Shown here piece by piece: positions 1 to 64,000 of a DNA stretch of 64,000 nucleotides. Positions within the stretch are counted from its first letter, which is position 1, and the number at the start of each line of letters is the position of its first letter. Location: contig NW_003107106.1 of the NCBI RefSeq assembly GCF_000003605.2, forward strand, positions 101,709 through 165,708, read 5' to 3'. Under the pieces are notes generated by a model that ran no database searches, was not told the origin of the DNA, and worked only from the letters and a program-made list of their open reading frames with translations. Origin of the DNA: Saccoglossus kowalevskii. Taxonomy: Eukaryota; Hemichordata; Enteropneusta; Harrimaniidae. Position numbers and translations under genes: made by a program.

Positions 1-3000
1 TTCGATTTCCATATTAATCTATATATATGATATCAATTCATGCATATAGATATCTTCCAGTTCGGCTTTCGTGTTCTTTGACAATGTTTAATGTCTTAAT
101 TTTTCCTGTACAAATTTGTGTGCCAAACAGTTTTACACACTTTTATGATTATTTTTCTATGCTTTTTGACGCGCGCAATAACCATTAGTACATTAAGTTG
201 TTAATTACGTATGCCAAGTAATTTTAGGAGGGTATAAGAGGTGAATCTTTTGTCATGATGTGATGACTATTCTGTGTGTTTTTTCTGACAGAATACTGGG
301 TCAACATGTCAACCCTATACACTTTTGTGTGTAGAAATTATATACCTCGCTTCTGAGATATTTTTACTTTATTTTTTTCTCGACTAATGTGCAAATAATA
401 TAATTCTAGCCACCCCCCTTCTGCAGCAAAATTATTTACTGCGCTTGTAATTTGCGCTGCTTTTCATAGAGTACGCGTTATATTTAGCCTTTCCCTGTGT
501 CTGAGGTCATTGGTGTCCCATCCCTATATAGGGGAAAGTGCAAACACGTTTAGCGTAAGAACGGTTTTATCTAGACACTATATGCGCATTTCTCTTAATA
601 CAGTCCTGATGCTGCCTGGTGGTGCCCTATCGCTAGGTAACGATTGACCTACGATCTGGTGGCGGACCTACCACGTAGTCAATGACTTCAACTCCTATCG
701 TGTTTTCGTTCAGTTGATTTAAACAAGCTATTGACAATGACAGAATTCTCATTATTATTATTTATTGTATAGAATGAATGAAAGTGTTATTTTTGTTGTT
801 ACCTGATTTATCACAAAATATCTACTTTAACAGAGTTGATGAACTGGGAATAAAATTGACGTGCTCAATTATTAGTGTGTTTAGGTAAATGTTTATGTTT
901 GTATGTTTGTCGTCCTTAAGTGTGAATATGAGTATTTGGCACAACATGTATCACCCATTTGTCCCTCGAAGTGTTAATTGAATCGCGATTGGCCAATCTT
1001 GAATTCTACTAAGTTTGATTTAATTTGTTTAGGCTGTACAATAACTATTCTTTCTTTCTGACGTCAGTGAGTGCCTAGAATTTGTAGAAAACCAACAATT
1101 ATGATATCTTGAACATTACGTTATGATTTGCATGTTTTGGAATATTTAATGAGCTTGTTTTGCACAGCCCCGCCATGTTGCATACATCGCGTTGGCATCG
1201 ATTCAACGAAGTTGGAATCTCTGTCAATGAGATTTTTACCACTGCTGTTAAAAAACAGACATCTCATATTCACGATGTACGATTTAAGAAATGGTCTTAG
1301 GAATGAACCATTATATTTGAGGGGGGTTATACATTTTTTTCACTTACTGAGTATAATGTCGCGTTTTCCAATTAGGTATAACCATAGTCAAGGTCAAGCT
1401 TTCTATTACGTGTTTTACTCGGCAAAAGATTGTCTGCGCGATACTAGCCTAGCCACCCCAGTAGAAATAATGGCCCACCCCTCAATAATAGTGTGTTCAA
1501 CACTTGTTTAAATAATATTGTAAAATCACCTACACAGAAATTGTCATATGATATCAACTCATGGGGGGGGGGGCACTGCATTTGCTGTATGTTTATCCTA
1601 AATACCTGAAATCACTAATACCGCATATTATAGCAATATCTTAAATTCTCACAGAGTGCAATATTTGCATTTCCTAATTTACTATGTCTATCTCACGGCG
1701 ACGAGACTACTAACATATAGGTTTAGTTGGCAATTACTTTCCAGACGACTGGAACTCCTTTCACGGCTGAAAGCACTTCATTTATATTCTTTGGATTGTA
1801 TAATATTATTGAAAAATTGCCAGATATGTTGATGAAAAACTTTTCTGCTAAACTGCAAAACATGCCAAATAGGCGTCGAATATCCTCGACTCGTTTCAAG
1901 AAGGTCACACCAATTAAAACGCGTATGTTCTTATTTTATGAAAGTCGATCAGTCATATTTTTCATAGCACCAGCCGACTGTCTCCAATCATATTGCGGCA
2001 GACAGTCTGCACTGCGATTATAACTGTGTCCCGATCTGGAGATCCAATTCACAGATCAATCAGCAAATTACGCTGCGACAATTTTGGGGAATTATTAGCG
2101 AAACGATGACAACTTACCACGTACCAGTAATTGGCAAACACATATCAACTGATCAGTGGAGATGCTAATTGATCTGCAACGCGCTCATCCATCATATACG
2201 TGTATCAACAGCGCCGCCACCGTCGGGCTGCGATGGTCGACAGTCGTCGCGCAGCCCACGGTTGAGTCTCGTGTAAACGAACAATATATATATATACACA
2301 CGTTGCACCATGGGACCATAGCGAACACGACACGTCGCGACGACCACTTCCCTTTAACTTATATGAAACAGTTCCGTGAGTACGAACGAGAAATTCTGAA
2401 GCGCCGTTATGTTGCGACCCTAGCAACGTCAACGCCAACACATAGCTTAATCGCGTAGTAATAAATCCGAAATGGCTTTATGCAATCTATTTTAAATATA
2501 GTTTACGTTTCGTCAAATTCCCCCGGTAAATATTTTTTTCACCGCTCTTCGGCTTTGATGTGCCCTTTAAAACTTTAAAACGGAATAATAAAAACTTACT
2601 ACAAAATACTAAATTATGAACATTTTATTTCGAGGTTTAGTTTTTGTGCATGTGAACAACACAGACAATTCAATTCTCACGCAGATTGTGTCGTTTAAAC
2701 ATGCCTCACGGAATGTAGGCCCGTCGCCAAAATGTACACGTCCACGGTGTATGCATGTAGACTACACACAGGTTTATAGCATGACTCAGCGGATACAATT
2801 ATATAGTGATATTTTCGAAAAATAAAATAAAAAACAAAACGCACGGTTTCGCGAACTCGATGTAAACATTCTCTTCCACGATGGCTGAGCAAACGGGCCT
2901 TAGCTTGCGAAGGTGATGCAGCCCCATTAAGCCTCTCCAACAATTGAAAATAGTAAAGAAGCAACAAAACAACACCGAATCTGACACAAATTCACGATCA

Positions 3001-4300
3001 GTAGGGAGATATATAGAACTTGGATGATATGAGAATTAGAGCCCTGGTGATAATTCAGATGACGTCACGTGATCTGTATACCACAGCGACATCTTTCGAC
3101 CAATAACATTTTGCAAAGTTAATTATGATATTGTGATTATGATGTTTACTTCAATCGAGTACACATGTAATACTAGTCAGTTGGTGGGTACATGTTACTA
3201 ACAAAACCATCATTTCTATCACGCAAACCAGCAAGCTTTTTTCCAGACTAACTTTGGCCGCAATTTATCTCTTAGAATCGACACGAAGTACTGATAGTGA
3301 ATTCTGCCCAACAGGTGGACTTTGTTTTGAATGAATTCCGATCACTTGTGCGTACGACATCAATATTTATAACAAGTTGACAGATTTTCTAGACACTAAC
3401 ACTGACAGTATATGAATATGATGAAGTCTACAGATACGTCTGCAAACCATTTTACGCCTTCTCACTATGATCCGTACAACGTCCAGTTGTGACAGACCTG
3501 AGTTACACTGTTGTATTATGTTTGTTCTGAGCAGGCACATGATTCTTCTACATGAAATACGCCAAGGAAATTTGACATTTGCATGAACCAGAAAAGGTCA
3601 CACATTGTGGTGCTTTCTGGGAGTAACAGTTGTCATTAAAAATCAAGAACAGTTTTCGAACACAAACCATGTGGTTTGATATTAGGAATTATTGCTTCTT
3701 TCAGTTAACTATGTTTTTTTGGAAAATCCATATTTGAATTGTAAATAGGACAATTTATGCACGTCTACATCAATTTTGGTAATGATGTATAAACAACGAT
3801 CTAGAGTACAAAAACAAACCAAAATTACGCCACAAAAACAAAGAGCAACATAAAACAAAACATACAAATTTGATAGGATTGCAACACATTTCACTAACAA
3901 TAACGCGAATGAAGGAGTCAATGTATTTGCGCAGCGATTTTTCCATTTGATTATGCAAATCCGATGTAATTCGATAAGGCATACACATCAATTCGGAAAA
4001 AAATAAAACATGTCTCCAAATAAATATCATTTAATAACACTTTTGCATCGGATCTTACATAGTATGATTATATTGCCCAAATAATAGTACAACATGGATA
4101 CAATTTACAAACAATATTGTAAATAATACGGAAAAGTGTATTGCATAAATGACGACACAGATGAAGCTGCCATTGTCGTTAGTTACTTACTTTCCGATAT
4201 GTGCTCTCAAAAATGTCCCCAGTAATATAGTTCTTAGGTTTTAAGTATTGTCGGACTTCAATATCAAATAATTAGATCAAGTAATTCTTAATTAATTGTT
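1..4300. other. Non-coding stretch, no gene recognised
   Basis: AT-rich DNA with short unsupported open frames only. The longest, 1128-1511 (127 codons), has no recognisable domain. A G-run lies near 1563-1572 and a (TA)-rich stretch near 2285. The region lies 3' of the minus-strand noggin gene and could hold regulatory DNA, but nothing specific can be shown. Confidence 0.5.
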
Positions 4301-4510
4301 TTCAGAAGGTGCATCGTCCGCCTGCACGGTGATGCTCCGTTCGAACATTCCTCCCTCCACAACACCGTGCGGTAATTCTATTCATAACCGTGTATGTCAC
4401 GTGGTTGCGCGATAGAAAGTTTACCGACCAATAGAAAGCTTTGTTACAATGACTACCAAAAAGCGCTTGGGGCTTTGCATTTCTGATGTCTTCATCTTCG
4501 GCTAGTCTGG

Positions 4511-4555
4511 TTCCCTGCCCCATTTCAACGCTGAGGTGAAAACTTGGGCAGGGAA
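4511..4555. repeat. Inverted repeat abutting assembly gap
   Basis: TTCCCTGCCC at 4511-4520 is the exact reverse complement of GGGCAGGGAA at 4546-4555, with a 25-nt spacer. The right arm ends exactly where the N run begins. It may be the edge of a larger inverted repeat that the assembly could not cross. Confidence 0.6.
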
Positions 4556-5060
4556 NNNNNNNNNNNNNNNNNNNNNNNNNNNNNNNNNNNNNNNNNNNNN
4601 NNNNNNNNNNNNNNNNNNNNNNNNNNNNNNNNNNNNNNNNNNNNNNNNNNNNNNNNNNNNNNNNNNNNNNNNNNNNNNNNNNNNNNNNNNNNNNNNNNNN
4701 NNNNNNNNNNNNNNNNNNNNNNNNNNNNNNNNNNNNNNNNNNNNNNNNNNNNNNNNNNNNNNNNNNNNNNNNNNNNNNNNNNNNNNNNNNNNNNNNNNNN
4801 NNNNNNNNNNNNNNNNNNNNNNNNNNNNNNNNNNNNNNNNNNNNNNNNNNNNNNNNNNNNNNNNNNNNNNNNNNNNNNNNNNNNNNNNNNNNNNNNNNNN
4901 NNNNNNNNNNNNNNNNNNNNNNNNNNNNNNNNNNNNNNNNNNNNNNNNNNNNNNNNNNNNNNNNNNNNNNNNNNNNNNNNNNNNNNNNNNNNNNNNNNNN
5001 NNNNNNNNNNNNNNNNNNNNNNNNNNNNNNNNNNNNNNNNNNNNNNNNNNNNNNNNNNNN
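4556..5060. other. Assembly gap (505 N)
   Basis: A continuous run of N. Open frames that cross it are artefacts of translating N. Confidence 0.99.
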
Positions 5061-7130
5061 TAGTGGAGTGCTTCGCCGGAACATTCACCTTGAAAATTCA
5101 AGATGAGAAGGTGACACAAAACACCATTTAGGAGTGACACTTGCAATTTACATCCAGGGGTGAAACTGAGAATCATTTTCAAAGTTGGGGACCCACGTTC
5201 AAGTTTTACCAAAGTGTCCGGGGGGTTGGATTAATAAGTCATACTACGTGCAAAGGCACACATGTATTTAAATTTGATATCAGGTACATATTTTTTTTTT
5301 TAACAAACAAGTTTGTTTTTTCGATGCATTTGTACGCATTCTAAAAATACACACTGACGTAACGCTGGCATAATGTATGTCTACTTCTGCTGTCTGGAAT
5401 TTCAGACACAACCAAAATCATGCAGTATAAGATCGAAGAAGAAATATTATGTATAGCAAGGATGATATAGGCTTCGCTCCACAATTATATTTTGTATCAA
5501 GGCGCGGGTTCACAAATGTAATTCTACCATTTTGAAAAAAAAACTTGTTGTAAGGAATATTATGCTTGCTTGTATATAACTGTTATATATAATATATATC
5601 TTTTAAGAAAATAAACAAGTCTTAGATTTGTGCGTGAAATTTCAGTGAAATGTTATCTTCTTATATGATCTGATCCATACGACTGTTTTGTGAATTCAGA
5701 ATAATAATCCATTAAATTTAACAAATAACCTTGTTTATCTATGGTATGCGTTTGTTTGCGTTTAACTACAGTTAAGAACGTGATGACACTGTGAACCACA
5801 GTTCATCATTGCAAACAAAATTAATACAGTCACTGAGTGTTGGTGATGGCCCAGGCTTGCTTAGTTTCAGAATTAATGGGATTTGACAAATTGTATACCT
5901 TGAAATAAAAAAACAAACAAACAACATTGTGTTATATAATGCTTTTCGTTTCTGTGCCAATTATTAATTAAACGTGTGTTTAATTATTGCACATTGAACT
6001 ACAAGCCTATTACACTCATAATGTTGTTGTTTTTTTTCTCCAGAAAGCTGGTCCTAAAACGCATAACAATATTCATTGATTTATTATGTGCAATGAAGCA
6101 TTATGTTATGTGCTATGACACTGTGTCGAATTTCTGCTAAATATCTTTATTCATAATTACTTATCTTTCTTAGGAATGTTCCATAGAACACACTGACAAA
6201 GAAAACTTGTCCTTTTTATCAAAAATCGTTATCTTTGAAATATGTAATGAAATGTATTCACCCTATATCGCCAGCCAATAATTTCATGTATGGCCTAACA
6301 TCTTCACCATAGGATATGGCGATATTTCAATAAAATACAAACACCAGTTCTTTAATAATAGGCTGTACATTGTAAAATAAACAAAACCTGGGTCTGTCCA
6401 ATAATGACTAGACTTCTTCATTTTCAAATACGTGGATTCTGATAACGTGCATATATATTTAACGAGACACGGTCATAAATGTCACGAATAACTAAATAAA
6501 CGCGGAAACTTTTGATTGTATTGTATCGCTGAAAAGTAAGAGTTATTATTTAGAAGCTGCCAGGTCAACATGTAGGCCTGGTTGTGAATGCGTGAAACGT
6601 GTAGAACGCACAAATGTTGAATCAAATTGCAAAAATAAATGATCAGTAATCCACCACGGGTACAGACAACAACACATTTGAATTAAAGCGATCAAAACAC
6701 GTCCGCGAAATGGTTAAGACAACATGAGATTTAAAACCAACATGAACAACCAGACGGTCGTTTTAAATACTAGTAAAAAAAAGTTTTGGCCAAGACATAC
6801 CCGAGAAACGGTTGTTGACATATTTTAGTGCTTAGCGTTTGGGACTAAAAAAAAAGAACAATTGCATAAGTGTTTTGTCTTTAAAACTGCTTTGAACTAA
6901 ATCGAACGAAGCATGTCCAAAAAATAGATAAAGAAAAATGCATAGCCACCAGTCGGCCATTTGAATCAAATAACAAATTTATGTGCATCAGTAATCATCA
7001 TATGTGACATTCAAGCCAAGTTTTAATTAATTATGTCCAGGAATGCCTGAAGAAACGGTTAATGAAAATCGCCGCCACTCAATTACCAGTAAATTGTATG
7101 GAAATAAAAAATACCGTCGGTCATTTTTAT
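5061..7130. other. Non-coding stretch, no gene recognised
   Basis: AT-rich DNA without an open frame resembling a protein family, and with no repeat family recognised. T- and A-homopolymers are common. Confidence 0.5.
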
Positions 7131-7140
7131 TCGAATCGCG

Positions 7141-7468
7141 CCCCCCCCCACTCTCTATATTTAGGGGGGCCTATGCTTGTTCCCTCATTTTTTTGACCCC
7201 CCCCCCATCTAGGGAAAAGAAGAAAATTTAACACCCCCCCTAGGAACTTTTCATTCTAATAAACCCCCCTTTTTTGTATATCTCGGGAAGTGTTTTGAAA
7301 TACACCCCCTATTTTGAGAATCTCGGGAAAACAAGCAAAAAATACCCCCTTTTCTACGATTTTCTCGGGAAAATGTTCCCGAGACAGATCGTCAAAAAGT
7401 ATCCCCTTTCCCGAGAAAATGGGAACGCGCATGCGGCCCCCTATGGATCCTGAGTGGGGGGGGGGGGG
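7141..7468. mobile_element. C-capped inverted-repeat element (MITE-like)
   Basis: The segment starts with a C-run followed by CACTC and ends with GAGTG followed by a G-run, so the termini are inverted repeats. Similarity continues inward: AGGGGGGCC near 7163 pairs with GGCCCCCT near 7436. The identical pentamer TCGCG flanks it directly at 7136-7140 and 7469-7473, as expected of a target-site duplication, although CGCG is itself palindromic. The interior has degenerate short tandem units built around TCTCGGGAA and CCCCCT (7230-7420). It has no coding capacity. The superfamily is not assigned. Confidence 0.55.
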
Positions 7469-7473
7469 TCGCG

Positions 7474-10400
7474 ACACAAAAAACGTGCATATGTAACCCA
7501 TTATGAGTGACGAAATACAATGTTTGAATGAAATTGGCCAAGCCATGCCAGAAAAAAACAGTTGTCATGTCAACATTTGTTCGGGATAAAACTGATCGCC
7601 AATCGGTCAAAGGTCAAAGAAACAAAAAACAAATTGATAAGCATATGTACTCAATTATGACTTCAATTCGAACAAAATCAGTACGGAACTAAAAATATAA
7701 CAACTGCACGAGTTCACAAATATATACAACCACAAATTATACAAACGTGAATCGGGACCCCCCCCCCAAACAAACCCACCAATTTGTATAACCAAAAAGT
7801 ATGCCACCATTCATTCATTCATTTATTTATTTATTTATTCATTCATTCATTCATTCATTCATTCATTCATTCATTCACTCAGCCACAGTACATTTTAGGT
7901 CATAATATGGGAGGAGACAGTCTAAAGTGCATTCACGTTTCAAATGTTAAGCATTGGTTAGTATTGGAATATAATCCAGTAAAAAATAACTGTGTGGTAA
8001 CAACCAAAACAACGTGATAACTGTACAATTACAACTTAAAGGGCCCCTTTGATTGAAACGTAATCACTAACGTTGTGTAACTGTTTAACTATGTCACTGA
8101 TTGCATACTTGTGAAACCTACCCAAGACGGATACTGATAATTTGTAGATTTCTCGTCACACTGGCGCCTGGTTGCATTATCACCCCTCGTGTTCAAGGAT
8201 TTTCCCAGACAATAAACACCGTTTACATGATAGCACGTAGCATTCAGGGGCCGTGTTATGAATATCTAAGCGCGATGATATTCGCAGTAATACCACGGTC
8301 TGCTGAGTACCACGACGCTTTGTATGATTGGACACGCTGTATTCCCATGTCATGGCCTTAGTCTGCTATAATACAACATGTACAGTAGATGGCATCCGTC
8401 ATTATCACCCATCCTGTCACAGAATTCATGAGAACGCGTAGAAATTTCATAATCTATTCTGGCCTATTCAAGATTTCTGTTTGACTGCCACGTCGTACTT
8501 ACCAGACGACTAATGACGTATCGTGTATTTTCAAGTGGAGAAGACCGTTGCTCTTGGTGAGGATAAAGAACAGATTGACATATGCATATCAGGACGACAC
8601 TGAACTCAAAAAGTACAATTGCCTATATGTATCACTTACTCATATCAGTGTATATTCCAAATTAAATTGAAAATATCGTATTTGTGACAAAAACTCGCAC
8701 ATGGTTCAATTGCAGTATTACAGAGGGATGCGTTTTAGTGATGACGAATGCGGCAAAAATGTGTTTACATTCAGCACCTGAAAAAGAGAGCCGAATAGCA
8801 AATACAATGTCGCCCACATGCATACATGCACGTGTATTTGGTCATTTCATCGCGCAATAATAAATAACAGGGACATCTGCAACGCCCTCAATGACCTCTC
8901 ATGCTTAACCTTGCCACATGGCAACCAGACATCGCTCACATGGCAACCAGACATTGCACACATGTCATAGATTCAAAATTCTGCCAGTACAGTACCCGAT
9001 TAACGGTGAAACCCGTGGTTTGCGTGGGTTTTGGGCGCAGCGAACACAAAACACGAAGCAGCTCTACTAACCAACACCCGAGGGATTCGATAGTGCTGCA
9101 GAATGTGATAAGAGAGTTGTTCGTTAAGTCAGTATACTCTCAGCGCAACAAAAACATTCCCCTCATCTTTATAAATATTCATTAATTTCACAATTCGAAT
9201 TGAATCGAGGGCTTTATATTGGCCGAATGAATAACATTAGAACGTTTTCAAATGACGTCGTTGCGCACTGTGCTAGTTGATTGGCTGGTTGGATTTAACT
9301 GCAATGAAATTTATAAAGATGAATGGAATGCCTTTCTCGCGCTGAGACTACCGAGTACGCGCAAATGAACCATTTAGTAGTTTTTCAACTTGAAATATAT
9401 TTTTAATTAAAATGACAAAAGATAACTACTTATAATGACGTCAACAAAAATCATACAAAGAACAACAAATCAATCATGTCAGCAGCGATAGTAGTTCAGA
9501 CCAAAATTCACATGTTTGCCAACAATATCACAACGTCATACAATCACAAAACCAAGTTCCACAAAAGACACTGCAAAAAAAGATGAAAATAATCTGAATC
9601 TAAGTTCTCAAAAGGACATTTTTTGTTTTAATTTCTGAAAAGTTGACGCAAGGAGACGAACATCGACGGCTCATCCATCATACTATACCCGAACATCGGT
9701 AGCTGACAGCGGAACTAGAACATAGTTAAAACGCCTTGAAACAGTGAAGCTTAATATCGAAACGACTAGACATGAAAAATGAACGGTAATGAAATACAGG
9801 AATAGTTGAGTGACGACAAGTGTATTAAGTAATAACCGAAAGGTATTATTTACCGGAACTATAAATATAAATGAAGACGAAATATCGATCAGGGAGATTT
9901 ATTTATAATTTCCAAAGTAAATCAAATTGGATAAAGTAATGCATTTACGTGAGTCTCGCCCAGTATAGCAATCAATCTGATTACTCAGCTGGTGGCCAAC
10001 CGTGGATTTAGAATTCCCATTAATAGCATCACGTCGAAGACACCACTCATGCTCAGCATTGCGGGTTTTTTTTTCTGTTCTTCTCGGTATGTTGAGGTGG
10101 GAGAAGTCAGAGGTCAGAGCGCAAGGCTGGCAGCGCGTAAACATGGCATATATTAACGGTCATCGGAAATATCGGAGACCATACGTAACACCAGACTTCT
10201 TATTTCATCGAGATATTAATCATTGCGTAATATATAAAAACAAATTTGACGTATTTCCCGCCAAATTATTGCATTAATTTAACGACATTTCTTGTAAATT
10301 TGAATGTTAAATTAAGACGAGACACTGCAACCATACAGCAAATTAACTTTGATAACTAGTTTCTGAGTTATGATTATTGTTATAATTATTGCCATCGTTA

Positions 10401-12020
10401 AAAATATCATTCAATGCGATTATTTTGCGTATTGGGACAACCTTTGATGACCAAAGAGTTAAATACTACACTAACATCAAAAGGTCGTTATTAATACTTA
10501 GAGCACAATGTGTACATTAGATCCACGGTTAGTCACTTATTTATAAGTAGTAGGCTGTGGTGACAACATTCACTGTATAGTACTAGACAATGATATGTCT
10601 TAATTCTTCTCTGTTTACACAACATTCGCAGTAATCCCGTAGACGGGAGGTGACAGTGCTGCACGGAAACAAATTATTCGCAGCCAACACGTGAGGAATG
10701 TTCACGTAAAACAAATATTCAACCGAATAATACGGTAACATGATGGACAAAATACGGGACGACAGTCTGCTTCACCGGTGGCAAGACAAAAATATAATAC
10801 AATACAACCATGGCATCCCCAGTGATAACAATATCTTAAATAGTTCTCTTCTTCGAGCCTGATAACCGCCAAATTATATGTATTTAATAGTATTCACCTT
10901 TTTTTTAAATTAGGTAATGCCAGTTCGTGCATGTCACTGCCACCATGTAGTTGCGAGAATAATTAGGTCAGAGCAACTCTTGCCCCGAGTATAACAGATA
11001 CTGGAAACATTTCTGTCAACATTCGGGTCACCGCGAGTTAAAGTAAGACGTCATTACGAACAACACACCGCTGTAAGTCGTGTACGATTGCCGAGTTGCT
11101 TTCCTAATGCTTTCCATTAAACACAAGACGAGCACGATCGTTCGATAACCTCGTATTTCGAACCACGTCGCTGAACTCAATTAAGCGTTTAAAATCAGTC
11201 CCTTGTGTGCCCAACAACACGCCTGTGGGCGATTGGAATCACTGCTTTCGTCTGGCCGATATCTCTTTTGAGAAAAGGCATCAGAACTATACCCTGTTTC
11301 GTACGAGGATGGTGTACGCCACCACCAAGAATGACGTAATAGTCTAGAACAAAGATTCCTATTTCAGCTGCTACTGAAACAGGTCCTAATATCCCTTAAA
11401 ATATCTCCGGAAAATATTACTCTAACATAACATTTGTTATTTGTGTTGGACGATTACGTACATTTGAAATAATAAAACGTGCTACAATTGGAGACGGTTC
11501 TGAATATAGCGTATTTTACTGATAAAGCACAACACTTTGAATTATATCTGTATGCACAACTTATGGAAAATATTCTTGTAAATAGTGTTTATAAAGTACA
11601 AGGAATGCAAAACGTGACTAGCGATTCCACGCGTGTCTATATAAAATTCTTCTACTCGCGAGGCTTCAACAAGCGACACTTATCATTATGTTAAAATAAG
11701 CTTCTTCCAACCTTTTACTTGACAACTCATGGTACAATTGATTATACTCGCCGCCAGCCGAAATGCAAAAAGCGAAAAATGACAATCTGTTAAATTCGTT
11801 GTAAAGGTCAAAAGTTCAAAGCCAATTTACTAGTACGATATAAACATTAATATATAATCCACATCATAGTATACTGCTTTCTTCCATCCTACTGACGCAA
11901 GCACATATGTAATCAGTCATAACATAACATTTGTGACAGTGTTTGCACTCTTGAAGACTACAACATAAACATTGCACTGGATTTAATCAAACTCAGGGGA
12001 AACGAATTGGTCTATGAAAC
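7474..12020. other. Non-coding stretch 3' of noggin
   Basis: No recognisable gene. It contains a CATT/TTTA microsatellite at 7806-7876 and a short near-duplicate around CACATGGCAACCAGACAT at 8916-8956. Short open frames at 8101-8361 and 10002-10277 match no family I recognise. Confidence 0.5.
7806..7876. repeat. Tetranucleotide microsatellite (CATT)n/(TTTA)n
   Basis: Uninterrupted tetranucleotide repeat with a TTTA block inside a CATT array. The Ser/Phe/Ile/His-rich open frame over it (7784-8017) is a by-product of the repeat. Confidence 0.95.
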
Positions 12021-12025
12021 TTGAA

Positions 12026-12031
12026 TTTATT
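12026..12031 (-). promoter_or_regulatory. Candidate poly(A) signal for noggin
   Basis: AATAAA on the minus strand, about 425 bases downstream of the noggin stop codon and the nearest canonical hexamer I found. Position only; no transcript evidence. Confidence 0.35.
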
Positions 12032-12456
12032 GGCTAGTCCTGTTTAGAAGTAGTGCATAATGCATGGACTATTATTAGTACTCTCTTACTGTTATAAGCT
12101 TTTAATGTTACCTATTTTCACATAGGACGGCGTAAGTTTTGTCACAGATAAGTTTCTCAATAGATCGAAATATTTCTGAAGTGTTACCTAATTGTCACTG
12201 TTTCAAGTTAGAATTTCCTTTGAACCACAGCACCATTTCCATTGCAAATACATGCGAGGTTGTTAGAAGGCCATCCACACGTAAAATAGCGACGTACTCT
12301 TTAACTACATTGATATTAAGAAGGAGATGTAATCATCGAAAATAGATACACTTTGCATGCATACTCTCATACAAGCCAGCGAAGTTCGATTTGAGGGGAA
12401 ATAATAGGAAAATAGCCTAACCCAAGTTACGCTACGTCAGCTGTTACTAAGTTGAA

Positions 12457-13233
12457 TCAGTTTTTCCCTGCACACTGGCACACACATTCAGCGGCTATTG
12501 GGTACGGAACTTTGATCCATTTGCACTTCATCTTATTCGATTTGGATTTTTTTTTCGCTTCCCTGGTAATACGACCACTTGGTTGAATAGGAGGATCTTG
12601 AGAACGCTTGCTCTTCTTTCCACGGCAGTACCAGCGAAGGAGTTGGATATAGGTGGCTGGTCCCGGTTCGCATGACATTCCGTGTGGCCAGGAACAGTCT
12701 TGTTGTACACACTCACCATGTTTGATCCAGCGGGGCCAGAAGAGCAATCCGACGTCCAACCACTCGTGTCTGACAGAACACGATGCTTGTTGAACGAGCC
12801 AGTGTTGCAAGCGTTCTGTCGTTTGTCCATCCATGGTAACGGTTTCCCCATTCTCGTTGGTATACGTAAAGTCTAAACCAGTAGCCTGGTTTTGTAAAGT
12901 GTTTTGCACAGATGTTGTCATTGGGGCGACCTTTTCGTCTGGTTCTTCAACAGACATATAATTTGGGTCGAAGTCTTTACCTAGTTTCTTTTTAAGCTTT
13001 TTGGCACGGAGGTCCCTTGCTTTTGGTTGTAGGCTCTCCTCTATCGTATCACCAGGTATTGCCTGTGCAGTGCCATTACTAACCTTCAAATATGGTGGAG
13101 ATCCGTACAATTGTCTGAGACTAGAGAGAGTACCGTCGTCGTCGGCGGCGGCGTTCGCCCCCGTGCTTAAACAAGAGATTATCACGATAACCTCTAACAG
13201 TAAACTTGAAATACAGATTCTTCTAGGAGACAT
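12457..13233 (-). CDS. NOG-like: Noggin-type secreted BMP antagonist
   Basis: Intact single-exon frame of 258 residues; noggin genes are typically intronless. Residues 1-29 form a hydrophobic signal peptide with likely cleavage near the ANA/A motif. An NGT sequon lies at 53-55. The KLGKDFDPNYM segment (83-93) matches the family's conserved stretch after the BMP-binding clip. LQHWL (143-147) leads into the cystine-knot domain with WPRWIKHGEC (166-175), LLRWYC (198-203) and a PYPIAAECVCQC end. Nine C-terminal cysteines (152, 175, 180, 188, 203, 237, 250, 252, 254) match the vertebrate count. Family knowledge: noggin dimers bind BMP ligands outside the cell and block receptor binding. Oddities: about 27 extra, mostly basic residues between the fifth and sixth cysteines; the HPDP-type clip motif is absent; the basic heparin-binding run normally before LQxWL is absent. 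It could be an orthologue or a noggin-like paralogue; I am sure of the family but not the subgroup. Confidence 0.93.
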   Translation of the reverse strand: MSPRRICISSLLLEVIVIISCLSTGANAAADDDGTLSSLRQLYGSPPYLKVSNGTAQAIPGDTIEESLQPKARDLRAKKLKKKLGKDFDPNYMSVEEPDEKVAPMTTSVQNTLQNQATGLDFTYTNENGETVTMDGQTTERLQHWLVQQASCSVRHEWLDVGLLFWPRWIKHGECVQQDCSWPHGMSCEPGPATYIQLLRWYCRGKKSKRSQDPPIQPSGRITREAKKKSKSNKMKCKWIKVPYPIAAECVCQCAGKN

Positions 13234-14790
13234 GATGTTGTAACGAATGCCGACACTGTACTCACTGTGGCTGTCGGCACCAGTTAATGATTAGCCAGCG
13301 TGGTTGGTGCGGAGCAAACAAAGTCGTTTAGCAGATGATGTCCGAAGCACCGGCAGATGAGTAACAGCTAGTAACAGTACACCATCTAACAACGCATAAT
13401 GGCACCGTGCACGCGTGATGCTCACTTCGTCTTCGAATACCACTTCCCACTTTTCACATTGATATATTCTATCTGCAGTGGCACGATTCACATATATGCA
13501 AAGCAGTGTTCAATGTTCGGGAGACAGTCTAGCATAACTTAAATCTGCTATAGAGATGAATTCCCCGATAACCTCAAGCGCAGACTCTTTAGTCAACCGA
13601 ACAAACAGGAATCAAGAACTATGCACACCCAGTATTGACTTGTCGATTGGTGAATTCCTAGACGTTTTGGTGGGGGAGGGGAACTTCAAGAATCTCACAC
13701 GCCCACGGTGTTCATTTACCACTCACGTTTCCAGCAGACAACTCTACGTGGAACGCTGAAGCGAAGTTGAGGCACGTACGTTGCACGGCGCCTTACGCAA
13801 ATGAGCATGCTTGACTATATCAACCAAATTGCGTTTAACCACACCGCATTCGATATACCAGGAAAGGGAGAGTTCGTACGAAAGGTCGTCCTAGTGATCA
13901 ACTGCCCCTGGCATCACTATAATGGCGAGACGTAGCACTGTTGTGAATAAATAAAACGGTATAAAACAAACAGCCTAAACCAGACATGAAACTCGTAGAC
14001 AGCTACAAGCAAGTCGAATGAAGAGTGTTCCTAATGTCACACTGCTAGTCATCATGTGATTAATACCGGGATATATCTTATGTTGCTTTTAACAAATCTC
14101 AGCTATCCATTATAAATGCCATACTTCATGATATAATATTTAAAAATGTCACCAGGGCCTCGAAAATTAATTACACCTTGTCGCCAATTTTGTGAAGGCA
14201 TATACAATAAATAAAAAAAATAATGAATGAACATTCCTTCAAGCGATGAGTAGCCATACGCATAAAATATTGTGTTTGTATAGAAACAGACTACATACAA
14301 CGCATTGAGACATACCACGTTTAATTTATGTAATAAGTGCGATAGTGCGATGGCCTAGTATTTCGATCTGGGAAACTATAAAATAAATGGAACTTCAAGC
14401 TGATTCTAACTGAGTTAACCACAGGTTTGTAAAGATTAAATGAGAATATATATGTAAAATAAAATAAAATGTAATGTAATGTATCGTGAAACGTGAAATA
14501 AATGTATAGTTTTCCAGTATGATTCATACAAATGCTAAGACTCCTAGAATACGGTTACATGTCAGATTGATGGACCATGTCAATACCACACAGGTAATGT
14601 CTTGACATTAACCATATACTCTACATTCATCTCATGTTAACCCCACTGTAGCAAACCATTACAAATATACCGACAGTTTCGATAGTAGCCGATTTTAAGT
14701 TGTGTTTTGTTTTGAAGTGTTCTGTTTTTCAGAATAACTCATTATTTTTTTATTTTAAAGTACTAAACTCTTTCAGTACAAATTAAGAAA
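13234..14790. other. Upstream region of noggin, no clear promoter motif
   Basis: This lies 5' of the minus-strand noggin gene and should contain its promoter. I see no convincing TATA box at a sensible distance. Short open frames at 13291-13491 and 13556-13759 have no family resemblance. Confidence 0.4.
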
Positions 14791-14794
14791 CATT

Positions 14795-15491
14795 GGATAA
14801 TCATCTAAATTCCCACCGCCTCTAACTCTTGAGAGCAAAAACAAAATGGCGTTATTTCGTGGGAACTGAAGATCATCGAACTGTGATTTTGGAGTCAACC
14901 ACGTCATTACTATAATTGTGCATATTTAGTAATTTAGTTGAAATGACGCAATTCAAAGGTTCAATATTAGACCATGTTGTTGTAGGGCATAACTTATGTT
15001 TCACCCGTGTTGTCCAACTAGACCGGGACACCTGTAATTCGACAGTCACGATATACTGTACACACTCGCCGTGTGATAGATAGAACTCATGACGTATTAC
15101 TCGCTGGATTGCTGTATCGTGTAGTGTAACTGGTTAATCATCCAAATTTCCACCGTCTCTAACCCTTGATTGAATCAAACAAAATGGCGTTATTTCGCGG
15201 GAACTAAAGATCATCGAACTGCGATTTTGGAGTCAACCACGTCATAATTATGTTGACATTTAACGAATAAATGCAGTTGTGCATATTTGATAATATAGTT
15301 GAACTGACGTAATTCAAAGTTTCAATATTATATCATGTTGTTGTAGGGCATAACTTATGTTTCACCCGTGTTGTTCAACTAGACCGGGACACCTGTAATT
15401 CGACAGTCAGAATACACTATACACACTCGGCGTGTGATAGACAGAAATCGTGACGTATCACTCGCTGGATTGCGGTATCGTGTAGTGTAAC
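14795..15491 (+). repeat. Tandem duplication of a ~340-bp unit
   Basis: Unit 1 (14795-15130) and unit 2 (15131-15491) are adjacent, same orientation and closely similar throughout. Both carry AAAATGGCGTTATTTCG, TTTTGGAGTCAACCACGTCA, GTTGTAGGGCATAACTTATG and AGACCGGGACACCTGTAATT. Unit 2 has about 25 extra bases near 15252. No open frame is shared. It lies about 1.6 kb 5' of noggin. Confidence 0.9.
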
Positions 15492-17599
15492 ACACACCCT
15501 TTGACGGCTGGATAATTGAACCAACCAGTCGTGCTGTGAGACAGACGTGAATGGAACGATATCGATTTACCTCACGGATAATTCCTCGCCATGATAAAAA
15601 GGTGTGTGTGCCAGCCGACATTGAAGTGTGGGTGTGATTAAACACGTTTACCTTTATCGCTAGCTCAGCAGGCACTTTAAAACGTCGATTATAAGGTCAT
15701 TATTTGAATGCTTATGGGTAGAATAAATAAACATTAAATATTCTATCCCAGTTTTTTTTTCAACAAGCAATATGTCAGAGGGTAAACCTCTCACGCCCAC
15801 ACATAGGTAATCATGATATACCCTTAAGCGTGACTATGACAACTGACACGGACACAGCATTTAGCGAACCTTACAGATATTGCTATTAAAATGTTATAAA
15901 ACGGGTAAATAATTTAAAGGTTGACATTATTCGGAAACTGTGACATTTCTACTGCACCAGAGTTTTAATAGGAAGCTACCGAGAATATTCGAGAATGCTG
16001 GGCGTCGCATAATCATACGACCGCTTGACAAATTTGTTTTTGAGCAAATCATTGACTTTTCAGCAAAAATGTATAACAAAATCGTTGTTATATTAGGTCC
16101 AGAACAAAGAAATTTCTAGTGAATTTATTTCCAAAATTGATGTATCAATAAAATTGTTCTTTTATTTTTTTATATTTTTGCTTTTAAAATCCTGTCACGC
16201 ACATAGTTGTAACTTACACAGACGATGACCAGAATCATATCACAACGACTTTGACATTTACAATCCATCAATCATTCATTCATTTTTGTTTTAACATAAC
16301 TGTGGTGCTATGTTAGTAAATCAAAAAAAAAACATAACTAAGAGTTTCTACATAGATGTATTATTATCTGTAAACATTTTTGTTTTGTAATGACACCCCT
16401 AATAAAATTTGTCAAGTAGTGTCTATTTGTTTTCTTGTAATGTCAAAGTCTTCAGAATCCCAAAATCACTAGTAGCAATAAACCTATCAAACTAGTGTTG
16501 TTTCTCATTCCATAATTGTAATAAACAATTCTATCTTCCTTGCATACCAAGAACAATATTTTATATTTATATTTTAAGGTTTTATATCTGTCTGTGTGAA
16601 ATGTGTGAACTTACAAATTCTTTAAATTAGGCCTAACCTAGTTTGTTTCAAAATATTACCTCAATATTATTTTTCACATTAGCCCATCTGAAACAACCCT
16701 AATGTGTACCAATCATTTATCATCGACCATCATTGGCCACACGCATACACTTTTGTTTCTCACAAAATATCTTATAATTTCTGATCTCGTTATATTAATT
16801 TCAAGTATGTCTTTGCTACGTACATAATGTTGAAAGTTCCCCAAAATAGAACTGCATGTATATTTCGTATTGATAACCCAAACAAAGCTATATCCCCCTC
16901 AACCCCCACCCCATCCTAGTAAACACCCGCAGCAACATCCAAACTCATTATAACAATGCAGTGATATAGTCCAGACTAAATAGGACGAAATCGGACCACT
17001 ATACGAACACCTGTGGAGGCAATCATGCTATGATGTTTAAGCACAACACCTGCAAATCATACAGTCTGCGTTTCTACGGGATCTCTAATTTCATCTCCCA
17101 CTGTTTTTGTTTAGTCTATAATCAGCTCCATAGATGTGGCGAAAGATAACGATTCTCCATGTATAGTCTGGCGTTCGGCTGAAGTGCCATCGCAATTATG
17201 TAAGTAGTTTATCGTGATGTATGTAGATTCCATATAGCAATACTGTTAATGCAAATTATTTAGGTACGATCCACGGTGCCGATTATGCAAATTAAAATAA
17301 TATGAGATAATGCAAATTACCCCCCCCCCGTTTACAGTTTTACTTCTTTGGTTATTCGGCCACGTGACATTTACAAAATGCTGACCATAAACGTGGGTGA
17401 AATGATACCGACTACTCGTGCAACTAACTAAACTCACATCAGATATGTGAGTGACAGGACGACCAACTCAAACGCGAAACTACATGATTGGTAGCTGTGC
17501 ACTGTACCATCCATACAATATATTTAGAAAAGTCACATGTATCTAATTTTTCTGAAAATTATATTGTTCAAAAGGGAAGTCAGTGTCGTCATTTAGTGA

Positions 17600-17651
17600 A
17601 CTTTTGACATAGATTGCAAATGCGTATTCAGTTGCAATCTATGTCAAAAGT
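17600..17651. repeat. Perfect 20-bp hairpin
   Basis: Left arm ACTTTTGACATAGATTGCAA (17600-17619) and right arm TTGCAATCTATGTCAAAAGT (17632-17651) are exact reverse complements with a 12-nt loop. The first bases outside the arms do not pair. The function is unknown. Confidence 0.9.
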
Positions 17652-20375
17652 AAATAAAATAAACATTTTCAGACTGAATCTTTCCTACCTGTTGGTGTCA
17701 TATTCCACAAATATTGCACCAACGATGGGTGCTCGCAACATTGATAAATTAGCATTACAAGTTAAATTGTCAGGTAATTAAAAAGTACATCGACAAACCA
17801 TGTTTTCTAAAGATGAAATATAAGATTGTGTTTGTATTTCCAAGTTTCATAAAAATGCCTCAAAACAGTATTAGCAAATATAAATGCCCACGCTTTTAAA
17901 ATTGAGAAAGCGAAAACAAAATTTATACCAGCTGTCTACATAATTCAACGAGTACTAAGGGCATGCACTCAATAAACTGTCGGTAATTGTGCCTATTTGT
18001 AACTGATTAACGTATTATAATTAATGGAAGCGGATCTCATAATATACGTGGGTGGACACACAGTGAAGGTAAGTGCTTCCATTTCCTATTCAGATATATC
18101 AATGCGTAATTTCCGCTAAACAATTTAAAAATGTATCTACAGAAATATTGTTTGATGGAAGTACAGAATTAGCTTGTTCCTACTTCCTTCCCACACGCAG
18201 AAATGTTATAAGAATGTAGATTTTTCTGTTCCTTTTATTTTTATGATGGCATTTTCATAACTACAATCAGAATACCCGTGTAATTACAACGACTCGATGT
18301 CTGATGTGTCCAACCATCAAATAACTAATATTTGTTTTCTTGTGTACAATTTGTCAATAGTAAACTATTTCGCATTTTTTTCTTCTCTGTCTTTGCCAGT
18401 TAAGGAACTAAACGATCACTATCTGTGTCCTAAACAAGAATGTGTCTATGGTTGATTTTCACAATGTGATCGTTTATGTTTTATTATGAAGTAGAAACAC
18501 CTAGTATTATATATTTATTTCACCAAAGTTACATCAGACCTATTTGTCAGATGTATTCCCATTAATCCCATCAAGTACCATTTAGATTTGATGCCGTAAC
18601 TTACATTTGGTTTTTGTAACTATAATGTGGCCTTTTTCGAACATTTGGACATTTTTTCCGTATTCGAGTACATTCACACGTCTACAAAATCTCCTATATC
18701 TATCTGAGATCAAAGATATATCATGCGTTTAAACTTTGAATATTCTGCTGTGAGGTTTGAAAGGACGTGTAAATTCATGTAAGATTATATATATATATTA
18801 CTCAATTACAATTACCAATGAATATATTCTGAGATATTTCAATGATTCTACGACATCACTGATTCCTTACACATTCTTCACCATGTCAATTATCCCTATA
18901 ATTCATCAATGCCAAGGTATTTAACAGTTTGGGAATTTTATTGCGATATACATTAAAATATCAAAGATGATATTGGACAAATGTAAATCATTAAGCTGCT
19001 ATAACCGCATCACTGTAAAAGTGAGGCTGAATATATTTCTACAAAAACGTAGTAACTACGGAAATATAATTAAACTCAAGTTCGCTACAAGGACAACATG
19101 CTTACACGTGATATTCATTGCGCAATAAAGAGTAGTTGTTTTCGTAAAAAAATCACCTTGACTAGTTGTGTCAATTAACATTTTTTGTATAGACGTGAGT
19201 ATGGGGGAACCACATCCCAGCAACATCCTGAATATATCAGCATGAGCGCTTCTATTGATGTGGTGTATATTGCTGCTGTTAATGAAATGAACTCAACCAA
19301 CTAATGTGAAACAGTTGCTAAATAGATACAATATTGACGCAGTGTGCACAAATTTGTAATTTCGATCTCAGACCAAGGCATAATTTAAAACACCTGGATG
19401 CCAGATGGTGAGTGATGTCAGGTATTACGGCAGTTGGCTACAATTAAAACAGATGCTCGTATTTCCTTGATATTTACAATATGTTTTTATTTTATGCTCC
19501 ATGATGTAGGATTACTGAACTACCTCGGCAAGCAAATTATTTTCTCCGCATTGTAATCCACAACATACCAAACTGCACCACGGGCCATCTTCGTTATCAG
19601 CTTGGTGAATGTATTCGGGTGCTGAGAGCTAAATCTCAGCTTTCCCGCGTTTTGGAATTGTGGAATAAATTAGTTCTCATCACAAGGAATATATTCCTAC
19701 AGGTTGGCCATGAAAGATTTTCTTGTGAGGCGCTTCCGGTATGATTGCCAAGCCCATAACTCTCAGTCTACAGTTCGTATAAAACGACAGAACCAGCACA
19801 AGACTGTTTTGGAGAATATTAATCCAAAAACAAAATGTTCTAAAATAAAAAAGAATCAACATTCATAACTGAAACCATTTATTATTTGAAAGAAAATTTC
19901 ATGAGATATAATTTCGCTCAGGATACTACATTCACTAGAAAAAAAAACACAATAAATATTTTTACACTTTATACCATAATTAAAACTTAGCATCACAAAA
20001 TGTGTCATAGTAGTTTTCGATATTTTCATGAAACTATTATTTTTTGGGTAGATGAACCAACATTTAATTATTATCTTTATCATGAAAACTGAACCTTACA
20101 ACTTAAATAAAAAGATATAACTATTCAAAAGTCTTCTATTTCCTACCACACTAGTGCAATTTAGCTGGGGTACAAAGATAATCTTTCGGTGAGTGGCGTT
20201 AATTATGTATGATATAATGAATTAGATCGCGTGATGATTACAATGTGTTCACCGTTGCTGTCACGTGACCAAGAAATGAATATGCGGGGTGCACATCACG
20301 GACATTTCAAACAACAAATTCTAGACGCAGGCGTGATGTGACACTTTAGTCTAATACACCCAGTGTCAACCAGTT

Positions 20376-20494
20376 TACGTCATATATAAACTAAAGACAG
20401 CCGTAAGGGAAATTTAGGTTGGTATTTTACGACGCCACTCGGTACATGACGTTAATTACGAATGACGTCACTTACGTCATTGCATTCACGTCAT
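20376..20494. promoter_or_regulatory. Cluster of CRE/ATF-like TGACGT(CA) sites
   Basis: Within about 120 bases there are one full palindromic TGACGTCA (about 20462) and several ACGTCA/TGACGT half sites (about 20377, 20447, 20473, 20488), with CATATATAAAC next to the first. This is the recognition sequence of CREB/ATF-type bZIP factors. No neighbouring gene start was identified, so enhancer function is inference. Confidence 0.35.
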
Positions 20495-22225
20495 TGAGTT
20501 TTCATGAGATCGTTCGATGACAAACAGAGATTAAACACTTGCAATAAAAGATTGATGTCGCATTATATTGAAAGTGGCGTTGAAATATCTTTCCCCTGTG
20601 TGAAATAAAGTTAGTGTCAATTGAAGGAACTGTGCGCCAGTGCGCCGTCAATTGCACCCCAATACCTCTAAGCCCCAACCTGCCACACAAAAATGCACTA
20701 TGTGTCACCACTAGCAATAACACTTTCAATTTCCACGTAAAAAAAAAAGACTTGTATTATTTATATATGGGTATGCGAGGCACCAATTTTTAGTGAAAAT
20801 TACGACTCGGGACGTTAAACCCATCGCTCGAAACAACATTTCCAGGGGAAAAAACACTTTTTAAAGTGGTTTAAACATGTTTTGCAGCAGTAGACACCAT
20901 GGTAAAATGAACCTATCATTGTCATATCACCATTAAATGCATTACTAGTATATCAACACAGCTTTTTATTCCTGCAGTCGACATTTCAAAACAGAGATCC
21001 CTTTAAAACCTCTTTGAAAATGTCAAAAAGGAGGGGTATATGAAAAAAAAAATACAAGAATTACTGTTCCAGTGACCTGGGGTTTGCTCGTCTCAGGTTT
21101 GTGACTGGGTCGCGGTTTTGCAATTGAGTGGTGCATGATTGGGGGTCAACGTACTATTTCATCAAGATCTAAGCACCACACGAGTGACAGACATCCATGG
21201 TACAGAGGAACAACTTTCCAATAGGTAGCTCCCTCTAGCGGCGTAAAAAAGACGTAGCTGAGCGAAAGCAGTTTTGTTCAACACCGGATAGATTTGGCGT
21301 TTAGAATATGACACATCTCTAGATAATACAATTCCTTTATATTGGCGACAACTAAATTTCAAAACATTGTCAACCCTCACAGAAGCGCTTAAATGCTAGA
21401 ATGCGCTACATATCGAAGGTCTAGCCATATCATACATTACATATTTAGTCTAAATGAATTGAATGTCGCCCGTTCGTATACATATAATATAACATATTTG
21501 GTATAGTAAGCCGGATATTGAAGTTCGGAATGTGTAATAATCAAATAACAAAACATATATATATAATCAACTCACGAATGTCATGTATTTTAAATAGGAC
21601 AGGATATTTTATTTGGAACGTACACAAAAACAATATCTGATTCTGAGTAAAGTCTAATATAAGAATCATACAATAACACAACTAATCTAGATTTATTTTC
21701 GAATCCGAAATACAAAAATAGCGTAAATACTATAAACATATATTAATAAACAATGTTTCATTTGGCAATATTTGGTAATCAGATGAGTACATACATAGTT
21801 CATAGAGAAAACTGTTATGTTCACAGTGAAAAAATGTAATGTTTTTCATCACCTACGTCATTAGAGTCACACTTGTTACATACCCTGTCAATTTTATTTA
21901 TTCCCTTGTGACGGCCTGTTTCAATTGTCAAGAAATGAACGGAATTTGGAGTAATGTGTTTTCTTGTTCATCCAGCTATTTTTCGAATTTATAATTATTT
22001 TTTTATTATTTTTTGACCAGTTTTGTTCAACTGACTTTCCACGTTTGTTGAGTACAGTTGAGTTACAGATTGCAAAAAATTGCCTGATTAGTATCCGTGA
22101 ATGTCATATTTGTAATTTGTAGAAGTTTTTGGAAAAAATTATACCAAGCATCGTATTTATACCCACTACTTTCTTTAAAAGCAGCTTCGATAATTATGTT
22201 GTTTGTTTTCTTACATGACAACCGT

Positions 22226-23220
22226 TGATAACATTTTATGACAGTAGTACAATTACAAGTGGGAAACGACCAAGTTCACTTCTACAAGCAATTTGATGCC
22301 TTCCTGTGTACTCCCCAAACTCACTCACTCTGGCATTATTTTATTAAAGATAGCTTTGATACAGAAATAGTATTATCAATCTCTGATTTGCTATTGCCAG
22401 TTCCGCTAAATAGATTAGTCAGAAAACTACCCCAAACCTCTGACCCATAGAGAATAAGAGAATCAAACAGTTTACAGACTAGACTCAGGGCACTGAATGG
22501 CATTCATTTGAATCCCAGAGCATTTTATACATTTTAAATGATGCTTTGTGAGCTTTTCATACAATCTTGCTGTGGCTGCACTAATTTTTTTGATTGAAAA
22601 GTGATGCCAAGGTAGTTATAAAAAATCGTGTTCGTGTTGTGTTCCATTACTGTAGAATTGAAGGTTTTTACCAGTGCTGTTGAAAACTATAATTTTAGAT
22701 TTGTTTATGTTAACTTTAATTTCCATTTCTGGCAGTAATTTTGAATGGCATCAATGCCCTTCTATAGACCATCATGACCTAGTTGATAGCAACAGAAGAT
22801 CATCTGCATATAAAATACAGTTAAATTTCACACCATTCAGGTCCACTGGGTCAAAATTGTTAACTACATCACAAATACCATTGACATATATATTAAACAA
22901 CTGGGGACTTAAATTGCAGCCTTGTTTTACACCTCTATTAGAATCCAAGTATGGTGTATTTCCCCTATTCATTTGTTTTTATTATTCAAATGCTTTGGAG
23001 AAGTCAATAAAGCATGAAAAAATAATTTTCTGTCTTTTTGCGTTTTTGTTTAGATATTTTGTAATCAATGATCTCAAAATATAGATGTTATCTGTTGTCC
23101 TATGATATTTCTTAAAGCCAAACTGGTTATCCCTGTTTTGATTATTTTCATACAGATAGTTTGTTAACCTGCTATTTAATATCATGGTATAAAGTTTGGA
23201 TAAACAACTGGAGATTTCGA
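22226..23220 (-). pseudogene. Dead non-LTR retrotransposon (LINE) reverse transcriptase
   Basis: Minus-strand fragments show reverse transcriptase blocks in order: QFGFKK and FIDFSKAFE (fragment 23185-22982), then RGVKQGCNLSPQLFN and CILYADDLLLLS (fragment 22972-22772), where YADD is the catalytic box. Further down, frame-shifted segments carry QNYCQKWKLKL and LILYGSEVWGS, typical of the region after the RT palm in CR1/L2-like LINEs. About 30-40 residues between DFSKAFE and the RGVKQG block are missing, and frame breaks are frequent. It is inactive. The clade is not firmly assigned. Confidence 0.88.
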
Positions 23221-23229
23221 AATATAGGT

Positions 23230-26090
23230 TTCATACTATTTCTCTCCCTGATAATGTTCTTGCAAAAACGTACATATGTATAACATTATGTTGTTTTGAA
23301 GAAGAATCTAGAAAACAGTATAGCCGTCTTCATTGCTTGGCATGAAATTACCATATGCATTCCGTCATACCATTATCGAAAAATACACCCACATAAACAA
23401 CCGCTCTTTGACACGAATAAAATCGTAAAAATAAGAAAGACAAAAGGTGTTGGTTACGATTGGCGGCAACCAGAGACCGTCTCGGATGCAAGGTTAGTGG
23501 CACACCTTTACAATGACGTCATTACCGGCGCATTTTTGATTTGGGAGATAGATATACGTGTATGGGCAACCGAAACCGCCCTTCCTGGCCTGTGCAATGT
23601 GACTGAATGCGACACAATCAACTAGGAGGTGGTTAGCCGGCGGCAACTGCGCATTGTTGGTATGTCACGTGATCAAAACCTTTACTGTATACATGTACTG
23701 TAAATCGCGTCATTCTGAATTTCCGTGGTATTTTTTTTTGCGAGTCAGCGAAATTTTGTAACATAGAAAATTACTCCGGGTTCCTCAGTGACTTTCGCAC
23801 TAGTTTGTCTCCGCAAATGCCATAAATTCCTGAAGTCAAACATATCTGGCAATGAAAATAAAACTGTTCATAGTATGTGTTCGTACGAGTGCGTAAATTG
23901 TATTATTCCAGAGATAAATACTACTAGGTTGTTTAAATTATTGCAATTTTGTGGCGATATCTTTACTGTTGCTATGGGCCCTGTTTCAAAAATATCCATA
24001 TTTAATATTCGCATTTGTGTCGTCTCTCCGCGTGAAACGTGCAGTATATAAGCGTTGTATACATTCTCCGAGCATGGACTGCTAATTGCCGTTGGTGGCG
24101 TGCATGGATACTACGTTAAACCGTATTGAAAACGTACAAATATGTACGAGGCGAAGATGATAACAAAAGCAAAGTTCCTAGATGAAGAAGCTTCACAAAT
24201 GCAGAATAATGCAATTTACAGTTTTTTTTAATATTACATTTCATTTTCTAGGCATTCGACGTTTCATGAGTATTATTCTCCAGCAAAGGACTATTTGGAA
24301 CACATACAAAATGTATTTGACTAATATTCACACAATATTTAGTTTTAATTTTCTTCTCATACTAAATAATAATCTATTAGTTTTCTGATTTGTCTTGCAT
24401 TCAGAACTTTCAAAATAGTACACTGGTGTAAAAGGGGGTACCTGAAATTTTCTAATATTAGATTAGGGGTCCTTGACATTTTCATGACCAAACAAGAACA
24501 TTTTTAGGCGATATTAGTAAAAAAAAACAGTCCTCGTAATTTTTTCTATTGAATGCTCCCATAGTTTAAAAGGATATGACGTAATCTGTTGCAAAGCCTG
24601 TACTTGTTCGATAGCACACCATAGTAGTAAAACCATTTATGATAAAGAGGTTGCTGCACGGCAATCACGTGATACGACCACGTGAATTTTAATCGTCAAT
24701 GTTGAAGATTATTTTATTTATTATTATTATTTAAAAATAGTCGAAATATCAGATTTATAACTACTGGGCTTAATCGTCAATGTTGGACTTTATTGAAAAT
24801 ATCTCTTTCCATTTCCGTAATGTCGCGCGTCTCATTCCGGTTTCTTACTCGTTTTGTAATGTGCTATCAATATTGTGGTGTGATCCCTACAAATATATGC
24901 ACTACGCCAACAACGGCAACCTGTATTCACCACCGCGGTCTAGGCAAAGCGCGGTTGCAGGGAAAAAAAAACGTTCGTACGTTCAAGAAAAATAAAAAAA
25001 TTAGACAACGTGACAAAAAATTTAACCGGTCACTCTCTTCCAGCCACCCCCATGATTTGAAATGTTCGACTCCAAACATTGAGTATTCGAATGTCAAAAT
25101 TGGAACACATACATGTGTGTTGTTTACATTTTTTATAAAAGATGTTGTCTGAAATTTTAGCGTAAATATCATCACTAACATTTCGTTGCATAGTTGTTCC
25201 ATGGGTGCCGGGTTGCCCTGCGTAGAGAATACAGGAGAAGTGGTCCAGTTTCTAAGTTGACCTATACTGTATATCCACAAATACACTTTGTTACAGTGAT
25301 AGTGACAGGAATCTGACAGTCTAGCCGGTTAGTTTATCGTCGGTGCATTTTACTGTTTGTGTTTCACCTCAGACCACTAAAAGAACTTCAAACCACCAAA
25401 TAATCCTGGATCAATAACACACAAAATATCTGCACGCCTATTTCTTAGGAAGAAATACGACTAGACGAGACGAACCAATCTCAATGAATCTTATTAAATT
25501 AAGATCCTAGTTTTGGCTTTTTTTTTCATTTTTTTTTTGTATATATTTTTTTTAATTTATTTTATTTTGATCATGTATTTACTTTTTTTGAAGTTTTGGT
25601 AATTGCGAAAGCCAACAAATATGTGGCGATAGTTAAAAATATATCAAATCACAAGTACGTAACACAAAACATACAAAAGTACAAAATAATTTTTAAAAAA
25701 CAGTAAAAGTAAAGTAAATATATAAAATAAAATACACGCCGTACAATCTTAATCAGATTGGAGACGAACCAACTCGATGTGGCCACTGTAACGGGTAGTA
25801 TAATTGTAAGAACAGATTTTGTATTTTTTCAAAATGATGTGCAATATAAAATCATGAGCTCAACGGAATGAATTGTTATGTGACACAAGTCACTAGCTTT
25901 GCTTACAAATACGCCACATAGTACATATAGGCAGTGACTATCAACAAATCATGTATCTTTTTCACACGATTTGTCAATATGCATGTATCGTTGTCAGATT
26001 TTTCCAAAGAAAACTAGACGTACATGAGTGCATGTTTCATGAATTGCCAAGTAAGTATTTATCAATTAGTAGCACAACTCTATTATATTG
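23230..26090. other. Non-coding stretch, no gene recognised
   Basis: Open frames at 23296-23625, 24793-25152 and the opposite-strand 24927-25286 resemble no family. The last two cover one another on opposite strands across A/T runs. Confidence 0.45.
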
Positions 26091-26098
26091 ATTCATTG

Positions 26099-26428
26099 TA
26101 TCCTCGGAGGTGGACATCCGGGCATTTTCTACCGCCTGGCATCCCTCGCGGTGAAAACAAAGGCCCAAACCTTGCAGAAAACGGTACTTTGGGGTGATTG
26201 TTGAGACTCCTCTGAACAGTGCAACAAGATTATCCCTACGTGTGTAACATATATAAATTTGATTGTTCAGGAATACTTCAAAGTTGAGTTTGTGTTGTTT
26301 TCTCGAATTTTCACCGGCTCGACCGGCGTTCCACAGCAGCGCGCTCAGAGCCCATAGAAATGCATGTACAGTGGTGCGCGTCTTAGCAACATGGAACGTC
26401 TTGTGACGTAGCTCCGCCGCCGAGGATA
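26099..26428 (+). mobile_element. 330-bp MITE-like element, copy 1
   Basis: The element begins TATCCTCGG and ends CCGAGGATA, terminal inverted repeats that extend a few more bases with mismatches (GGAGGTGGA versus GGCGGCGGA). CATTG flanks it directly at 26094-26098 and 26429-26433. A second copy lies in reverse orientation at 29323-29655. It has no coding capacity and is somewhat more GC-rich than its surroundings. The superfamily is not assigned. Confidence 0.75.
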
Positions 26429-26433
26429 CATTG

Positions 26434-27386
26434 ATGCTTAGTTGTTCTCAAATGCACCTGTAATTTGTGTAAGTGCATGTGGCGGGGTTTAGGAAATGCA
26501 TTTTTTTTTAATATTAGAGGAAATATGATAATACTTATATTCTTACAATATGACCAAATATTGATTGTTTCCCTCTCCAATTTATGTGTATAATTTAGTG
26601 CCCAATCTATATATAATGGGGACTACAAACAACTATTAACAAATACAAATGTCTCTTAATACTCGAAAATATACATTGTAGTATTGTTCAAGATTATATG
26701 TGATTTTCACTCTTTAATACAGAACGGTTAAAGTCATTAAGATACCGAATATGATAACAATACGGGGTCATCGGACTATTATTGGGGAAACGTGAGTCCA
26801 ATTTGCATGTTGAAATTATTTCTATATATTTCAAAATTGTGACGCATGCTGAAAAAGTCGTACATTATTATTGATATGAATCCTAACCTTGTAGCAAATT
26901 TACCAAGAAATTACATGTATCGTGTTTCCATGGCGATAATGCATTGCATATATATGTATCACGCGCTCATTAGTGCAGCATTTGAATACTGTGCTCCAAC
27001 TACCTCAAATTGAACTTGAATTGGGATTCGTAGTGAAGTACACAACGCGAGTAAATACATTATTTGCTTTATAACAAAATTGGCACACGCGCGACGACGA
27101 CCGCCACAGTTTATGCTCAGTTACGTCTTCGCCAGCCAAGGTTCGTTTATCCGGCCATCGCCTCACCACTCCACCTTGGCAGACTGTATACAGCAAACGT
27201 GTATTTAATTGCGCCCTCTCAGGCAATACAAAATTTCTTTGAATGCATTGTCCAGCCAAATTGCTCGTTGTAGCATCACGGATAAAATTGTACATTAAAA
27301 GTTTTCTTCCCAGCCAGATTGATCTGACATGTCAATAACTGTTACAGGGGGGCTAAAATTCCAACTGATTCGATCAATTCATTTTA
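26434..27386. other. Non-coding stretch
   Basis: No recognisable gene. The opposite-strand frames 27005-27295 and 27064-27273 overlap and neither resembles a known protein. Confidence 0.4.
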
Positions 27387-27390
27387 TTAA

Positions 27391-27654
27391 AGAGCGGTAA
27401 TCGTCGCGCCGCGCACGTGCGACATTTGTGTTGATCAACATTGATTTCCCCCACACTCCAATGCGCTCTTCTAATGGAAATCACAAGTATAAGGTTTGAC
27501 CTGGGCACGACTTGCACTAATTACCGCCGGTTACTCCTTCGATACATTCCAATCACCTAAAAAATATCTAATTAAATTAATTACTTGTTGATCTGCACAA
27601 CATCCAAAGTCGCCATCCTTGTTTATATGAGACCATATATCTCGCGCATGCCCT
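27391..27654 (-). mobile_element. TTAA-flanked MITE, family T1 copy 1
   Basis: Bounded by TTAA at 27387-27390 and 27655-27658. The ends AGAGCGG and GCATGCCCT form imperfect inverted repeats with CG-rich continuations (TCGTCGCGCCGCGC / ATATCTCGCGCATG). It is the reverse-orientation relative of 53962-54259: both share the internal stretch running from the GAT-TGG-A..GTATCGAAG motif (reverse complement here near 27540) to the blocks at the two ends. TTAA target duplication is the hallmark of piggyBac-type transposition; membership is inferred from that alone. Confidence 0.65.
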
Positions 27655-28578
27655 TTAATTTGCTGCACTGCACTACTAAAGAAACATAGCTACGGCATAC
27701 GGCCAGCATGAAATGCACGGTAATATTCGTGTGCATGATGGAAGCTATATGCTCTCCTTATAATATGAACATAGATTTTCAACCGTCGCACGTTGGAAAA
27801 CATAGCAACTGTGATGATACATACCGAAGATAATCCTGGCAAGTGGAAACTGTGGAAAGGCCGCTAAAAATTACATTTTCGAATGCGCATGCGTGTTGCA
27901 TGGCATAATTAATCAATAATTAAACAAGTGGTTTGTCAGACGATTGAATCCTGGAAAAACATTGAGATTTTTAAAAAAAATTATTGTTGTATCAGGCGCC
28001 AGGCAATGATGTCTCTCTTGACTTTTCGTATTAGGTGCTGATTGTAATGTAATCTCCCAAACCTAATGCATCGCAGACTGTATTCGGATTTAAACTGCTG
28101 AGTGAACAGTCGGTTCTGGAAATCGATCCCATCGCCAAGGTGGTGATATGTGATGCACTTTGAAGTTTTTAGTTTCTACATTTAGTTCTCAGTAGTCTTT
28201 GTTTTATGTACCGTGTTTGGCAAAACAGTCTAGCGATCTATCGATCTTTATTTGTAGCATAACACGAGCGTGTCACGTGATTTTAACACAACTTATGCAA
28301 ATTGGAAAGCCGATTTGCAGCTGTATTTATTGGTATACCCAGTTATGTTATTTATTTATGAGAGTTTGAGCAAATAATCAATTCAAAATAGTTTTTGAAG
28401 AAAAAGTGAATATAGACTGTGTTGTCGGGATTTATGACATACAAAAAAACAGTCAAAACAGCCCGAGGCTTCATGTAGCATCATCTATGTAACTTGCTGC
28501 CTGTTTTTATAAAATTCGTCGATGAAAAGGTCATACATCCGGGCATATTAAGTTTTTCATCATTTTCCGCCATTTTTG

Positions 28579-28660
28579 CTGGTCCATACACAACAAATAT
28601 ACAGCTTATATATTTGCTTCACTAGTAACAAGCACACTCTCTCTGGATCCACGTTCACCT
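28579..28660 (+). other. Candidate 5' non-coding exon (distal copy) of the phosphagen kinase
   Basis: A segment ending at a strong donor GTAAGT (28661), preceded by GGATCCACGTTCACCT. A related segment with a matching donor occurs at 30767-30891. A good acceptor (TTGTAG, ending 33086) lies 11 bases before the kinase start codon, so an upstream untranslated exon is expected. Its identity is inferred from position and duplication only. Confidence 0.25.
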
Positions 28661-29322
28661 GTAAGTTTTTTTCACATTCATACAATCTAGTTGTTATTTG
28701 GAGCAAGGTTTAGGTCAAGAAGTTGATTTTTGTAAGTTGTCTACAAAATGTTTTCAACATAGATAATATATTATGTACATGGACAACATTATTAATAATG
28801 GCTGGACTGCCTCATTCATCTTCATTCCGCGTGGAATTCGTCCACTCTCGGCAATGCTTATTCCTATTTGTACTAATAGCTAATAAGTCAATTAAGGATA
28901 TGGTAGTGACAAACGTAACAAAGTGGACTTGTAGCAGTTAATACCACAATTTCTATTTAACCGAAGAGAAGTGATATTCATTAACCTTGATTTTAACCTT
29001 GATTAACAAATTTAGTAAACATGCTGGACTTATACTACAACGAACGGGCTTTTACTGGGCAGATGTTGATGTCCCTTGGTCTACTGAGCTAATTAAATCA
29101 CAAATCACCCAGTATTGAACATTACAACAAAAATAGTTGGCTGAAAAAATGAAAAAAAAAATAACAACCTTTTCCCCAAGGTTGACAACGTATGATGGTC
29201 TGTGGGAAAGTTCCAATTCTCAATTTCAGTTTAACTAAAAAAGCTAGACACCACCAGTTTTATGGAATAGGGAAAAACACACCAAATTTAAACAAATGTT
29301 CTGACAGCTTATTATAAGACAG

Positions 29323-29655
29323 TATTCTCGGGGACGGAGCTACGTCACAAGGCGTACTACGCTGCTAAGACGCTAACCACCGCACCGTGTATTTCTATGG
29401 GCTCTGCGCGAGCTGCTGTGGAACGCCGGTCGAGGAGCCGGTAAAAATAGCTAAATTCGAGAAAACAACACAAACTCAACTTCGACGTAATCCTGATCAA
29501 CCAAATTTATATATGCTGCACGCACAGGGCTAATCTTGTTACACTGTTCAGGAGAGTCTAAATAACAATCCCAAAGTAGAGTTTTCGGCCTTTGTTGAAA
29601 TCGTGTTGGTTGCCAGGCGGTGAAAATGCCCGGATGTCCGCCCCCCCCGTGAATA
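29323..29655 (-). mobile_element. 330-bp MITE-like element, copy 2 (inverted)
   Basis: Reverse-complement relative of 26099-26428. Shared blocks include GACGGAGCTACGTCACAAG, TTTCTATGGGCTCTGCGCG, TCGAGAAAACAACACAAACT and GAAAATGCCCGGATGTCCG. The termini are decayed (TATTCTCGG and CGTGAATA) and I see no clear target duplication, which suggests an older or damaged copy. Confidence 0.75.
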
Positions 29656-30487
29656 TCTATGATTGACATGGTATATAAAAACGTATTCCATCTTCCCCCA
29701 CATTGGTTATTGACATTGCAGATCTAAATATATTTATGCAATGTATTACGCACATGTCGAGCATCAGTGCCGAGTCATTGTGCGGGAAAGCAAAAGCAGC
29801 ACCTAATGACGTAATTACTCGGCTAAAGAAGAAATTAGTTGGTGATCTGATGTTGAAAATTCAATCCAACATTGTCTGTATGGGTGATATTATCAATGAT
29901 TATACGTGGCTCTCTCTAATAGGCTATCAACATCGTGACTATCAACATTTAAATATTTCACATAGCCACGAAACTATTTTTCAAAATATTGAGAAATGTC
30001 GTTAAATATTCCGTTACTACTATTAATCTATAGCATGTGCTCTCTGGAGAAAATCTAAGGCAATAGAAACTAAAAGGATTGATTGCAAAATCGATCTCCT
30101 AGTTTCCCGCATCTATTACATGACACAAATGAATACATTATTTATTGACAACATCTCCCCTGGGATCAAATATACGATTACGAATCTGTAATAAAGGAAA
30201 GTATTACACCTTGATCGATTACAAGGAACGGAATCGTATTTCTCGGGGTCCCCCCTCTCCAAAGTACGAAGCAATAACCCCTTCAAATTAGTGACACGTC
30301 GCCGGTCCGTAGCCGCCATATGATATTTTCATTGTTCTTGGGTTTGGATATGCAAATGGGTTTATGATCTCTGTTTAATTACTCTTGTATGGTCACGTTG
30401 TACCTTAGGAGATGCACAGTAATAACAGTATTTCAGGAGTTTTGATAAGACTGTATGTGACTGTATTGTTTATTACTGTTTATTTAA

Positions 30488-30570
30488 AGCAGGAGGGTCA
30501 CCTGCGCACGCGCAGGAATTGAGTCCCAAACGACGATAACAACACACGATAAAAACGCAAAGGCTCATGG
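30488..30570 (-). mobile_element. TTAA-flanked MITE, family T2, truncated copy
   Basis: After TTAA (30484-30487) the sequence AGCAGGAGGGTCACCTGCGC and the following GATAACAACACACGATAAAAACGCAAAGGCTCATG match the reverse complement of the right half of 33301-33432. The match stops near 30570, so the other end is missing. Confidence 0.7.
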
Positions 30571-30766
30571 GTATACACTTGTTTGTTGCAAAAAGGAAGT
30601 TTTCATACTGAATGTTCATTATTTGTTAGGCTTTGTTGATAGTATGAGACACTAAATTATATACTGTGTAAACAATATGAGGTATGACTAGCATTATACA
30701 CTATGATATATTTAGAATGAATCAGGTTGTCTGTGGTTACCAATTCGAATACCCACATTTCTTATT

Positions 30767-30891
30767 TCTACTGGTACACACAACAAAAATATAGGCTTAA
30801 TTTGTAGCGTCACAAATCATATTGTCCTCCATATTTATCACTGTCTACCATACGAATACCGAAGAAGCACTTTCTAGATCCAGATTCTCAT
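30767..30891 (+). other. Candidate 5' non-coding exon (proximal copy) of the phosphagen kinase
   Basis: The segment shares ACAACAAAxATA, AGATCC-A-TTCxC and TTATTTGGAG-type blocks with 28579-28760 and ends at donor GTAAGT (30892). A start somewhere upstream with splicing to 33087 would give a short leader. No transcript evidence. Confidence 0.25.
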
Positions 30892-30999
30892 GTAAGTTAG
30901 CTATTTTATACATTATATTGGTTATTTGGAGTACTGTATCAGTAGAAAGCTGATTTACGAGGTGGTCTACAAAATATGTTTCTTTCCCCATGACATAAC

Positions 31000-33080
31000 A
31001 TGTCTGTAAAATGAAGTTTTTTTTTAGAATAAATATGAATTACTACTTAACTGGAAATAATTTGTACAACCGTAGATCGTTGAACACAATTCATATTGGT
31101 AAATTTACAATTCCAGGAACACAAAAACAGAACAATTAACTGACGAGTACATTACACAACATAGTAGTCAAATCATTTAGATAAAGATATATAGACCAAA
31201 TGTTTGCGACATTGTGCACTCCTACTAATGTGTGTGACATGACTGAAACATTTCCGATGAAAATCATCATTTTAAAACTAGTTCAAGACTAGACATGTTT
31301 CAGACTAGTCTTGAAAAAGTCCCAGATATCCTCAGTAAATTTTCAAACCTTGCTCTGAATTTTTTTTAAACTACAAAGATAGATATGGTCGTTTTTCAGA
31401 CTAGTCTTAAAATGTCTTTAAATTTTTTAGAATATGCACTCTGAGGAATAATTTTACGACGTCTCACAATATCTCACGAGATTTAGTGAGATCTAGAGTC
31501 GGCCATGTTGGATTTTTAGGTGAACATGATGATGTAGCATTGGCACAGTGGCGCTCAGAAATGATATAATTCTGCCACTCATCATACCAAATTGTCGACA
31601 GCCAATCCCTGGCGTCATCTGAAACTTTAGAAGCTACAGTTATTTATTGGGCAGTTGTTTTTATTGAAATCACTGTGACAGGCAATGGAGTTCTGTTGAT
31701 GAACCCATGCTTTTTAACATTTTGGAGAGCTGTTCACTTTGGTGTTCGAATTATCTGATTTACTTAATGAATGCACTTTATATGCATTATACTACCGGTA
31801 TGCATGAATATGATATTTATTTTTTTATTCATTGGGTTTTGGCTTTTGTCACATGATTTAATTGGTCAATTTTGTTGAATCTGCATAAGACAATAGTGTC
31901 TAATTGTATTTATTTGTATCCATTAATTATCACCACTAATTGTATTATATTTGTGATATGTTTCACATATGCTCTGTGTGTGTTAGAACGGCCATGGCCA
32001 TGTGAAACATTTTTATAACTCATCTAAATTATGTCTCAGGGACAATGTTTCAAACCTGTACATCATTGTTTAAGAAAAGTATACAAGATATATTAAATTT
32101 GTTATCATAAATTGTCGTTAATTTTGTCAAATCAGTAAGATAAAGATATATGGTAAATATGTTGGATATGTCAGCCCTTTCGAAAAGTGAGCACATCCTG
32201 CTTCGCATGCGATATACCATTTGGTGTCATAATTAAATGGTTTTGATATTTATGCCATCTAAGATAATTCAACGTGTTATTATTCATTATTGCACCATTT
32301 GTACATGCCCGGCCCACATTTTCAGTGGTTAGATATGTATTATTTATTTAATTTTATCTATTTATTTAACCTCCATCACTCCTGATGAGTGAGGTACCCC
32401 ATGTACCTTACGAAACAGTGCTGTAGAGTCAACTTTACTCATGTAGTCGTGTCTTAATTTCTCTGTCCACGTATGTATATATGTATTTATATTTATCAGT
32501 GAAATCACAGTCCCTCCAGGGACTGTGGTGAAACTAAATTTGCACTGTCAAGGTCAAACAATAGAGAGCCCGGGAACTCTACTACTTGCCTGTATGTTGA
32601 TTGGGATTATTTATTCAATCAATATAATACCAGCCAATGTGACTTTTGTGGTACTAACAGCGAGTAAATGTATGAATGTAAACTGCTGACAAATTTAACT
32701 CAAATTCAACTCTTTCTATCTCAATGGAATTATCACAAATACGCATGTACATGTACTACAATGTTTTCACTCATTCAGTAACTTATTAATAATGCTTTTA
32801 TAAAAGATAAATACATTTTCGTGAATGTATATCTTGGAATGCAAAGGTTTAGTTATCCTTTTAATATAAATTTACGTTTCTATAATCTAAATATATATTT
32901 TGGGAATATATATATTAAGTGTACATTTTGGAATATAAATGTGCATTTTTCATAGGAATGTTGATTCTTGAATACATTGTTTGAATATTGCACTCTTTCT
33001 CCTGCAACTAACTGATCGATATTGCGTTACATTTTAGATATACAACCGAAATAAACACATTTTCATCAACTTCATCTATA
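31000..33080. other. Non-coding DNA 5' of the phosphagen kinase
   Basis: AT-rich DNA. It contains an 11-bp hairpin TTCAAGACTAG (31282-31292) / CTAGTCTTGAA (31305-31315), with another CAGACTAGTCTT near 31399. No coding signal. Probably the first intron and leader of the kinase. Confidence 0.4.
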
Positions 33081-33097
33081 TTGTAGCTTGACGAAAA

Positions 33098-36000
33098 ATG
33101 GCCAATCAGAACCAGAAGAGGTATCCAGCTCAATCTGATTTTCCAGACTTAAGCAAAAGCAATGCTCTTCTAAAAGATTATTTGACTCAAGACATCTACG
33201 CTAAACTTCGTGATGTCAGAACATCAAGTGGTTTCACATTTGATCGAGCAATCCAACACTGCCTTGATAGAGTTACAGGTATGTACCATGCGGTTGTTAA
33301 AGCGGAGGAGTGGTGACCTACGCATGCGTCAGGTGGCCATAGCGTGTCATGAGCCCTTGCGTTCTTAGCGTGTGTTGTTATCATCGCTTGCGACTCAATT
33401 TCCGCGCGTGCGCAGGTGACAACTCTCCCGCTTTAATAGTAGTGATCATTATGTAGCACACTGTGAAGTATTATATACAAATATTATATAGTTTATTATA
33501 ATAATACAATGATTTTTATATCATATCAGAAACTATCGGCATTGTCGCTGGTGATGAGGACTCGTATACTGTGTTCGCAGATATTTTTGGTCCAGTAATA
33601 GAACGGTACCATAAAATCGTCCGGGCTGGTAGGTGGTCTAGCTGTTTAGTTGGTGTATCTATCACGTCTAACTTATTGAAATCGAATACAATATCGTATT
33701 CTACAGCAAATACAAAACTCTGAATGAACATATTAGACAATGATCGAATGTTAAGCTCATGTCGAATTCCCGGATTAGAAAATGTATTCAAAAAATAACA
33801 AAATACAAATGAATGAGACATTTAGCAACAATAGGCATAAGTTTTACTTTACGTTGTCAGCATTAACCTTTTTTGCAGAATGTATGAATGTAACTGATCT
33901 GTCTCCCGAAAAGATAACAGGAGAGATTTTTGACGAGAATTATGTTGTCAGTACCAGAATACGAGCAAGTCGAAATATTCGTGGATTTTGCCTGCCGCCA
34001 TTCTGCTGTAGATCTGAGCGAAGGGCAGTGGAAAGAAGTATTGTCTGTGGTAATTGGTCACGTTTTTTAATTACGTCCCAATAGGAACATATTTATTTGA
34101 GCACTGTTCATGAAATTAAACTGTCTGCGAGAAATTGCTCCGAAGTTTGAATGGAAAAACATAAATTTAATATTCATATTCGGAATATTTACACTCTAGT
34201 AATATAGTTACATATGAGTTACGATCTTATAATTCTTCTAGACATATTTTCTTTATAGCTAACACATTTGTCATGGTTTCTATTTTAGACGATCATCATT
34301 TCAAAATTATCAATGTTATTGAACTGAACCTATATATTTAAACACTTTAGTTAAAATTTATGCTAAAATAGTAATTGTCAAGCCAAGCAAAATAAGAAAA
34401 GAAATATGGGCTGGAGTTTATTGTAAAGGCACAATTTAACAAATTGTCTTTGTTCTATTAATAGGAAATTTATGTTTTTTGTGTGTGTGTTTTCTTTACA
34501 ATTCCTGCGTTTGAATGAATGACTATGTTTACAAATCAATGTGCATATGTATAATATCATGTATGTGTGAAGTTTGATTATGATTGGTCCAGGCATTTCT
34601 GAGATACAGGTCCGGAATCACACACGCACGAACGCACGGACACACGCACAGACGCACACAGGTAAAACATAAGTCCCCGTTTTTGGACTGCGTCCGAACG
34701 GGGGCTAATAGTGAAGAACAGTACATCTTTCAATTTAAATATTTCAAATAAAAAAAGGTTTTAAATGCCCATTTTATCCGAGACCTGCCAGTGTTATTGT
34801 GGGTGGGGTGGGTGTGTATGTGTGAGTCTGATACACACGCATGTGCAATTATTTCATGATTGGTTCAAAAATGGCCGACGTTACTTCAATTTGTGTATTT
34901 GACGAGAGGCAACCCAAAGGTCGTTTATACATGCCTTGAGCAATTCATGAGAGCACCCACAAGTTTCTACTGTATCCCTCACCCCTATCTTTTTTTATTT
35001 TGAAATCTTGTCCCAGGGATTGTCAGCTTTTCCTTTAAAATCCATTGAGCTTATAACAAAATGTATAGTTTTGTGATGTAATACACATTTATGCGGGGTG
35101 CAATAGAAAGTGAGGGTGCAATAGGAACTAGGTACTATTGTCCCTCGGGTGCAATAAGACGAGGGGGCAATAGAAACACAGACACACATAATGGTGGATC
35201 CCAAATAAGCTGATTTCAGAAAGCACTCTATAATATTTTTCATTCACACAATATTTATTTTATCATTTTATTTCCAGCCCTAAATTCATTTCCTGGTGGG
35301 GAGTATCACCCTCTGTCGACCATGGATGATGCATTGTGCAAATCATTGATGTCAAACCATTACCTGTTTAGAACACCTAAAGTCGGATTCCAATTAGTAT
35401 CTGGATGTGCTAGAGATTGGCCCGATGCACGGGGCATTTGGTAAGACCTTGTAGGAATTTGAAAATACACAATTTCCATAAGATATTTAACTAATACCAC
35501 TATTATATTATTATTTGTTTGGTCAATATTCAGAGTTTACCATAGGAGACAAGTATTAACCTCGTTTCAACCTCGCACTGACCTTTTCAATTTGAGTATT
35601 CTGAGCTGAATATTGACCGCTACTTAGATGACTTATTGCGTATATCCACGTAGCACTGTAACATGCCCACCAATGATTTGGTCACTAATTATTACAGGTA
35701 TACCGAGGACAAAACGTTGATATTTTGGGTGAATGAAGAAGACCACATGAGAGTAATTTCCATGCAGCCAGGGGGTCATGTAAAGGAGGTTTTCACACGA
35801 TTTTGCAATGCAATGAAACAGGTAATGATATATTTTGAACTTTCGAATATGTATGCAAATATCAACTAACTTCATTGACGACGGCCCACCAATAATAGGG
35901 TAAAACACATGATTGTTTTATCTGACAGAATTATACAGGGGAAACTTTGTGACCGAATAAATACCCAGGTTAATGGTCAATCGTGTGCTAATGTTAAATC

Positions 36001-37954
36001 CAACCTGGAATTAGCTAAGTGTCACCAACCCCAATTTGACCTGGTCAGCCAAGGAAGGTCTGTACTTGTAACATACATGTACCTACGTATACAAGTGAAC
36101 TAGTCATTCTAACCAAAGCCTAGAGCCACAAAGAGAAAACCAAACACTGACTAACAAAATTAGTGTCAACACGAGATATAGACCACTTGTTTCTTTTCGA
36201 GAAGCTGCACCATCCTTTTTTCTAGTTCATTAACTTTATTCCTAGTTGGTTCAATCAAATCTTCTTCTCTCAACACTGGCCTGAAAATATTTTAGGCTGA
36301 AGGTGGTGACCAAAAGTTCGATTCTAAAGTTGTATCACACTTCGAATATCTAATCACTAAAACAAGGAATTGCTTACATTGGAAGAATTCCGCTTTACTG
36401 GGAGGACAGGGAACCTGCCACTATCTTTGGCCCATATGACTAGCATTGTGTGATGGTAAAGGAGGTCTTGTGCAGATTCCCTTTGTTGGGTGGCCGTAAA
36501 AGACCAGATTTGGGCATCGAGTACATATAGGACCTTAAGTCAAGTCTTCATTGCTTAGGTGGGAATTCTCCACAAATACAAATTTGTATGTTTCAAAACA
36601 AGAGGCGGTGTATAAATCGACAAGCGAATGCCCTCAGGCGGCCTGCTTTAGAAAGGTTGTTAAGGGGCGGCTATGAGTTTCTAGGTACAAATACGTCAGC
36701 CAATCACTATCAGTCAAACCATCTCCTATTCTGAGATCTAATGCCCGACAGTGAATTGCGCTTTATTTAACCATGGTCTTGTTCATTAATATTGTCTCCC
36801 TGATACCACGTAATTGTGAACATATTTGGGAATGGTATGTAGTTTCACACTAGCTTGTAGATTCATAAAAATCATGTCACAGAAAAATTTCATTTCATTT
36901 TCCAGATTCAATATGGAGAAAATATTTTTCGTATTCAATAGAAAAATAAGGTACAAATATACGCACAACCTGTAGAAAAAATTCATAAGGCGAATATGTA
37001 AAATGATATTCTCCTTACGCTTTTTGAACTTGCTGTAGTGAAGAATAGATATTTTTTGCCTGATGTACATATAAACGAATGTCTCATTGTTTAAACTAGA
37101 ACACAGTGTTTGGAAATCAGACACATCTGGGCCGTCTTCGCTTGTCATAAACTTCAAAAAATGTAGTTCACAGTTTTATCGAATGTTATGTTTGCATGGT
37201 TTATCTTTTTTACAAAAAAATATCATTGCTGTACGTCACATGGCGTTCTGCAAAACAAATTTACCACCACTTAAACATGAGTCTGTGAATTTGAAATATT
37301 AGTCATATTCAGTTGCAGTTAATAGTTGCTTACCGGTGTCCAGTATTATTTAGATGCCTTTCTTGTACATTACTATTTTTGTTTTCTTAGGTTGAACAAA
37401 CGCTGAAAATCCAGAACCATCAATTCATGTGGAGGGCTGATCTAGGTTACCTCAGTACTGAACCAGCTAACCTCGGCACAGGATTGAGAGCGAGTGTTCA
37501 TGTTAAACTGCCGAACTTATCCAAGCATCCAAGGTTTTATAAAATATTATCATCTTTAAAACTAGAGTGTCGTGGAACAGGTAATATTTCACATTGTCTT
37601 CTTCTTATCATAATTATGTAGTCTGGGTTGTAGATATTGTAAACGGGGTAAATGACAAGACCATTAGGTTTTATATCCAATAATGAACAATTTGTAACTT
37701 TAAGTCATATTAAGAGCAATATTTTTTTGTTTTGACAACTTTTTTTTAACTTTCGATATTTATGCTGTTTTAATCTTTTAGCCGGATATGGTAGTGCTAT
37801 CAAAGATGGTATATGTGATATTTCTAATTCAGTACGTCTCGGTGTTTCTGAAGTCTATTTGGTGCAGACGTGGATAGATAATGTCAACCTTCTCATTCAG
37901 ATAGAAATGCGATTAGAAAATATACAGCCTATTGATGATTTACTTCCTATGTGA
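33098..37954 (+). CDS. CK-like: Creatine-kinase-family phosphagen kinase, 7 exons, 366 aa
   Basis: Coding exons: 33098-33278, 33530-33628, 33879-34049, 35278-35440, 35698-35821, 37391-37580, 37782-37954. All have GT-AG junctions with phases 1,1,1,2,0,1, giving 366 codons and TGA without a break; creatine kinases are about 380. Visible family signatures: GFTFDRAIQ (45-53), [25 protein letters not shown] (118-134, with nucleotide-binding Arg120/122), [16 protein letters not shown] (195-205), [14 protein letters not shown] (215-228, catalytic Glu), [10 protein letters not shown] (274-283), RGT (307-309) and DISN. The family moves phosphate between ATP and a guanidino compound to buffer cellular energy. 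Anomalies: the reactive Cys of T-C-P-S/T-N-L is Glu270 (TEPANLGTG); the mobile loop reads RGTAGYGSA rather than the usual RGTGGVDTA; the guanidino-specificity loop is about four residues shorter than in creatine kinase (LDRVTETIG, 56-64). Substrate therefore uncertain; no organelle presequence seen. Confidence 0.93.
33301..33432 (+). mobile_element. TTAA-flanked MITE, family T2, in kinase intron 1
   Basis: Bounded by TTAA at 33297-33300 and 33433-33436. The left end AGCGGAGGAGTGGTGACC mirrors the right end, whose reverse complement is AGCGGGAGAGTTGTCACC, and the repeats continue into CTACGCATGCG / CTGCGCACGCG. It is about 132 bp with no coding capacity. It begins 17 bases into the intron, just after the exon 1 donor. 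A truncated relative lies at 30488-30570. The TTAA duplication suggests piggyBac-type mobilisation. Confidence 0.8.
34520..34735 (-). repeat. Dispersed repeat R2, head fragment (inverted) in kinase intron 3
   Basis: On the minus strand this begins CCCGTTCGGACGCAGTCC followed by AAAAACGGGGACTTATG, then CA/CG-rich simple sequence and AAACTTCACACATACATGAT. The same blocks open the repeat at 60479-61420. The opening bases can fold as a stem (CCCGTT/AACGGG) with an inner GGAC/GTCC stem. Confidence 0.7.
36104..37385. other. Kinase intron 5, no internal gene
   Basis: AT-rich intron sequence. The minus-strand frame 36786-37157 (123 codons, Leu/Ile/Tyr-rich) has no family resemblance. No repeat recognised. 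Confidence 0.45.
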
Positions 37955-38409
37955 TGTTTATGCTTACACTTCGTTTTCTGATAGCAATATAAAAAAGTTT
38001 GATACATTAGTAAGTATGTTGAGTCCACAAGCGAGGGTTTATGGGGGAAATGTCATACATTTGAAAGAGTCGTGTTAATTATGTACGAAATTAATAATTC
38101 TTGACTGTTAATATGTGGAGTCCCTCTATTTGCTAATAGTGGAAACACTACATTCATCAACAGGTTATTACCCATGGCACATTTAAAACACAGATTATCG
38201 GCCTTGTAATGTTTTATATTATATGATTAGTATATATAACCGTGGGGTTTAAACCACTCACCAAATCGTACAATTACCCATACAAATCCGGGATGCAAGT
38301 TTAATGTTTTTAATGTATTTAAATATTTGTTTTTTTAGAATGATTATTTATTTCAGCCGCGTCTTTGTTCATAAGTATTTATTCTAGTACACTCATGTAT
38401 ACAAGTTAC

Positions 38410-38415
38410 AATAAA
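38410..38415 (+). promoter_or_regulatory. Candidate poly(A) signal of the phosphagen kinase
   Basis: AATAAA about 455 bases after the TGA stop, followed by T-rich sequence. This is a sensible 3' UTR length. No transcript evidence. Confidence 0.45.
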
Positions 38416-41400
38416 ACACTATAATTGTTTCTCATTGTATTAATGTATTGCTTTTGTAATGTCGGTAATTTCGAACATTAATAACCGTTATAACTGCCTA
38501 CCTAACTTATATACAGGAACGATGTGATCGGATGTATAATACGATTATGTATTCATTCATTCATGAGCCAATTACATATTTGGAATAAAAGTCAACTTCA
38601 AAACGATGCAATAAAGTACAGGAAAAAATAAAAACCTAAAGCAATACAAGATAACAATATATTATGTAAAATGTAAGTGCCTGCCTGAACTATATAATTC
38701 ATTGTTAAGCAGAGTTCTTCAAAATAGGTTGTACTTACGGAATGAATGAAATATTTAAAGGTTTTTAGGAAATATAATTTGAAAAAAAAGTATTGCATAA
38801 GATGTTTCTGAGGTACAAAGTAAGGATAAAATAACATATGAACAGTCCCTAATATCCCTGAAATTTCTCAATTCACAATAATCGACTTCTAGATAGAGTA
38901 AAACAAGATAATCCCCAATTCTTGTTTTTTATTGGTGCTGCGAAAACAGGCATGATCTGCCATGGTACTAAACAATGAACACTTCCACCAATAGTCAACT
39001 CTGCTGGATTGTCAAATTCCATTCTTGTGTTCTTTACGAAATTATCATTGTTTATAATCCGACAATATATAGCGATATTACCGTCTATTGGGGATGCTTT
39101 CACTTTTCTTACACTAACCCTGGTACGTTTGATGCTACTGATCATGCCCCTGTCGCACAGCCCAGTGCACCGGGCAGGGTTCCATCGATCCATTCCATCC
39201 CCCTGTTTTATTAACCAAATTCATGTACATTATCAAGCAAATTAAGAGATGAGAAATTCTAAATTACCACTGGGTTGGTTGGAGTTTCTATAGAATTTCA
39301 GTCTACCAAAAATGCAACTGGTGCAGAGCCTCACGGTGTTGTTCGCATGGCTGAGAGATACCAAATTCCAACCGAAGGAATACACATTAGTTCATTACTA
39401 CTGCTGCCTACAAGTAACAACATCTATTTAATTCATCGCAGCAAAACAATATTATTTCATGGCAAAACTTCACGGACGAAAACAACTGTTCAGACTTTGA
39501 CCTGAGGCATCAATCAAGACCAAAAAATATGCCCTTACAGTGGTTGCTGGTATATGGCCCCATGTTTCATGAAGGCCAAGAAGAAGAGAGGTCTCAGATG
39601 CTCTCTCATGATTCTATAATCACAGCCCACAAGGCTGGCCAAAGTTTTTCCAGGTTGACCTGGTGAACAAGTGTTCATGCATATGGTGTGTGTGTTTTAG
39701 ACTAGTAATAAGATGTAGTTGACTGTCAAAATAAATACATGGATGGTCTTGCGGAGTTGCTGTTGAGTGAGTTGCCTGGCCTACTTTTTCTTCCTTTTTT
39801 TCTGGAGGGAGGGTTACCTGTTTGAGCTTATGAATATACGTTATACGTGACCTCAAGAGGTAGGCAAGGTTGCTTACCCATTCAAAGTAGTTGTCCATAC
39901 ATATTAGGTGTCATGTATAGTGAGGCTATAAGAGGAGTGCATCGTCATTGTATAGCCAAGGCGCCAATCAGTAAGTGGTCTTGGTAACAGCTTTGATAGT
40001 GACCTTTTAATTGAGAACAAGCTCTTTCATGGACTCTGTTACTATGTTTTGTTTTTGGTTGTCCTTGGAATAGTAGTTGGCACCAACAAAGTCCTCTTTA
40101 ATATATTTGAAACAATATCGCTTGCACCTATTCATCGACCACCTGGCAGCATGTTAGGATGAGATAGAGCCTTAGCTTGACACTGAAACTAGTTGCTCTG
40201 TGTCTCAGTGTAAGGCCTGCTTATTGATATCGAGAGGGACACCCACACTGGACAGGGGTTTCTTTCACTGCTAGAATAGGGTGGACAATACAATAGTACT
40301 GGAAATGAAATGTGGAAATTGATAACAGTCAATAAATTCCTGCAACAGAACAACGAAGAGATACAGGAGTCTTGCTTGCAGAGAAACACTGTTATTCTAG
40401 AGGCACCGCTGTTAGCAGGAGATCGCAGTGAAGTTCATACAAGTCTCACAGAATGATGGTTGAAGCCTGTATCACTTGTCTCACAACATCGGAGCAGCAA
40501 CACACAGAGTATACAACTGCCCTCGAGCTAGCCTATTTATAGAACATAAATGGCTCAGTTTTAGATACACCACCTGGGTTTTACAAGAGCCAATCAGAAT
40601 GTGGTCTTGTTAGCAGCTGTCTCACGATGACATGCAGACACTCACGTAGGAGAGTTAGTAGATCATAAACATCCTTTGTTATGTAAATCACAAACACACC
40701 TGGCAGATTCCAATTGTCTTTCCAGAGTTGTAAACTACTTTGACTGGTCAATCACCTTTATAACAGTTATCACAAGGCAATGGACACCGTTTCTTCCAAT
40801 GATTCCATGCACTCTTCTATTTGCATTTGAAGTAATATAATAAAAGCTTTCAGAACAGGTTGTTTGGCTCTGTGGTCAATCTCAAATTCCTCATACCAAT
40901 TGTGTGATATGTGGTTGTGCCTGGCCCTTATTGCCACAGCAGATGACACCTATTTTATCGGGCCAGTCTAAGAACATGTCAACAATGAACCAGAGAATGA
41001 TGAAGACCTCATGTCAGATGATATTCAACATGTCCAATTGCTCTGACCAAATCCACTGGAATAATTTGTGGTAGGTGTAATGTAGTTCATTGTCATATTT
41101 AGGAGACGCCCCCTTAGTATAAGTGATTGGAGATGACCGCTAACATGGGATGCAAATCATTTTTTGCAGTGACCCCTTCTTGTAATGGCGGCCTATGCTC
41201 GTCCAAGTGTTTCAAAATAGCTAGATTAAATCGAGCATGCTAATTTTCTTTCATGCACGATACAACTCATTTGGGTATACTATTCTCACTTGACACAACA
41301 CTTTTGGGGCATGCTATTTTTATAGAATGAGTTAAAATACAGTCACTGAAAATCAAACCAAAAAAGAATGTGTTAATTGACTATACTGTCGTCCCTAAAA

Positions 41401-41960
41401 ATCAAATGGTATATATAGTCCTATTGCTAAACAATAGCCTTGCGATAGTAAACTACATGGCGAACTTAACTCTCCTCAATGCCTGGGCGTTGATCAGAAA
41501 ATGGGTAGATGACCACCAAAATGGCAGTATCTATATTAGTAATAATGGTGGGTGCAAATTTGTTGGGATTGTGACGTCAAGGGGTTCTATGCGCAACAAT
41601 GATGATATGATGATGGTGATGTCAGCGTTTGGGTTATATGCCTGTGCAATGCATTTTATAAATAAAGGCATTGGGGCTGGCGGAATGTCTGTACCGGAAG
41701 TGGCGTCATTTCAGCCGCATACTTTTACTGTAATCATCACAACACTGGGTAATGTTTTTACTTTAAATTAAAGCCGAATGTGTCTATTTTTTTCGCTCAA
41801 AAGATTTTTTTTATAAATGAGTGGTATAATTAAAAGTTCTTACTAAGTAGTTTTATTGTATTTGCACTCATACAAGCGTGCGTTTGTGGGATGTTTTTCG
41901 ACAAAAGTGTTGTATTCTACACATCCTACAATATTATCGTTAAAGCTACAGAAACTGGTA
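38416..41960. other. Unassigned stretch with weak coding-like fragments
   Basis: No gene recognised. The minus-strand frame 38873-39193 (106 codons) contains a protein-like middle (SPIDGNIAIYCRI, FDNPAELTIGGSVHC) but no family I can name and no supporting splice model. The plus-strand frame 41370-41771 (133 codons) is likewise unassigned. 39500-41100 reads like decayed repeat DNA. Confidence 0.35.
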
Positions 41961-41964
41961 CTGA

Positions 41965-42455
41965 TGTGAGAGGGCAAAGACTGAGCTAGACTGCCTGTGA
42001 ACTATGACAAGAGTTTGGCAACTTTTCAAGAAAAGCATAGAATGAGCCAGTACCTTCATGTGTCGCATACGACTTGTTTACCACTTCCGTGTGACTGAGA
42101 ATGTTCTAGAACCGTACTGTGTCTGGGTGGAATTTTTAGAAGTTGGTTGAATAGGTAATATGACGCTGTAGAAGGCAATAGAAGGTAATGGAACATTCTA
42201 GAAATTTGTAGTAAGTTCCAGACTCATTATGTATGCTGATGTAATGGTCTATTTATAGACAGTGTGGGTATATATAGGGGAGTTGCTCAGCACAGAGATC
42301 AGATCGGAGATCTCGTTGAATTGTATTGGAGTTTAAGTATCTAGTTATTGGAGTAGTGGAGTTTTACCGCGTTATTGTACTTGATGTTTGCAGAGTATAA
42401 TAATACCAGTACCAGTTGAAACCTCATCTGTTGGCTCCGTGTTCGTATGTTATCA
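41965..42455 (+). mobile_element. Possible solo LTR
   Basis: The segment begins TGTGAGAGGGC, carries a TATA-like TATATATAGGGG near 42270 with CACAGAGATCAGATCGG downstream, and ends near GTTGGCTCCGTGTTCG. This layout resembles Ty3/gypsy LTRs. I see no second LTR, internal gene or target duplication, so it could instead be a promoter-like or other repeat sequence. Confidence 0.3.
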
Positions 42456-42459
42456 TCGC

Positions 42460-43490
42460 CGCCAGGGAAGTCTTTTTGTTACTGTTGCCATTTTGGTATT
42501 TGAACCATCACACCTGCACTATACCAATTACGGTAATATTACGTTGCGTGTGACATGTTACTATATCAAGCTGACAATAGAAAATCAAAGTAAAAGCATG
42601 TAAGAGCATAATTGAATCATAAGTTCTCCTGCAAATGTTACATAACCCAAAACATCTGCGATCAACCAGTTTTTTTTTTTTGAACAAATAACAAAAATAC
42701 AAAATACTCAATAAGGAATGTTTAGTCTGGCTTGAATAGCATGTGTGTCAAAGTCTATGGTCGAAGTGAATGCGGTTCTATTAGAGATGTGCTTCTGGTG
42801 ATGAAAGTGTGTTCTACTTTAACAACACAGTAAATATTTTATGTAAGTAAACTTCTAATAGAGCAAATACAGTATACTCATACATTGTAATGAAATCACA
42901 ATATTTGTTGAAACCTATGTGTCTAGTGATGGGTAGACATTTTGTATGGCTTAGGGAGGAATAACTCTGATTACCTCACCCAAGCTTTTCATTTTGTCAA
43001 AGGATGTAGTTTCTGTATGCCATCTTGCTGTTAGGATTATTTGTCAAGACAAACCTAACGGAATAATGGCTCTGAAGTTATACAGTTTATATATTCTCAA
43101 TATACATTCTCTCATGTTTCTACAATTGTTGTTGCAACAACATCAGACAGGATTGTCATATGTGTCTGTTTACCCAAGTCTGGTTTCAGGGTACATTATG
43201 GAATACCATGAAGTCAACTTCACAGCTTCCTCATCATTCTTCGTGTGAAAATAAATGCACATAGTTTAATGTATTGCCTTGAAATGCTGATATGTAAGAT
43301 TTGATCAAAAGAAAAATGAAACAACAGCTATTTTACTGGTCCAAGGCTAGAAGGTGGTAATGTCATGTGGATGGCCATATAGCTTCATTTTTTAAATTTA
43401 TCGCATCTGCTCTGTTGAAACTCTAATTTCTCCCATCAAGCTAATAAATACTTGACATTCTTCAAGAAAAGATGATATCCCGCACAAATA
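42460..43490. other. Non-coding stretch
   Basis: No gene recognised; short open frames only (for example 42994-43248). Confidence 0.4.
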
Positions 43491-43574
43491 CTCAGTAGAG
43501 CTGCTACGCGAACTAAACGTATTCCCTGACACTTAACCGTTATAGAAACCGACCCTAAATTGAAGAAAACTAAC

Positions 43575-44900
43575 CAATCTAGTCATAATACCAAACCACT
43601 TGAGATAACATATAATCCAGCTCTCCCTGATATTGCTAACATACTTCGCAAATATTTGCCCCTGTTGCACTCCAATGAGAGACTTAAAAAGGGGGCAAGG
43701 GGGTAGCTGTTACAGTTTTACGGGAAATAAAAAGGGCTTTTTACAATTTACAAGGAAAAAAAGACGTTCTTACAGTTTACAGTGAAAATTTAATGTTTAC
43801 AGTTTACAGAGAAAATAAAGGTTATTTTACATTTTACGGAAAATTAAAAAAGAAAACCTAGAAAATTCTTGTATGTACCGACAAAAATTACACATTTTTA
43901 GTGTACGAAACAAATATTTGATCGATTACGTTGTACGTCTAGCCTGTGATTACAGAATTACGGAATTTATTTTTTCAATTTACGTTATACGAACAAAAAA
44001 TATTTCAATTACGTTGAACGAAAATAACCCTTGCCCCCCTCTAAAAACCTATTCCCCATCCCTGTGGTAGCGTACAGACGGTGCCCTAATTTGGATGATA
44101 TCCTTACCAGATCTAAATCTATAGACAAAAAAGTGGAAAGACCCCCAGGTTGGTATCCTTGTGATGCTAAACGGTGCATTACAATATTACATGCCACTAC
44201 ATTAAACAGTCGACTACATTTTCTAGTAACAAGCCCACGACCATGTGTGGTATTAGAAAACACATCACTTGTAATACCAGTAGTGTTGTTTATCTTATTG
44301 AATGTAATATTTGCCACATTAAATACGTTGGGGGAAACTGGCAACATGCTCAAGACCCGCATGTTACAACATCGATCGTCTATTATTTTATGTAACAAAT
44401 ACTATCTACCCATTCTCAAGCACTTCCTGTCCAGTAACCACGCCATTGGAAACCTTAAAGTTTCGGGTATCGAATCAGATTTTAGAAACGCACAACACCG
44501 AAAGATTAGGGAAGCTGTCTGGATTAAACAACTTGGTACTCTCACCCCAAATCCACACATGTTATTTGGTTTCTCCCATTTCCCATCGTACTTTAGTCCA
44601 TTGTTATTTTATTTTGAATTTTAACTGTCATTCTCTAGTGTATTCATTTCCATCCAGTCACCAACACTATTTCAGGTTAGTCAAAGTTTCACATGTTTAC
44701 ATTTATTTGTACTCTCTACATTCAATCATTTGTATTTTCTAGACTTACCTATATACGTATTCCACATGCTTTTTGCCTAGTCTTGATTTTTCGTGGTTGT
44801 TAATTCTATTTCATTTCCAGTTTGACAAAGAGGTAATTTCATCATCGCCGAAACGTTACTAGAATAAAATTGTTGGACCAAGACGTTTTTGGTGTGGTGT
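43575..44900 (+). pseudogene. Penelope-like element 3' end with GIY-YIG endonuclease, split by a MITE
   Basis: Plus-strand fragments: EITYNPALPDIANIL before 43683; after the interruption FPIPVVAYRRCPNLDDILTR from about 44048; then VVYLIECNICHIKYVG (about 44299-44337) and, one frame over, ETGNMLKTRMLQHR; finally FRNAQHRKIREAVWIKQLGT. The Y..NP..P, R-PNL and YLIxC..C..KYVGET...L..R...H patterns are those of Penelope-like element proteins, the last being their GIY-YIG endonuclease. The reverse transcriptase is absent, so the copy is 5'-truncated. It has frameshifts and is interrupted at 43691-44040. The CGCCGAAACGTT block near 44846 resembles motifs common at Penelope-like 3' ends. Confidence 0.82.
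43691..44040 (+). mobile_element. MITE family M1, copy 1 (inside the Penelope-like element)
   Basis: Starts (A)GGGGGCAAGGG and ends CCCTTGCCCCCT, an inverted repeat. The flanks are CTTAAAAA (43683-43690) and CTAAAAA (44041-44047), an approximately 8-bp duplication with one base lost. Removing the element and one flank copy restores the reading frame from NERLK to NLFPIPVV. The interior has repeated TTTTACAGTTTACAG-like units and no gene. An 8-bp duplication suggests hAT-type mobilisation; this is inference. Confidence 0.85.
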
Positions 44901-45109
44901 ACTAGTTTATCCTACACTCCAGTTATTGTTATATTATCACCAACGAGTTGCATCATCTTCAAATTGATCCGTCTACCTGGTCGTCCTACCCATGGCACCG
45001 TTGAAAACAATCACCACTTGTACCACCCTCCTCATTAAATTAAGGTACATGCCATGTACATACCACTATTCTCAATATTCACTGTTTCCCATGAAATCCA
45101 ACCATCCAG

Positions 45110-45380
45110 TCACCCCCCCCCCCCGGTGTCAAATTGCATCAATTTACATTCAATATACCAATTCAGAAACCAGAAGGCTAGATATCAGCATACCAAGTAC
45201 ACAGAGACACAGGGAGTAAGTGGTAACAACTGTGGTTTGTTTTACATTGCTAATCTAGTGGAAATATGTATCGGTGCAGCTGACATACCATCTCTCAAGT
45301 TCAATGAAAGTGAGATGAGAACACATGTTTTGAGATGTTTTGAAAAGAGAAGGTTCACGTCATTTTATTTCAAAAGCTAA
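45110..45380 (+). pseudogene. ULP1/SENP-type cysteine protease fragment (transposon-derived)
   Basis: Two adjacent frames carry IYIQYTNSETRRLDISIPST and then SGNNCGLFYIANLVEICIG (from about 45220) with MRTHVLRCFEKRRFTSF. The N-C-G-L-F catalytic-Cys block followed by a MRxHL-xC-E-x-R-xFTxF tail is the C-terminal signature of C48 (ULP1-like) proteases carried by many animal DNA transposons. A frameshift separates the two parts, and the upstream His/Asp region is not visible. It is a remnant; the parent transposon is not identified. Confidence 0.6.
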
Positions 45381-45652
45381 AGATATATACGAAAGCAAAC
45401 TGTTTGCTGTACATTTACATTGCTCATGCAACATGCCAGAAGTATTTTACATGGTTCATTGTGACTCATATAAATGCTGATATCACTTGTCATGTGTGAA
45501 ATTGTAAAGAGCAACCATACCAAATTTGTAGGTTTGTAATGATTGTATTGTAAGGCATGCGCTGAAATAAATAAATCTTCTTAATTTCTCTTGCCACATT
45601 GTAATATTCTAAGGAACATTGCCACAGGTAATTGTTTAGACTTCATTTCCAG

Positions 45653-45761
45653 CAAGCCAACATTGATGGCTATGTTCAAGAGCGTCAGATTGTGAACGCT
45701 GAAGATATCAAACACCACTGGCAACTTTGCGTGGGATGTTACAATCTTCCAAGAGAGATTG
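45653..45761 (+). CDS. Isolated coding-like exon, unknown protein
   Basis: 109 bases between a good acceptor (TTTCCAG, ending 45652) and donor GTAGGT (45762), open in the frame QANIDGYVQERQIVNAEDIK... ending WQLCVGCYNLPREI. Composition and clean splice sites suggest a real exon or a captured exon fragment. I do not recognise the family and see no partner exon. Repeat R1 begins immediately after it. Confidence 0.35.
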
Positions 45762-45774
45762 GTAGGTTTTCATG

Positions 45775-46199
45775 ATCGGCTTATTCTGGATTATTTTTGT
45801 ATGAGTGATTGTTTATCGTCGTCCGTGGCAACTTTTTACTACCTGGACTTCTTGAAAACTACAAGTCTAATTGCTTTGATATTTGGTGCATATGTACCTT
45901 GGGTAGATCTCTCTCAAATTTGTTCTTTTCGTGATGATATCTTTAAATCTCTAAATTTGGTGAATGTTTTTGTAATTTTTGGTAAAAAGTGATATTTTCG
46001 ACTTTATGTTAAAAACCGCCAGTCTGATTGCTTTGATATTATACATATAGGTACTACAGGTGGTCTTTACTCAGATTTGTTAATTTCATGATGATATCTT
46101 CAATTTTCTAATTTTGATGAATATTTTTGTTTATTTTTGGTAAAAAGTGATATTGTCGACTTCTTGTTGAAAACAGCAAGTCCGATTGCTTTGATACTA
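45775..46199 (+). repeat. Dispersed repeat R1, left part (split by a LINE)
   Basis: Three internal near-tandem units built on ATTGCTTTGATATTxTACATA, ACCTCTCTCAGATTTGTTCA, GATGATATCTTTAATT and GTGATATTTTCGACTTCTTG. The same unit order occurs at 54370-54692 and 63290-63676. This copy stops at ACTATACATA, where the LINE tail begins, and resumes at 47700. Confidence 0.85.
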
Positions 46200-46202
46200 T
46201 AC

Positions 46203-46262
<60 letters not shown>

Positions 46263-47690
46263 TAATAATAATAATAACTTTATTACACAACCAACACCAT
46301 CAGAGGGTTTAGTATGGTAAAAATAACAAATAACAAAAGACTAAAATGATAAAACTAACTAAATAAAACACTAAAACTGACATTGAATAGAAAAGACATT
46401 GGTTCTCTCATGGATGCGTATTTACATAATTAAGTATTTCCATTGAATAATGTATTTTTCACAAATTTGGAAAAGGCAAGATCATGCTTCATAATTTTAA
46501 GAAAAACATCTCCATTTTGCTTGCCTGCGATTTGATTATTGATGTTACACTCTAGAAATAAAGATTGTCTTTCAATTTTAAAACATGTACATTCCAGAAT
46601 GAAATGCATCTCATCCTATATCACATCATTATTACATTTTTTACACTTTCTATCCTTAAGTTGAATTTTTGGATTTTTTCGGCGATCTAATTCTATTTCT
46701 AGAGTATGATCTAAAACACTTTCCGTAGATTGAAATCTAAGATTTTGTCTATTTTCAAATACAAAATCTTTTTTGAATAGCTTGTACGTTCTAAGCTTAT
46801 TTCCCTCCCCATTTTTACCGCTTGATTTATTTAGTTGATCCTTCCAGAATGAAGAATACTTAATGTATACTTTTGATTTTATTGAATCAGATAATTGCTG
46901 ATAATGTTTTCAACATTTTATATCAAAGAAGTATTTATTTTCATTGATTCAATTAATGCTGACTTAAGGATGTGGTTATTTGGCAGCGTGTGAAGTCTAT
47001 ACCAAAATTTCATTTGTAAAATACAACTTTTAATTCCTATTGGTTTTCTGCTTAATTCCTCCCAAATACCTATAGTTGGGGTTACTTTATTTACTCCGAG
47101 TATGAACCGCTAAAACTGACTGCATACTTGTTCAAGACTATTAACATCGTTTGAAATTTCACATGCCCAAACCTCAGCTCCATATACAACAGCATTGGTG
47201 AAATTAATTGATCAAACAACTTCAGACATAACTTAGGGGTCACTATCTTGTGATGCATGTCTGATGGTGATCGGTGCTTTCAATGCTTTGTTTTTTAGCA
47301 TTTGTTGATTAGTTTACCGTCAGGTGTGAAGATTACACCAAGGTATCAGAACTCTTTTACTGTTGGGATAGTCTCATTATTCAATATAAACTTTTTTTTT
47401 AATAAATGGTTACTTTTATTGAATAGCATAATTTTGGTTTTCTTTATATTTAGTTAATCTCCATTGTGAGAAATAACTTGATAATTCATTTAAACAGTTT
47501 TGTAAGCCTTCAGCACTATCTGATAATAAAACCGAATCGTCAGCATTGAAAATGTCATTCGGTGGTGTATCATTAAATAAAACAGGATTATTTTTTTGTT
47601 TACCAAAATACAGTAGAAAAATCATTAATGAAGATATTGAGAGAGTTGGTGAAAGGTTGCAACCTTGTTTTCTACAAAGTTAGATATAAA
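46200..47690 (-). pseudogene. 5'-truncated LINE with (TTA)n tail, inserted in R1
   Basis: Minus-strand fragments in order: FNADDSVLLSDSAEGLQ (about 47547-47497; the ADD catalytic box) and YFSQWRL, AVVYGAEVWACEISND, SRKPIGIKSCILQMKFWYRL, and a zinc-knuckle-like KCKKCNND...DEMHFILECTCF near 46590-46655. It ends in a long ATT/TTA microsatellite (46202-46280), the usual 3' tail of such LINEs. Stops and frameshifts are frequent. The flanking R1 sequence is interrupted exactly here, so the LINE is younger than that repeat copy. Confidence 0.85.
46202..46280. repeat. (ATA)n microsatellite / LINE tail
   Basis: A nearly perfect trinucleotide array. The Leu-rich frame on the minus strand is a by-product of the repeat. 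Confidence 0.95.
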
Positions 47691-47699
47691 ATCATCAGT

Positions 47700-47830
47700 T
47701 AAACATAGTGACCTCAGGTAGACCTCTCTTAGATTTGTTCATATTCTAAATAAATATCTTCAGTTCTTTAATTGAAATGTGCATTGCTAACAGAGGAGCT
47801 ATCTCGGCAGGGAGGCTGCATGTCCTTCAT
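47700..47830 (+). repeat. Dispersed repeat R1, right part
   Basis: Resumes with CATAGTGACCTCAGGTAGACCTCTCTTAG and ends with GTGCATTGCTAACAG and ATCTCGGCAGGGAGGCTGC, matching the 3' ends of the other two R1 copies. Together with 45775-46199 it makes one copy split by the LINE. Confidence 0.85.
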
Positions 47831-49340
47831 TTTAACTCGACTTTAAGTCGACTTCCATTTTATTTGTTGTAAAATAAAAATAGCATTTTATCTTTATAAC
47901 AGTAATTTGGTGTCTTCATGACCCCAATTAAATCTCAAAATTTCGGGGGGAAAAAGAATGTTATATCACACCCAAATCAATAGCACTATTCACATTTCTT
48001 GGACATAATACCTGTCTTGCAGATCATGTTTAAAATTCTGTGCATTAATACGTCATGCTATACATATGCATGTGCAAATGTTCCATCAAAATCGAGCGTT
48101 TCCAACTTTTCAAAACCAGATTTTGCAAAAACAAATTTGGTGCATGTCATTGTTAATTGTTGTATCTTTGAAATGTCGTTTAGGAAAATGTATTGTTGTA
48201 ACTTGTTCATTTATAGTAGACTAAAATTGACTAGAGCTGTGCAAAGGTTAGTCTTCACTAAAAAGGGGCCAATAAAATGTTCACTCTTCACTTGCATGAA
48301 GATCATTTATAACGTGAGAAAGACATTATAATGTTCCCATGATATTATGACACTTAAAGTGCTATTCATGCTATTTTTACAGTTATCAGCTTTATTTTTA
48401 ACCCCAAATAATATATGCCTTAGACAAACTAAACACTCACGACGACTATAGGCCGGCAAAACAAATACTGCATCTAATAGGCCAACAAAATAAAAAGATA
48501 ATTTTATTATAACCGTGTAGAAAATGTTACATTTCTAATTTGGTGTTTAAAGTTAATAACGAATAATGAAAACTTGTACAATATGATGAAAACATAAATG
48601 AGCTGTCAACTAAAAATGCAAAGTTTGGAATTGACAATGTCAAAACCACAACTACGTGTAATTTCTATTGCAAGTCTACTACAATTACTACGAGCTGTGT
48701 GAAAAGAAAATTACACGCAGAGAAACGAACTACTACTAACTGACGTCAAAAACTCTGCTATTCTGAACTACGTTGGGATTAATTACAGTATTTATACCGG
48801 TAGTTCTATGATTATAGACGGCAAAGGAAATAAACAGCAGGCGCAGGCAGTTGTGTATCACCGACACGACAACAAAGAAGCCATACATCTCTACATTCTA
48901 TATGCGAGCAATCAACTAAGTTTCACTATATTTATCACAACTTTATAGACAAAAGAAACAACATCAAATCTTTTATTTTTTGATGATAACGTCCACCTCA
49001 ACAGTACTGGTACTAGGGTTAGTGTTAGCAACCTAAAACGCTACATATACAGAGCAGTTGTATTCAATAGAAGCCAACAACATAGCACGAAAAGAAACGA
49101 AACACCCAGCGAACGGAGAAATGTACATCAAAACAATTTCCAGTCACCCACGCAACATTTATACAAAGACAGCTCAAGAAAGGAAAGTATAAAGAACTTG
49201 TTCTCCTGTATTATGAACATTATTGACTGTAAATAGAATATGCAAGTATATGCTTAGACAAGTTTTGTACAATCTCAGCTTTATTATATAGATTTAGAAT
49301 AAGGTATTTCAATACGCATTTTATAATCATGACTTTCTCT
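47831..49340. other. Non-coding stretch
   Basis: No gene recognised. The frame 47999-48331 (110 codons) has no family resemblance. Confidence 0.4.
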
Positions 49341-49344
49341 TCGT

Positions 49345-52250
49345 CATGACTTCAATCTCAGCGAAGAAAGCCTGCCTGAAATTTTCAGCCTAGTGCAGAA
49401 AATCAAAAATCACATTTTCTTAGATAGTACTAGAGATTTTGATTTTGTTAGTCTAGTAGAAACGAAGACAGACATATATTTCCAAATTAGCATCCCTAAT
49501 TATAGCCATATACATTCCTTTAGATCTACTGAACATAAAAAAATCAAAGGGATTGTCCTGTACTTTAAACAATACATAAGAAAAGGATTAAGCAAATGCC
49601 AAGCAGTAGTGAAGATTTGATCTGGATTGTTTAGATAAAACATTTTTAACCTAGATGGGGATATCTTCCTCTGCACAATATACTTGAGCCCACAGTTCTT
49701 TAGTATATTTAAATGGAAGAACTCAAACCTATTTGAAGTATTGGAGAAAGACATGGCTAAATATTCACAATTTGGTTCAATAATTCAAACCGGGGATATT
49801 AATGCACGAACTAAAAATGAACCCGGTGTGGCATATTTTGAGAATTCAATAACACAATCTACAGGTACAGACAATTCAATCAGATTAAAGGCTTCCCAAG
49901 ACCGAGCAATTAAGAATCTGTATGTCAGTCAGCTGTTAGAATTGTGTATGAACACAGGTGCAGTTATGACAGCTGTATTGGAGATCTCACTGGGAAATAT
50001 ACATGCTACCAGAATAAAGGTAGTAGTATAGTAGACTATACTGTATTTAGTAAGAATTTATTTAAAAACATATCTTTATTTCATGTACACCCATTAAATT
50101 TAAATTTATCAGACCACTGACAATTGTCTTATCACTTTCAAACTAATGCTCTTAATATTTCTAATTCTGACACATCTCAAATAGGCTCATCTCCAATCTT
50201 AGAGCAGCACAGGTACTCATACACTTGGAATGAGACATCCAAATATCTTTTCTACAAAGCATTACAAAGCAAAGAAATAAGTGATATGATTGATAACTTT
50301 AATGCATGTAATTTTACTAATACACAAAAAGCAGTAGATGAAGCTACTAATATAATTTCTAATATCTACCACAGGGCAGCTGGTAAAAGTTTAAAAAAAC
50401 GTAAAATTAAAAACAAAACAAAAAATACATAGAACATAATCCCAAATGGTACACAAATGACCTGATATGTCTTAAAAAAGATTTACGTAAGATGTCTACA
50501 CAACTATCCATTAATCATTTCAACAAAGAGTTTAAAACTGCCTGTTACGCCTTGAAACGTAAATATAAAAAACTTGTTAAAAAGAACAAGAGAAGAGAAT
50601 ATGAAAAGGACCTACTGAGTAAATTAGATAAAATTAGTAATTCATGCCATGGTGATTATTGGAACCTAATAAGTGAGCATAAAGGTAGGCAAGATAATAA
50701 TGATTGTGAATATGTTTCTGAAACAAAATGGCATGGACATTTCAAACTTCTCAACAAAAATAATAAGGATAATGATGAGAATTTAATAAAAGAACAAAAT
50801 AATATGAATAACACACCTATTGCTGAATTAGATCAACACATTTCTCAATTAGAAATTCAAACAGCAATTGTTCTCTTAAAAACAAAAAGTCTCCAAGATA
50901 TGACCGCATAACAAATGAAATACACTTATTAAACCAATTCAAGAGCTATTTAATCTAATCTTAAATAGCGGCCAATTTCCGAGTGCATGGAATTTGGGAA
51001 TTATCACCCCTGTCTTTAAAAAAAGGTGATAAATCTGAACCAGCAAACTACAGATGCATCACTCTGCTTAATAGTCTGAGTAAGGTATTCTCTTCAATTC
51101 TGAAACAAAGATTAATAAAACAATATAATAATATAATAATGAAAGAACAAATTGGGTTTATGCCAAAGTTCAGTACAGCTGATCATATCTTTGTGTTGAA
51201 ACAATTACTGATAAAACACCTCAATGGATGGTAAAGGCATACTTAATTGAGGGGAGGCAAGGGGGGTAGCTGGTACGGTTTTACGGGAAATAAAAAGGGC
51301 TTTTTACAATTTACAAGGAAAAAAAGACGTTTTTACAGTTTACAGTGTTAAAAAAGGAACATTGAATGGTCCGACGAGCTCTCCGGCTCAAATTCTCCGC
51401 CATTGCTGCGCCGTGTGTAGAGATGCACGCGCATATTACCCTCGTAATGCTCTTCATTCGGTTAGAGGGCCTTTAACGTCTTGACATTCAATTTTGTAGT
51501 GAATTGTGTCATCTAGTCGTTTTACAGTTTCTATAATATAATTTCCCTGGATTATTCTTTACGATTTTTTTATTTGGATGTAAATTTTTGTACGTACCGA
51601 GAAAAAAGACACATTTGTACAGTGTACGAAAAAAATATTTGATGGATTACGTTGTACGTCTAGCCTGTGATTACAAAATTACGGAATTTATTTTTTCAAT
51701 TTACGTAGTACGAACAAAAAAATATTGCAATTACGTTGAACGAAAATAACCCTTGCCCCCCCCTCTTAATTGGGTATCTGGTATCAAAAATATTCTGCAC
51801 TATCTGGAAATGGATAAATCATGGGAAAATAATGATCCAAATTATAACACCAATCTAATCAACACAATTTGCATTAAACTCAAAAAAGTATTCGAAAACA
51901 AGAGTCAAGAACAAATGCATGATGATAGTAAAAACAAAAAACAAAAGAATAAGCTAAAGACTGCTAAAGAAAAATTACCAGTATGAAAATTATTTAAGAA
52001 CAGTAACAAATGCAAAACATAGAGCAGCATTAACAAAATTGAGAATTAGTGCCCATAATTTAGAAATAGAGAAAAGACGATACAAACAAATTCCTTGCAG
52101 TGGTAGAAAGTACACTGCTTGCGATCAAAATGAGATTAAAAGACGAAATAAATTTAAACTGTTTAAGGAAATAAATTTAATACATTGCAACAACACAAAT
52201 ACCAATAAATTGATTACAATGCTAACAAGCAAAAAATAACAAAACTAGAA
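49345..52250 (+). pseudogene. LINE with endonuclease and RT fragments, internally deleted and split by a MITE
   Basis: In order on the plus strand: apurinic-type endonuclease pieces (FDFVSLVETKTD near 49437, IIQTGDINARTKNE near 49780), a linker with KALQSKEISDMI and YALKRKYKKLVKKNKRREY, then RT start GIITPVFKKGDKSEPANYR and IGFMPKFSTADHIFVLKQL (to 51237). MITE M1 follows. The frame resumes at WVSGIKNILHYLEMDKSWE (from about 51772) and RISAHNLEIEKRRYKQIP (52039 on), typical of LINE C-termini. The RT palm with its YADD box is missing, deleted at the point where the MITE sits. Probably related to the LINE at 46200-47690. Confidence 0.87.
51250..51764 (+). mobile_element. MITE family M1, copy 2 (inside the LINE)
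   Basis: Starts AGGGGAGGCAAGGG and ends CCCTTGCCCCCCCCT. It is flanked by identical CTTAATTG octamers at 51242-51249 and 51765-51772. The ends are nearly the same as 43691-44040 (TACGGGAAATAAAAAGGGCT on the left, TTACGTTGAACGAAAATAAC on the right). About 165 bases in the middle (51350-51530) are absent from the shorter copy. No coding capacity. Confidence 0.9.
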
Positions 52251-52439
52251 AGCTACATCTATAACTGTTTCAGTGACAGAAAATCATTTCCAAAAAACTA
52301 CCAGCTGCCCCTAGATAAAAACAAATTGTTAGCGCTTCCATTTTGTTACTTTCTCAGTTTTTCATCTTTATTGTAATTTACTTTTTCTGAGTCAATATCC
52401 AAATAAGGATACGATTATGCAATGGGCCATTCCAGTTTA

Positions 52440-53031
52440 TATCTGCACCCCCCTGTTGATGAGCTTGTGTGTTTACTTCATACAAGGTATAATTTCCATG
52501 GGTGTATAAGTCATACAAAGTTTTATTTCCAAATCACCATTCACCATACAGTAATGGTAATCCAAAACTATAATTCCTACTTATGGTGTTGATGAGTTCC
52601 TTTGTGCCACCATACAGAGTAGGATTTCCAAATATAACTTTCATCATATGCTAATTTACCAAGTTCAAAATTTTATATTTGATAATGGAAATCCAAACTA
52701 GTACTGATTCACGGTGTTGATGAGCTCATTCGTGCCACCATCCTGATCTAATTTCAGTAATAACTATTTCATACTGGCCCAATTTTTTTACCATATACAG
52801 TCAGAATTCCATGTTTTTTTAGTCATACTGTTGGAAATCCAACCTCATCAATCGGTATGTGGCGAGATAAACTAAGCCATATTTTATTTAGTAGCTATAA
52901 CTGCCTGGATTTCCAGGATTTTTTTTTCCATACTCGTCTGGATTTCCAGATTCTGTTTCTCCATATACAGTTGGAATTCCGGGGTATTTTCCCCATCATA
53001 CAGTGCTGGAAATCTGACCACATCAACGGGG
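52440..53031 (+). repeat. Degenerate short-motif repeat array at gap edge
   Basis: Recurring variants of CCATACAGTxGGAATTCC and GTGTTGATGAGCTCATTCGTGCCACC (for example near 52590, 52720, 52795, 52915, 52955, 52995). The motif density increases towards the N gap, as if a tandem array could not be assembled. Confidence 0.55.
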
Positions 53032-53389
53032 NNNNNNNNNNNNNNNNNNNNNNNNNNNNNNNNNNNNNNNNNNNNNNNNNNNNNNNNNNNNNNNNNNNNN
53101 NNNNNNNNNNNNNNNNNNNNNNNNNNNNNNNNNNNNNNNNNNNNNNNNNNNNNNNNNNNNNNNNNNNNNNNNNNNNNNNNNNNNNNNNNNNNNNNNNNNN
53201 NNNNNNNNNNNNNNNNNNNNNNNNNNNNNNNNNNNNNNNNNNNNNNNNNNNNNNNNNNNNNNNNNNNNNNNNNNNNNNNNNNNNNNNNNNNNNNNNNNNN
53301 NNNNNNNNNNNNNNNNNNNNNNNNNNNNNNNNNNNNNNNNNNNNNNNNNNNNNNNNNNNNNNNNNNNNNNNNNNNNNNNNNNNNNNNNN
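53032..53389. other. Assembly gap (358 N)
   Basis: A continuous N run 82 bases upstream of the P450 start codon, so the P450 promoter and leader may be hidden here. Confidence 0.99.
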
Positions 53390-53471
53390 CAAATGTGCGC
53401 ATGCGCATAGCTAGCCGTGTCAACTTCAGTGACCTCCTGCGTAACAAGGGTCACCAATGCCTTTATAAACA

Positions 53472-56400
53472 ATGGCGACCCCGACTTTGTTTCGCCCTTG
53501 GTTTGGGCGATGTTTTTTTTTCGATTTAAACAAGAATATGAGAAACCACTGTCGTGTTTCATTGGTTCAAGCATCAACGACGGTAAAGGCATCGGAAAAT
53601 CATGATCATAAACAACTGAAACCCTTTAAAGAAATCCCAGGTGAAGGCTCATCCAGTTTTGTATCAGGTGTTCTTTATGCGGTGAAAGGATGGCGTTCTG
53701 GCAGTGCATCTCGTCAACCATGGCCAGCTTATGATAAATGGGAAAACAAATATGGGACATTATACAAGAGAGTGTTTGGAAAAACCGTTTCAGTATTTAT
53801 CACGGATGCCAATGACATAGAGAAGGTTTTTCGAAGTGGCGGGTCGACGCCAATACGATTTGAGCACACGTTTTTCGACATTCTTAGTGCATGGCGATTT
53901 TATAAACAAACTAAAGGATTGCCCCTTGGAACGTTGACAGCGTGAGTAGATTTCGTATTAAAGGGCGGTCGTCGTCGCGCCACGCATGCGCGAGATATAT
54001 GGGTCTCATATAAACAAACATGGCGACTTGGACTGTTGCGCAAATCAACGAGTACAAACTGAGACGTTACCAAGCTTTAAATAGGTATTTTTTAGGTGAT
54101 TGGAAGGTATCGAAGAGTCACAGGTGATAATTAGTGCAAGTCCTGCCCAGTTCAAACCTCATACTTATGATTTCCATTAGAAGGGCGCATTGGATTGTGG
54201 GAAAATCAATGTTTATCAACACAAATGTCGCACATGTGCAGCGTGACGACCATCGCACTTTAGGTTATAGATTGACAATACTGGTAAACACTGTATTTGA
54301 TCAAGGCCACTGCAGCATAAAGCGGGATATTGTATATACTTTGTCGAACGGAGCTTATCATATGTGTGATTATCCGTCGTTCATGTCAACTTTTTACTTT
54401 TTCAACTTCTTCTTGACAACTTCAATTCTTATTGCTTTGATATTAGATGTATATGTACCTTGGACAGACCTCTCTAAGATTTGTTCATTTCGTGATGATA
54501 TCTTTAATTCTCTAATTTTGATAAAAAGTGATATTTTCGACTTCTTGTTAAAAAACGGAAGTCTGATTGCTTTGATATTATACATATATGGTATGTACCT
54601 CAGGTAGACCTCTCTCAGATTTATTCATTTTCCAATGATATGTGCATTGCTAACAGTGGATCTATCTCAGCCGAGAGGCTGCTTGTTTCATTATGTGATA
54701 ATTAAATTATTGAAATATGAAACAAACTTCATTACTATTTTGGTGGTGATATTTACACCAGGATTTTATGCAATGTGATGACCTGGGGTGTTTTTCTGTT
54801 CACAACAGCTATTGATCTACACATGAAATGACGCATAACGCGCAAACTGAAAGTTTATTTGAAGACTAAATGGCATTTGCAGTCATTACGAAAACAACTT
54901 ATATCACATAATACAAAAGGGCATACAGATGAACATTAAGGTGGAGATGCAGGTTCATGGGCACTTGGAGACATTTTTTTTTTTTATTTGCTTTTTCTTA
55001 CCAGACAGTCTTGCATGGTTAGATAGTGTTAAAATTTCGGAGCTCTGTCAAAAGTGGAACATGATAAAAAAATGATTTTAAAATATAGGAAACCCAGGTA
55101 CGCGTATGTGATTAAAAGTTTGTTTACATCTGACTGTTGATGATATATGCAAATGAGTTGCTGGCCTCGTACAATTTATGATTTCCTCCTGCACTGCATG
55201 GTTCCCTGTTTACTTACCTCAAACGCTATCTACTAGCCTAGTAGATCACAGTATGCTGCGGTTGCTATAATCGATACCTGTCAAAATACACAAAAGATTA
55301 ATTAAAAATACCCTGGAAATTACATCAAAATCGGCAACAAGATGTGTGATGACCAGAATGGCTGCCATTTTAATGTTAAAAATCAAGCATTTCTACCATT
55401 CCAGACCCTGCACCATACTGTAGCAATTGTTCAAACTTCATGCATGACAGCATTCAAATTACCCGATAATATTAATAATAATGATTTAAAAATAATAATT
55501 TAACTAAATAATTAGTGGTGTCTAAGCAGAAGTGGATTAGTGTATGACCTGTTAATGACTATGTGGATGGTATGCATTTGAAGTCTGACAAACAAAGACG
55601 ATAAATTTTGGCCACTGTAGCACAAATGCCCAAAATTGTCATTTTCACAGGGATTTCAAGATGGTGGCTATATCACATGACTGATCACAGTCATCAGAAG
55701 TTAAATCAGTCATGAGAAACAAAAGAACAAAGTTTTTGCTATTTGTACTGGAAATTCAATGTTACTGATTCTTATTTAGCTGTCTAATAGAGAGAGAGAT
55801 ACGACACAAGAATTTTCAAAATAATCTGGTAACTCAGTAAATAAACCCCTTTCCTGTTTATAGAATAAATTAGAAATGGCGACCAAACCACATTACCGAC
55901 CATAAAAGATTTTAATATGCTTTACACGTAGATGCCGGAAACCAAATTTCAGATCAATGTGTACAGTGATTCTGGAAAAGAAGATTTTCAAGTATTTTTT
56001 GTCATTTTTCAAAAAAAAAAAAATGGTGGAAAAAGTTACCTGACTGCTAAGGTTTTTATTGCTTATATGTATTATAAATATGTTGTAGTACATGCCATAA
56101 AAAAATTGAGATCGCCAAATAGCCACTTCTGGTTTAATTTTAATCCAAAATGGCTGCAAAATCAGTGGACCAATCAAAACTTTGAAAGTCAGGTGCTCCA
56201 ATTCACACAAGCAACCATTAGCATGGAAAGTTAGAGAAGATTCTGCCCAGCATTTTTACAAGCTAATGAAAAATGACAAAAAAGAGAAGAACTGGAAGAA
56301 AATGTGAACAATAACAATAGGGGCCCAAGCCCTGCTGGCTTGGACTCCAAATAATAATATTTTTCATATCAGATCCAGAAAAAATAATTTTATATTTTAA

Positions 56401-59400
56401 TGATCGCTGTTCTAGAGCCATATCTCTGGCTTGCTTTTAATGATTGCAATCAAACTACTGATGCATTACACATCAAATATATCATGTATTTGTTTGAAGT
56501 TGTGATTCAAAATGGCATAGAGGCTATATGAAAATGTCAGAATCAAGAGAAATTACATTTTGGTTGTAATTTTTGAAATCAATTCTTGATGTAATATTGG
56601 TACTGAACTTCGACTCCTTATATTCCACTATGAATCAGTTTTATACCATAGTAAGAAAAATGCCATGCTTAGAAAAGTTTTAGATGCGAGAATGTCCTTC
56701 TTGTTAAGGTATAAATGCAGGTTCGTGGGCACTCAGGAGTGACATTTTTTTTTTTTTGCTTTTTCTTACCCAGACAGTCTTTGCTAGATAGTGTTAGAAT
56801 TTCGGAGCATTGTCAATGCTGGAACATACTCAAAAATCAATTTTAAAATATAGAAAACTGAGGCACGCGTATGTGATTAAAAGTCCCGAAAGTTTGTTTA
56901 CGTTGCTCTTTGATTGACAAGTCACTGTTGATGTTATATGCAAATGAGTTGCTGGCCTCAGTTACGGTGCGGCGGTGTGTGACTTCCTGTCCTCGACCCT
57001 GTTTACTTACCTCAAGCACTATCAACTAGCCTCGCAAACTACAAAGAAAAAAAACACAGAGAAGACGTAGATGCTTCCAGCTTCCAGGTTGGCCTTTATC
57101 AATCAACATAACAAAAGTGAGTTAGAAGGTATACCCGGTACATTAGTGTGTTGGAGGGGCCATTATCAAATATATTTGTTCATTTTTCAGTTTCTCATGC
57201 AGTCACATGAACATCACACATTTTCTTTGTTTTATTTGATAGTGATGTTGATTTTTGGCATCGCCAACGAAAACAATTAAGTAGGAAGATGCTACGCCCA
57301 AAGGAAGTTGCCAATTATACAGATGAAGCCAATGCGATTGTCACAGAATTCATGCAAGCCTTGTATCAGAAAAGAAATAAGAGGAACTTTGTTGACAAAT
57401 TTGAGGATTTGACCTTTTTGTGGTCATTAGAATGTAAGTTTGTACATTTTTTTTCCAATGTTTATAAGTTATAGTGATTGCCGTGTCTGTATAGTCATTT
57501 TCAGAATTTCTTGTGGCCAGGATCACTCAAGTAATTGGTTTGGTATGTGTCTGTCTGTCTGCTTGTCTGTGTAAACAAAATCTCAAAAACAGATTTTAAT
57601 CAAATTAGGTACATCGGTAGTCTTATACAGCTCAAACGCTTGTTGAGACTTCTATTTTTTTTCTCTGGTAAACTAGTGTTTTTGTCGTCGGGCGATACTG
57701 CAATGCATGACCCAATATGTATTTGTAAATGCTTTCCCAGGAATGTTTTAGACTGACGTTGTCTTGCTATTTTTAAGAAGACTTCGTCATAGTTAAAAAC
57801 ATATTCTTTAAACATTGTGTAATGTGCTGATACAGACCATATATTTCTATAATATACTCACTTTTTGCACAATACCTAGATCAAATAAATAAAATTTCTG
57901 AGCAAATTAAACAGTAAAGTTCTATTAATAACACCCACTATATCCTATCAGCTAGCTATCCACGTCGAGTAATTTTGCTTGTTAAATTTGCACAAAGGGG
58001 AAGGTTGAAGTCGTTTCACTATATTTGTTTCAAAATTTTAAATATTGCATTAATTCAATCACATTTGGTAGGAAATGTCATCGTTTGATTTGACAACTCT
58101 GAGCAACCAATTAAATGATTATTATGACATATTATGTCCTGTAGTTATCATTACGGTGCTGTTCAGCAAAAAGCTGCATTTACTAACTGGTACAGTTGAT
58201 CCCGATGCCAAAAAAGTTATCGATGGAGTTGACGATATTTTCAAGACGACTGCAGAATTATTTAAATTCCTCGTAAAATACCATGCAATGGTGAACACCA
58301 AAGTGTGGCAAATACACTCAAATGCCTGGGATGCTATTTTTGATTTTGGTGGGTATATTCTTTTTAATTATCTTGGTATTGTTTACATTTTTGTTTTGAT
58401 TTTTCTCCTGTTATGTACATGTAGATGTAATGAGTGGGTATAGAGATCAATTCAAAATGATTGCAGTAAATATTATGAGAACCATATATTTACATGCAGG
58501 TACCCTTGCTGTCCATCCCCCTGGGGTTGTGAGTCTATCTGCAGACTCCCGCCAGGGGGACGCCAGCCATGACGCCCGCCTGTACAGTCTCTGCTGGTGG
58601 GAAGGTTGTGACCAGGTACCACGCGCTCAGCGTCATGATGCAATTCACAGGCGAGTCGCATCATGGAGCTGTTCGCTGCGACGCCTGCGTCCGCAATTCG
58701 CTCCCCCTTCCACTTTTGCCAAAACCTTGTGTCTTGTGTCATTTATTGAAGCATTAATAGTATGATTATGAATATAATTTATAATCTGTGTTAGTGCACA
58801 ATTATGACATGCATTAACCAAGCTGGCATCCCCCTTTCATATTTTCATAGCTCCCATCATGTACCACATTGTGCTTCATGCAATATTTGCTCACATTTCG
58901 TCCTTCAGTTGAATTTGCATTAACACCAGACTGTTCATTTGCTTATCTGTGCTTGCGTCCTCCTTCAAGCATCAGTTCGTTTTGCCGCACCATACGATAC
59001 ACATCGTTTCAACAGACCTCCCACTCACCCGTTCACGCACAGGTCTCCATATAACACTTTCTAAACAATTGCCGATCTCACTCAAGTATAACTCATGTTT
59101 ATCTGCATGTATGAAACTCATCGCCCTCATATGTCTATGTATCTGATAAATAATGTATAACTCACACACAAACATTTGTCTCACCAAAGAGAAAAAGATA
59201 ATATCGGAAAAGGAAGAAGAATTAAAACTTGCTGTGGAGAGAGGAGATGAAATGGAGTCTGTTGATATAGACTTAATTACACAACTCCTGACAAACAACA
59301 ATCTTTCAAAAGAAGAAATCTACTCAGTGTTGTCAGAAGTGCTGCTTGGTAGTATAGACACGGTGAGTTTATATGGTCTACTGAATAATGTCAAAAATGG

Positions 59401-62400
59401 TATGTATTAGTATAGGCACAGTAAGTTTATATTGTCTACTCAGTAATGACAGAAGTTCCATGCATTAGTATAGTATAGTATTAGCATTACGTAATCAGTG
59501 AAATTGAATCAAATATAACTGGTACTGAAAACATGATCAAAGCAACATAAAAAGCGAGTACCACAAAGCGAATATAGTTCAATGTTGGTGAAAGTAAGCA
59601 TTCATTAGCTTTAAAAATAGCAAGGTACAGCATGTAGCGGCGATGGCATCATGACATCTACGAATAACAAATTAATTGGTAGAAACTGAACGGAAATAAT
59701 TAGAATCATAATGTACAAATACTGAAAGGCTGAATTACAACTATTAATTATAAAAGCGGAAATAAAGCAGTTTCTGAATGGCCCTAGTGTAACACCAACC
59801 TGACTTGCAAGTAGGAGATTTTTCTGACAACGTGACACAGATCAAACACCTCTGGCCGTATAACATTGCAGGCGGATTGAAAATAGAACAAGGATGGACA
59901 ACTCAGTTCTATATGAGTGTACAAGGTATTATTCTCTCTAGTTTCAGTATGCTCATTCCATTTTTTTTTAGTATTGTATAAATAATAATAAAATTAAAGT
60001 GGTGTCCCAAACAGATAGTCACATCCTTCTTTGGTGTTAAAATAATTCTGATGCTAAACACTGTTGCACTTTAGCTACCGGTACTTCTTTTGGCTTTGTG
60101 AACATAGAAATTAGGTAGTCAGCAAATCCTTCAGGTGGTTGTCTATCTCACTGTCGATAACGTTGATTCAGAGTGCTAGCATGATGCAATACTTGCTGGC
60201 ATAGATGAGACCTTGAGTTGAGTTAGTGTTAGTAGCGTCTGGCTAACTCAGAATTCAACATCTCCAGTGGGTTTATCCCTGTGGTTACTAATTAGCTCAT
60301 CTATGTCTGGGGTTCGTTCCTGGAAGTTAGGTTGTCTTCTTTTGTTGTCTATGTGGAGTATCTGAATTCCTAGGTAGGAATGTACAAATTTTAAGCATAT
60401 TAAGATGTAAGGTTTACTCTTTGCAACTATAGTTCCTGACTGTACATTGTATACAGGTGAATCTGGTTTCAGTTGTTAGTTCCCGTTCGGACGTAGTCCA
60501 AAAACGGGGACTTATGGTTTGCCCTATGTGCGTCCGTGCGTTTGTGATCACCTGTATACAATGTAAGTTCAAACTTCACTCATACATCACACATTATATG
60601 GGACATATGCACATGCATTTTTTTCATGATCCGATTAACGATAGCCGAATAGCCGCCATTTTAAGGCCGAAAATGCATCAAAATCGCACATTTTCACCAT
60701 TCCGGAACCAGATCTCAGTTATGCATGGACGGATTTTGTTCAAATTTGGTACATACATTAAACATAGTAGGACCTTAATGCACGTCATTTTGGGGGGGGC
60801 GATCGGGTTTGAAATGGCCGACTGGAGGCCATTTTGTTTTAAAGAATTCAGTTCTGGATTCGTATCTGAGACATGCCTGGATTGATCGTCTTCAAACTTC
60901 ACACACACAAGGTACATCATGTCACAAATATGTATGTGCATTTGTTTCATGTTCTCATTAACGATAGCCAAAGCATTGAAATGCAACGCATTGAAACTGC
61001 ACATTTTCACCATTCCGGACCCGGATCTCAGTTATGCATAGACAGATTTTGTTCAAATTTGGTACAAACATTAAACATAATAGGACCTTGATGCACGTCA
61101 TTTTTTTTTTCCGGATCTAGTTCGAAATGGCCGACTGGCGGCCATTTTGTTTTATTAAAAATTCAGTTCTGGATCCGTATTCGAGACATGTCTGGATTGA
61201 TCAAGTTCAAACTTCAGACACACATGGTACATCATGTCACAAATAGATATGTGCATTTGTTTCATGATCCGCTTAACAATAGCTGAATGATGGCCATTTT
61301 AAGGCCGAAAATGCATCAAAATCACGTATTTTCACAATTCCAGAACCGGATCTCAGTCATGCATGCATGGATTTTGTTCAGATTTAGTACAATGTGTTGT
61401 ACATATGCAGGTGCATTTCGGATCAGACCACTTTCAGTGGTCTGAGATTTTGGTCATGATCTGCTTTGAATGTATATGTCACTCAAATATGAACGGAACG
61501 GGGACGTGTCATTGACAATGACTTGTTTTAAATAAATTGAATTTGACTATTTAGTTAGTTAGTTTATTATAAAATTACTTATTTAGTTACTATTTATTTG
61601 TGTATATAATATTTATGTTATCATTTATTTATTTATATATATATATTTTTTACCTTGGACAATACTTATTAAAACATTATACCTCTTTTGTCGCCCTTGT
61701 GTTCAATTCATTTAAGATTAGTTACTCAAACTCTGGGAAGCAGGCTCGACTAGCTTCACTATAGCTTTTTCTGCTTCCAGCCATATTATACATATTTACT
61801 TAGACTTTTGTTCGTTTACTTATTTATTTATTTGTTTGTTTGTTTGCTTGCTTACTTGCTTGTTTACTTGCTTACTTATTTACTTACTTCCTACTGTAAC
61901 TTTTTTCACGGTGTATAATATGGAAAATAATTAACAACAACAACAATTAAATATGAATCAGATTACCATTTGTCACCAAGCTTGTGCTTGCCAGTTTGCA
62001 GTTTGTGTTAGTTTAGCTAACACATGGTCTCCTGTGTTATATGGTTCAGTCATAGCTTTCTTGTTGTATCTGGCTTTCTGCCAATCTCTTGCCTTGATTT
62101 CATGCTCTGTTGCTACTTTGTAGATGATTTTTAGTCTTTCTTGCAGAGATTTGACATAATCTGATGGATCTACTCCCTCACTAGCATTGTCAGTGTTGAA
62201 TATCAGGTCTACAGTAATTAAGGTTTGGGTGACGACCATTCATTTGTATGCAATGAGTCATAGCTTCAACATACTCTTTCCAATCTGTTTTATGTGATGG
62301 ATCTAATGTGCCTACCACATGTTCATGAGAGTTTGATTGTATCTTTCTGCCATGCAATTCATGTCTGGATGAATCTGGTGTGGTATGGGTTTTGGACATC

Positions 62401-63919
62401 TTCGTCACAAAGATTCTTGACAGCATTTTAGCTGCTGTTTTAGCTTTCTGATCCGGTGTTCAGTGGGCTTGTGCATATCTCGAATAGTGATCAGTTAGAA
62501 CTAATACATTCTCGATACTGCCTTTAAATGGCTCTAAATTTAAAAAAATCCATACACAACAGCTCTAAAGTGCGGATACTCACAAGTGGTGCTCTGTCTG
62601 CTGTTGTTGCAGCCTTACGCAAACAGCATCATTTATACTCTCCACATCACACTTTTACTTGTGTGAACATCTGTGGCCAATAAAATACTATGGATTAGAT
62701 CCAGTGTCCTCTCAAAACAAATGAGATTATGTTAATCTCTCATTGGTACTGGACCATCCATTGTCAGCAAATCGTATGGGTTAACATGTTCCTTAATGAT
62801 ACTATTCAATCAGTCACATGTTATGAAATATATTACAGTTGACCACAGACTGGCTCCAATAACAATACAGTTAAACTTCGTACAAATTGCCTGTCCTGCA
62901 CAAATAATTCTAGATCCTGGTCTCGGCACCAAACAATGTGACATGGATTAAATTTCCAGCATAAATTGGGAGTTTCAGCAAAATAATTGATATTAGATCC
63001 TCGACTGTGCTTTTATTGACTGAGTTGCACGACTGAGGTCTATGCCATTGAGAAAGAACAGGAATACACAAGAGGTTCACATGAAATAATATCAAGACAA
63101 AATAAGCATCGATAATACAATGTTTGTAGGAGTCAAATGTGTGTTGTCATAACAACCATTGATAACGTCTGCAAAAAGAAAATGTTTTATAGTTTTTAGC
63201 TCTGCGGGCGACAAAGTCGTTGTCAACATTACAATTTCAACTTCTTCTTCGAAACCACAAGTCAGAATGTTTTCAAATTTGATATGCAAGTATTTTGGAT
63301 GATGGTTCTTTCTCAGATTTGTTCATTTCATGTCAAAATCTCAAATTCTCTATTTTTTGTGAATATTTTTGTCGTTTTTGGTAAAAAGTGATATTTTCGA
63401 CTTCTTGTTAAAATCCACAAGTCCGATTACTTTGATATTACATATATAGGTACTGTATGTGGACCTCTCTCAGATTTGTTCATTTCGAGATGATATCTTT
63501 AATTCTCTAATTTTGATGAATATTTTTGTTTTTTTTGGTAAAAAGTGATATAAAGGTTGATTGCTTTGATACTATACCAATTGTTCATTTTCTAATGATA
63601 TCTTCAGTTTTTATTAATTGCAATGTGCATTGCTAACAGCGGAGCTATCTCAGCCGACAGGCTGCTTGTTTTTTAAATATCTTATAAATTGCCATTAAAG
63701 ACTTTCACATCGATCTTTAAATTAGGTTCAAATAGTTTGTGTTTTTTTGTAGACATCCAACACTCTACATTGGGCTCTTTACCTTGTTGCAAACAATCCA
63801 TCAGTACAAGACAGACTTTATGAAGAAGTAAGCAGTGTGGTTCCAGAAGGTGAAGTGCCAAGCAACAAACATTTAAGTCAAATGCCATATATGAAAAGTG
63901 TTGTCAAGGAAACGCTAAG
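53472..63919 (+). CDS. Mitochondrial-clan cytochrome P450 (CYP27/CYP10-like), 5 exons seen, 3' incomplete
   Basis: Exons: 53472-53941, 57285-57433, 58145-58348, 59190-59362, 63753-63919; all have GT-AG junctions that keep frame, and the gene continues past the window. The N-terminus is basic and aromatic without a membrane anchor segment, then PFKEIPG (51-57), as in mitochondrial P450s. Family blocks: WPAYDKWENKYGTLYKRVFG, FYKQTKGLPLG, KMLRPKEVANYTDEAN, a helix-I segment LLGSIDTTSNTLHWALY, and YMKSVVKETLR with the ExxR pair (ETLR). Such enzymes hydroxylate sterols or other lipids using adrenodoxin; the substrate here is unknown. Oddities: exons 1 and 2 join in frame but omit the NGEEWxxxRS helix-C segment (about 14 residues), and the helix-I motif has Ser where Gly is usual (GSIDTT). 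The haem Cys exon is not in view. Very repeat-rich introns. Confidence 0.9.
53962..54259 (+). mobile_element. TTAA-flanked MITE, family T1 copy 2, in P450 intron 1
   Basis: Left flank TTAA at 53958-53961; the right flank is decayed (TTAG, 54260-54263). The left end AGGGCGGTCGTCGTCGCGCC pairs with the right end, whose reverse complement is AGTGCGATGGTCGTCACGC. It begins 16 bases past the exon 1 donor. A related copy in reverse orientation is at 27391-27654. Confidence 0.75.
54370..54692 (+). repeat. Dispersed repeat R1, copy in P450 intron 1
   Basis: Same block order as 45775-46199 plus 47700-47830: CAACTTTTTACTT, ATTGCTTTGATATTA, GATGATATCTTTAATTCTCT, GTGATATTTTCGACTTCTTG, then GTGCATTGCTAACAGTGG and CAGCCGAGAGGCTGCTTGTT. 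This copy is not interrupted. Confidence 0.85.
54930..55250 (+). repeat. Direct repeat R3, copy 1 (P450 intron 1)
   Basis: Similar over about 300 bases to 56704-57035: ATGCAGGTTC, GGGCACT, TTTGCTTTTTCTTACC, CAGACAGTCTT, ACGCGTATGTGATTAAAAG, ATATGCAAATGAGTTGCTGG and GTTTACTTACCTCAA. No open frame. May be a dispersed element or a local duplication. Confidence 0.85.
55251..56700. other. P450 intron 1, middle part
   Basis: AT-rich, with a few sentences of decayed repeat (GCCATTTTAATG and ACCATTCCAGACCC near 55365-55410 recall repeat R2). No exon seen; in particular no GEEW-type helix-C exon. Confidence 0.4.
56704..57035 (+). repeat. Direct repeat R3, copy 2 (P450 intron 1)
   Basis: Partner of 54930-55250, with an extra segment CGTTGCTCTTTGATTGACAAG around 56900 and a more GC-rich end. 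It stops about 250 bases before P450 exon 2. Confidence 0.85.
58497..58740. other. GC-rich island in P450 intron 3
   Basis: About 240 bases clearly richer in G+C than the surrounding DNA. They contain inverted motifs CCCCCTGG / CCAGGGGG (58516-58560) and CATGACGC / GCGTCATG (58569 and 58631). Both strands are open for about 90 codons, but neither translation resembles a known protein. Could be a captured transcript fragment, a SINE-like element or a structured RNA. Confidence 0.4.
59430..60450. other. P450 intron 4, first part, no gene
   Basis: The sequence just after exon 4 repeats a few bases of it (GTATAGxCACxGTxAGTTTATA at 59352 and 59411). No coding signal otherwise. Confidence 0.4.
60479..61420 (+). 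repeat. Dispersed repeat R2 with three ~320-bp tandem units
   Basis: The head CCCGTTCGGACGTAGTCC plus AAAAACGGGGACTTATG is followed by three tandem units whose TCATGATCCGATTAACGATAG-type starts fall at about 60623, 60947 and 61261. Shared blocks: CACATTTTCACCATTCCGGA, CGGATCTCAGTTATGCAT, TTTTGTTCAAATTTGGTACA and AAATGGCCGACTGG. The head alone, inverted, occurs in the kinase at 34520-34735. Confidence 0.88.
61425..61450. repeat. Short hairpin at the end of R2
   Basis: CAGACCACT and AGTGGTCTG are perfect 9-base arms around a TTC loop just after the last R2 unit. Confidence 0.6.
61800..61892. repeat. Tetranucleotide microsatellite (TTTG/CTTA/TTTA)n
   Basis: A run of TTTATTTG, GCTTACTT and TTACTTAC tetranucleotides. 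Confidence 0.85.
61970..62560 (-). pseudogene. Ty3/gypsy-type integrase remnant
   Basis: Minus-strand segments: IENVLVLTDHYSRYAQA (near 62470-62520) and DQKAKTAAKML (near 62430), the integrase core around the first catalytic Asp; then, after a frameshift, VGTLDPSHKTDWKEYVEAMT, a typical late-core block; finally SLQERLKIIYKVATEHE with AYNTGDHVL-like YNTGDHVLAK (near 62020), the chromodomain-proximal linker. Frameshifts and stops break it several times. No LTR was identified nearby. It lies antisense in P450 intron 4. Confidence 0.8.
62570..63285. other. P450 intron 4, rest
   Basis: Possibly further decayed gypsy sequence on the minus strand. No clear motif and no exon seen. Confidence 0.35.
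63290..63676 (+). repeat. Dispersed repeat R1, copy in P450 intron 4
   Basis: Same block order as the other copies, ending GTGCATTGCTAACAGCGGAG and CAGCCGACAGGCTGCTTGTT, 77 bases before the acceptor of P450 exon 5. Confidence 0.85.
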
Positions 63920-64000
63920 GTATGTTGTACAGCATTTAAATGTTGTATAATTTACATGCATTGTAAACTTCACGTGGGACCCATAACTTGAAAATGTTTG

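Follow-up and report, generated by a model that had tools for sequence, protein, structure and literature searches.

Can an ATP:guanido phosphotransferase be maintained without the cysteine that its relatives carry in the active site, and what would such a protein do? The question is raised by a gene lying in the window, as the whole stretch of 64,000 nucleotides analysed here is called, in whose product the reactive-cysteine site is occupied by a glutamate, Glu270. What the reactive cysteine and the two glutamates do is described as still disputed in excerpts of two papers (PMC11075012, PMC12467219). A naturally maintained protein in which the cysteine has become glutamate, and its partner in the mobile loop has also been replaced, would reveal which purpose the cysteine serves and how acceptor specificity evolves. 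If inactive, the protein would be a phosphagen-kinase pseudoenzyme; no report of a phosphagen-kinase or creatine kinase (CK) pseudoenzyme was found in the literature searched by title and the start of the abstract.

Gene structure and the reactive-cysteine site

Joining of the exons from the window sequence gave a gene of seven exons on the + strand, spanning positions 33098-37954 (Table 1), with GT-AG borders at every intron and a coding sequence of 1101 nt that is translated into 366 amino acids without internal stops or frame errors. The first-pass annotation had placed the feature at 37391..37954, which corresponds to exons 6 and 7 and not to the whole gene; its glutamate codon GAA in exon 6, within TEPANLGTG (from residue 269), and its seven exons joined in frame to 366 residues were confirmed. 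The other motifs that it had named lie as claimed, namely STRIR with Arg120 and Arg122 (residues 118-122), the Glu of NEEDH (217-221), Arg279, which belongs to GTGLR (275-279), and Arg307 and the mobile loop RGTAGYGSA (307-315). The product matches the Pfam profiles PF00217 (209.3 bits) and PF02807 (82.4 bits), both above the respective cut-offs of 22.4 and 25.7, and contains the catalytic glutamate (Glu225 in arginine kinase, AK) as Glu219 together with the phosphate-binding arginines 120, 122, 223, 279, 307 and 328. Judging by these profile matches and residues, the gene is a genuine member of the ATP:guanido phosphotransferase family.

Table 1. Positions in the window of the exons, of selected codons and of a candidate polyadenylation signal of the kinase gene
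Feature	Position	Strand	Remarks
Exon 1	33098..33278	+	ATG at 33098; residues 1-60 and first base of codon 61
Exon 2	33530..33628	+	Remainder of codon 61 to residue 93; adjoins the shortened guanidino-specificity region; holds Tyr87
Exon 3	33879..34049	+	STRIR, Arg120, Arg122
Exon 4	35278..35440	+	His178; lacks three residues (FPG---GEY) that the other panel rows have
Exon 5	35698..35821	+	NEEDH, Glu219, Arg223
Exon 6	37391..37580	+	TEPANLGTG, Asn273, Arg279; start of mobile loop RGTAGYGSA
Exon 7	37782..37954	+	Continuation of mobile loop RGTAGYGSA from exon 6; TGA stop
Codon 87, Tyr	33607..33609	+	Guanidine-specificity residue; Tyr in AK rows, Arg in CK rows; coordinates derived from exon starts
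Codon 219, Glu (AK Glu225)	35738..35740	+	Kept; coordinates derived from exon starts
Codon 270, GAA (Glu)	37460..37462	+	Reactive-cysteine site (AK Cys271, CK Cys283)
Codon 312, Tyr	37787..37789	+	Glu in AK rows (AK Glu314), Val in CK rows (CK Val325); coordinates derived from exon starts
Candidate polyadenylation signal (AATAAA/ATTAAA hexamer)	38410..38415	+	First 3' of the stop, 456 bases past 37954; by consensus only

No second copy of the kinase was found within the 64-kb window, and neither there nor among the best candidates scored in the animal's own genome was an intact cysteine-bearing allele or copy of the gene detected. Intron 1 contains a short repeat with inverted ends (33297-33436; ends of 32 nt, 81%), part of which recurs inverted 2.8 kb upstream (30497-30569; 73 nt, 89%), and which resembles a small transposable element. 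Elsewhere in the window, an open frame on the - strand (12457-13290) matches Pfam Noggin (PF05806, 151.5 bits, reaching the end of the profile) and apparently represents a single-exon noggin-like gene. Another open frame, at 53469-53945 on the + strand, presumably resembles the first part of a cytochrome P450 of mitochondrial type; Pfam gave no match on this fragment. The window yielded no Rfam match at the gathering score and no tRNA.

The product was aligned with a panel of 13 other rows, which comprises five CK domains of the own genome, human CK-B and an M-type CK (seven CK rows), and 3ju5, the two domains of 4rf6 and three bacterial AKs (six AK rows). Cysteine stands at the reactive site in 13 of the 13 rows, and glutamate in the window product alone, which thus departs from the CPxNLGTx motif at its reactive cysteine. 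Among bacterial relatives, cysteine occupies the site in all 80 loci inspected (the best 80 of 188; 79 by pattern and one by eye). To judge by record titles, these 80 loci belong mostly to Campylobacterota and Desulfuromusa assemblies; a motif ending in NLGTG or NLGSG occurs in none of them, and the four loci that were read out end in NLGTA. Of 170 pattern matches in viruses, none was a relative. McsB, the bacterial protein-arginine kinase, which stands outside the panel alignment, has a catalytically essential cysteine according to an excerpt of a review (PMC12467219). In the literature searched by title and the start of the abstract, where most subscription journals fall outside coverage and absence is weakly evidenced, no naturally occurring phosphagen kinase that lacks the reactive cysteine was evident.

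GAA agrees at no base with either cysteine codon, TGT or TGC; at least three substitutions are thus implied, and Glu270 is not explicable by one sequencing error. In favour of a fault of sequencing or assembly at this codon are the use of one assembly and the presence of two runs of N elsewhere in the window; against it, each base of the codon would have to be wrong independently, and the protein is diverged throughout. The probability of such a fault is taken to be minimal. Given a codon hit three times, the gene has, moreover, most likely been kept intact since its loss of the cysteine.

Divergence, ancestry and constraint

A view of the cysteine change as an almost isolated departure from an ordinary kinase is not supported, since the whole protein is unusually diverged. 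The terminal branch of the window protein measures 1.11; the median is 0.19, and the other rows of the CK clade range from 0.12 to 0.32. From the 78 columns invariant in the other 13 rows the window protein keeps 65 and loses 13, whereas the loss was of 0 to 5 invariant residues when each other row was left out in turn; from the columns invariant in the CK clade it keeps 101 of 141. Among the 13 lost invariants are His97, Phe179, His206, Asn207, Phe212, Leu213 and the cysteine of position 270, while Ser118, Arg120, Arg122, His178, Glu218, Glu219, Arg223, Asn273, Arg279, His283, Arg307 and Arg328 are kept. The long branch, the losses of His97 and of His206-Asn207, the 3-residue deletion in exon 4, a deletion of four residues in the guanidino loop and Tyr87 beside it are all features additional to those of the first-pass annotation.

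A long branch and the loss of conserved residues would also be expected of a young pseudogene, that is, a gene silenced recently and still unbroken. Against such an origin, no stop or frameshift interrupts the 1101 nt and the introns are all GT-AG; in a simple neutral-drift simulation, with the indel rate assumed to be one tenth of substitutions, 2% divergence left 39 of 400 copies with neither a stop nor a frameshift, and 5% left 0 of 400. Because the cysteine codon has changed at all three of its bases, the loss of cysteine probably predates any silencing short enough to spare the frame. A recently silenced gene is hence considered improbable.

In the own genome (572,110,611 bases in 4830 contigs, best candidates scored) 14 matches to PF00217 fell at four loci, the window and those designated C170, C1014 and C1649, and none in the 14 control genomes; with the window protein as query, 20 matches were obtained, again at these four loci. 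The other three loci are all CK-like, with cysteine and RGTGGVDT in five of five domains; among the four loci, glutamate occurs at that of the window only. C1014 is a seven-exon cytosolic-type CK. C170 holds three CK domains in one uninterrupted open frame (locus L092, 3168-6608), whereas introns interrupt the single-domain genes; it is presumably a flagellar-type three-domain CK. The multi-exon C1649 is taken to be a mitochondrial-type CK, and its row entered the panel without its first exons, which were not found in loci L090, L091 and L097. No canonical or classical AK was found among the best candidates scored in this genome as assembled. The apparent absence is noteworthy because Holothuroidea, Echinoidea and Crinoidea appear in what is apparently the arginine kinase part of a review table, as far as the excerpt of that review goes (PMC6429109).

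The window protein is 52.2% identical to CK-B (3b6r), 50.8% to C1014, 49.6% to the M-type CK and 48.8% to 3ju5 (363 columns), and 48.5 to 50.1% to the remaining own domains; its identity with the other AK rows lies between 38.2 and 41.8%. The best tree places it between 3ju5 and the CKs, grouped with the CKs (support 84/83) and on a long branch. Its grouping with 3ju5 was not rejected (p-AU 0.122) and that with C1014 was disfavoured (p-AU 0.017), both in a test that is weakened in that the groups were named after the tree had been seen and that the window branch is long. On that second value, a recent copy of the own cytosolic CK is disfavoured as origin. A retro-copy was set aside, given the six introns, with phases as in C1014 and places matching as far as the gapped alignment allows. 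Eleven residues of the window protein, Tyr87 among them, agree with 3ju5 and occur in none of the seven CK rows, where the same count for each CK row against the other six gave 2 to 9; 20 residues match all CKs at places where 3ju5 differs. The 4-residue deletion in the guanidino loop is common to the window protein, 3ju5 and distant AKs and, because the distant AKs also have it, may be old or convergent.

The first-pass annotation had proposed that selection has kept either a kinase that acts on an unusual substrate or a pseudoenzyme with a regulatory role. The intact gene and the codon hit three times are in agreement with selection, as is the pairwise codon likelihood against C1014, in which omega = 1 was rejected (2dlnL 170.9) under saturation of the synonymous sites and with the pair's earlier common history entering the comparison; between its two alternatives the data do not choose. 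As dS reached 17 for this pair and tended to infinity for three further pairs, the omega values were set aside as saturated, and nothing beyond the rejection of omega = 1 is taken from this analysis.

The guanidine pocket and its possible function

According to an excerpt of PMC11075012, three residues of AK, Glu225, Glu314 and Cys271, grip the guanidinium, and the cysteine forms a hydrogen bond with it. The window protein keeps the first as Glu219, and has Tyr312 and Glu270 at the other two places; the acidic groups left are two, a number equal to that of CK, with its glutamate and thiolate. The guanidine contacts are unlike those of every compared enzyme, in that Glu270 replaces Cys, Tyr312 replaces Glu or Val and Gly313 replaces His, Phe or Asp, and the mobile loop fits neither AK nor CK, since Tyr312 stands where AK has Glu and CK has Val. 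At the substrate loop, by contrast, the aligned residues indicate that the protein is similar to the dimeric AK 3ju5, both having the shortened guanidino loop and a tyrosine as specificity residue. In an excerpt of PMC3836730 this residue is given as Tyr in AK, Arg in CK, Ile in glycocyamine kinase, His in taurocyamine kinase and Lys in lombricine kinase, and a trematode taurocyamine kinase is reported to have a tyrosine, Tyr84, whose change reduced or abolished activity. By analogy with the trematode enzyme, the substrate of the window protein may be taurocyamine-like. Tyr87 thus points to an acceptor such as arginine or that of the trematode taurocyamine kinase, if the alignment is a guide, while the mobile loop points to neither.

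The reading placed first, although tentatively, is that of a maintained, fast-evolving single-domain kinase of the CK clade whose guanidine pocket would have been rebuilt around Glu270. Such a kinase would still bind Mg-ATP, close over a guanidino compound and transfer phosphate. The fixed negative charge of Glu270 would replace the low-pKa thiolate, and Glu219 and Glu270, as a clamp of two glutamates, would pin the guanidinium with the acceptor displaced; the longer side chain of Glu270 would shift the acceptor so that arginine and creatine become poor substrates. Oxidation at that site would no longer inactivate such an enzyme. In mitochondrial CK, mutants of the reactive cysteine reportedly kept reduced activity (Furter 1993), and the title of a 2004 study by Gattis refers to partially active mutants of the same residue in arginine kinase.

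A maintained kinase is favoured by the seven intact exons, by a codon with at least three substitutions, more than a recent loss would give, by the rejection of omega = 1 against C1014, and by the loop deletion and Tyr87 shared with 3ju5. It is favoured also by retention of Glu219 and of the nucleotide and phosphate grip, which from the residues present (Ser118, Arg120, Arg122, His178, Arg223, Asn273, Arg279, His283, Arg307, Arg328) is kept; at the observed rate of loss, however, chance would spare all ten of these residues about 1 time in 6, which is not significant, and because of this their survival is weak evidence of catalysis. Against a maintained kinase stand the branch of 1.11 and the 13 of 78 invariants lost, both of which fit relaxed constraint or a non-catalytic role; the removal of the cysteine and the loop glutamate, two of the three groups that contact guanidine in AK; and the best tree, which does not unite the window protein with 3ju5, with 20 residues matching all CKs instead.

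Several of these observations would suit equally a pseudoenzyme, folded and possibly nucleotide-binding but transferring no phosphate, which would act by binding, for example by forming dimers with a CK of the own genome. The long branch, the lost invariants (His97, His206-Asn207, Phe212-Leu213 and the cysteine among them) and the altered mobile loop are consistent with it, and three ordinary CK-like genes in the genome could do the enzymatic work; a pure scaffold, on the other hand, would need neither Glu219 nor the arginines of the phosphate grip, and the several changes at the guanidine contacts, as read from the alignment, would also tell against it. A nucleotide-binding pseudoenzyme is accordingly ranked just below the maintained kinase, as nearly as likely.

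If the maintained kinase is nevertheless followed to its full consequences, the gene would encode a natural phosphagen kinase that uses a second active-site glutamate in place of the cysteine, acts on a new guanidino acceptor, is proof against thiol oxidation at that site and is the only AK-like gene found in the animal. This complete proposal is regarded as unlikely, though worth stating.

Comparison with known phosphagen kinases

Among single-domain structures, the sequence matches of the window protein were highest with human CK-B (3b6r, 399 bits) and 3ju5 (366), followed by lombricine kinase (3jpz, 330) and glycocyamine kinase (3l2d, 320); classical AKs reached up to 220 bits, with 198 for 1m15, which is taken here to be the Limulus AK. 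The two-domain entries gave summed scores, 501 bits for the AK 4rf6 (243 and 256 per domain) and 347 for the taurocyamine kinase 4wo8. The lombricine, glycocyamine and taurocyamine kinases 3jpz, 3l2d and 4wo8, compared by match score and outside the panel alignment, belong to the same family and score lower than CK-B and 3ju5; their groups have, respectively, Lys, Ile and His at the specificity position (PMC3836730, in excerpt), where the window protein has Tyr87.

With C170 the window protein shares the family and about 50% identity per domain, but C170 consists of three domains fused in one frame, with cysteine in all three. The cytosolic CKs are its closest relatives by identity, CK-B and C1014 at the head, and the gene of C1014 likewise has seven coding exons, with intron phases 1,1,1,2,0,1 in both. 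Unlike the window protein, with its Tyr87, 4-residue deletion and Tyr312, the CKs have arginine at the specificity site, a longer guanidino loop with no such deletion, the reactive cysteine, and RGTGGVDT with its valine in the mobile loop.

The remaining comparison is with 3ju5, the dimeric AK described as a sea cucumber enzyme in an excerpt of PMC12387690; its source, Stichopus japonicus, is taken to be the same species as Apostichopus japonicus, an echinoderm. The resemblance to this enzyme would point to an echinoderm or another deuterostome as the source of the window. Both proteins have a single domain and a similar N-terminus of equal length (MAN-NQK-YPA), a guanidino loop four residues shorter than that of CK and a tyrosine as specificity residue. 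They differ in that 3ju5 has a branch of 0.32 and retains the cysteine together with RGTSGEFTE, whose glutamate is present in all six AK rows, whereas the window protein, with a branch of 1.11, combines Glu270 with RGTAGYGSA.
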